DNA of 37,031 bases from Deltaproteobacteria bacterium (GCA_022340515.1 JAJDNT010000098.1:1-37031), one strand, 5' to 3'. Positions 1 through 37,031 are shown, counted from the stretch's first letter. Notes: generated by a model not told the origin, from the sequence alone. A program made the numbers and translations.

Positions 1-152
1 GATTTTTGTTGAGATGCCGCAATCTATGGGGATATTTATTCATCAGGTGACGAGGTTTTGGTGGTATGTTATACAGTTAGGTAGACATTCATATTTTGAC
101 CCGCAATGCAGATGTGACCGATTGCGGCAAGCGAAAGGAAGGGAGCTGGAGG

Positions 153-434
153 GTGAAAGGCAAGCTTTTACTGTCGGTGGTTATAGTTTCTTTGTCTCTA
201 TCAACCGTGATTCAGGCTGGCACCTTCGAGAATACGGATCCGGACCCCTATAAATACGAAGCCACTATTGACGGGGTTCCGTCCTATGGCACCATCTATG
301 GTAATTCGGCGCTGTATGACTTCTGTAATCATGGCTGTGTTCTCAAACTTATTGACACCGGCCAAACTATAGAAATGCAGCCGGATGACCACGTTATAAT
401 CGACAACGGTGAGTTGAATCGGCAGGATGATTGA
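153..434 (+). CDS. Small exported protein of unknown function
   Basis: This 93-residue protein is not one I recognise. The GTG at 153 is preferred because a GGGAG ribosome site lies 7 bases upstream and because the protein then begins directly with a signal peptide: a short basic start (VKGK), a hydrophobic stretch and a cleavage-like VIQA/G site at about residues 20-24. An in-frame ATG at 96 would add a non-signal-like extension. The mature part is short and acidic and has a Cys pair (DFCNHGC) that could form a disulfide in the periplasm. The sequence contains YGTIYGN and ends in an Asp-rich tail. It stands alone about 110 bp ahead of another small exported protein. The function is unknown. 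Confidence 0.6.
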   Translation: MKGKLLLSVVIVSLSLSTVIQAGTFENTDPDPYKYEATIDGVPSYGTIYGNSALYDFCNHGCVLKLIDTGQTIEMQPDDHVIIDNGELNRQDD

Positions 435-542
435 CTTCACCCAGATAGTTGCTTATCGTAGATTATTTTCATATCGGTCGGACATACGTCCGTTCCCATA
501 TTCCTGCATAGAAGGTCATACACTGTAAATGGAGGTCAAGCC

Positions 543-845
543 ATGAAAAGAGGATCATCTACCCCGCTCCGGCTAATTCTGCTCATAACGCTGACAATAC
601 TGACGGCTGGTCCAGTTTTCGCACAAGATCAGACAGTATTAGGCCCAGTTCGGTGTGGAACCAAGATAGTTCAGGTTGGTGACACCAAGGATCAAATTCT
701 CGCTAAGTGCGGCCAACCCACCAAGATAGACCCCGGAAGTCGAGGAGGGGGTGAAACCTGGTACTACGATGGATCCAGCGGTAATTTCAAAGGTTTTCTT
801 AGATTCACTGGGCCAGAACTCACGAGTATAGAGAGAAGCAATTAA
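543..845 (+). CDS. DUF2845-type exported protein
   Basis: This 100-residue protein has an N-terminal signal peptide (basic MKRG, hydrophobic core, PVFA/Q cleavage near residue 27). The mature part has the pattern of the DUF2845 family: CGTKIVQVGDTKDQILAKCGQPT, i.e. two cysteines (38 and 56) around a GDTK-xx-I-x-x-K-CGxP turn, followed by a WYYD strand. This fold resembles the small SmpA/OmlA-like periplasmic domains. A strong GGAGG site sits about 7 bases before the ATG. It is probably a periplasmic or envelope-associated protein; no specific role can be assigned from the family or from its neighbours. Confidence 0.75.
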   Translation: MKRGSSTPLRLILLITLTILTAGPVFAQDQTVLGPVRCGTKIVQVGDTKDQILAKCGQPTKIDPGSRGGGETWYYDGSSGNFKGFLRFTGPELTSIERSN

Positions 846-987
846 GACTTTGCTCAGCCCATACTTCAGCACTCCTCATTTTCAGCCTGGCAAAGGTTGG
901 CACGGGACGTTCGGGTTCAAAGGGACATGCCCTGCTGGCGGACTCCTGCAATGAAACCGGTCTATCTTACTCACAACACCCGGTGAG

Positions 988-2958
988 GTGATGACCCACG
1001 CGGAAGCAGAACTGCTAAAAGAACTCGAAGAGCGGTTACAGTTCGAAACGCTGCTGGCCGATATCTCGGCGCGCTTTGTCAATCTGCCTGCGGACCAGAT
1101 AGACGGCGAAATTGAAAAGGCCCAGCGCAGTGTTTGCGAATGCCTCGGGCTGGACCTGTCTTCGCTTTGGCAGTTGTCGGCCGAGAACCCGCATTTACTC
1201 ACCCTGACCCACCTCTATCGACCCCTGGAAGGCCCGCCGATTCCCGAGCCCATGGATGCGCAGGAGTATTTTCCCTGGACCCTGGAGCAACTTATGGCCG
1301 GCAAGGTCGTTGCGGTTTCATCCACTGAGGAGGTGCCAGCGGAGGCAGCCCGCGATCAGCAGGCCTGGCGCCATTTTGGTATCAAGACTTCATTGGGCTT
1401 CCCGCTGTCGATCGGGGGAGGGCCGCTCATTGGCGTCTTGTCCTTCAACACCATGCGGGAGAAACGTCCCTGGCCTGAACCGCTGGTGAAACGGCTGCAA
1501 CTGGTGGCGCAGATCTTCACCAATGCCCTTGTTCGAAAGGATGCGGACCGTGACTTGCGTGAGAGCGAGGCCCGCCTCAGTTTGGCCACAAGCGCCGCGG
1601 AGGCCGGGTTGTGGAGCATGGAGATCAACACCCGCAAGGTCTGGGCTTCGGCAAAAACCCGGGAGCTGTTTCATTTTACTCTGAATGAAGAACTCAACTA
1701 TGAAAGCTTCCTCAAGGTAATCCATCCCGAAGATCGTGAGAGGGTCAACCAGGCTGTGCAGCAGGCACTCCATCCCGAAGAGAAGCTCCATGTCGATTAC
1801 CGGATCGAACTCACCGACGGCAGCATCCGATGGATAGCTGCAAGCGGTCAACGGTATCTTGATTCAACCGCAGGACTGGACCGTCTGATGGGCGTGGCGA
1901 TTGACATCAGCCACCGCAAGCGGCTGGAGGAGCAGTGCCAGGCGAGGCTCCGAGAGATCGAAGAACTCAAGAAGCAAGTGGAGCAAGAGAACATCTCTCT
2001 CCGCGAGGAAATAAGGCTCCTGTCGCCGCATTCGGATGTCGTCGCCAAAAGCGCTGCGATGAAGCAGGTGCTGGCCATGGTCGAGCAGGTGGCCCCCACG
2101 GACTCCACCGTGCTTCTCACCGGTGAGACCGGCACCGGCAAGGAAGTAATTGCCCGGCAAATCCACAATCTCAGCAACCGCAAGGCTCGGCCAATGGTGA
2201 CGGTCAACTGCGCCTCATTGCCACCAACCCTCATCGAGTCCGAACTGTTCGGCCGCGAAAAGGGAGCCTTTACCGGCGCCATGTCCCGAATGGTGGGCCG
2301 TTTCGAGCTCGCCCATGGGTCCACCCTCTTTCTCGACGAGATCGGCGATCTCCCCTTAGAGCTTCAGACCAAACTCCTCCGCGTCCTGGAGGAAGGCCGT
2401 TTCGAGCGCTTGGGCTCCACCAAGTCCATTCAGGTGAATGTCCGCGTCATCGCAGCCTCTAACCGTGATCTCGAGCAGGAGATTCAGGCGGGCAAGTTCA
2501 GAAAAGATCTGTATTACCGGCTGAGTGTCTTCCCCATCATAATCCCCCCCCTATGCGAGCGGCCCGATGACATCCCGCTCCTGGTCTGGGCTTTTATCCG
2601 GCAGTTCGAGAAGCGCATGGGCAAATACATCCAGAGCGTACCGAAGCGGAGTCTGGAGGCTCTCCAACGGTATCCCTGGCCCGGCAATGCCCGGGAGCTC
2701 CGTAATGTCATCGAGCATGCCATGATCGTGAGTCCCGATAAAACCTTGGTGGTGAATCCTCCGACCCCTGCGGCGGCTAAGAGATCTGCGGAGACACAGA
2801 GCCTCCAAGAGGTGGAGCGGCTCCACATCCTGCGTGTGCTGGAGGAGACCGGCTGGCGTGTGGCGGGCAAGCGAGGGGCCGCCAAGGTCCTGGGACTGAA
2901 ACCCACCACCCTGGAAGCACGGATGAAGAGACTCGGGATCACAAGAGCCAAACAATGA
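988..2958 (+). CDS. Sigma-54-dependent transcriptional activator (GAF-PAS-AAA+-Fis HTH)
   Basis: This 656-residue enhancer-binding protein activates sigma-54 RNA polymerase. In order it has a GAF-like sensor (about 15-185), a PAS domain (about 195-310), a short coiled coil, an AAA+ module (about 345-570) and a C-terminal Fis-type helix-turn-helix (about 613-652). In the AAA+ part, Walker A is GETGTGKE (379-386), the sigma-54 contact loop is an intact GAFTGA (426-431), and Walker B is LFLDE (447-451). There is no receiver domain, so it should respond to a small ligand or redox cue through GAF/PAS rather than to a histidine kinase. The start is GTG 988 or the ATG directly after it; neither has a well-spaced ribosome site. 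The next gene on the same strand is preceded by a sigma-54-like promoter, its likely target. Confidence 0.95.
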
Positions 2959-2962
2959 TCCC

Positions 2963-2995
2963 AACATATTGGGATTTTCCCAAAATATTGTGTTG
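2963..2995. promoter_or_regulatory. Imperfect inverted repeat, candidate upstream activator site
   Basis: Directly after the regulator stop codon, ATATTGGGA faces TCCCAAAATAT across a TTT spacer, with CAAC/GTTG at the outer edges. It lies about 100 bp upstream of the sigma-54-like promoter at 3091, the usual distance for an enhancer-binding protein site. It has no T-run, so it is a poor intrinsic terminator. Assignment as the binding site of the 988-2958 regulator is inference. Confidence 0.4.
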
Positions 2996-3090
2996 AGTTC
3001 AGATTCATTCTTATCTGGTTTCTATATTTCTCTACTTAAAATTCCTGACATTAGAGGAGCTTACAAGATATTTACCTTCCTCCTTCTCCT

Positions 3091-3106
3091 TGGCACGAAT
3101 CTCGCT
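3091..3106 (+). promoter_or_regulatory. Sigma-54 (-24/-12) promoter
   Basis: TGGCACG, four bases, then TCGCT matches the -24/-12 consensus TGGCACG-N4-TTGCW with a single mismatch; the essential GG and GC are 10 bases apart. It is on the coding strand, 128 bp before the ATG of the ABM-domain gene, and just downstream of a sigma-54 activator gene. It probably drives the 3234-8422 gene set. Confidence 0.65.
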
Positions 3107-3233
3107 CACCTCTCCTGCATTCCCGTCCACCTTACCCCATTAGGTTCTAATAAATGATGTAGCACAACGCGATCTCCACGACGGGAACATCTCGGACACA
3201 ACTCTCTACTCAGGCCGTAACAGGAGAAGAGCA

Positions 3234-3569
3234 ATGATCCATGCGAGCGTCCAAATGAGGTTCGTGCCAGACAAGTTTATCGAAGCACGGGATATTCTCC
3301 TCGCCCTGGTGGAGTCCACCCAGTTTACCCCCGGATGTCTGGGGTGCGACCTCTACCAGGGCATATCAGAACCTCACACCCTCTTATTCGAGCAATGGTG
3401 GGAGACCCAGGCCGACCTGGACAGGTATCTGCGCTCGGACCCATATCAGCGCGTGATCCTGGCCATGGAGATGGCAATGGAAAATCCCCTCATCAAATTC
3501 AGCGAAATCTCGCACATTGCCGGTTTGGAGACTATCGAAAGAGCACGAAGCACTATTGTAAATCAATAG
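3234..3569 (+). CDS. ABM-domain (antibiotic biosynthesis monooxygenase fold) protein
   Basis: This 111-residue cytoplasmic protein has the ferredoxin-like dimeric alpha/beta barrel signature of the ABM/YgiN family: an opening strand (MIHASVQMRF), a helix (FIEARDILLALVEST), then GCLGCDLYQ, LFEQWWETQADLDRYLRSDPYQ and a closing helix. Family members are cofactor-free quinol monooxygenases or ligand-binding, heme-degrading and stress proteins, so the family alone does not fix a substrate. AGGAG lies 8 bases before the ATG. It is the first gene after the sigma-54-like promoter at 3091 and lies 120 bp before the FadL-like gene, which suggests a role in handling an aromatic or quinoid compound. That link is inferred from context only. 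Confidence 0.8.
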   Translation: MIHASVQMRFVPDKFIEARDILLALVESTQFTPGCLGCDLYQGISEPHTLLFEQWWETQADLDRYLRSDPYQRVILAMEMAMENPLIKFSEISHIAGLETIERARSTIVNQ

Positions 3570-3689
3570 GAAGTTTACCTCATTGCGAAGAAAAGAGGAT
3601 TCAGTTGATCCTCTGCACAACACCCACGGCAAGGCCGGAGAGCATGGCGTGGGATGACTCAGGAGAGATGCTGGAGAAAGGAGGCCAAA

Positions 3690-4958
3690 ATGGATGGTTT
3701 CTGCCGCAGCTTGTTCCTGACAGTACTATGTGTCCTTTTCGCTGTCACCTCGGTTCAGGCGGGTGCACTCACACTTTACGAACAGGCGACCCCGGACATG
3801 GGGGTGGCAGCTGCCGGCCGCCAGGCCGCAGCTCAGGATGCCTCAACCGCCAGCGGCAACCCCGCGGGAATGACCCGGCTGGATCGCTCCCAGGCGGAGG
3901 GGGGTTTCCTGGGCATCTACCCGAAGACCAAGTTCAAGGTCCAAGAGACGAGTGAATCAGGCGGTGGAGTGGGCAACGCCGGGTATTTTTCCCCGGGCGG
4001 AACGCTTTACTATGTTCACAGCCTGAGCCAGGACCTGAAGCTGGGGATGGGCCTGGGGTCTTACATGGGCGCGGGATTGGACTACGGCGACAAGTGGGCC
4101 GGCCGCTACTACGCCGAGAAGGTGGAGCTCTTCACGGTGTTTATCAACCCGAGTGTGGGCTACCGGGTCAGCCCCTGGCTGTCCATCGGGGCCGGCGTCA
4201 ATGTTGTTTACGGGGAGATGAGCGCCAAGACAGCGATCAATACACTAGGATCGGATGACGGCCGTCTCAAGTACGATGCCTCGGATGTGGGCTACGGATT
4301 CAACGCCGGGGCCCTGTTGGAGGTGAGCCCTCAGACCCGCTTCGGCATCACCTATATCTCCGAGGTACAGCTTGATTTCAAAGACGAACCCAAGTTCGAC
4401 AATATCGAGGGCACCGGCATTGAGGCTCTCCTGCGGGCCTCTGGGGTAATCGACTCCGATCTCAAGGTCAACTGGAACATACCCCAGCAGGTCGCCATCG
4501 GCGCTTATCAAGAACTCACCCAGGATCTGGTGCTGGTGGCCACGGTCAACTGGCAGGACTGGAGCAGTTTGGGAGGTGCTGAGATCTCGGTGCCCGTCGA
4601 CGGCAGCACCGCTAGTACAGAACTGCAGTGGAGAGACACCTATCACGTGGGTTTGGGGGCCTACTACCGGGTGGCGGAGCCCTGGCAGCTCATGCTCGGC
4701 TGGGCCTACGACACCTCGCCTATTTCAAGCACCAAGGACCGCTCGCCCGCCATGCCGGTGGACCGCCAAATCCGCTACGCCGCCGGGGTGCAGTACGAAT
4801 GGAACAAGGATATAGCCTTAGGGTTCGCCTACACTCTCATCGACGCCGGAGATTGCAAGATCAACAAGAAGGGAGGCGCCGTCACCGGTGACCTCGAGGG
4901 GAAATACGATCCCAACCTTATTCATGCCTTTAACCTGAATTTTGTCTACCGGTTCTAG
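3690..4958 (+). CDS. FadL/TodX/OmpP1-family outer-membrane transport protein
   Basis: This 422-residue beta-barrel protein belongs to the family that lets hydrophobic molecules (long-chain fatty acids, toluene, xylene) cross the outer membrane. ATG 3690 is chosen because AAGGAGG lies 5-6 bases upstream and a clean signal peptide follows (cleavage near SVQA/G, residue 24). The in-frame ATG at 3654 only adds a polar extension. After the signal comes the family's N-terminal hatch motif (ALTLYEQATPDMGVAAAG, then ASGNPAGM with the conserved NPAGM). The body shows alternating beta strands and it ends in YRF, the terminal aromatic residue used for barrel assembly. It lies between an ABM protein and an exported DUF4410 lipoprotein/arylsulfatase pair, fitting uptake of a hydrophobic substrate. 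Confidence 0.92.
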   Translation: MDGFCRSLFLTVLCVLFAVTSVQAGALTLYEQATPDMGVAAAGRQAAAQDASTASGNPAGMTRLDRSQAEGGFLGIYPKTKFKVQETSESGGGVGNAGYFSPGGTLYYVHSLSQDLKLGMGLGSYMGAGLDYGDKWAGRYYAEKVELFTVFINPSVGYRVSPWLSIGAGVNVVYGEMSAKTAINTLGSDDGRLKYDASDVGYGFNAGALLEVSPQTRFGITYISEVQLDFKDEPKFDNIEGTGIEALLRASGVIDSDLKVNWNIPQQVAIGAYQELTQDLVLVATVNWQDWSSLGGAEISVPVDGSTASTELQWRDTYHVGLGAYYRVAEPWQLMLGWAYDTSPISSTKDRSPAMPVDRQIRYAAGVQYEWNKDIALGFAYTLIDAGDCKINKKGGAVTGDLEGKYDPNLIHAFNLNFVYRF

Positions 4959-5073
4959 AAACGGCCGCCTAAGAAAAAAATCCGTGGGGTAGGTGGTCAA
5001 GCAAATCTACAACCCGGTGCTAGTCATTTTGACATTAAGCGGTTTAAACCTTGCCAAAAAGAGGAGAAAAATT

Positions 5074-5826
5074 ATGAAAGGGTTAACTAAATTCGGACTT
5101 GTGACTTCTATGGTGCTGGCCATGGCGGTCGGCTGCGGGCCGACGAAGGTGCAGCAAGAGAAGATGTCCCTCACCTTGCTACCGAGGCCTGACCTCATTT
5201 TGGTCTATGACTTTGCTGTGTCGCCAGATGAGGTCAAGCTGGACACCGGGCTCAGTGCAGAGCTCAAGCAGCAATACGAGGAGTACAAAGGAACCTCGCG
5301 CACCGCCGAGGAAGTCAAGGTGGGCCACAAGGTGGCCAACGCGGTGGCGGAAGAGCTGGTCAAGAAGATCCGCAGCTATGGGCTCTCGGCGGAGCGGGCC
5401 TTTGGCTTGCCGCAAGGCAAAGGCAAAGTTCTCATGGTCAAGGGCCAGCTCTTGTCCATCGACGAGGGCAACCGCACCGAACGAGTGGCCATCGGGCTGG
5501 GCGCCGGGCGGACCAGCGTCCAGGCCAATGTGCAGGTTTACGAACTCACCCCCCAGGGCATGCAACAGGTGGATACCCTGCGAGGCACTGCCAAGAGCGG
5601 CCGCAAGCCGGGCATGGCCGAGATGATGGGGGTTGGGGCCATTGCCGGCCACTTGCTCACTTCGACCGTGGTGAGCGGCGCTCTGTCCGGGGGCACCGAA
5701 GTGACCTCCGCCACGGTGGAGGCGGACGGCAAGAGGTTGGCGGAAAATATCGCCCAGGACCTGGGAAAATTCTTTGTCGACCAGGATTGGATTCCGCCGG
5801 ATGCGGTGAAGAAGTCGCTCCTTTAG
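5074..5826 (+). CDS. DUF4410-type lipoprotein
   Basis: This 250-residue protein starts at ATG 5074, with GAGGAG 6-7 bases upstream. The N-terminus is a lipoprotein signal: MKGLTKFGLV, a hydrophobic run and the lipobox MAVG/C with Cys21. The mature domain matches the DUF4410 pattern: a LILVYDFAVSPDEV strand, a helix with VANAVAEELVKKIRSYGL, KVLMVKGQLLSIDEGNRTERVAIGLGAGRTSV, and a late VEADGKRLAENIAQDLGKFFVDQ helix. These proteins are predicted to be anchored to a membrane facing the periplasm; no biochemical role is established. It sits 115 bp after the FadL-like gene and 70 bp before the arylsulfatase, so probably in the same transcript. Confidence 0.85.
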   Translation: MKGLTKFGLVTSMVLAMAVGCGPTKVQQEKMSLTLLPRPDLILVYDFAVSPDEVKLDTGLSAELKQQYEEYKGTSRTAEEVKVGHKVANAVAEELVKKIRSYGLSAERAFGLPQGKGKVLMVKGQLLSIDEGNRTERVAIGLGAGRTSVQANVQVYELTPQGMQQVDTLRGTAKSGRKPGMAEMMGVGAIAGHLLTSTVVSGALSGGTEVTSATVEADGKRLAENIAQDLGKFFVDQDWIPPDAVKKSLL

Positions 5827-5896
5827 GGCTTGATCCTCTCTCGATGCCAACTTGAAGCACAGGAGAAAACAACAATGTCAACGAAAGGAGCATGAC

Positions 5897-8422
5897 ATGA
5901 ACCAGAAAAACCGATCAATTGCGGTGGCGATTGCCGTCATGCTGATTGTTATTACCTTCACGGCCTTGCCGGTCACGGCGCAGAAAGTCACCGGCGTGCT
6001 GGGCTCGCCCAGCGCCACCACGACCATCAGCAACAAGCAACTTCCACCGCCCGACCCGAAGTTTGACGGTGTAATCAAGCAAGATGCCCTGCAGTCGAAA
6101 CCCTGGTGGGCGCCGCGGGTGGTGCCGCCGAAGGGCGCGCCCAACGTACTGCTGATCATCACCGACGACGCCGGCTTCGGGGTGCCCAGCACCTTCGGCG
6201 GTGTGATCCCCACGCCGGCCATGGACCGCCTCGCCAAAGAAGGTCTGCGCTACAACCGGGTCTTTTCCACCGCCCTGTGCTCGCCGACGCGGGCCGCACT
6301 CATAACCGGGCGCAACCACCACTCGGTGGGCTTCGGGGTGATCTCGGAGCAGGCCACGGGCTTTCCGGGTTACAACAGCATCATCGGCAAGGACAAGGCC
6401 ACCATCGGGCGCATCCTGCTCGACAATGGCTACGCGACCTCGTGGTTCGGTAAGGACCACAACACGCCAGCCTTCGCGGCCAGCCAGGTCGGTCCTTTCG
6501 ACCAGTGGCCCACAGGCATGGGCTTCGAGTATTTTTACGGCTTTGTCGGTGGCGACGCCAACCAGTGGCAGCCGAACCTGTTCCGCAACACCACTCAGAT
6601 CTATCCATTTAAGGGCAAGGAGCCGGGAACCTGGAACCTTATCACCGCCATGGCGGATGACGCCATCGACTGGATGACGCGAATGCATCAGATCGATCCG
6701 AGCAAGCCGCTGTTCATCAAGTACGCGCCCGGCGCCACCCACGCACCGCACCATCCGACCAAGGAGTGGGTGGACAAGATCAGGGCGATGCATCTCTTCG
6801 ACGACGGCTACGAGAAGCTGCGCCAGCGCATCTTCGAGAACCAAAAGCGGCTCGGCGTGATCCCGAAGGACACGAAGCTGACGGCCTGGCCGAAGGACCT
6901 CTTGAAGCCGTGGGATGAACTCAGCCCCGAGGCGAAAAAACTCTTCATCCGCCAGGTTGAAATCTTCGCCGCCTATGCGGCCTACAACGACCACGAGATC
7001 GGGCGCGTAATCCAGCACTTCCAGAACCTCGGTAGGCTGGACAACACGTTCATCATCTACATCAACGGCGACAACGGCACCAGCGCCGAAGGCGGGCCGC
7101 TGGGCACGCCGAACGAGGTGGCGTTCTTCAATGGCCTCAACGAGCTGCCTATCGAGGTGCAGATGAAGTTCTACGACGTCTGGGGCACCGAGCAGACCTA
7201 CAACCACATGTCGGCCGGCTGGTCGTGGGCCTTCGACACACCCTTCGATTGGTTCAAGCAAAACGCCTCCAGGCTCGGCGGCACCAACCAGAACATGGTG
7301 GTGTCGTGGCCGGCGCGCATCAAGGACAAGGGTGGCCTGCGCGAGCAGTTCATCCATGTGATCGACGTCGTGCCCACCATCCTTGAGGCCGCTGCCATCA
7401 AAGCGCCGGAGATGGTGGATGGCATCAAGCAGGCGGCGATCGAGGGCACCAGCTTCGTCTACACCTTCGACGCCAAGAACGCCAAGGCGGAGTCGCGCCA
7501 CAAGACCCAGTACTTTGAGATGATGGGCCAGTGGGCGCTTTACCACAAGGGCTGGTTCCTTAGCACCAAGGTCAACCGCGCGCCATGGCAGGCCTTCGGC
7601 GCCGCGAATCCTGACCCGCTGAACAACCAGGTCTTCCAGCTTTATGACCTGACCAAGGACTTCAGCCAGGCCGAGGACATCGCCGGGAAATACCCGAAGA
7701 AGGTCAAGGAGATGCGAAAGATGTTCGTCGCCGAGGCCAAGAAGTACCAGGTCTTCCCGCTGGACGCTTCGGTAGCAGCCCGCATCGTGGCGCCGCGCCC
7801 CAACATCACGGCCGGCCGTAGCGAGTTCGTCTACACCCGGCCGATGACTGGGCTGCCGCAGGGCGACTCGCCGCTGCTGCTCAACACCTCCTATACCATC
7901 ACCGCAGAACTCGAAGTCCCGAAGGGCGGCGCCGAGGGAATGATCCTGACCTCGGGAGGACGCTTCGGTGGCTACGGCTTCTACCTGCTGAAGGACAAGC
8001 CGGTGTTCCTGTGGAACATGGTCGATCTCGAACGTATCAAGTGGGAAGGCGCTGAACCGCTTCCCCCTGGGCGGCACACAGTCGAGTTCGACTTTAACTA
8101 CGAGGGTATCGGCCCCGGCACGCTCACCTTCAACAACTTCAGCGGCGTCGGCCGGCCGGGCACTGGGACGCTAAAGGTGGACGGCAAGGTGGTGGCCACC
8201 AAGAAGATGGAGAAAACCCTGCCCATGATCCTGCAGTGGGACGAGAGCTTCGACATCGGCTCCGACACGCTCACCGGCGTGAACGACGGGGACTACAAGC
8301 CGCCGTTTCCGCTGACCGCCAAGCTCAACAAGCTGGCGATCAAGGTCGATCGTCCGCACTTGTCGCCCGCGGACATCAAGAAGCTCGAGGCGGCGATGTT
8401 GGAAAAGGCGAAAAGCGACTGA
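5897..8422 (+). CDS. Exported arylsulfatase (type I, formylglycine-dependent)
   Basis: This 841-residue enzyme should hydrolyse sulfate esters in the periplasm. ATG 5897 has AAAGGAG upstream and gives a signal peptide (MNQKNRSIAV, hydrophobic core, PVTA/Q near residue 30); the in-frame ATG at 5852 would disturb it. The sulfatase signature CSPTRAALITGRN starts at Cys128, the residue converted to formylglycine. Metal ligands are visible at D90-D91 (ITDDAG) and D392-N393 (GDNG). After about residue 620 there is a C-terminal beta-sandwich-like domain, making it longer than the usual ~550-residue enzymes and like the 750-850-residue bacterial arylsulfatases. No formylglycine-generating enzyme or anaerobic maturase is in the window. 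Third codon positions are almost all G or C, unlike the AT-richer lipoprotein genes downstream, which hints at transfer. Confidence 0.93.
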   Translation: MNQKNRSIAVAIAVMLIVITFTALPVTAQKVTGVLGSPSATTTISNKQLPPPDPKFDGVIKQDALQSKPWWAPRVVPPKGAPNVLLIITDDAGFGVPSTFGGVIPTPAMDRLAKEGLRYNRVFSTALCSPTRAALITGRNHHSVGFGVISEQATGFPGYNSIIGKDKATIGRILLDNGYATSWFGKDHNTPAFAASQVGPFDQWPTGMGFEYFYGFVGGDANQWQPNLFRNTTQIYPFKGKEPGTWNLITAMADDAIDWMTRMHQIDPSKPLFIKYAPGATHAPHHPTKEWVDKIRAMHLFDDGYEKLRQRIFENQKRLGVIPKDTKLTAWPKDLLKPWDELSPEAKKLFIRQVEIFAAYAAYNDHEIGRVIQHFQNLGRLDNTFIIYINGDNGTSAEGGPLGTPNEVAFFNGLNELPIEVQMKFYDVWGTEQTYNHMSAGWSWAFDTPFDWFKQNASRLGGTNQNMVVSWPARIKDKGGLREQFIHVIDVVPTILEAAAIKAPEMVDGIKQAAIEGTSFVYTFDAKNAKAESRHKTQYFEMMGQWALYHKGWFLSTKVNRAPWQAFGAANPDPLNNQVFQLYDLTKDFSQAEDIAGKYPKKVKEMRKMFVAEAKKYQVFPLDASVAARIVAPRPNITAGRSEFVYTRPMTGLPQGDSPLLLNTSYTITAELEVPKGGAEGMILTSGGRFGGYGFYLLKDKPVFLWNMVDLERIKWEGAEPLPPGRHTVEFDFNYEGIGPGTLTFNNFSGVGRPGTGTLKVDGKVVATKKMEKTLPMILQWDESFDIGSDTLTGVNDGDYKPPFPLTAKLNKLAIKVDRPHLSPADIKKLEAAMLEKAKSD

Positions 8423-8440
8423 TCTCGCTTCCGGCTGCGA

Positions 8441-8479
8441 GAAGCGCAGACCGTGCGTCCCACGCACGGTCTGCGCTTC
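8441..8479. terminator. Perfect 18-bp hairpin after the arylsulfatase
   Basis: The arm GAAGCGCAGACCGTGCGT (8441-8458) is an exact reverse complement of 8462-8479 with a CCC loop. It follows the arylsulfatase stop by 18 bases. The downstream run (AGTCTTCCT) is only weakly T-rich, so it may end transcription inefficiently or protect the 3' end of the mRNA. Confidence 0.7.
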
Positions 8480-8657
8480 AGTCTTCCTGAGGTCGCCCCG
8501 AAAGGTGGATGGCAATGTTGGCCACCACCGCGCTCCTGAAGCTCCGGATCATTGATACTTGACTATCCAGCCTGGGGAGATAAGAAATAGCTTTATATGC
8601 GAGATAGACGAAGATAGAGCAGCGGTTTACACCTAAGGGAATTAGAAGGAGTTCAAA

Positions 8658-9137
8658 ATGATGAAGAATATTTTTGAAAGCAAAAAGGGAATCGGACTAA
8701 GGGTAGTTGGCTTAGCGTCAGTTTTCCTTACATTGATGTCCTTGATGGCATGCTTCGCAGTCATTCCTCCGATAGTGAATGCCTACAAAACTAGACATGC
8801 TTACGTTGCGACAGTCACGCTAAAGGTCGATGCCGGGAAGGTGTATAGTGAGCTCGTCAGTGTGGCTGAACAAGAGGCAAGTGAGAGGAAAATCAAGATA
8901 ACGAACAAGGCTCCTGAAATTCTATTTCTTGAAGTCGCGGATGGTGTGCAGACAGCTGGCATCAAGGTGAACAAGGTCGGTGAGGGGATGAGCAATATGG
9001 TTATTACGGCAAATATACCGGATACAAAAGGAGTGTCGATGGAACTGGATAAAAATCGAGAGAAAGAACTCGCTGTCAGAATAGCGACGAATGTATGTCA
9101 GACATTGAACCAGGATTGCCAATTAAGCAAACAATGA
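8658..9137 (+). CDS. Putative lipoprotein of unknown function
   Basis: This 159-residue protein starts at ATG 8658 (a second ATG follows at once), with AAGGAG 7 bases upstream. It has a long N-terminal signal with a lipobox (SLMA/C, Cys32). The mature part is lysine/glutamate-rich, with VATVTLKVDAGKVYSELVSV, a charged helix (EQEASERKIKI), an EILFLEVADGV strand and a C-terminal helix containing CQTLNQDC. The layout (strand, helix, strands) resembles small periplasmic lipoproteins such as DUF3568-type proteins, but I cannot claim a family. It is 12 bp ahead of another lipoprotein gene, so they are likely cotranscribed. Its codon use is AT-richer than the arylsulfatase. Confidence 0.75.
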   Translation: MMKNIFESKKGIGLRVVGLASVFLTLMSLMACFAVIPPIVNAYKTRHAYVATVTLKVDAGKVYSELVSVAEQEASERKIKITNKAPEILFLEVADGVQTAGIKVNKVGEGMSNMVITANIPDTKGVSMELDKNREKELAVRIATNVCQTLNQDCQLSKQ

Positions 9138-9149
9138 GGAGGACTAGAC

Positions 9150-9698
9150 ATGTTCAGGAAAGTTTTCTTTGCTATACTATTGACTATATTTCTGGGGGGA
9201 TGTCAAAAGCCACCGAATTTCGAACAAGAACATCCAGGAGCAAAAGGGCAGCCTCCAGAGCTACTCGGCTACTACGCAGCCAAAGAGGTTCACCCTGGCG
9301 AGACCTGGAACATCTATCTTAAGGCCAAGGATGTAGATGGCGACATGAAATACATCGTTGCTGTATTATCTGTGGAAGGTGTGGATAGTTCTCTAAGCTC
9401 CGAAATCTGGCTCAAGGGAGAAGATCGTACCGAGTTTGACGGCTACATTTTCTTGAATACTCCTCCAGGTGAAATCCTCTTTGAAGCTAGTGTGACTAAA
9501 TTGATTGCGAATATTTTTATCCGCGATTGGGCAGGCAACAAAAGTCAAACTGTTAAGCTACCACTGTCCTTTGAGCCAGGGAGAACACCCGAGGAGGTCC
9601 CTCCACAGTGGCAGCAGGCAGCCAATCATGAACTGGGCTACATTAGCAACTCGCTCCTGGGCACAGAGAACTTGGGAGACACCAGAAGATCTTTCTGA
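9150..9698 (+). CDS. Putative lipoprotein of unknown function
   Basis: This 182-residue protein is preceded by GAGGAGG. It has a short lipoprotein signal (MFRKVFFAILLTIFLGG/C, Cys18). The mature part looks like a beta-rich, Ig-like domain: GETWNIYLKAKDVDGDMKYIVAVLSV, then TEFDGYIFLNTPPGEILFEASV, then IFIRDWAGNKSQTVKLPLSF, a pattern seen in secreted adhesion or stalk-like domains. No family is recognised. The C-terminal tail (about residues 150-182) runs into a region that repeats the gene's own TEFDGYIFLNTPP segment in another frame, so the present stop at 9696 may be the product of a duplication and deletion rather than the ancestral end. Confidence 0.7.
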   Translation: MFRKVFFAILLTIFLGGCQKPPNFEQEHPGAKGQPPELLGYYAAKEVHPGETWNIYLKAKDVDGDMKYIVAVLSVEGVDSSLSSEIWLKGEDRTEFDGYIFLNTPPGEILFEASVTKLIANIFIRDWAGNKSQTVKLPLSFEPGRTPEEVPPQWQQAANHELGYISNSLLGTENLGDTRRSF

Positions 9699-9779
9699 GT
9701 TGGACGGCCACATTCTCCTGAACACTCCTCCGGTTGGAATATTGCTGCCAGGCATTACTACCGTGATGTAGCGGGTTAA
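9684..9779 (+). pseudogene. Remnant of a tandem copy of the preceding lipoprotein gene
   Basis: Bases 9684-9744 match 9419-9479 at a fixed offset of 265 with 47 of 61 identities. One frame reads SELDGHILLNTPPVGIL, against TEFDGYIFLNTPPGEIL in the intact gene. After a frame change, YRDVAG then stop (9777) matches IRDWAG of the intact gene. The segment between these two blocks is shortened, and the frame differs from the end of the lipoprotein gene it overlaps. It appears to be a decayed paralogue tail. Confidence 0.6.
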
Positions 9780-9799
9780 ATAAAAATAAGGAGAAAAAG

Positions 9800-10279
9800 A
9801 TGAAAAGAAGAGGATACAATTGGATGATAGTTTTTCACACGGTAGTAGTGTTTTTGGCAGGACCTTTTTGCATAAGTGCATTAGCAGATGGTTTTTACGA
9901 TAAGCTAGTGCAAATTGATGGCATCAATTCCCAGGGAACACTCAATGAGCAGAAAGATCTGGAGTTTTTGGGGCTAGGGTTGTGGAACGGTCCAGTGAAA
10001 CTTTTATTTAGCCCATCAGTACTTACGCGCTATACTTTGGGAGCTACTGTAGAAACAGAGACCGGTGAAATCATGGGCAAGTATGGGGTAAAGTTCAAGC
10101 TTACCCCGAAGAATGGCAAGGCTAACAACCAGAATCTAAAGATCACCGTAAAGGACCGTTGGGGGAATGAATTGGAGGGTGAGGTCATGCTCACTGCCGA
10201 GGATGGAGGAGTGGCCATACAGGTTGCCACCAAAAACAAGCCTCAAGATTTTCGTATTTCCTATGTTCCCTCGCCTTAG
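9800..10279 (+). CDS. Exported protein of unknown function
   Basis: This 159-residue protein has AAGGAG about 6 bases before the ATG. The N-terminus is a signal peptide (MKRRGYNW, hydrophobic stretch, cleavage around SALA/D near residue 30); there is no lipobox cysteine at the cleavage point. The mature part is Gly/Lys-rich and predicted beta: LEFLGLGLWNGPVKLLF, YTLGATVETETGEIMGKYGVKFKLT, LKITVKDRWGNELEGEVMLTAEDGG and a short tail. I do not recognise a family. It is 20 bp before no other signal and 22 bp ahead of a cysteine-rich lipoprotein on the same strand, so the two are probably cotranscribed. Confidence 0.7.
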   Translation: MKRRGYNWMIVFHTVVVFLAGPFCISALADGFYDKLVQIDGINSQGTLNEQKDLEFLGLGLWNGPVKLLFSPSVLTRYTLGATVETETGEIMGKYGVKFKLTPKNGKANNQNLKITVKDRWGNELEGEVMLTAEDGGVAIQVATKNKPQDFRISYVPSP

Positions 10280-10301
10280 TGGCAAGGGTGGGATAAATGT
10301 C

Positions 10302-10556
10302 ATGAGAAAACTTTTGATTATATTTGCTCTGGTCTTGGCGGCCGGTTGCGCCCCAGCAACTGTTCCCAAACCGGAAGGTCCACCCTCCCTTCAAGAAGAA
10401 TGCATGGACGGATGTTTGAATGAGTACTCTGCCTGCATTATCGAGTGCGACAAAACGGTCGCCATAGGTCCTGAATTGGATCATTGCATTCAGCAATGCA
10501 AGGAGAAGTGGGCCGAGTGTAAGGAGGATTGTTCAAAGGCTGGTAATCTCCAGTAA
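10302..10556 (+). CDS. Small lipoprotein with four CX3C motifs
   Basis: This 84-residue protein is taken to start at ATG 10302, because this gives a compact lipoprotein signal (MRKLLIIFALVLAAG/C, lipid Cys16); the ribosome site is weak (GGGTGG, distant). After a Pro-rich linker, the mature part has eight cysteines as two copies of CX3C-X6-CX3C: Cys34/38/45/49 and Cys62/66/73/77, joined by a 12-residue link. The i, i+4 spacing puts each pair on one face of a helix, so a disulfide-locked helical hairpin or a metal site is likely. I know no named family for it. It is the last plus-strand gene before a perfect 28-bp inverted repeat. Confidence 0.7.
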   Translation: MRKLLIIFALVLAAGCAPATVPKPEGPPSLQEECMDGCLNEYSACIIECDKTVAIGPELDHCIQQCKEKWAECKEDCSKAGNLQ

Positions 10557-10557
10557 C

Positions 10558-10626
10558 AAAGGGGTCAAGTCTACGTTTGACTCTTGCAAGGAGAACCCAA
10601 GAGTCAAACGTAGACTTGACCCCTTT
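10558..10626. terminator. Perfect 28-bp inverted repeat between convergent genes
   Basis: Bases 10558-10585 pair exactly with 10599-10626 around a 13-base loop, with an A-run on the left and a T-run on the right. It lies 2 bp after the lipoprotein stop and touches the permease stop on the other strand, so it can end transcription from both sides. Each arm is itself partly palindromic (GTCAAG...TTTGAC), which suggests a REP-like or mini-transposon origin. Confidence 0.8.
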
Positions 10627-12321
10627 TTAGGCTTCGTAGGCTGCGAGCTTCTGCACACCATAGCGCATTGGCAGCCAGATAGCCGCAATGTTCAGCCCCG
10701 CTGTCAAGAGGATAGAACCGCCCACGTAAAACCATTGCAGCAGGCTGAGGGTGTGGTGACGAACTTGGGCCATAAACAGGGTGTAGACAGGCCCTGCCTC
10801 CAATACGACCACCAAAGTTATAAATCCCATGGCCAGTATCATGTACAGGAGCCCGCCAAAACCTGTGGCAACTTGGGTGAGGTTCTCGGCCTTGAAATTT
10901 GCAAAGGCAGCCCCCATTCCCACCCCGAGGGCGGTAATGCCGAAGACCATGGAAAAAATGGTCATGGGTGCCAACCACCGCATCAAAGGTGTCACCTGAA
11001 GCAGGTGGTTGGTGGCTATGGTCAAGATCAGACCGAGAAGAAGCAAAGGTGACAGGTAGAAAAGGAATTTGCTCCAAAGCAACCGTTTGATGCTCAGGGG
11101 TGCGCTCTGCATAATCCAGAAGGACGAGCCTTCTGCGCTCACAGCGGTAAAGACAAAACGCACCCCAATTGATGCGAGGACAAAGCCGGCTAACCCCACA
11201 TTCAGAAAGGCGACAAGGTTTTGTAGATAAAAGGTGGGCATGCGAGGCCTGTCTAGGGGTAAGACACTGTAGTTATAGAGATACAGAACAATAAGGGCAA
11301 ATATCAAGAGCAACTGCGACCACTGGGTGTTATCTCGAAAAAAGAACTTGAGGTCTTTGCCCATGAGAGCCAGAGTCTGGGATTTACGGCTATTACCGGG
11401 TCTCAGTTTCTCGGGAACATACCTGAGGATTCCACCAGGCAACAAACGTTTCGTTTCACGGGACCTGGACCAACCCTCCGGGTAAATCACCAAGGCGATA
11501 AACGTACTGATTACCACGCTCGCCAGAGCAGTCGTCCAGAGAAATCCCTGATAAAAACTGCTCGAGACACTCGATGTTTGCAGAAGGGGCCAGATCGCCT
11601 CACTGGCCCAACTGCTGGGCAAGTATGGTGAGGTGGGAGCGCTGAGGGCGCGAAAGTAGGTGACTACACTCGAGAAAGAATCGGGATTCACCAACCTCTC
11701 TGGCCGGGTGAACCTGAACAAGAACAAGAGAAGTATAATGACCAAGATTGAAAGCAGAAGAAGTATGTCTCGGGTGCGCTGAGACGGAAAGATCTGCACC
11801 AAAATCATGGTGAGGCTTATCCCCAAGGCAGCGGCCAGAATGAGGTAGGGAACAATTACGCTTACCAGACCAAGATAATAGGCAAGGGATGCCCTATAAA
11901 CCAGGCCGTAGGCGGTGAACACGGGAATACCGAAAAGCAAAACCATCCATGAGCTCTCGAGCAAGGTCTCTAGAAAACGGGCTGCAAATATCTCACCTAT
12001 GGAAACCGGCGTGGCGTGAATTGTTTCCAGATCTTGTGAGAGGAAGAAAGTGTTCAGGGCTACCAGCACATTACTGAAGATCAACAAACCAAAAAAGGTG
12101 AGAAATACCATGGTAAGGAGTTTGTATGCCAAGAGGTCACCGAATTCTTCTACTGCTTGGAAGTAGCGAAGTACCCGGTGAAAGATCACATAGATTCCGG
12201 CCCAAAATCCAAAGGCCATGACCAACAAGGAGCCGCTTTTAAAGAAAGATCGGCGGCCGCCAAAGACCAGGCTATTTTTGAAACCCCACCATCGAGGTGC
12301 GAGTAAGACAAGTACCTTCAT
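10627..12321 (-). CDS. ABC exporter, integral membrane (permease) subunit
   Basis: This polytopic membrane protein has about 564 residues from ATG 12321. An in-frame ATG at 12366 would add 15 residues; neither has a ribosome site, and 12321 gives the better cytoplasmic start (MKVLVLLAPRWWGFKN). About a dozen hydrophobic segments fall in two halves, separated by a charged loop with ETKRLLPGGILRYVPEKLRP near the middle. FLSQDLETIHATPVSIGEIFAARFLETLLESSW in the first half resembles the coupling region of ABC-2-type exporters. The matching ATPase gene lies upstream on the same strand (12527-13288), separated by 205 bp that hold repeat elements. The substrate is unknown. Its 3' end abuts the 10558-10626 hairpin. 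Confidence 0.85.
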   Translation of the reverse strand: MKVLVLLAPRWWGFKNSLVFGGRRSFFKSGSLLVMAFGFWAGIYVIFHRVLRYFQAVEEFGDLLAYKLLTMVFLTFFGLLIFSNVLVALNTFFLSQDLETIHATPVSIGEIFAARFLETLLESSWMVLLFGIPVFTAYGLVYRASLAYYLGLVSVIVPYLILAAALGISLTMILVQIFPSQRTRDILLLLSILVIILLLFLFRFTRPERLVNPDSFSSVVTYFRALSAPTSPYLPSSWASEAIWPLLQTSSVSSSFYQGFLWTTALASVVISTFIALVIYPEGWSRSRETKRLLPGGILRYVPEKLRPGNSRKSQTLALMGKDLKFFFRDNTQWSQLLLIFALIVLYLYNYSVLPLDRPRMPTFYLQNLVAFLNVGLAGFVLASIGVRFVFTAVSAEGSSFWIMQSAPLSIKRLLWSKFLFYLSPLLLLGLILTIATNHLLQVTPLMRWLAPMTIFSMVFGITALGVGMGAAFANFKAENLTQVATGFGGLLYMILAMGFITLVVVLEAGPVYTLFMAQVRHHTLSLLQWFYVGGSILLTAGLNIAAIWLPMRYGVQKLAAYEA

Positions 12322-12381
12322 AACAATAAAACGACCGTTACTTATAATCGCATGGCACAAGCGCATAGCGATTATTGTTAG

Positions 12382-12420
12382 ATCATTTGCCTCGCGTCAC
12401 TTGGCTTCGCCGTCATTCAT
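12382..12420. repeat. GTCATT mini-hairpin repeat, short copy
   Basis: Units ATCATTTGCCTCGC, GTCACTTGGCTTCGCC and GTCATTCATGG follow one another. The first two match in order the units at 30745-30774 (GTCATTTGCTCCGC, GTCATTCGGCTACGCC). Each carries a tiny hairpin such as GGC-TTC-GCC. It lies between the ABC permease and ATPase genes. Confidence 0.6.
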
Positions 12421-12448
12421 GGCATGGGGCATGGGGCATAGAGCATAG
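12421..12448. repeat. Heptamer array (GGCATGG type)
   Basis: Four 7-bp units in phase: GGCATGG, GGCATGG, GGCATAG, AGCATAG. It directly follows the GTCATT element and is the reverse complement type of the CCCTATG array at 15650-15740. With that array it flanks the ABC ATPase-transglutaminase-PHP genes. Confidence 0.75.
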
Positions 12449-12526
12449 GGTAAAAAATTGCTATTCATTCTCAATGCACCCTGTTTTCTCCTAAAGCAAC
12501 GGATGACGGACAACTGACAACTGACT

Positions 12527-13288
12527 CTATTGGTGAATGAACTCAGTTTGCTCTGAACTACACCCATCGCCCCCAGTTAGATGCAAAAATATAGACTCCA
12601 AACGTGGATCGTCCTGACCGGCCAACTCCTTTAAGTCGTTAACCGTACCCTCGGCCAGAAGTTTTCCCCTCTGGATAATTCCGATGCGGTCGCAAAGTTC
12701 CTCCGCGATTCCCAGGGTATGAGTGGACATGAAGACGGTTAGGCCGTCCCTTCGCAGTTCATTGAAGATTCTTTTGATCAGTCGGGCGCCCTTGGGATCC
12801 AAGCCCACAAGAGGTTCATCCACTATGAATACTCGGGGCTGATGGAGGAGAGCAGCGCTCATGATCAACCGCTGTTTCATCCCATGGGAATAGCTGCCCA
12901 CTAACTCGCCGCCCCACTCTGCCAGTTCGAAGAGTTCGAGAAACTGCCGGATTCTTTTGTCTCTTCCCCCACTGTTGAGCCCGTAAAGGTTGGCCATGAA
13001 AGACAGGAATTCCACCCCCGTGAGCTTGTCATAGAGAAAGGGACGGTCCGGAATGAATCCTACCCGCGCCTTCACCTCGAGGGGATTTTTCTCCAATTCT
13101 AATCCGTCAATAAAGATATGACCGGAAGTGGGACGCATAATCCCGGCTAGCATCTTGATAGTGGTGGTCTTGCCCGCACCGTTAGGTCCAAGAAAACCAT
13201 ATATCTCCCCAGGGGCGACCCTAACACTAACGCCTTCTACTGCTGTGACTTGTTTGAAACGTTTTGTCAGTTTGTCTAAGTGAATCAT
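12527..13288 (-). CDS. ABC transporter ATP-binding protein
   Basis: This 253-residue ATPase powers the adjacent exporter permease. Walker A is GPNGAGKT (34-41), the ABC signature is the variant SYSHGMKQR (132-140), Walker B is VFIVDEP with Glu158, the D-loop is GLDP, and the switch histidine is His190 (STHT). The form, with GEIYGFLGPNGAGKTTTIK near the start and a weak Q-loop segment (GFIPDRPFLYDKLTG), is typical of CcmA/NatA-like drug or polymer export ATPases. It is complete. It lies 20 bp after the transglutaminase gene and 205 bp before the permease gene on the same strand, so the complex is likely an ATPase dimer with the 10627-12321 permease. Confidence 0.95.
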   Translation of the reverse strand: MIHLDKLTKRFKQVTAVEGVSVRVAPGEIYGFLGPNGAGKTTTIKMLAGIMRPTSGHIFIDGLELEKNPLEVKARVGFIPDRPFLYDKLTGVEFLSFMANLYGLNSGGRDKRIRQFLELFELAEWGGELVGSYSHGMKQRLIMSAALLHQPRVFIVDEPLVGLDPKGARLIKRIFNELRRDGLTVFMSTHTLGIAEELCDRIGIIQRGKLLAEGTVNDLKELAGQDDPRLESIFLHLTGGDGCSSEQTEFIHQ

Positions 13289-13308
13289 GGTCTCCCTTTC
13301 ACCAGGCT

Positions 13309-14802
13309 CTATTCATAATTCAACACCTTTATAGACAGTCTTCCTAGAACTCTAACTAGCTCCACTTGGCGATCTAACTCTCCCGTAACTAGCCTCACAT
13401 GGGTTGGATCCGCCGGAACTTGGTTCATTAGCGGATCCACAGCAATCCACTCTCCCAGGTAAACTTCGTTCCAGGCGTGGTAATAGAAGCGACCCTCGGT
13501 GTAGAGCAGACCCGCAGCTATCCTTGTAGGAATGCCTACGGCCCGGGCAAGGGCAGCAAAAAGCACACTGTGCTCATTGCAGTCCCCTGCTCGCATTTCG
13601 TAGACTGCCAAGGCGTTGGGAATGGACAGGGTGGGCCGCTTTTCCAGGTTTTGGTAAACCCAGGAACTTATCATTCTTACGGCCTGCAAACCATTCCTCT
13701 CCTCCCCAATAATGGCAAATGCCTGCTTTTTCAGGGTCACCGCATCGCTTTGAACCAACAAACTTGGCTGCAAATCCCGAGCCAGAGCCGGGTTGTCCAC
13801 CGGGATTTTGGCAGAGGAAATTGCTATTAAAGATTCCCTCTCCACTGCTAGCTCCCCGTTACTCCAATTCTGTCTCCCTCCTGCCAACTCCCAACCGTCG
13901 TCAGTAATACCCTCTAGTTGCAAGCGCAGAAGCTTTAATTTCCTAGGATGAGCAATAGTCCGGTCTGGAACCACAGCCGCCTCTCGCACCAATTCAGCAC
14001 CCTTGGCTTCAGCAAATCCTTTGAGGGCGTCCTCCCGATCGCTCCTAACCATAGTCAACCCCAGAAAGCCCTCTTCCTTGAGCAGTTCTCCATAGGGGCT
14101 AACCCATGATTTGAGCTGGACACCGCGGAAGTTCATTACCACCCTATAGGCCTCTAGGTCTCTCGAACCAATGCGAACGGTTTCCTTTTCTTCAACCTGT
14201 AGGGGCACCATGGTTTGACTCATGGTGGCAGGATCGAAAAGTGCCAATCTATAAGCATTCCCTACCGCCAAGGGCTGTTGAGAAATGAATGACTTCATCC
14301 CGCTGCTCAAATAAATGGGATGCGACAGCGGTAGTTTTTGGATCTGTTCTTGACCCGCCATCCGACTGACGAGAATCAAGCTCCCCTTCTCCACTCCACC
14401 CTGGAGCCGGTAGTATATGGGACCGGCTTGCAGTCGAAAGGTAAAGGATTTCAACGAGAAATCCGGCTCAAGATTTGCTTGCACCCAGGAGGATATATCC
14501 TGAACTTGTCCCAGGAAATCGAGACGCAGGAAAATCTCCTCGTTCACCATATACCCCCCTGACTGTGGCCGAAGTTCACTACGACTGTAGCCGATTCTGT
14601 TTCCGTGTTGATAGAGGGCAAACCATTCCTCCTGAATTTCTTTGGTGGCAAGCTTCTGTACTTCTGGGGTGAGAGTGTCTCCCCCGCCCCGGTTGAGTCT
14701 AGTGAAAAAAACCGTAGCGTAGGCTACCCAGACGACCAGAATGGTAACGCCAAGGGAGATGAGCAACCATTTTTTCCACTGTCTTTTACTGTTGCCGCTC
14801 AT
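13309..14802 (-). CDS. Membrane-anchored transglutaminase-like (cysteine protease fold) protein
   Basis: This 497-residue protein has a basic N-terminus, one membrane anchor (about residues 12-34) and a large extracytoplasmic part. Residues ~45-330 form a beta-rich region of unknown fold (EEWFALYQHGNRIGYSRSEL). A transglutaminase core follows at about 365-465, with the full triad visible: Cys408 (GDCNEHS), His442 (YYHAWNEV) and Asp456 (AVDP). Such bacterial domains usually act as peptidases or amidases rather than cross-linkers. The start overlaps the end of the PHP gene by 17 bp, and the ABC ATPase follows after 20 bp, so PHP, transglutaminase and ABC exporter form one operon. The context suggests peptide processing tied to export; the substrate is unknown. 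Confidence 0.9.
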   Translation of the reverse strand: MSGNSKRQWKKWLLISLGVTILVVWVAYATVFFTRLNRGGGDTLTPEVQKLATKEIQEEWFALYQHGNRIGYSRSELRPQSGGYMVNEEIFLRLDFLGQVQDISSWVQANLEPDFSLKSFTFRLQAGPIYYRLQGGVEKGSLILVSRMAGQEQIQKLPLSHPIYLSSGMKSFISQQPLAVGNAYRLALFDPATMSQTMVPLQVEEKETVRIGSRDLEAYRVVMNFRGVQLKSWVSPYGELLKEEGFLGLTMVRSDREDALKGFAEAKGAELVREAAVVPDRTIAHPRKLKLLRLQLEGITDDGWELAGGRQNWSNGELAVERESLIAISSAKIPVDNPALARDLQPSLLVQSDAVTLKKQAFAIIGEERNGLQAVRMISSWVYQNLEKRPTLSIPNALAVYEMRAGDCNEHSVLFAALARAVGIPTRIAAGLLYTEGRFYYHAWNEVYLGEWIAVDPLMNQVPADPTHVRLVTGELDRQVELVRVLGRLSIKVLNYE

Positions 14803-15448
14803 TCTGTATGCGCCTTACGAGATTCTCTCCGTTACGGAGCATCTGTTGAAATTCTCTCCGGTCCAGGCCTGCCCCCAAACCAATCTTCTCGATCATCTCT
14901 TTAGACAAAAGGTCTCCCGGCTCGTGGGCATCAGAGTTCAATATGAGCCCGGCCCCAGCTGACTGCGCCACTCGGACTACATGGCCATTGGTAAAGGAAT
15001 GTCCTTTCCGACCTGAGACCTCCAAAAGAATGGACCGGCGAGCGGCCAAGGCCGCCTCCTCGGGCGTCAACAAGCCGGGATGGGCCAGAATATCTATGTC
15101 AGCCTCCAGACCAGCCCGGTTTGTACCGGGTAGGACCGGCTCCATAATAGTCTCGCCATGAACCACCACCAGTTGCGCCCCCAACTGCCTGGCCTCGGCC
15201 GCCAGAGGGGCTATAGTTGCAGGCGGCACATGGGTAAGCTCAATGCCAGGGATTGCCTGGATGCGATTGTGACGGTTAATCTCCTCCGCGGCCCTCACCA
15301 CCCGGGGAATGATTAAATCCAGATTGCTCCGGTCAGCGTGATCGGTGATACCTATGTAGAGGTATCCTATTTCTTCAGCTCGCCGCACCAGTTCGCTCAC
15401 CACGAGTACGCCATCGCTAAACAGGGAATGAGTATGCAGGTCAATCAA
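14786..15448 (-). CDS. PHP-domain phosphoesterase
   Basis: This protein of about 220 residues belongs to the PHP metal-dependent phosphoesterase family (histidinol-phosphatase and YcdX-like). The metal-binding motifs are in order: DLHTHSLFSDG at the start, ITDHAD, PGIELTH, VVVHGE, ILAHPG and NSDAHEP. The start is set at TTG 15448: AAGGAG lies exactly 7 bases upstream and the family motif begins three residues in. The upstream in-frame GTG at 15487 has no ribosome site and its codons cover the AAGGAG. It is probably cytoplasmic. Its 3' end overlaps the transglutaminase start, so it heads the PHP-transglutaminase-ABC operon. The phosphate-ester substrate cannot be read from the sequence. Confidence 0.88.
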   Translation of the reverse strand: MIDLHTHSLFSDGVLVVSELVRRAEEIGYLYIGITDHADRSNLDLIIPRVVRAAEEINRHNRIQAIPGIELTHVPPATIAPLAAEARQLGAQLVVVHGETIMEPVLPGTNRAGLEADIDILAHPGLLTPEEAALAARRSILLEVSGRKGHSFTNGHVVRVAQSAGAGLILNSDAHEPGDLLSKEMIEKIGLGAGLDRREFQQMLRNGENLVRRIQNERQQ

Positions 15449-15588
15449 AATGTTTCTCCTTTCCTTTTGTGGATCGACTGCAGCCACTCATAGGAACTGG
15501 TCTTGTTCCTTCATGGGCCCATGCAGGATCCGTTCCTACTACGGTGACCGTTTTGGATCTTAATTGTTGCTAGATGGGCTGACAAGAG

Positions 15589-15740
15589 GATTTGGGATTG
15601 TGGATTTAGGGGATTTTAGATTTGAGATTGCAGATTGCAGATTTTTTAACCCTATGCCCTATGCTCTATGCCCTATGCCTTGAGCCCTGCGCCTGTAGCC
15701 GTATGCCTCTCTGCCTACTGACTACTGGCTACTTGACTCT
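15589..15740. repeat. Long double heptamer array (GATT type, then CCCTATG type)
   Basis: Eight GATTNNN units run from 15589 to 15646 with one 2-bp slip (GG at 15610-15611), e.g. GATTTGA, GATTGCA, GATTGCA. A 3-base step later, thirteen unbroken 7-bp units run from 15650 to 15740: CCCTATG twice, CTCTATG, CCCTATG, then drifting to CCTTGAG, CCCTGCG, CCTGTAG, CCGTATG, CCTCTCT, GCCTACT, GACTACT, GGCTACT. The period stays at 7 while the sequence changes. It fills the gap between the PHP gene and the bifunctional nuclease gene. Confidence 0.85.
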
Positions 15741-15755
15741 TTCCCTCGCATTGTT

Positions 15756-16253
15756 TCACATCTTGTATTTGCCGAAGTCCTCCGGGGAGAGATTTTCTAG
15801 AATATCAGTCCATTTCTTGGCTTCCTCGTCTTTGATTTCCACCTTCGCCTCAGGCTCCAGCCTTCCAGATTTCTCTATCACCTTCTCGTCTACGTAAATC
15901 TTGGCGTCTGTTCGCAAAGCGATGGCAAGAGCGTCACTGGGGCGGGCATCGATCTTTGTCTCCTTGCCATTAATAGTCAGGTAGATCCAGGCATAAAAGG
16001 TGTTGTCCTTCAGGTCGCAGACCTCGACTTTATTTACCTTCACTCCCAAGTGAGTCATTAGATTTCTGATCAGGTCATGAGTCATGGGGCGGGAAAATTG
16101 GACCTGTTCAAGCTCGGTGGCAATGGCGGTGGCCTCCAGCAAGCCGATCCAAATAGGCAGTGAGACGTCGCTCTCGGGATCTTTCAAAACAACGATAGGC
16201 GTATTCGTCTGGGGGTCCATGGTAAGACCCGATATCTTCATCTCCCGCACCAT
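15756..16253 (-). CDS. Bifunctional nuclease-family protein (DUF151)
   Basis: This 165-residue protein belongs to the DUF151 / BFN family, named for plant proteins with RNase and DNase activity; bacterial members are widespread but poorly characterised. It shows the family's opening (MVREMKISGLTMDPQTNTPIVVLKD), the LPIWIGLLEATAIA motif, a TFYAWIYL strand and the DARPSDALAIALRTDAKIYV block. The start at 16253 has GAAGGAG 6-7 bases upstream; an upstream in-frame ATG at 16298 lies well inside miaB. The gene overlaps the 3' end of miaB by 16 bp, so the two are translationally coupled. miaB-BFN neighbours suggest a link to RNA metabolism, but this is inference. Confidence 0.92.
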   Translation of the reverse strand: MVREMKISGLTMDPQTNTPIVVLKDPESDVSLPIWIGLLEATAIATELEQVQFSRPMTHDLIRNLMTHLGVKVNKVEVCDLKDNTFYAWIYLTINGKETKIDARPSDALAIALRTDAKIYVDEKVIEKSGRLEPEAKVEIKDEEAKKWTDILENLSPEDFGKYKM

Positions 16254-17632
16254 GATTTCTCCTTCGCTATTTTCAAGTTCGCATTTTCTTCTACACAAAC
16301 CACGCCCTCCAAGGAATGGGCATGGGCTACGGTTATCAGAATAGGTATCTCCTCACCAACCAGGTGGGGTGAGCCCTTAAAGTTCACTACCCGATTTTGT
16401 GGTGTCCTGCCGCTCAGCTGAGATCCTCCAACCTGACTTGGACCTTCAACCAACACCAGGGTTGTCTGACCCACCTGGGCCTCGTTTTTCTCCAAGGTTA
16501 TCCGTTCCTGTAATGCTTGTAATTTTTGCAAGCGTTTCAGCTTAATCTCTTCTTCAACCTTGCCATCCAGCAACCTGGCGGCGGTTTGGGGTCGATCCGA
16601 GTATTTGAAGGAAAAGAGTCCATCGAAACGAACTTCCTCCAATAGCCTCAGGCTCCAGTAAAAATCTTCCTCACTCTCACCGGGAAAACCTACTATCATG
16701 TCTGAAGAGACCGCAACGTCCTCTCGCATTTCTCTTAATTCTTTGACCAATCGCAGGTAGTGATCCCTGGTATAGCCACGATTCATTCGACTGAGGATAT
16801 AGTCAGAGCCAGACTGCACCGGCAGATGGATGTGAGGACAGAGTTGCGGTAGATCAGCAAAACAGCGCATGAGCTTTGGCGACAGATCCTTTGGATGGGA
16901 GGTGGTAAAACGAATCCGCAACAATCCTTCTACTTGTGTCACTCGTTGAAGGAGTCCGGCAAAATCCACTTCACCGGAGACACCCTGGCCGTAAGAGTTC
17001 ACATTCTGACCTAGGAGTGTAACCTCCCGCACGCCACACTCAACCAGGCTTTCCACTTCCCGCATAATCTCACCGCTAGGTCGGCTGCGCTCCCTACCGC
17101 GGACCATTGGCACAATGCAGTAGGTGCAGAAATTATCGCAACCTCTCATGATGGTCACGTAGGCCGAGGCCTCCGACTTGCAGGGTTTCGACCTACCATC
17201 CGGCTCGTCGCCAAAATCGTAAGAGAAATCTACCCAGGCCTGCCGTTCTCCAGTGGCCTCATAGCGCGCAAGCATGGCCGGAACTCTACTAATGGAATGA
17301 GTTCCCACAACCAAATCTAAATGGGGCCAGCGGGCCAATAATTCCTTCCCATATTGTTGGGCCACACACCCGCCAAAGGCCACCACGAGTTCAGGGCGAT
17401 TACGCTTCAGTGTTTTGAGCCGACCCAGGTAGCTGAATGCTTTTTGTTCCGCTTTATCGCGTACAGTGCAAGTGTTGATGAATATCAGATCTGCCCTGCG
17501 GTAATCTTCCACCACAACAAATTTTTCATCCCCAAGGATCTCCACCAACCGCTCACTATCGTAACGGTTCATCTGGCAACCGAAGGTTCGGACAAAAATT
17601 TGCCTTGCTTCATTTTCACTGGATCTGCTCAC
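16238..17632 (-). CDS. miaB: tRNA-2-methylthio-N6-isopentenyladenosine37 synthase MiaB
   Basis: This 464-residue radical-SAM enzyme methylthiolates adenosine 37 of tRNAs that read UNN codons. The three N-terminal cluster cysteines are Cys19 (FGCQMN), Cys55 (NTCTVRD) and Cys89 (GGCVAQ). The radical-SAM cluster motif is Cys165-x3-Cys169-x2-Cys172 (GCDNFCTYC), followed by IVPMVRGRERSR, which is typical of MiaB rather than RimO or MtaB. A TRAM-like segment closes the protein (about 395-460). The GTG start at 17632 lies within the last codons of the upstream cyclic-nucleotide-binding gene (17-bp overlap), with AAGGGAG 8 bases before it. Length matches the family. Confidence 0.96.
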   Translation of the reverse strand: MSRSSENEARQIFVRTFGCQMNRYDSERLVEILGDEKFVVVEDYRRADLIFINTCTVRDKAEQKAFSYLGRLKTLKRNRPELVVAFGGCVAQQYGKELLARWPHLDLVVGTHSISRVPAMLARYEATGERQAWVDFSYDFGDEPDGRSKPCKSEASAYVTIMRGCDNFCTYCIVPMVRGRERSRPSGEIMREVESLVECGVREVTLLGQNVNSYGQGVSGEVDFAGLLQRVTQVEGLLRIRFTTSHPKDLSPKLMRCFADLPQLCPHIHLPVQSGSDYILSRMNRGYTRDHYLRLVKELREMREDVAVSSDMIVGFPGESEEDFYWSLRLLEEVRFDGLFSFKYSDRPQTAARLLDGKVEEEIKLKRLQKLQALQERITLEKNEAQVGQTTLVLVEGPSQVGGSQLSGRTPQNRVVNFKGSPHLVGEEIPILITVAHAHSLEGVVCVEENANLKIAKEKSWCGR

Positions 17633-18470
17633 CGTCAGAGCTCCCTTCCAGTTCTTTCTGAAGCTTACTTATCTCTTTTGTGGCCTGCGACAGCCGTTTG
17701 GCTAAAGTGGTGATGATCCTTTTGGCTATTTCAGGGTGTTCTTCAATCATATCTTGAATGGCATCACCCGAGTAGACCTGAACCACACTATTTCCCTTAG
17801 ATATTATTGTTGCAGAGCGTTCCTGCTGCAACACACTCGCCATCTCACCGAAAAACTCACCAGGGTTAGTAATACAACCGACCTCTTTGCCGCCCTTCAG
17901 CACTACCAAACCTTGCTCTGCGGATATTAGTTTGAAAATATCAGTCTCTTTGGCCCCTTCCTGAATAACTACTTCGTTGTCTCCATAGAAGCGCATGTCT
18001 ATAGTTTGAAGCTTGCTCTCAGAGTCCTCCAGGGGCACAGCTTGAAAGGTCTGAGTCAACTGACCCAGGAGAGAGCCCAAGATCCCTTTGCTCATCAGGG
18101 GCCGCTCGTACAGGATGAATTCTATGGCATCTCTATCGTAAAGGGCAATCCTGGTATTGTCCACTGATCGAGCACTTACACTGGAGGGCTGATTTAAAAA
18201 ACAGCTTTCCAGACCAAATACATCCCTTTCACCGAGTATGGCCAATTGGTGTCCTTGGCGCAGGATTTTCACATTTCCGCTGAGAACTACATAGAAGTGA
18301 TTGCTGTGCTCTCCCTCGGAAATGATCTCCTTGTCTTCGCCGTAAGTGCGGATCTCTAGAGCGGTAGCCCCGTCTTCCAGACCTAAGTCCTTCAGCCCTT
18401 CTTCATCCACCACGGCTGCACCTCGCCGGCCTTCCCGGGATGGCCATTTTGTGCGGCTCTTTTTCGCCAT
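17616..18470 (-). CDS. Tandem cyclic-nucleotide-binding-domain protein without output domain
   Basis: This 284-residue cytoplasmic protein has two CRP-like cNMP-binding beta-barrels. The first (about 40-135) has EIISEGEHSNHFYVVLSGNVKIL and ERDVFGLESCFL. The second (about 155-255) has EVVIQEGAKETDIFKLISAEQGLVVL and NPGEFFGEMASVLQQERSATI, the latter with the G-E-(x)-S/A phosphate-cassette shape. There is no helix-turn-helix; the protein ends in a short coiled coil (ITTLAKRLSQATKEISKLQKEL) instead. So it probably senses a nucleotide or acts as a scaffold rather than binding DNA. It is coupled to miaB by a 17-bp overlap and lies 64 bp after the DUF4911 gene. Confidence 0.9.
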   Translation of the reverse strand: MAKKSRTKWPSREGRRGAAVVDEEGLKDLGLEDGATALEIRTYGEDKEIISEGEHSNHFYVVLSGNVKILRQGHQLAILGERDVFGLESCFLNQPSSVSARSVDNTRIALYDRDAIEFILYERPLMSKGILGSLLGQLTQTFQAVPLEDSESKLQTIDMRFYGDNEVVIQEGAKETDIFKLISAEQGLVVLKGGKEVGCITNPGEFFGEMASVLQQERSATIISKGNSVVQVYSGDAIQDMIEEHPEIAKRIITTLAKRLSQATKEISKLQKELEGSSDGEQIQ

Positions 18471-18534
18471 GAGCCGGATGGAGGTTAACCTTTATCCTAG
18501 CCGTCCTCAATTTTCAAGGGCAAATTATTTCTGG

Positions 18535-18768
18535 CTAAGCATCAGCAACCCTCTCGAGAACCAACTCTCGCCCCAGGGCCTCCACAAGAGACTCCAGACT
18601 CTCCTTGCGTCCCGGTGGCACTGCAAGCTGGATCAACCCTTTCTCAGAATCCAGAGTGGTAAGCGTTGCCAGCCCCTCGTATGCTTCCAGAATAAACTTG
18701 AGATAGTGAATCTCGTACGGATCGACCCGGTAAAAGAGCAGGTCTGATCGTTTTGGATTAACAGCCAT
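18535..18768 (-). CDS. DUF4911-type small protein
   Basis: This 77-residue cytoplasmic protein matches the small DUF4911 family by its pattern RVDPYEIHYLKFILEAYEGLATLTTLD, a short strand (IQLAVPPG) and a closing helix (ESLVEALGRELVLERV), which fits an alpha/beta sandwich. The function of the family is unknown; it is found mainly in deltaproteobacteria, often near miaB. It leads the minus-strand run DUF4911, cNMP-binding, miaB, bifunctional nuclease. A GGGGT lies about 7 bases before the ATG. The gene is divergent from recJ across a 431-bp gap filled with an inverted heptamer array. Confidence 0.8.
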   Translation of the reverse strand: MAVNPKRSDLLFYRVDPYEIHYLKFILEAYEGLATLTTLDSEKGLIQLAVPPGRKESLESLVEALGRELVLERVADA

Positions 18769-18839
18769 TGATTACCCCATGAACCCGGTTTTGCCACGTT
18801 ATCATTTTTAATAGGTGCTTACAAGGGTCATGCCTGAGA

Positions 18840-19028
18840 GGCACTAGGTACTATGCACTAGGGACTAAGCACCAAAGATTAGAACGCAGAATCCGGAACG
18901 CGGAGCTCGGAATGTTCCAGCAAAACCAATCCCAATAAATTTCGTCTTTAGTTGTGTGATTCCGCGTTCCCCGTTCCCCGTTCCGAGTTATGGTGCTTAG
19001 TGCTTACTGCCTAGTGCCTAGTTTTGAA
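18840..19028. repeat. Facing heptamer arrays forming a long imperfect inverted repeat
   Basis: The left arm (18840-18916) is eleven 7-bp units: GGCACTA, GGTACTA, TGCACTA, GGGACTA, AGCACCA, AAGATTA, GAACGCA, GAATCCG, GAACGCG, GAGCTCG, GAATGTT. The right arm (18959-19028) is ten units: ATTCCGC, GTTCCCC twice, GTTCCGA, GTTATGG, TGCTTAG, TGCTTAC, TGCCTAG twice, TTTTGAA. The right arm read backwards gives the same order of motifs as the left, so the two can pair with whole-unit offsets around a ~42-base middle. It sits in the 431-bp gap between the divergent DUF4911 and recJ genes; I saw no gene or clear promoter there. Confidence 0.85.
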
Positions 19029-19199
19029 GTTTCTAAGCACTACGCCTTTTTTCTGACAACCAAAGCTACCTCCAACCTCCCAGGGTTCATGAGCAGGTGA
19101 CTCTTTCCCCTTGACTATGGTGGAGAGTTGCGATTTATTCTGCCAGACAACCCCAAAGATGACACAGAGAAACGGAGACCGGCAGGAACTGCGATAAAG

Positions 19200-20939
19200 A
19201 TGAACTCTAAAATTGCGCCCGATACCATAAAGGGAACTCATTTCTTCTGGCAACTTAAGATTCCCAACCAACGGCTCGCAGATGAGTTAGAAAAGGCTTT
19301 GACTATCCCCCCCCTGTTGGCCCTCATCCTCACCACTCGTAATATTAATTCCCAAGGGCAGGCCAAGGATTTCCTTTACTCCAGCTTAAAAGACATGCAC
19401 TCTCCGTACCAGTTACCAGATATTGACAAAGCTGTGAGCCGCATAGCCCATGCCCTAGCTGAAGGAGAACAGATAGCAATTTATGGGGACTACGATGTGG
19501 ACGGGATTACTGGCACGGCCATCCTTGTCCATTTCCTATCCTCTTTTGGTGGTAGAGTGGGTTGGCACATACCCCACCGCGTAAAGGAAGGTTACGGCCT
19601 CAACACCGGAGCCCTCACAAAGCTTCACAGTCGGGGAGTCACACTGGTAGTAACCGTGGACTGCGGCAGCACAGATCATGAACCCATCCAGTTGGCACGT
19701 GAGCATGGCATGGACATAATCATCACCGACCACCACAAGCTGCCGGATACCCCTCCAGAGGCAAACGTAATCTTGAACCCGAAAGGCCATGGAAAAATCC
19801 CAGAATTGGCCGATCTGGCCGGAGTGGGTGTGGCCTTTTATCTTGCCACAGCCATTCGTGCCTACTTCCGGCGCGAGGGACGATGGAGCGGCTCTGAGCA
19901 ACCCAATCTCAAGAAATATCTCGACCTGGTAGCCCTGGGCACATTAGCTGACATGGCGCCGCTCACCGGTACTAATCGGATTCTAGCCTCCAACGGCCTG
20001 TCAGAGCTTTCTCGGACATCCAGGCCTGGGCTTCTGGCACTCAAAGAGACTTGTGGTCTTCGGGGCGGCAAAATTAGTAACTGGGATGTATTGTTTAGGC
20101 TGGGACCTCGTCTCAATGCTCCTGGACGTCTGGGCAGCAGCGATCCTGCTCTCCGTCTTCTCTTAACCACCGATTGCGCAGAAGCGCAGTTACTTGCCCA
20201 GCAACTCGAGGAGCTAAACCGTCAACGCCAATCTGTGGAAGATCAGCTTTTAGCCGAAGCTTTAAGTCTTATCGAAGCTAATAAAGACTATGAGCAAAGC
20301 AGTTCCTTGGTTCTCGCCTCTCCGGGCTGGCATAAGGGTGTATTGGGCCTTGTGGCCTCGCGCCTGACCGAACGCTTTAATAAACCAACCATTCTCCTTA
20401 CGCTCGTCGACGAGCACTGGGAAGGCTCCGGGCGCAGTGTGGGCAATTTCGATCTTTACCAGGCCCTGGCTCGGTGTAGCAAACACCTGGTGCGTTTTGG
20501 TGGTCATCGGTTGGCAGCGGGACTTGGTCTTACTCAGAGCCAACTTACTGAATTTTTCCCTGCCTTCGAAGAGGCGGTAAAGGAGGGAATCACCTCAAAA
20601 GACATCACCAAGACAAGAAAAGTTGACGCTGTGGTTCATTTAGAAGAGATTACCCCTGAGTTAATGACCTACCTCGAAAGAATGCAACCTTATGGTGTGG
20701 GCAATCCGGAGCCTATCTTTTGCTGTCGAGATTTCCAGGTGGAAGATTCTCGGGTACTAAAGGGGAGCCATCTGCGCTTGAGGCTGCGGCAGGACAAAGC
20801 CCGCTTTACAGGAATAGGCTTTAATCTCTTGGAGTCCGATCAGTTACTGCCTTCGCCTCAGTGGTTGCTCTTCAGCCCCAGATGGAACCACTGGCGGGGT
20901 GAAAGACAGATCCAGTTGCATATCATTGACTACAAATGA
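19200..20939 (+). CDS. recJ: Single-stranded-DNA-specific exonuclease RecJ
   Basis: This 579-residue 5'-3' ssDNA exonuclease acts in RecF-pathway recombination and in base-excision and mismatch repair. The DHH phosphoesterase motifs are clear: YGDYDVDGITG (95-105), VDCGSTDHE (153-161) and ITDHHKLP (175-182). A DHHA1 region has FGGHRLAAGLGL, and the C-terminus is an OB-fold-like segment (RKVDAVVHLEEI through the end). ATG 19200 is chosen since homologues begin near this point; the in-frame TTG at 19128 has its GGAG only two bases away. An unusually weak ribosome site (AGGA, far) precedes ATG 19200. The stop codon overlaps the first unit of a heptamer array. Confidence 0.95.
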   Translation: MNSKIAPDTIKGTHFFWQLKIPNQRLADELEKALTIPPLLALILTTRNINSQGQAKDFLYSSLKDMHSPYQLPDIDKAVSRIAHALAEGEQIAIYGDYDVDGITGTAILVHFLSSFGGRVGWHIPHRVKEGYGLNTGALTKLHSRGVTLVVTVDCGSTDHEPIQLAREHGMDIIITDHHKLPDTPPEANVILNPKGHGKIPELADLAGVGVAFYLATAIRAYFRREGRWSGSEQPNLKKYLDLVALGTLADMAPLTGTNRILASNGLSELSRTSRPGLLALKETCGLRGGKISNWDVLFRLGPRLNAPGRLGSSDPALRLLLTTDCAEAQLLAQQLEELNRQRQSVEDQLLAEALSLIEANKDYEQSSSLVLASPGWHKGVLGLVASRLTERFNKPTILLTLVDEHWEGSGRSVGNFDLYQALARCSKHLVRFGGHRLAAGLGLTQSQLTEFFPAFEEAVKEGITSKDITKTRKVDAVVHLEEITPELMTYLERMQPYGVGNPEPIFCCRDFQVEDSRVLKGSHLRLRLRQDKARFTGIGFNLLESDQLLPSPQWLLFSPRWNHWRGERQIQLHIIDYK

Positions 20940-20980
20940 GCATGGGGCATGGAGCATGGAGTCAGAATCCAGAATCGAGG
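20939..20980. repeat. Heptamer array (AGCATGG type)
   Basis: Six units in phase: AGCATGG, GGCATGG, AGCATGG, AGTCAGA, ATCCAGA, ATCGAGG. It begins on the last base of the recJ stop codon. It is in the reverse orientation to the CCCTATG/CCCCATG array at 23191-23246. Confidence 0.75.
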
Positions 20981-21001
20981 GAGATCACCAAAACAACTGT
21001 A

Positions 21002-21055
21002 ATACCCGCGAAAGCGGGTATCCAGTGGAGTATGGATTCCCGCCTAGGCGGGAAT
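21002..21055. repeat. Pair of dRS3-like 20-bp palindromes
   Basis: ATACCCGCGAAAGCGGGTAT (21002-21021) and ATTCCCGCCTAGGCGGGAAT (21036-21055) are both hairpins of the ATTCCC-N8-GGGAAT form known for neisserial dRS3 repeats, 14 bp apart. The second is a perfect palindrome. They lie in the gap between recJ and the FlgT-like gene (20940-21226), where I see no gene. Confidence 0.8.
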
Positions 21056-21226
21056 GACGATTCTAACGGTCTGACTTCTTACCTCCTACCTCTGTCTGTT
21101 TGCTGAATGCGGTCTGCTGAGCTCTGATAGCTGACTTAAAAATCCTTGCTATTGACTAAGCCCTGTGCTAGTAAAATGGAGCTTTGCCAATGCCACTTGT
21201 TGTTTAGCAAAGGCAGGACCAATCAC

Positions 21227-22459
21227 ATGGTTCCTCCTAAAAACAAAATATTACCTTTGCCAGCAAGGACGAAAGGGCTGAAGGCGATAAATATCTGGAT
21301 CGCCATGGCCTTGTGGTTCCTTCTCTTTTTTTGTCCTCTCCCTGCGGCAGGACAAGATAAGGATCTGAACAAACCCCTGGTTGCCTCTGGTACAAGTCCA
21401 ATGCTGGAAAAAGGTTCGGCAGACGCGCGCAGCCTTGCTTTAGAGGAAGCTTTGCGGGCCGCGGTAGAACAGGCCCTTGGTTACCTTTTACCCGTTCAAA
21501 ATATTGTCCACTACTACCCTCTCCTACTGAATCGAATTCTCAAAGAACCCATGCGCTATGTCAAGGACTATCAAATAGTCCAAGAAGGTGAGGCATTTGG
21601 CCTCTATCGGGTTACGGTACAGACAACTCTCTATTCTGTAAATCTAACCCGCGACTTACGCCAACTCGGCATGTTTCTCGCTGCCAGTGAGCGCCCGCGG
21701 ATAGCTATTCTGGTTGCTGAGCGGACGAATCCCGACGAGCCATGGAATTGGTGGTGGCAACTTGGGTCTGTGGATCAAAAGCCGCCTCTGTTTTTGCAGG
21801 CCCTGGCAAAACTCATGGCGGAACAGGGGATAGTTCCTCTATCTCCTAAGTCGCTCACAGAGAATATACCCGAGGACCAAAACTACCAGGAACCTCTGCT
21901 GGATGACGCCAAGGGTGCCGCTCTAGCAAAGGCTCTGGGAGCGGATGTGGCAGTAATAGGTCAGGTAAGTTACCGTGGCACCGGCATGGGTGAGACAGGA
22001 ATGACCAGTGGTTCCCTGCGAGCTGTGAGGGCGAATAGCGGAGAGACACTGGCCAGGGTATCCGCCACAGTCCAGGTTCAGCCTTCCGCCGAGCAGCCAG
22101 TGATCGATTACGGTTTTTCTGCCCTGGCAGAACGTCTGGCCCCACACCTGGTGGATGGAATATTGGCCCCCTATGCTGCCGTATCCAAAGCTCCCATGGA
22201 TGTCTCTCTCCAGGTGGAAGGGGTGCGCTCTTACGGAGACCTCATCCTCATCAAGGAGTACCTCCAACGCTCGCCAGTGATAAGAGAAATAAGGCAGATT
22301 AAGCTGAAAGGTGACCTGGGATCTTTTTCTTTGATTCTTGCCGGAAACCTTGATGCCTTGGAGGAAGAATTAGAGGGCCACGACTTCGGCTCCTTTGTGA
22401 CCAGTGCGGAAGTAATGGGCGACAACGTCGTTAAAGTTACAATCCTCAGCAAGAGGTAA
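21227..22459 (+). CDS. Exported protein with FlgT N-terminal-like domain
   Basis: This 410-residue protein is taken from ATG 21227 (AGGA about 9 bases upstream); an in-frame TTG/ATG start region further up at 21146 adds a non-signal extension. A long N-terminus ends in a hydrophobic stretch (IWIAMALWFLLFFCPLPAAG/Q), a signal peptide or anchor. The mature part begins SADARSLALEEALRAAVEQALGYLLPV, the pattern of the FlgT N-terminal domain and related DUF families in which an early helix carries repeated Ala/Glu. Later come a TolB-like RPRIAILVAER segment, AKALGADVAVIGQVSYRG, and a C-terminal half with paired RSPVIREIRQIKLKGDLGSFSLILAG. No flagellar genes are nearby, so a flagellar role is not supported. 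It precedes the phosphatidyltransferase gene by 12 bp. Confidence 0.7.
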   Translation: MVPPKNKILPLPARTKGLKAINIWIAMALWFLLFFCPLPAAGQDKDLNKPLVASGTSPMLEKGSADARSLALEEALRAAVEQALGYLLPVQNIVHYYPLLLNRILKEPMRYVKDYQIVQEGEAFGLYRVTVQTTLYSVNLTRDLRQLGMFLAASERPRIAILVAERTNPDEPWNWWWQLGSVDQKPPLFLQALAKLMAEQGIVPLSPKSLTENIPEDQNYQEPLLDDAKGAALAKALGADVAVIGQVSYRGTGMGETGMTSGSLRAVRANSGETLARVSATVQVQPSAEQPVIDYGFSALAERLAPHLVDGILAPYAAVSKAPMDVSLQVEGVRSYGDLILIKEYLQRSPVIREIRQIKLKGDLGSFSLILAGNLDALEEELEGHDFGSFVTSAEVMGDNVVKVTILSKR

Positions 22460-22471
22460 GCCTCTCCTTTC

Positions 22472-23029
22472 ATGACCATTCCTAATCTCCTTACCATTTC
22501 GCGCGTCCTATTGACCCCCTTGTTGGTTATTTTTCTCCTGCAAGAACGGCTCAGCGCAGCCCTTGTTGTCTTCATCGTAGCAGGGATTACTGACGGCCTG
22601 GACGGGTTGATCGCTCGTTTATACATGCAGAAATCCAAGCTGGGTGCTTTTCTCGATCCCTTAGCGGACAAGCTTCTATTGGCTACCACTTACGTTCTTT
22701 TGGCCGTTAAGAATCTGGTACCTAGTTGGCTCACAGTAATTGTCTTGAGCCGAGATGTGCTCATCGTCCTGGGCGTGTTCGTCTTATTTATGCAAGATCT
22801 ACCGTTTGAAATCAGGCCAACTATTGCCAGCAAACTAACCACCTGTGCCCAGATAATTACTGCCATTATCACCATGGCATCGGCCATAGCTACCCCCCAC
22901 CCCCTTATGAAAAGCATCCTCTTTCACGTTACCGCCGGTGTCACGATTGTTTCCTGGACTCAGTACATGCTAAAGGGTATACGAATAATGCAAGGCGCAG
23001 GTGACAATCAGAAAAACACTAGACACTGA
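22472..23029 (+). CDS. CDP-alcohol phosphatidyltransferase (PgsA-like)
   Basis: This 185-residue membrane enzyme joins a CDP-activated lipid to an alcohol. The active-site motif DG-x2-AR-x8-G-x3-D-x3-D is intact: Asp44-Gly45, Ala48-Arg49, Gly58, Asp62 and Asp66. About five to six hydrophobic segments surround it. The opening (TIPNLLTISRVLLTPLLVIFLL) is like phosphatidylglycerophosphate synthase (PgsA), the likeliest identity, but cardiolipin-synthase-type members of the family look similar, so I withhold a symbol. It is 12 bp downstream of the FlgT-like gene. The last residues (NTRH) and the stop codon are encoded within a heptamer array (23017-23051), so the repeat has supplied its C-terminus. 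Confidence 0.88.
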   Translation: MTIPNLLTISRVLLTPLLVIFLLQERLSAALVVFIVAGITDGLDGLIARLYMQKSKLGAFLDPLADKLLLATTYVLLAVKNLVPSWLTVIVLSRDVLIVLGVFVLFMQDLPFEIRPTIASKLTTCAQIITAIITMASAIATPHPLMKSILFHVTAGVTIVSWTQYMLKGIRIMQGAGDNQKNTRH

Positions 23030-23051
23030 GCACTAAGCACTAGGTACTTTT
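23017..23051. repeat. Heptamer array (CACTAGG type) overlapping a gene end
   Basis: Five units: CACTAGA, CACTGAG, CACTAAG, CACTAGG, TACTTTT. The first two cover the last codons and the stop of the phosphatidyltransferase gene. Related units occur at 18840-18860, 19008-19021 and 30725-30738. Confidence 0.75.
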
Positions 23052-23066
23052 CAATTTCGGATTGCG

Positions 23067-23106
23067 CCCGCCCGCCTCGCCTGAGCGGCTCGCGATGGCG
23101 GGCGGG
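23067..23106. repeat. GC-rich hairpin
   Basis: CCCGCCCGCC (23067-23076) pairs exactly with GGCGGGCGGG (23097-23106); inside, TCGC pairs with GCGA, leaving an 11-base loop and one bulged T. It separates the CACTAGG-type from the GATT-type array. Confidence 0.75.
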
Positions 23107-23246
23107 GATTGCGGATTCAAGGGATTGTGGATTTGAGATTGCAGATTGATGACCGCATAGCTCATAGCGAAAACTCAGATCTTGAATTTACCCTATGCCC
23201 TATGCTCCATGCCCCATGCCCCATGCTCAGTGCTGCTGGCTGCCTG
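23107..23246. repeat. Double heptamer array (GATT type, then CCCTATG type)
   Basis: GATTGCG, GATTCAA, a GG slip at 23121-23122, GATTGTG, GATTTGA, GATTGCA, GATTGAT run to 23150. After 40 bp, eight units run from 23191: CCCTATG twice, CTCCATG, CCCCATG twice, CTCAGTG, CTGCTGG, CTGCCTG. The order of the two blocks and the 2-bp slip are the same as at 15589-15740. It lies upstream of the tRNA promoter. Confidence 0.85.
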
Positions 23247-23260
23247 CAGGGAAATTTCTC

Positions 23261-23289
23261 TTGACAGTGAACAACTGTCCTGATACTTA
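23261..23289 (+). promoter_or_regulatory. Sigma-70-type promoter for tRNA-Val
   Basis: A perfect -35 box TTGACA (23261-23266) is followed after 17 bp by TACTTA (23284-23289) with an extended-10 TG two bases before it. The expected start is about 10 bp before the tRNA. The -10 is poor against TATAAT, but spacing and position fit. Confidence 0.55.
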
Positions 23290-23306
23290 GTAGATTCTCT
23301 ATTTAT

Positions 23307-23381
23307 AGGCACGTAGCTCAGGGGGAGAGCACTACCTTGACGCGGTAGGGGTCTGGGGTTCAAATCCCCACGTGCCTACCA
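23307..23381 (+). tRNA. tRNA-Val (GAC)
   Basis: The cloverleaf is complete. The acceptor stem AGGCACG (23307-23313) pairs with CGTGCCT (23371-23377). The D stem is GCTC/GAGC. The anticodon stem CTACC/GGTAG encloses TTGACGC, so the anticodon is GAC (23339-23341), reading GUC and GUU valine codons. The T stem TGGGG/CCCCA encloses TTCAAAT. The discriminator is A and CCA (23379-23381) is encoded. The first pair is A-U rather than the usual G-C. It sits upstream of thrS. Confidence 0.95.
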
Positions 23382-23441
23382 GAAACTGTTAATAAAGGTG
23401 TTAATAACGACTTACATGCACTGTAAAAACTAGTGGTAAGC

Positions 23442-23485
23442 AAAAGGCATCGGAGAACATAGTTCAGGTGCCTTTTCTTATTTTT
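23442..23485 (+). terminator. Hairpin with T-run between tRNA-Val and thrS
   Basis: AAAAGGCA (23442-23449) pairs exactly with TGCCTTTT (23469-23476) around a 19-base loop, followed by CTTATTTTT. It can terminate the tRNA transcript or serve as a leaky attenuator in the thrS leader, as it lies 15 bases before the thrS ribosome site. Confidence 0.6.
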
Positions 23486-23499
23486 CAGCCGGGAGCATC

Positions 23500-25428
23500 A
23501 TGGAAGAGATAAATGTAGTCAGCATAAAAGGCGAAAGCCAAAGGTTGCCCAAGGGCATAAGCGCAGGGGAAGCGCTAAAAAGCTTGGGGGCGAAAAAGGG
23601 CAACCCCGCGGTTGCTGCCAAATTAAACGGTGAACTTGTTGATCTTACCCGCCCTTTGGAGGAGGATTGCACTCTCGAGCCCTTGGAGCAGAACAGCGAG
23701 GAGGCTTTGGAGATCCTGCGCCATACTGCCTCCCACGTAATGGCACAGGCTGTGCAAAGCCTTTATCCTGAAGCGAAGATTACCATTGGGCCTGCCATCG
23801 AAAACGGTTTCTACTACGACTTTGATTGCCCCGACACCTTTAGTGCGGAAGATCTTCCTCGCATAGAAGCCAAGATGGAGGAGATAATCAAACTGGCCAA
23901 ACCCATCAGTCGCAGAGAACTGGATCGACAGCAAGCAATCCAGATTTTCAGCCAGCGTCAGGAGAAATACAAGGTCGAGATGTTAGAGGAACTGGAAGCT
24001 CCCACCGTGTCAGTTTATAGACAGGACGATTGGATTGATCTCTGCCGTGGTCCTCACTTGATCAATACTGGTGAAGTTAAAGCCTTTAAGCTCACCGGGG
24101 TCGCTGGAGCTTATTGGCGGGGCGACGAGCGTAATCCCATGCTTCAGCGCATTTATGGGACCGCCTTTTTTTCCAAAAAGGATTTGAAGAGACACTTGCA
24201 GCTTCTCGAAGAGGCCCGCAAGCGAGATCACCGCAAACTAGGGCGAGAACTTGATCTTTTTCATGTTAGTGATGAGGCGGGGCCGGGATTGGTAATCTAT
24301 CACCCGAAAGGTGCCTTGCTCCGTCATATCCTTGAAACCTTTGAGAAGGAAGCTCACCTTCGCCGTGGGTATCAGATGGTTATTGGACCGCAATTACTCA
24401 AAACCGAAATGTGGAAAAAATCTGGTCACTTTGAAAACTATCGGGAGAATATGTATTTCACCGAGGTGGAAGGGCAATCATACGGCATCAAGCCCATGAA
24501 CTGCCTGGCTCATATGCTCATCTATAAATCTACCATTCGCTCTTACCGTGACCTGCCCATTAGATACTTTGAGATGGGCCTGGTACATCGGCACGAAAAA
24601 TCCGGCGTACTTCACGGTTTGACCCGAGTGCGTCAATTTACCCAGGACGATGCTCATTTGCTCTGCACTCCGGAACAACTCAACGATGAGATAAAGGGAA
24701 TTATTGATTTTGCCCTTGATATGCTGGAGCTCTTCGGTTTCGAATGTGAGATCGAACTGAGTACCCGGCCGGAAAAACGTATCGGCACCGACGAAGACTG
24801 GGATAGGGCCACAAACGCCTTGGAAACCGCACTTCGGGACAAAGATATCTCCTATAAAATTCGTGCCGGTGAAGGTGCCTTTTACGGCCCCAAGATTGAC
24901 ATATTGCTCAAAGATGCTCTTAACCGTCGGTGGCAGTGCTCCACCATCCAGTGCGATTTCACTTTACCAGAGCGTTTCGATCTAAACTACATCGGGGCCG
25001 ACGGTGAAAAGCATCGTCCAGTAATGCTTCATCGTACCCTACTCGGCAGTATGGAACGATTTCTAGGGGTTCTCATTGAACATTACGCTGGTGCCTTTCC
25101 TACTTGGTTGGCGCCTGTACAGGCCATTATTCTCACGGTTACCGACAGGCAAAATACATACGGTGAGGAGCTTTACCAGCGCCTCCTGACTGCAGGTGTC
25201 AGAGTAGAGAAGGATTTGCGCAACGAGAAATTGGGCTATAAAATCCGAGAAGCACAGTTGCAGAAAATCCCATATATGCTGGTTGTGGGCGACCGAGAGG
25301 TGGAAGCTGGTGGGGTCTCACCCCGAAGGAGAGATGGTAAAGACCTAAAGCTCATGGAAGCGGATGAGTTCATCCGCCTGGTAATGGAAGAAAACGCAGT
25401 TACCAATAAGGTTCTTAAGGTACAGTAA
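23500..25428 (+). CDS. thrS: Threonyl-tRNA synthetase
   Basis: This 642-residue class II synthetase charges tRNA-Thr. It has an N-terminal TGS domain (about 1-62), an editing domain with HTASH (His75/His79) and the CRGPHL motif, the catalytic core (about 240-530) with the zinc-binding Cys335 (KPMNCLAH), class II motif 2 ([28 protein letters not shown]) and a motif 3 region ([12 protein letters not shown]), then the anticodon-binding domain (about 540-640). Full length for the family. GGGAG precedes ATG 23500. It opens the classical thrS-infC-rpmI-rplT-pheS-pheT cluster. A hairpin in its leader could give regulation of expression. Confidence 0.98.
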
Positions 25429-25442
25429 TCATTCACCCACCG

Positions 25443-25541
25443 GGGATGTGGGATACGAGGTCTGGGATCTGAGATACAACCCGTAAGTGAAGTTTACGCC
25501 TGCAGCATATCTCACATCACAGGTCACACATCTCATTTAAA
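25443..25541. repeat. Facing heptamer arrays in the infC leader
   Basis: The left arm (25443-25477) reads GGGATGT, GGGATAC, GAGGTCT, GGGATCT, GAGATAC. The right arm (25507-25541) reads ATATCTC, ACATCAC, AGGTCAC, ACATCTC, ATTTAAA. Reversed, the right arm is GAGATGT, GTGACCT, GTGATGT, GAGATAT, which matches the left. The arms end 6 bases before the infC ribosome site. Confidence 0.8.
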
Positions 25542-25562
25542 AGAAAGGAGGGAGGGAAAATA

Positions 25563-26069
25563 ATCAAGCAAGTTAACGTCAACCATAAGATTAGGGCCCC
25601 CCAAGTCCGTCTCATTGGCGAGGACGGCACCCAATTGGGGATCGTGCCGCTGGAAGAAGCATTGGCTCGCGCCGCGGAAGAAAAACTTGACCTGGTGGAG
25701 GTGGCCCCGAAAGCGTCGCCCCCTGTGTGCAAAATAATGGACTATGGCAAGTACAAGTACCTACAGGCCAAGAAAGTACAGGAGGCGAAAAAAAAGCAGA
25801 CCACCATTCAAGTGAAGGAAGTCAAAATCCGCCCCAAAACAGAAGAGCACGACTATCAGTTCAAACTACGTCACATCAAACGTTTTCTTAGCGAGAAAAA
25901 CAAAGCCAAAGTAACTATAATGTTCCGCGGGCGGGAGATCGCCCATTCCGAGCTCGGGTTGAAGGTTCTCGAGCGTATTATTACAGATACCGAAGAGGAA
26001 GGGATTGTGGAACAAACGCCGAAACTCGAAGGAAGAAACATGATCATGATCCTAGCTCCTCGGCAATAG
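25563..26069 (+). CDS. infC: Translation initiation factor IF-3, with a non-AUG start codon
   Basis: This protein of about 168 residues keeps 30S subunits free and proofreads the start codon. The N-domain reads NHKIRAPQVRLIGEDGTQLGIV and the C-domain has KEVKIRPKTEEHDYQFK and VTIMFRGREIAHSELG. No ATG or GTG is in frame before the conserved N-terminus; the first in-frame TTG is at 25635, inside the domain. Translation must begin at ATC 25563 (7 bases after GGAGG) or ATA 25560 (8 bases after an earlier GGAGG). E. coli infC starts with AUU, and IF-3 represses itself by rejecting that codon, so the same feedback is likely here. The length with either start is typical of the family. Confidence 0.95.
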   Translation: MKQVNVNHKIRAPQVRLIGEDGTQLGIVPLEEALARAAEEKLDLVEVAPKASPPVCKIMDYGKYKYLQAKKVQEAKKKQTTIQVKEVKIRPKTEEHDYQFKLRHIKRFLSEKNKAKVTIMFRGREIAHSELGLKVLERIITDTEEEGIVEQTPKLEGRNMIMILAPRQ

Positions 26070-26173
26070 ACCTGCACTTACTCCTATAAACCAAAAGGTT
26101 CTAAACTCGCTGTTTTGGCGAGCGCCAAGGTTTGTGCCCCTTTTTCCAAGTTGGTTGGCCGGCCGGCAGGAAT

Positions 26174-26289
26174 GATTTGCGATTGTAGATTGTTGATTGA
26201 AGATTTAAGATTTAGCTGTGTTGCATTGGGGGAAGTCATCAGATTCCGAAATCCTCAATCTGAAATCTAAGATCTACAATCTCCAATGT
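26174..26289. repeat. Facing heptamer arrays between infC and rpmI
   Basis: The left arm (26174-26215) is GATTTGC, GATTGTA, GATTGTT, GATTGAA, GATTTAA, GATTTAG. The right arm (26241-26289) is AGATTCC, GAAATCC, TCAATCT, GAAATCT, AAGATCT, ACAATCT, CCAATGT. The right arm reversed gives AGATTGT, AGATTTC, AGATTGA, so the arms can pair. It fills most of the 325-bp gap between infC and rpmI; the remainder holds a short CTCGC/GCGAG hairpin and the 26325 promoter. Confidence 0.8.
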
Positions 26290-26324
26290 GAGTGGGTTTC
26301 CTCTTTTTCTCTCCTAAAAATGAC

Positions 26325-26353
26325 TTGACAATTAAGAGGCTACAGAATATTTT
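26325..26353 (+). promoter_or_regulatory. Internal sigma-70-type promoter for rpmI
   Basis: A perfect -35 TTGACA (26325-26330), a 17-bp spacer and a weaker -10 TATTTT (26348-26353) lie 41 bp before the rpmI start. It would let rpmI, rplT and pheST be expressed apart from thrS and infC. Confidence 0.55.
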
Positions 26354-26394
26354 ACAGGATTCGTTTGGTTAGACTAGAGATTGCGGGAGTGATT

Positions 26395-26592
26395 ATGCCT
26401 AAGATGAAGACTAATCGTGCTGCTGCGAAACGGTTCAAGGTTACCGGTGCAGGGAAACTGCGTCGGTCCAAGGCCTACAAGAGTCATCTTCTTTCCAAGA
26501 AGTCACCCAAGAGAAAAAGAAACCTGCGCAGCCCGGGATATGTTGATTCCACCAATATGCGTGGAGTTCGACGATTGCTTCCGTACGCGTAA
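26395..26592 (+). CDS. rpmI: 50S ribosomal protein L35
   Basis: This 65-residue basic protein has the L35 signature: [22 protein letters not shown] at the start, then [22 protein letters not shown], and ends LLPYA. ATG 26395 is correct: it has GGGAG 6-7 bases upstream and gives the conserved MPKMKT; an in-frame upstream start at 26365 does not fit the family. It is the usual partner of rplT, 100 bp downstream. It binds 23S rRNA in the large subunit. Confidence 0.97.
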
Positions 26593-26692
26593 AGCTGGAG
26601 TGTCGGAATGTGGTAGTTTGTTATAAAGCCCTGTATTTGGGTTAGACACCTTATTGACAACAGAAAGTTTGAAATTCGCACAGGGGTAAACG

Positions 26693-27046
26693 ATGGCCCG
26701 GGTCACTAATGCGGTCTCTTCCAGAAAACGACGCAAGAAGATACTGAAACAGGCTAAGGGATATCGCGGGGCGCACGGCAAAGCGCTACGCGCAGCCCGT
26801 AATAATTTAGAGAGGGCACTCCAGTATGCTTATCGCGACCGTCGCGTCCGCAAGCGCCAGTTCCGCTCTCTTTGGATCACCCGAATCAATGCGGCCAGTA
26901 GGATGCACGGCCTTTCTTACAGCAAGTTCATGGATGGCCTGCAGAAAGCCGGAATCGACTTGGATCGAAAAGTGTTGGCCGACCTCGCCCTGAACGATCC
27001 CCACGGCTTCGCTCAGATTGTGGAGTTAGCACGCCGCGGTGCCTAG
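26693..27046 (+). CDS. rplT: 50S ribosomal protein L20
   Basis: This 117-residue protein binds 23S rRNA early in large-subunit assembly. It has the family features: [61 protein letters not shown] and [14 protein letters not shown] precedes the ATG by about 6 bases. In many bacteria, L20 represses its own operon by binding the leader; no such RNA fold was identified here. pheS starts 16 bp after its stop. Confidence 0.98.
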
Positions 27047-27062
27047 ATCTTCACCTCCCAGA

Positions 27063-28070
27063 ATGATGAAACAGGAAATTGATACCCTCCTCCAAGAAAC
27101 CCTCGACCGGTTGGCCCGCCTCGAAGATGCGCAGGAACTGGAGAAGTTGCGAATCGAGGTGCTGGGGCGAAAGGGAGAAATTGCTCGTCTTTTTAAGCAA
27201 TTGGGGGCTAGCCCTGCCGAAGAACGACCCACTTTGGGTAAGCTTTTGAATGAGGCTCGCCTGCGCCTCGAAAATGCTTTCCAGGAGGCCAAGTTACAGA
27301 CTGGTGCGGCCTCGCCGCGGGTGTCTGGACTGGATATTTCCTTGCCAGGTAGACTGCCCTATCTTGGTCATCTCCACCCCATAACTAAAGTAAGTATGGA
27401 GATCACCGAGATCTTCCAGCGCCTGGGCTTTGAGGTGGTTGAGGGGCCAGATGTGGAATTGGATTATTATAATTTCGAGGCTCTCAACATCCCCAAGGAC
27501 CACCCTGCCCGGGACATGCAAGATACCTTCTACGTTACGGAAAACATAGTGCTCCGCACTCACACATCCCCCATTCAGGTCCGGGTCATGGAAAAACAGC
27601 CTCCACCTGTAAGGATAATTGCTCCGGGCAAGGCTTACCGATGTGATTCTGACATGACTCACACCCCTATGTTCCACCAGGTTGAGGGGTTGGTGGTGGA
27701 CAAGGACGTCTCCTTTGGTGATCTGAAAGGTGTGCTTACCATCTTCGTTCATCAGATGTTCGGACAGGATGTGGATTTGCGCTTCCGCCCCAGCTTCTTC
27801 CCCTTCACCGAGCCTAGTGCGGAGGTTGACATCCGGTGCGTCATATGTCGGGGTGAGGGTTGTCGGGTGTGTTCTGAGACGGGTTGGCTGGAAATTTTAG
27901 GCTCGGGCATGGTAGATCCGGAAGTGTTCAAAATGGTCGGCTATGACCCGGAAGAGGTTACCGGGTATGCTTTCGGCATGGGCATCGAGCGTATTGCCAT
28001 GCTCAAGTATGGGATAAACGACCTTCGCCTGTTTTTCGACAACGATCTTCGCTTTTTAGAACAGTTTTAG
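27063..28070 (+). CDS. pheS: Phenylalanyl-tRNA synthetase alpha subunit
   Basis: This 335-residue class II catalytic subunit forms an alpha2-beta2 enzyme with PheT. An N-terminal coiled coil (about 1-85) binds tRNA; the catalytic core has THTSPIQVRVM, AYRCDSDMTHTPMFHQVEGLVVD (motif 2), FRPSFFPFTEPSAEVDI and AFGMGIERIAML (motif 3). A CVICRGEGCRVC insertion lies before motif 3; its four cysteines suggest a metal site, and a similar insert is common in the alpha subunits of several phyla. ATG 27063 is used; the in-frame GTG at 27039 overlaps rplT and has no support. The ribosome site is weak, so coupling to rplT may help. Confidence 0.97.
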   Translation: MMKQEIDTLLQETLDRLARLEDAQELEKLRIEVLGRKGEIARLFKQLGASPAEERPTLGKLLNEARLRLENAFQEAKLQTGAASPRVSGLDISLPGRLPYLGHLHPITKVSMEITEIFQRLGFEVVEGPDVELDYYNFEALNIPKDHPARDMQDTFYVTENIVLRTHTSPIQVRVMEKQPPPVRIIAPGKAYRCDSDMTHTPMFHQVEGLVVDKDVSFGDLKGVLTIFVHQMFGQDVDLRFRPSFFPFTEPSAEVDIRCVICRGEGCRVCSETGWLEILGSGMVDPEVFKMVGYDPEEVTGYAFGMGIERIAMLKYGINDLRLFFDNDLRFLEQF

Positions 28071-28093
28071 CGTTTCGATCTAAGACTCTACAG

Positions 28094-28225
28094 TTGGAGT
28101 ATTGGAGTTTTGGAGTACTGTGAATTAACTAATGGCGAGCATCAAGTCTTAGGGATTTAGGTTTCGGTTTTCAGGTGTCAGGTGTCAGGGAGAAGAAAAA
28201 ATAAAGCTGAAACCTGAAACCTTAA
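28094..28225. repeat. Short repeat cluster between pheS and pheT
   Basis: Three 8-bp units TTGGAGTA, TTGGAGTT, TTGGAGTA run from 28094 to 28117. Heptamers AGGTTTC, GGTTTTC, AGGTGTC, AGGTGTC, AGGGAGA run from 28159 to 28193, faced by AGCTGAA, ACCTGAA, ACCTTAA at 28205-28225, whose reverse complement is AAGGTTTCAGGTTTCAGC. The two facing sets can form a hairpin. Confidence 0.75.
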
Positions 28226-28270
28226 TGATCGGAATCGGTCTCTTGATAATTAATCCTCGAGGACGATCTC

Positions 28271-30679
28271 ATGCAGATTAGCTTCAAATGGCTTCAGTCT
28301 ATGGTGGAATGTAATGCTTCACCTGATGAGATTGCCCACCGACTCACCATGGCGGGCCTTGAAGTTGAAGCCATTGAACCTTTTCAATTCGGCCTGGAAC
28401 GGATTGTAGTGGGCCGCATCCAGGATATGGACAAACATCCCCATGCTGAGCACCTCCAGGTGTGCAAGGTTGAAATCCCCGATAATATTTTCAAAGTGGT
28501 TTGCGGAGCCCCAAACGTAGCAGTGGGACAAATTGTACCCCTTGCCTTGGATGGCGCCTGTCTGCACAACGGTGCTGAGGTTCGCTCCTCGGAGATTCAC
28601 GGCGTGCTCTCTCAGGGTATGCTCTGTTCTGAACGAGAACTGGGTCTGGGAAAAGATGCCAGTGGCATAATGGTTCTGGATGCCAACTTGTGTCTCGGCT
28701 CACCCCTGGCCGCGGCTCTCCAACTGGACGACCTCATTTTCTATGTCGGTATAACTCCTAATCGGGCCGACTGTCTCAGCGTGGTTGGCATTGCCCGCGA
28801 GGTGGCAGCTCTTTTCGGAGAGAAATTGTCTCCACCTACCATCAGTTTGAAGGAGAGCGGCCCCCCTGTAGAATCCCTGTCTTCAGTAAAAATTGAGGAC
28901 CCCGACCTTTGTCCCCGTTATGCAGCCCGTATCGTTCAAAATATCAAGATCAAGCCCTCTCCTTTATGGATGCGGCAGAGATTGGAGGCTCAAGGAGTTA
29001 GGGCCATCAACAACATCGTGGATGTTACCAATTACGTCATGCTGGAGTTGGGTCAACCGCTCCACGCCTTCGACTATCACCGTTTGGACGAAAATCGCAT
29101 AGTAGTGCGCCGGGCTCAACCAAACGAGACCTTCGTCACCCTCGACGGCCAGAAGCACCAACTTGGAGCGGATATGCTACTGATTTGCGACGCCAGTCGC
29201 GGCGTGGCCTTGGCCGGCATTATGGGTGGCCTCAACTCGGAGATAACTCCTGAGACCAAGACGGTTCTAATTGAGAGCGCATACTTTCAACCTACTGGCA
29301 CCAGACGTACCGCTAAAGCCCTCGGATTAAGCACTGAATCCTCTTATCGTTTCGAGCGAGGAGTAGACCCTGAAGGAGTAATTGCCGCCTTGGATCGGGC
29401 TGCTCAATTAATGGTGGAATTAAGTGAGGGAGAACTTGCCAGTGGTCGCCTCGATGTTTATCCCCTACCAATAAAGCTGGAACCAGTAGAGCTTCGCATT
29501 TCCAAGACTAATAGTTTTCTCGGTACGGCCCTTTCCAGGGAAGAGATCTCAAAGCACCTTGAATCAATCCAGCTGAAAGTTAGCTCTGCTGGGGAAGACT
29601 TCTTGGTAGTAGATCCACCTTCATTTCGTGCCGATCTGACTCGTGAAGTTGATCTAATGGAAGAGGTAGCGCGGCTGGCGGGATACGACCTTGTCCCCAG
29701 TGCTTCACCTGTGGCTCGATTGGCCTCAGCTAAACAGGCGGAAGATCAGGTCATCAGACACTACTCCAAGGAGACTCTCGTCAGTCTTGGCTTCTGTGAG
29801 ATTGTATCTTATTCGTTTATCACCCCCCGGGCTATGGAATTGCTGCGACTAAAAGATAACGACCGGCGGCGACAGTTGCTTCCTTTGCGCAACCCCTTGA
29901 GCGAGGACCAGTCGGTAATGCGGACCTCCCTCGTACCAAACATGTTGGAAGCTGCTGCCAGAAACCAGCGTCAAAACAACTTCAATCTCAGACTTTTTGA
30001 ACTTAGCAAAGTGTTTTTTCCCAAGGAAGGGGACGAACTACCCGAAGAGCGTTTCAACCTCTGTGGTTGGCTTTCCGGCTTGCGCCGCCCCCCGGGTTGG
30101 AACGACACCAGTCAGTCTGTAGATTTCTTCGACGCCAAAGGTGCAGTTGAAGCCCTGCTTATGAATCTTGGCATTAGAGATCTTCGCTGGTCTGAAAAGG
30201 CTCCGGCCCCCTACCTCAATCCTCAGGCCGCTGCCCGAATATATGCTGCTGACTTACATCTTGGGGACCTGGGTGAGGTTGATCGTGATGTATTGGAAAA
30301 TTTTGCTTTAAAGGGGCCGGCTTATCTTTTTGACCTGGACTTCGATCTCCTTCTGGAAAAAACGGTTTCAGCGAAAAAGTTCCAGCCCCTGCCGAGATTC
30401 CCAGCGGTTAATCGCGACCTGGCCATTGTGGTTTCTGATACGGTGGCCGCTCAGGATCTGCTTGACTATCTGGAGAAGCATCGCCCGCAATACGCTGAAA
30501 GCATAACCTTGTTCGATCAATATCGTGGCACCCAGGTAGCAAAAGACAGGAAGAGTCTGGCCTTTCGCATAACCTACAGGTCCGAGGAACGCAGTCTAAC
30601 CGACCTGGAAGTAAACGATATCCACACAGCCCTAAGCCAAAAAGTCGTTGACGCATTCGAGGCCCAATTGCGTTCCTGA
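28271..30679 (+). CDS. pheT: Phenylalanyl-tRNA synthetase beta subunit
   Basis: This 802-residue subunit recognises tRNA-Phe and edits mischarged tyrosine. Domains in order are: EMAP-type tRNA-binding (about 40-150, VGRIQDMDKHPHAEHLQVCKV), B3/B4 editing (about 210-390, INNIVDVTNYVMLELGQPLHAFD), B5 (about 405-475), a degenerate class II core (about 485-700, with FNLRLFELSKVFFPKEG) and a C-terminal FDX-ACB anticodon-binding domain (about 710-802, KFQPLPRFPAVNRDLAIVV). It is full length. GAGGA lies about 7 bases before the ATG. It is separated from pheS by a 200-bp repeat-containing gap, longer than the usual pheST spacing. Confidence 0.98.
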   Translation: MQISFKWLQSMVECNASPDEIAHRLTMAGLEVEAIEPFQFGLERIVVGRIQDMDKHPHAEHLQVCKVEIPDNIFKVVCGAPNVAVGQIVPLALDGACLHNGAEVRSSEIHGVLSQGMLCSERELGLGKDASGIMVLDANLCLGSPLAAALQLDDLIFYVGITPNRADCLSVVGIAREVAALFGEKLSPPTISLKESGPPVESLSSVKIEDPDLCPRYAARIVQNIKIKPSPLWMRQRLEAQGVRAINNIVDVTNYVMLELGQPLHAFDYHRLDENRIVVRRAQPNETFVTLDGQKHQLGADMLLICDASRGVALAGIMGGLNSEITPETKTVLIESAYFQPTGTRRTAKALGLSTESSYRFERGVDPEGVIAALDRAAQLMVELSEGELASGRLDVYPLPIKLEPVELRISKTNSFLGTALSREEISKHLESIQLKVSSAGEDFLVVDPPSFRADLTREVDLMEEVARLAGYDLVPSASPVARLASAKQAEDQVIRHYSKETLVSLGFCEIVSYSFITPRAMELLRLKDNDRRRQLLPLRNPLSEDQSVMRTSLVPNMLEAAARNQRQNNFNLRLFELSKVFFPKEGDELPEERFNLCGWLSGLRRPPGWNDTSQSVDFFDAKGAVEALLMNLGIRDLRWSEKAPAPYLNPQAAARIYAADLHLGDLGEVDRDVLENFALKGPAYLFDLDFDLLLEKTVSAKKFQPLPRFPAVNRDLAIVVSDTVAAQDLLDYLEKHRPQYAESITLFDQYRGTQVAKDRKSLAFRITYRSEERSLTDLEVNDIHTALSQKVVDAFEAQLRS

Positions 30680-30724
30680 CTATTGATCTGGTAGGTGTTG
30701 CAAATTAGGCACTGGAGAAATCAC

Positions 30725-30745
30725 TAGGCACTAGGCACTGTCAGG
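30725..30745. repeat. Heptamer array (TAGGCAC type)
   Basis: Units TAGGCAC, TAGGCAC, TGTCAGG after a separate TAGGCAC at 30706. It is the first of three repeat elements in the 324-bp pheT-merR gap and leads into the GTCATT element. Confidence 0.65.
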
Positions 30746-30870
30746 TCATTTGCTCCGCGTCATTCGGCTACGCCGCCATTAGGCCTTACGGCCGTCATTA
30801 GGTTGTTACAACAAATGACCATGAATGACAGCGTAGCGTAATGACGGCCACTTCTTGTGGCCAAATGACA
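30745..30870. repeat. GTCATT mini-hairpin repeat, full palindromic copy
   Basis: Four direct units GTCATT(T/C/A)G each carrying a small hairpin (GGC-TAC-GCC; GGCC-TTAC-GGCC; GTTG-TTA-CAAC) are followed by four inverted units ending AATGAC, among them one with GGCCAC-TTCTT-GTGGCC. The ~126-bp element is thus an overall palindrome made of small palindromes. The first two units recur at 12382-12411. Confidence 0.75.
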
Positions 30871-30883
30871 GGGTCTTACTAGG

Positions 30884-30925
30884 CCCTATACCCCATGCTC
30901 TCTGCCAAAAGCCTTGCGCCTTAGG
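30884..30925. repeat. Heptamer array (CCCTATG type)
   Basis: Six units: CCCTATA, CCCCATG, CTCTCTG, CCAAAAG, CCTTGCG, CCTTAGG. The order resembles the later part of the array at 15650-15740 (CCTTGAG, CCCTGCG, CCTGTAG). It is the rightmost heptamer array found in the window. Confidence 0.75.
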
Positions 30926-31003
30926 TCCAATTTGTTTAGTATTGGGAGTTGAATTTTAGTCTTCAACCTGCATGTCTTAAGTGGTCCCCTTGGCGACTCG
31001 GTC

Positions 31004-31321
31004 ATGGATAACATTCCCAACAAGCGTTTTTTCAAAATCGGTGAGGTTAGTCGAATCGTCGGCGTGCCGACCCATGTTCTTCGCTACTGGGAACGGGAGT
31101 TTTCCCTGGTCCGACCCCGACGGGCCCCATCAAAACAGCGCATCTACAAGCGAAAAGACGTAGAAATGCTCCTCCACATCAAAAAGCTACTTCACCAGGA
31201 AAAATACACCATCGCTGGTGCCCGAAAAAAGCTCCAACCCGCCTCCGCTACCTCTTCACCCCACCAGACCTTAAAGGAAATCAAGCAAGAGCTGATTGAT
31301 CTCCGCCGCATGTTGGATTGA
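31004..31321 (+). CDS. MerR-family transcriptional regulator
   Basis: This 105-residue protein has the MerR helix-turn-helix and wing: [55 protein letters not shown]. The conserved RYWE and QRIY positions are present. The C-terminal part is only a short coiled coil ([15 protein letters not shown]), with no ligand-binding cysteines, so a metal or drug ligand is not indicated. It follows pheT, where deltaproteobacteria often have a small MerR and gammaproteobacteria have ihfA, after a 324-bp repeat-filled gap. There is no good ribosome site. The targets are unknown. Confidence 0.92.
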
Positions 31322-31388
31322 TAGTTTTATCAGCCCGTTCAACGCGGCATGATTCCTGCAGGCATGCGACATTACTAGAAAAAAGTAT

Positions 31389-31417
31389 TTGCATTTTTAA
31401 AGTAATGCTGTTATAGA
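31389..31417 (+). promoter_or_regulatory. Possible sigma-70-type promoter for the roadblock-MglA operon
   Basis: TTGCAT (31389-31394), a 17-bp spacer and TATAGA (31412-31417) lie in an AT-rich stretch 90 bp before the roadblock gene. Spacing is ideal, but the hexamers are only moderate matches. Confidence 0.4.
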
Positions 31418-31507
31418 TTTTGTGACCTATTTTAGTAGGGAAATTGAAAGCATACGTGCCAAATCCCTTATTCGATTTGAGACGATGCAGGCGAAAGCGG
31501 GGGCGGT

Positions 31508-31903
31508 ATGGATCTCGTCTTATCCAAAGAAGCGATAGATAACATCATCAATGTTCTCGATGAAGATCTTCTCCGGGCTGGGGCTGACTGCGTTCTCTTA
31601 GTTGACCGCTCAGGCAACCTTATTGTGAATCGGGGCGATCCCGCTAATCTCGACGTTGTAGCTCTGGCCGCACTCTCAGCCGCCAATTTTGGTGCCACCG
31701 CCGAAATTGCCAAGCTAATCGGAGAAGATGACTTCGCCCTTCTCTTCCATAAAGGCAAGAACGAGAATATTCATTTCACCAAGGTGGGCAAGGGTTTCAT
31801 CCTCATCACTCTTTTTGGTAAGGAAGTCTCCCTGGGGCTCATTAGATTGAACACCGCTAAAGTCACCGAAACTCTGATACCTATTCTGGGCGGAGAGCAG
31901 TAA
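31508..31903 (+). CDS. Roadblock/LC7-domain protein (MglB-like)
   Basis: This 131-residue protein has the roadblock/LC7 fold: helix IDNIINVLDEDLLRAGADCVLLVDRSGNLIVNRG, then VVALAALSAANFGATAEIAKLIGE, a strand block LLFHKGKNENIHFTKVGKGFILITLFG, and a last helix ending EQ. In Myxococcus, MglB of this fold is the GTPase-activating partner of MglA. The start lies about 90 bp after a moderate promoter. Its stop is 2 bp before the GTPase start, so the two are coupled. A role as regulator of that GTPase is a strong inference from family and position. Confidence 0.93.
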   Translation: MDLVLSKEAIDNIINVLDEDLLRAGADCVLLVDRSGNLIVNRGDPANLDVVALAALSAANFGATAEIAKLIGEDDFALLFHKGKNENIHFTKVGKGFILITLFGKEVSLGLIRLNTAKVTETLIPILGGEQ

Positions 31904-31905
31904 CT

Positions 31906-32517
31906 GTGTCGTTTATTGATCTGAGTAAAAATGAGGTACAATGTAAAGTCGTCTATTATGGACCTGGGCGAGGTGGTAAAACTACCAACCTCCTTTACTT
32001 GCACCAGGCTATGACCGACTCCGTTCGCGGCAAGATGGTCACTATCGATACCAAGGGCGATCGTACTCTGTTTTTTGATTTCCTCCCCTTGGCACTAGGC
32101 AAGATTCAGGGACTGAGCATCAAGATCCAGCTCTACACCGTTCCTGGACAGGTCATGTACAATGCCACCCGCAAACTCGTCCTTAAGGGTGTAGATGGCA
32201 TTGTTTTCGTGGCGGATTCTCTAAAGGTTCAAAAAGAAAAAAACATAGAAAGCCTCGCAAACCTGAGACAAAATCTTGCCGAGGACAACTTAGACATGAA
32301 GGACATCCCTCTAGTGCTTCAATTCAATAAGAGGGATCTTGGCGGTTCCAATATTCCCATCCTCACCGTTGAGGAGATGCAGGAAGACCTGAACTCTGAA
32401 CTTCAGGTTCCGTGGTTCAGCGGCAGTGCATTAAAGGGCGACGGTGTGTTTGAGACTCTGAGAGAGATCAGCAAGCGCACAGTCAAATATGTAAGCCGTA
32501 AACTTTTATCTCGCTAG
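31906..32517 (+). CDS. MglA-type small GTPase
   Basis: This 203-residue Ras-like GTPase starts at GTG, 2 bp after the roadblock stop. Its P-loop is GPGRGGKT (19-26). The DxxG position reads TVPGQ (78-82), with Thr in place of Asp, a hallmark of the MglA family. The base-recognition motif is NKRD (141-144), and SGSALKGDG supplies the G5 region. In Myxococcus, MglA sets cell polarity and motility by switching between GTP and GDP states. Here it probably acts with the upstream roadblock protein, in an operon that continues with an acidic CheW-like protein and a TPR-pseudokinase. I use the family name rather than the symbol mglA, as the role here is not shown. Confidence 0.95.
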   Translation: MSFIDLSKNEVQCKVVYYGPGRGGKTTNLLYLHQAMTDSVRGKMVTIDTKGDRTLFFDFLPLALGKIQGLSIKIQLYTVPGQVMYNATRKLVLKGVDGIVFVADSLKVQKEKNIESLANLRQNLAEDNLDMKDIPLVLQFNKRDLGGSNIPILTVEEMQEDLNSELQVPWFSGSALKGDGVFETLREISKRTVKYVSRKLLSR

Positions 32518-32546
32518 TAACCCTCAGTTGCCAGAAGGAGGGGCAC

Positions 32547-34940
32547 ATGGATTTGACCGACGACCCCTTGGCTGGAGTCGACGCCAGTGAACTTGAGGCA
32601 GATATTGATAGAGCAATCGATGAACTCTTCGTAAAAAAGGGAGAGGCAAAAGAGCCATCGATTGCCAAACCGGGAGAGCCCGCCGAAAAACCAGTAGAAG
32701 AGCCAAAGGATGAACCAGCGGAAGAAGCTGTTCACGAGGAACCATCTGAGCTCGCAGATGATACTCTGGCTGACCTGAAAGAGAGCCTTCTTACCCTAGA
32801 TTGGGAAATCACCCCCGAGTCCATCAAGGCATTTGAAAAAGAGCTTCAGCTTGTAAGCGACAAAGTGAGTGACGACCGTCACTGTATGGCAGTTATCAAA
32901 ATGGCCTTGGGCGTTCTCCAATACCTGCGAGCTGCAAAGGAATCAGCCGCACCTATTTCCATTCAGTTTTTACACGGCGCCATACGAGGTCTTGACATTT
33001 TTGTGCGAGAGCCTGCACCTACAGAGGCTGAGCGCAACGAAGTAATGGACAAATTGCTCGGCCAGTTCAGGCGAGTAAAAGCTGAAATCCAGCGGATGCA
33101 ACCCCGGGAAGCTCCTGAAAAGGCGGAGGAACCTCCAGCAGTTGAACCTGTCGTTGAGCCAGAGCCAACTGAGGAGCCCATATTAGAGGAAATCACCGCT
33201 GAGGAGCCTGTGCTTGAAGACTTGGCCGAAGAAGAAGCACCGGCCTTTGAAGAGATCGTTGAAGACGAGACTATTTTGGAGGAGCTTCCTGTGGAAACAG
33301 AGATAGCGGCGGCTCCCCCCGAAGAGGAACCTCTAATAGAAGAGCTGGTGGGAGAGGAACCAGTCGTAGAAGAGCTGCCACCGGAAGAACTGGATTTCAT
33401 GGCGGACCTCGAAGAAGAGCCCACTTTGGCAGAACCACCTGAAGAAGAGCCAACCCTGGAGGATATAACTGCTGAAGAGTTGACCTTGGAGGAAGTTGCG
33501 CCAGAGGAGCCGACACTGGCTGCCGACCTTGAAGAAGAGCCAACCCTGGAGGATATAACTGCTGAAGAGTTGACCTTGGAGGAAGTTGCGCCAGAGGAGC
33601 CGACACTGGCTGCCGACCTCGAAGAAGAACCCATTCTGGCAGAACCACCTGAGGAAGAAGTTAGCCTGACACTAGATCTCGAGGAGGAGCCCTCATTCGA
33701 AGAGTTGTTTGATGAAGAACCGATCAGCGAGGAAGTTGCCGCAGAAGAACCTCCTCTTGCCCCAGTTATAGAAGAAGAACCGGATATAGAAGAAGTATTC
33801 GGGGAAGAATTGGGATTTGAAGAACTTCCGGAGGAGGAGCCGGCTCTGGAGTTCATGGAGGAGCCCGAGGAAGTTACTCCTGTAGCTGCCGTGGCAGTGG
33901 GAGAAGTTCCGGCAGCTTTGCAAAATATCGTCCAGGAAGCAAAGAGCCAGAGTGGTCAGCTATCGGAGGCGGTGGCCGCTCTCGCGCAGGAGACTGAAGA
34001 CTTTTTTGGCCGTATTATGAAAGCCATGGCTGGCAAGCCTGCTCTGGCGAAATTAGAGCAGTATTTTGGTTCCGCCCACAATAGCGTGGAAGCCAAGCTT
34101 TCAGAGGCTCGGCGGTTGTCCGAAAATTTGCTTGAAACCTTGGCCCAACTTGAGCAAAACCTTGGTCAGCAGCAGGTGGGGACTATTGCGCCCGATGCCC
34201 AGGCGGCAATCAGTTCTCAGGTCAAAACAATACGGAATGCCATCGAAAATATAAGCCAGGCTACCTCCAAACTACAGCAGGGTCTCACCGGTGAGGCCAG
34301 GGCCCCATCGGCGGATTACCAGGGTATAGCCTTCAAGGACGCCCGCGCGGAAACAGAGGAGTTTTCTTTTGAGCCCGATGACCTTATGGAAGGTTTGGAT
34401 TCCGAACCAGTGCTGGATCTGGTGGAGGAGGTTACTGCTGAACCCCTGAGGCCGACACCAGGCACCCTGGCCACCATATATTTAGCTGATGTGGCTAACA
34501 ATACACTGGGAGTACCCACGGAGGCTGTGGCCAATGTCTTCAAGATTTCCAAGGGCAAAGCAAAGGCTATCCGCAAAAGAGGTTACGTCAGACTGACTGA
34601 TTTCAAGTCCGCTTTTCGCAGCATTAAAAGGGGAATTACCGGCCCGCTCGCGGAGTTGAAGCCCAAAGATCTAAAGAAGATACAGTTCCCCCTTGTCGGT
34701 CTGAGTCCGGAGATTCTTGGCAGCGATGACACCGAGGCAGTAGCCCCAGTCAGAGGCATCGTCCTACTGAGCACCGGTCAGCGCCATGGTGCTTTGCTAA
34801 CTGATGAAGTTATGCAAAGGACACCCTATGACGTCAAGGGCTATCAAAAGGCTGGACTACCAGGAGAGGTGAGTGGCACGGCCACTATCGAAGGGGACTT
34901 CGAGATCAACGTTATTGATCCGGACTACGTACTGTCTTAA
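32547..34940 (+). CDS. Large acidic-repeat protein with CheW-like C-terminal domain
   Basis: This 797-residue protein starts at ATG 32547, with AGGAGG upstream. Regions in order: an N-terminal short acidic stretch; a helical domain (about 70-150, DTLADLKESLLTLDWEITPESIKAF) of HPt-like size; a very acidic, low-complexity region (about 192-450) of EEPTLEE-type repeats; a coiled coil (about 455-600); and a C-terminal domain (about 640-797) that resembles CheW or the CheA regulatory domain (IYLADVANNTLGVPTEAV, RGIVLLSTGQRHGALLTDEV and SGTATIEGDFEINVIDPDYVL). The CheW assignment is by pattern and is moderate. The acidic part contains a near-perfect 90-bp tandem duplication. The position between a GTPase pair and a pseudokinase suggests a signalling scaffold. 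Confidence 0.8.
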   Translation: MDLTDDPLAGVDASELEADIDRAIDELFVKKGEAKEPSIAKPGEPAEKPVEEPKDEPAEEAVHEEPSELADDTLADLKESLLTLDWEITPESIKAFEKELQLVSDKVSDDRHCMAVIKMALGVLQYLRAAKESAAPISIQFLHGAIRGLDIFVREPAPTEAERNEVMDKLLGQFRRVKAEIQRMQPREAPEKAEEPPAVEPVVEPEPTEEPILEEITAEEPVLEDLAEEEAPAFEEIVEDETILEELPVETEIAAAPPEEEPLIEELVGEEPVVEELPPEELDFMADLEEEPTLAEPPEEEPTLEDITAEELTLEEVAPEEPTLAADLEEEPTLEDITAEELTLEEVAPEEPTLAADLEEEPILAEPPEEEVSLTLDLEEEPSFEELFDEEPISEEVAAEEPPLAPVIEEEPDIEEVFGEELGFEELPEEEPALEFMEEPEEVTPVAAVAVGEVPAALQNIVQEAKSQSGQLSEAVAALAQETEDFFGRIMKAMAGKPALAKLEQYFGSAHNSVEAKLSEARRLSENLLETLAQLEQNLGQQQVGTIAPDAQAAISSQVKTIRNAIENISQATSKLQQGLTGEARAPSADYQGIAFKDARAETEEFSFEPDDLMEGLDSEPVLDLVEEVTAEPLRPTPGTLATIYLADVANNTLGVPTEAVANVFKISKGKAKAIRKRGYVRLTDFKSAFRSIKRGITGPLAELKPKDLKKIQFPLVGLSPEILGSDDTEAVAPVRGIVLLSTGQRHGALLTDEVMQRTPYDVKGYQKAGLPGEVSGTATIEGDFEINVIDPDYVLS
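33441..33620. repeat. Tandem 90-bp direct duplication in the acidic-repeat gene
   Basis: Bases 33441-33530 and 33531-33620 differ only at their last position (T/C). Each encodes 30 residues starting EEEPTLEDITAEEL (residues 299-328 and 329-358). The flanks DLEEEPTLAEPPEEE and DLEEEPILAEPPEEE repeat as well, so copy number may vary between relatives. Confidence 0.95.
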
Positions 34941-35010
34941 GCCGCCGCCGGCTTCAATGAACAACCTCTTCTCGTGCTAGGAAAACAGTTGCCCGGGGTC
35001 TTCTCTGACC

Positions 35011-37031
35011 ATGCAAGCAAATATCAGTAACAATTCCAGCGCCAATGAGTTAGCAGAGATCCAAGAGAAGGTCAACGAGGCTGAACTATACCTCACCCAG
35101 GGCCTCTTCGAGGAAGCTCGCCAGATTTACCAAGAGATTTTGAACGAGCTCGGATCTCTCGCAGATAAGGGTGCTGCCGATCCTGCCCTCCTTCAATCCT
35201 ACAAGAGCCAGCGCACATTCATTCAGGAACAGCTAGCCACTATTGACCGTCAGGAGGCGGAATTCCACGGTCTCGCTCCAGAGGCCCCGGCAGAACAGGC
35301 CGCTGCACCTCAAAAAGAAGAAGGGAACGCTGCTTTCAATCGCGGACAAGCCTTTTTGGACATAGGCATGTTTGCCGATGCCATCAACGAATTTCAACGG
35401 GCTGCCGAGTTAGGTTTCCAACCCACTGAATGCTCTCTCCAGATTGGCAAGGCCTATCTCCAACTAGGGCAGCACGGCGAAGGAATTCGGGTGCTAAAAC
35501 AAACTTACAAGCGTAAGGATTTGAGCGACACTGAAAGAAATCTGGTGCTTGCCCAGTTGGCGGTGGGCTTTGAAACAGCTGGGGACAAGGAAGAAGCCTT
35601 GCAACTTTACCAAAAGCTTGCCGAGCGGGATCCCAAGCATTTAACCGCAGCCAAGAAAGTCAAGAGTTTGGCAAAGGAGGGTGACCGTTATTATTTCAAC
35701 ATGGTGAAGCTGCACCTGAAAAATAAGCAGTTTTCCAAGGCCATTAAAACCCTTCGTCAAATGGAGAAGGAAAACCAGGCTTCTGTTGCTGAGGTCATGC
35801 CCCTTTATGAGCAAATATTAGAGAAAGATCCTGGAAACAAAGAGGCAATTGAACAGATTACTAGTATTTACGGCCAGATGCTTGACAATGGAGGTGGAGG
35901 AGTCGATACCCGGCTAAAGTTCGCTCGCCTCTTACTTCGAGCCGGTGAATTCGACAGGGCAGCCAACGAATATTTAGAAGTAATGCTGGAGGACACCCCT
36001 TACAAAATAACCGCCCTAAACGAGTTGGGCGAGGCTCTGTTGGAAAGACAGGACTATGACCGTATTTTGGAGCTCCTCGAAGACGCCGTTCCCTGGGTGG
36101 AGTCCCTAGACCCCGGACCTGAAACTCTAAACTATTATGTGCTCCTTGGAAAGGCGTGTGAAAGGAAAAGCCTGTATGACCAGGCACGATCCTACTTCCA
36201 ACGAGCTGCCGAGATTGATCCTACCCATGAAGCAATTAAGGTCAAAGGCGACACTCAGACGGAAGATCCTCTTCTCTCCCGAGGTAAAACCCTCCTCAGG
36301 CTTAGAGTGAATGAAGACATCCAATACCAGATTCAGGAGAAAATCGGCGAGGACACCCTCCATCAGTTTTTCAAGGTCAGAGAGGTTCCAAGCGGGAGCC
36401 TACGCGTCGCCAAATCTCTTTCTCCCGCCCTATCAGCGGAAATTACCGCTAAGGACTTCATGGTGAAGTGGGGTTACGAGCAAGTGAACATGGAAAACCG
36501 CAACATCACCCGAGTCTTAGACGTGGCCGAGAGAGGGAAGCATTATTATCTTATTACCGAGGATTTCGACAGTACCCTGGATGACCTACTCAAAAAGAAA
36601 ACCAGTCTTACCATAAAAGAGGCGGTTCGTCTGGCCCGAGCCCTTCTTAATGGTTTAGCCTATGCTCATTCCCATCGTGGCTCTGATGACACCCTGAGAA
36701 AGATATTTCACCTCGGCCTCAATCCCAAGCGGATACTAATTAGGGGCGAGTTGAGCAACGCCAAGATAGCTGATTTTGGCCTCATTTCCAAGTTGGGCAT
36801 TGAGCTGGGTTTTACTCTGGACTATAAGGAACTTTCTGCTTACGAACTTACCTACATGGCACCTGAATTATTCAACCGTGCGCCCGCCCGCATGCCTGAC
36901 AAGATGAAGCAGGCCGCAGATCTATATTCCTTCGGTCTGGTTTTTTATCGAGCCCTTACAGGCAAGGTGCCCTTTGAAGGACCATCGCCGGAGGACTTCA
37001 AAAAACAGCACAACGAGCAGTATCCCGTACC
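35011..37031 (+). CDS. TPR protein fused to a pseudokinase-like Ser/Thr kinase domain (3' end outside window)
   Basis: The reading frame is open from ATG 35011 to the window edge (673 codons visible), 70 bp after the acidic-repeat gene. Residues ~15-430 hold about nine TPR-like repeats, e.g. LFEEARQIYQEIL, MFADAINEFQRAAELG, DKEEALQLYQKLAERDP and YDQARSYFQRAAEIDP. Residues ~445 onward have a kinase-like fold: VAK with Lys468, HLGLNPKRIL (567-576) where HRDLKPEN should be, DFG (588-590), and MAPELF. The catalytic Asp is Gly569, the metal Asn is Arg574, and no Gly-rich loop is visible. It is thus probably a pseudokinase used as a binding module. Cytoplasmic; no signal or anchor in the visible part. 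It continues the roadblock-GTPase-CheW-like operon. Confidence 0.9.
   Translation, partial: MQANISNNSSANELAEIQEKVNEAELYLTQGLFEEARQIYQEILNELGSLADKGAADPALLQSYKSQRTFIQEQLATIDRQEAEFHGLAPEAPAEQAAAPQKEEGNAAFNRGQAFLDIGMFADAINEFQRAAELGFQPTECSLQIGKAYLQLGQHGEGIRVLKQTYKRKDLSDTERNLVLAQLAVGFETAGDKEEALQLYQKLAERDPKHLTAAKKVKSLAKEGDRYYFNMVKLHLKNKQFSKAIKTLRQMEKENQASVAEVMPLYEQILEKDPGNKEAIEQITSIYGQMLDNGGGGVDTRLKFARLLLRAGEFDRAANEYLEVMLEDTPYKITALNELGEALLERQDYDRILELLEDAVPWVESLDPGPETLNYYVLLGKACERKSLYDQARSYFQRAAEIDPTHEAIKVKGDTQTEDPLLSRGKTLLRLRVNEDIQYQIQEKIGEDTLHQFFKVREVPSGSLRVAKSLSPALSAEITAKDFMVKWGYEQVNMENRNITRVLDVAERGKHYYLITEDFDSTLDDLLKKKTSLTIKEAVRLARALLNGLAYAHSHRGSDDTLRKIFHLGLNPKRILIRGELSNAKIADFGLISKLGIELGFTLDYKELSAYELTYMAPELFNRAPARMPDKMKQAADLYSFGLVFYRALTGKVPFEGPSPEDFKKQHNEQYPV

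Follow-up and report, generated by a model that had tools for sequence, protein, structure and literature searches.

The window, a stretch of 37,031 nucleotides, is contig C31 of the genome of an uncultured host (G000). Its last part, from position 31508 to the contig end at 37031, carries four open reading frames (ORFs), all on the + strand and separated by gaps of 2, 29 and 70 bp (Table 1). The same ORFs, strand and gaps had been given in an earlier note on this DNA, which had named the first two products as a roadblock protein and an MglA-type GTPase; both the Pfam families and the nearest PDB structures agree with these names. The host was judged to belong to the phylum Desulfobacterota/Thermodesulfobacteriota from the named carriers of the nearest relatives. 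A scan for promoters and terminators gave signal at chance level.

Table 1. Genes of the unit and parts of the adaptor, in positions of the window
Feature	Position	Strand	Details
MglB-type roadblock/LC7 protein, putative GAP of MglA	31508..31903	+	131 aa; Pfam Robl_LC7 1e-10
MglA-type small GTPase, group 1	31906..32517	+	203 aa, GTG start; Pfam Ras/Arf family 5e-7
Adaptor/scaffold, acidic	32547..34940	+	797 aa; no Pfam family; homologues in 40/60 relatives
Linear motif LEADIDRAIDELFV, aa 16-29 of adaptor	32592..32633	+	1-4 copies in homologues
N-terminal five-helix domain (N-domain), aa 75-184 of adaptor	32769..33098	+	AF2 pLDDT 87; invariant Trp
Acidic Glu/Pro-rich linker, aa 193-454 of adaptor	33123..33908	+	translation
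Helical, probably coiled-coil segment, aa 455-580 of adaptor	33909..34286	+	sequence alignment
CheW-like C-terminal domain, aa 643-795 of adaptor	34473..34931	+	AF2, Foldseek, hhalign, Pfam in homologues
TPR-pseudokinase, open at contig end	35011..37029	+	673 aa here; Pfam TPR + Pkinase 1.5e-23

Comparison with the PDB showed that the first protein is nearest to the MglB chains of the gliding-motility system (E 1e-21 over residues 3-126) and that the second is nearest to the MglA structures of Myxococcus xanthus, with which it aligns almost end to end (E 5e-61); both proteins are closest to those of Myxococcus and Thermus. The GTPase carries the P-loop GPGRGGKTT, the Arg53 finger, TVPGQ (Thr78, Gln82) and NKRD, and R53, T78, Q82 and N141-K142-R143-D144 are invariant among 17 aligned relatives. 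The hallmarks of group-1 MglA (the P-loop, an Arg finger beside the G2 Thr, Thr replacing Asp in TVPGQ, and NKxD) are present, as are those of MglB, namely the Roadblock/LC7 fold and adjacency to mglA, and a GAP role of the latter is putative. The pair is of the known MglA/MglB kind. A single copy of MglA, the one at this locus, was found in the host genome.

The third gene encodes an adaptor that consists of a linear motif, a helical N-domain, an acidic linker, a helical segment and a CheW-like C-terminal domain, and in which Pfam matched neither a HATPase (P4) nor a receiver (Response_reg) domain. Of 84 homologues, 61 have the core of the linear motif, [ILVM]DxLF, on the upstream side of the N-domain, compared to 0.3% of shuffles, and the motif was specific to the adaptor family among the ORFs searched. 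In its [IL]DxLF form it looks similar to LSQxEIDALL, the N-terminal CheY-binding motif of FliM. The N-domain matched no Pfam family. Its best three Foldseek matches were CheA P1 domains (probability 0.98-0.99, TM 0.56-0.58), but with an E value of 0.2, and hhalign against local Hpt domains gave E 1.7e-4 at a probability of 50%, with controls no better than 0.018. No His is conserved in the alignment of N-domain homologues, implying that this is not a phosphotransfer domain, and a phospho-histidine role was ruled out on this ground. The N-domain is a new family, which we class, with moderate confidence, as CheA-P1-like; it is without the phospho-histidine.

Short paralogues of the N-domain that have no CheW-like part were seen in the host genome (L056:6497-7138, on G000:C281), where the neighbour is an FHA/cNMP-binding protein, and at G010:C1:3604064-3604495, adjoining a second MglA. 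The linker varies in length among relatives, the homologues differing greatly in size. It contains an exact internal repeat, EEEPTLEDITAEELTLEEVAPEEPTLAADL, in two copies (window 33420-33650), and its GAG/GAA runs produce, as a side effect, a long serine-rich ORF (32963-33856) on the other strand. The helical segment gave weak Pfam matches, to coiled-coil families only.

A Pfam and NCBIfam scan of the window's adaptor itself yielded nothing useful, and a PDB sequence search with adaptor profiles did not find CheA or CheW; the likeness to CheW emerged solely when profiles were compared with profiles and folds with folds, and from the Pfam matches of some homologues. AF2 modelled the last ~155 residues with a mean pLDDT of 85, and the top 18 Foldseek matches of this model in the PDB were all CheA (P5 domain included) or CheW chains, with a probability of 1.0. 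The hhalign comparison with local CheW proteins gave E 1.9e-5, shuffled and reversed controls never falling below 0.076, and Pfam CheW was matched directly in 6 of 33 adaptor homologues. These results indicate that the C-terminal domain, as modelled, has the CheW fold, so that the CheW-like end ascribed earlier to the acidic protein is upheld by both AF2/Foldseek and profile-profile comparison. The local CheW alignment contains the NLRG/PVIDL segment, which is missing from the adaptor A2 consensus, and the profile alignment showed that a conserved insertion specific to the family, RGYxxLxDFKxxFRSIKxGxxGxW, stands where CheW has NLRG...PVIDL. Because the segment is absent, the domain is classed as CheW-like and not as CheW, and because it is replaced by an insertion of the family's own, the partner specificity of the domain may differ.

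The fourth protein has TPR repeats at ~aa 20-410 and a kinase fold from aa 439. Its relatives in the same family are 717-751 aa long compared to 673 aa here, suggesting that several tens of residues are lost at the contig end. In the window's family (f1) the VAIK Lys and the DFG Asp are kept and the HRD Asp is lost, and in families f3, f4 and f6 the HRD Asp is kept and the VAIK Lys and DFG Asp are lost; Asn171 is Arg or Lys in 34 of the 34 homologues having that column. The loss of catalytic residues reported earlier for this kinase is thus seen in all homologues, in two different patterns, and the domain, degenerate in every one of them, is by its motifs a conserved pseudokinase. Matches of the kinase domain to phage-defence families were dismissed as generic kinase similarity.

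The adaptor could be a decommissioned CheA, with a P1 lacking its His, the kinase core lost and P5 kept, which together with a second dead kinase would couple the state of chemoreceptors to the Ras-like GTPase by binding only. We regard this as rather unlikely; if true, it would amount to a chemosensory-to-GTPase relay without phosphotransfer of its own.

Synteny was counted over 81 non-redundant MglA loci carrying the adaptor. Most of the genomes compared are metagenome bins; the named-genome scan covers the best 80 loci, and the distribution figures refer to Desulfobacterota. The order MglB-MglA-adaptor is kept in nearly all of the 81 loci, more than chance would give. It is followed by the TPR-kinase protein in 30 loci, by a TPR-PilB protein in 14 (18 counting variants with extra genes) and by nothing classified in 24, some of these at a contig edge, and there are a few other variants. 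The four-gene order is kept across the window's class and MglB-MglA-adaptor across many Desulfobacterota families, Desulfoluna being one culturable carrier. The four families, whose common order in relatives the earlier note had proposed to examine, are therefore syntenic, all four occurring in 30 loci. Of 247 phylum genomes, 60 have the N-domain and 19 the CheW-like domain, the latter always in an N-domain ORF except for a shorter extra copy in three genomes of family f43. In f43 (L190, L191, L192) a second CheW-like protein of ~365 aa is located after MglA, and in L191 several PATAN-domain proteins lie between this protein and the adaptor-TPR-PilB pair. Desulfobacterales also have a second MglA type (L080-L141, many of them; e.g. 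L106, L113), which follows a TPR protein of ~300 aa and lacks an adjacent MglB.

In f1 and f4 the unit sits behind pheST-merR, as would be expected if the four genes were simply co-transcribed and shared no function. However, f3, f6 and other families keep the four genes side by side between quite different flanks, and MglA and the adaptor are jointly absent in 8 of the 8 f5 genomes checked, so that co-transcription as the whole explanation is nearly refuted and we consider it very improbable. G002, a genome of the same genus as the host, gave no MglA match, yet the pseudokinase is retained there and so is the adaptor in truncated form.

The fourth gene of other families encodes a TPR protein fused to MshEN-T2SSE, a PilB-like extension ATPase, with ~780 aa and an intact Walker A. 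Such a covalent union of TPR module and PilB-like ATPase is encoded by many Desulfobacterota within the MglA operon or close to it, and in some Desulfobacterales the TPR-PilB gene lies a few genes downstream of the unit rather than next door. This form of the fourth gene, the N-domain and the [IL]DxLF motif are additions to what had been noted before. When scored with a model of the TPR-PilB module, the TPR modules of f1 and f4 reached 99-127 bits compared to 51-55 for other MglA-linked TPR proteins, and the N-termini of f3 and f6 reached 28-68 bits, approximately the generic TPR range. On these scores, the TPR modules of f1 and f4 are closer to the TPR-PilB module than TPR repeats in general. 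TPR-PilB proteins are spread over both deep halves of the MglA tree and the pseudokinase is confined to one side, suggesting that the PilB fusion is probably the older state. Since the position of the dead kinase is taken in relatives by a pilus-motor ATPase, control of type IV pili is the probable task of the set. A strong PilT match was present in 60 of 60 genomes with the adaptor domain compared to 153 of 187 without it (Fisher p 3e-5, kinship ignored); the co-occurrence is real but weak, as PilT is nearly universal in the phylum.

A different output is conceivable, in which the unit is a polarity module that places non-pilus cargo (chemosensory arrays, a complex of the envelope or the machine for type II secretion, for example) and the pseudokinase lineage has left pilus control. 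Such a reading would suit the presence of a pseudokinase instead of a pilus ATPase in the window's class, the GspG-like pseudopilin gene located directly upstream of the unit in f3, and the scores of the PilB-like ATPase, for which PilB has just a slight lead over GspE, both lying under their cut-offs. However, the f1/f4 TPR module is specifically related to the TPR-PilB one, PilT is found in all adaptor-domain genomes, and pili are what the closest relatives of characterised function control (PMC7519303, PMC3983030), so that we consider a non-pilus role unlikely.

Other PilB-like ATPases were observed in the same genomes. In the sister genome G005 (L236:5138-7306, C193), a chemosensory operon opens with a PilB-like ATPase bearing a C-terminal receiver domain and continues with CheW, CheW, MCP and CheA. 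The start of the same PilB-receiver ATPase is found in the host genome at L247:1-972 (G000:C186), the pieces of the operon being located on the contig edges of C186 and C40. The host genome also has, at L239:4681-6948 (G000:C113), a PilB-like ATPase with an N-terminal GAF domain beside response-regulator genes.

Chemosensory genes border the unit in 6 of the 81 loci, including L053, L058, L078 and L195, a frequency not significantly different from that at the other MglA type; at only 6 loci, they were rejected as a regular part of the unit. The most striking flanks are that of L195, with CheA, PATAN-CheB and CheW with a neighbouring receptor-like gene, and those of L053 and L058, where a response regulator and a CheA-type Hpt protein accompany CheW, with an MCP in L053. 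The host genome has one chemosensory operon (two CheW, MCP, CheA, CheB, CheR), on another contig than the unit. In f6 and f43, PATAN proteins are located within the unit or upstream of it, and in f3 they follow it, in agreement with the association of MglA with PATAN remarked previously (PMC4316618). In f6 (L045, L047, L055, L048, L042), a protein with pentapeptide repeats and PATAN (DUF4388) is located directly upstream of MglB. The earlier proposal that a GTPase switch is joined here to a chemosensory-like scaffold thus holds as to the CheW fold and some chemosensory neighbours, but is weakened by adjacency in 6 of 81 loci only and by the loss of NLRG/PVIDL in favour of the family's own insertion.

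The CheW fold, the P1-like N-domain without His and the chemosensory genes that flank the unit or directly follow it in L053, L058 and L195 could also point to a strictly chemosensory output, with the CheW-like domain in a chemoreceptor array and the receptor state setting the MglA nucleotide directly, without CheY. Most loci, however, have no adjacent chemosensory genes, and the exchange of NLRG/PVIDL for another conserved insertion implies that the domain may bind something else; we consider this output improbable.

The reading that we prefer, with a probability of roughly 0.57, is that the unit is a one-operon GTPase regulator of type IV pili with an adaptor derived from CheA/CheW, that is, a version of the MglA-SgmX-PilB system. 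Against it stand the generic-range TPR scores of f3 and f6, the weakness of the PilT association, the moderate likeness of the N-domain to CheA P1, the loss of MglA in G002, and the chemosensory genes, which seldom adjoin the unit and lie on another contig in the host genome. The genes and their order, the folds, the loss of catalytic residues and the exchange of PilB and pseudokinase between lineages are observed; interactions, a pilus output and a chemosensory input are inferred as follows. MglA would cycle between GTP and GDP, with MglB speeding GTP hydrolysis, and the adaptor would hold MglA and MglB and most likely dock the pair to chemosensory-type partners. In M. xanthus, PilB is localised by SgmX, a TPR protein to which MglA-GTP binds (PMC7519303), and in Bdellovibrio, MglA binds the TPR protein Bd2492 (PMC3983030); by analogy with these two proteins, the TPR arm of the fourth protein should bind, and would probably read, MglA-GTP. 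The effector arm would then place or activate the pilus extension ATPase, in many other lineages the fused PilB-like ATPase, and in the window's class the pseudokinase may act by binding (recruitment or allostery) without phosphorylating.

In Myxococcus, direct contact between SgmX and PilB was undetected, and how MglA-GTP recruits PilB through the TPR protein is open (PMC11580455). From the covalent TPR-PilB-like fusion in or near the MglA operon, the TPR module is predicted to form the direct link, for which the fusion offers a compact test system. By having a pseudokinase where other lineages have PilB, the window's class provides a natural experiment on the requirements of the effector arm. 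The adaptor family, absent from Pfam and with its N-domain in ~1/4 of the sampled phylum genomes, may provide a second chemosensory-GTPase route besides RomR.

In the open-licence literature no paper was found on the adaptor family, on an MglA-linked TPR-PilB or TPR-pseudokinase fusion, or on the four-gene unit, and to that extent the earlier statement that no system of such make-up is described stands. The same GTPase/roadblock pair is known from the M. xanthus system of MglA/MglB with RomR, Frz, SgmX, FrzS and SopA (PMC3441718, PMC7519303, PMC11580455), which the unit further resembles in its TPR effector, its presumed pilus-ATPase output, its multi-domain adaptor with a linker, and its presumed chemosensory links. 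The TPR repeats are common to SgmX and the fourth protein, and MglA-GTP binding by the latter is presumed by analogy. In contrast to the unit, in which all genes form one operon, M. xanthus mglA sits apart from its partner genes (PMC4316618); the TPR module here forms one protein with PilB or with a pseudokinase; and the receiver domain of RomR has no counterpart in the adaptor, which carries P1-like and CheW-like domains. The MglA-Bd2492 hub of Bdellovibrio shares MglA with a TPR partner and an effect on type IV pili, but MglB, a CheW-like adaptor and a kinase or PilB fusion are not described there (PMC3983030). The Streptomyces conservons CvnA-D are likewise four-gene operons with a roadblock protein and an MglA-like GTPase (PMC4316618), but they have a group 2 MglA and the histidine kinase CvnA, neither of which is present here, Pfam showing no histidine kinase among the four genes of the window. 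The adaptor follows the domain order of CheA, with a helical domain of moderate likeness to P1, then a linker, a helical segment and a CheW-like (P5) domain, and differs from it in that the HATPase domain is missing and the N-domain lacks the phospho-histidine. Taken together, the unit is the known MglA/MglB module in a variant form whose adaptor family is undescribed.
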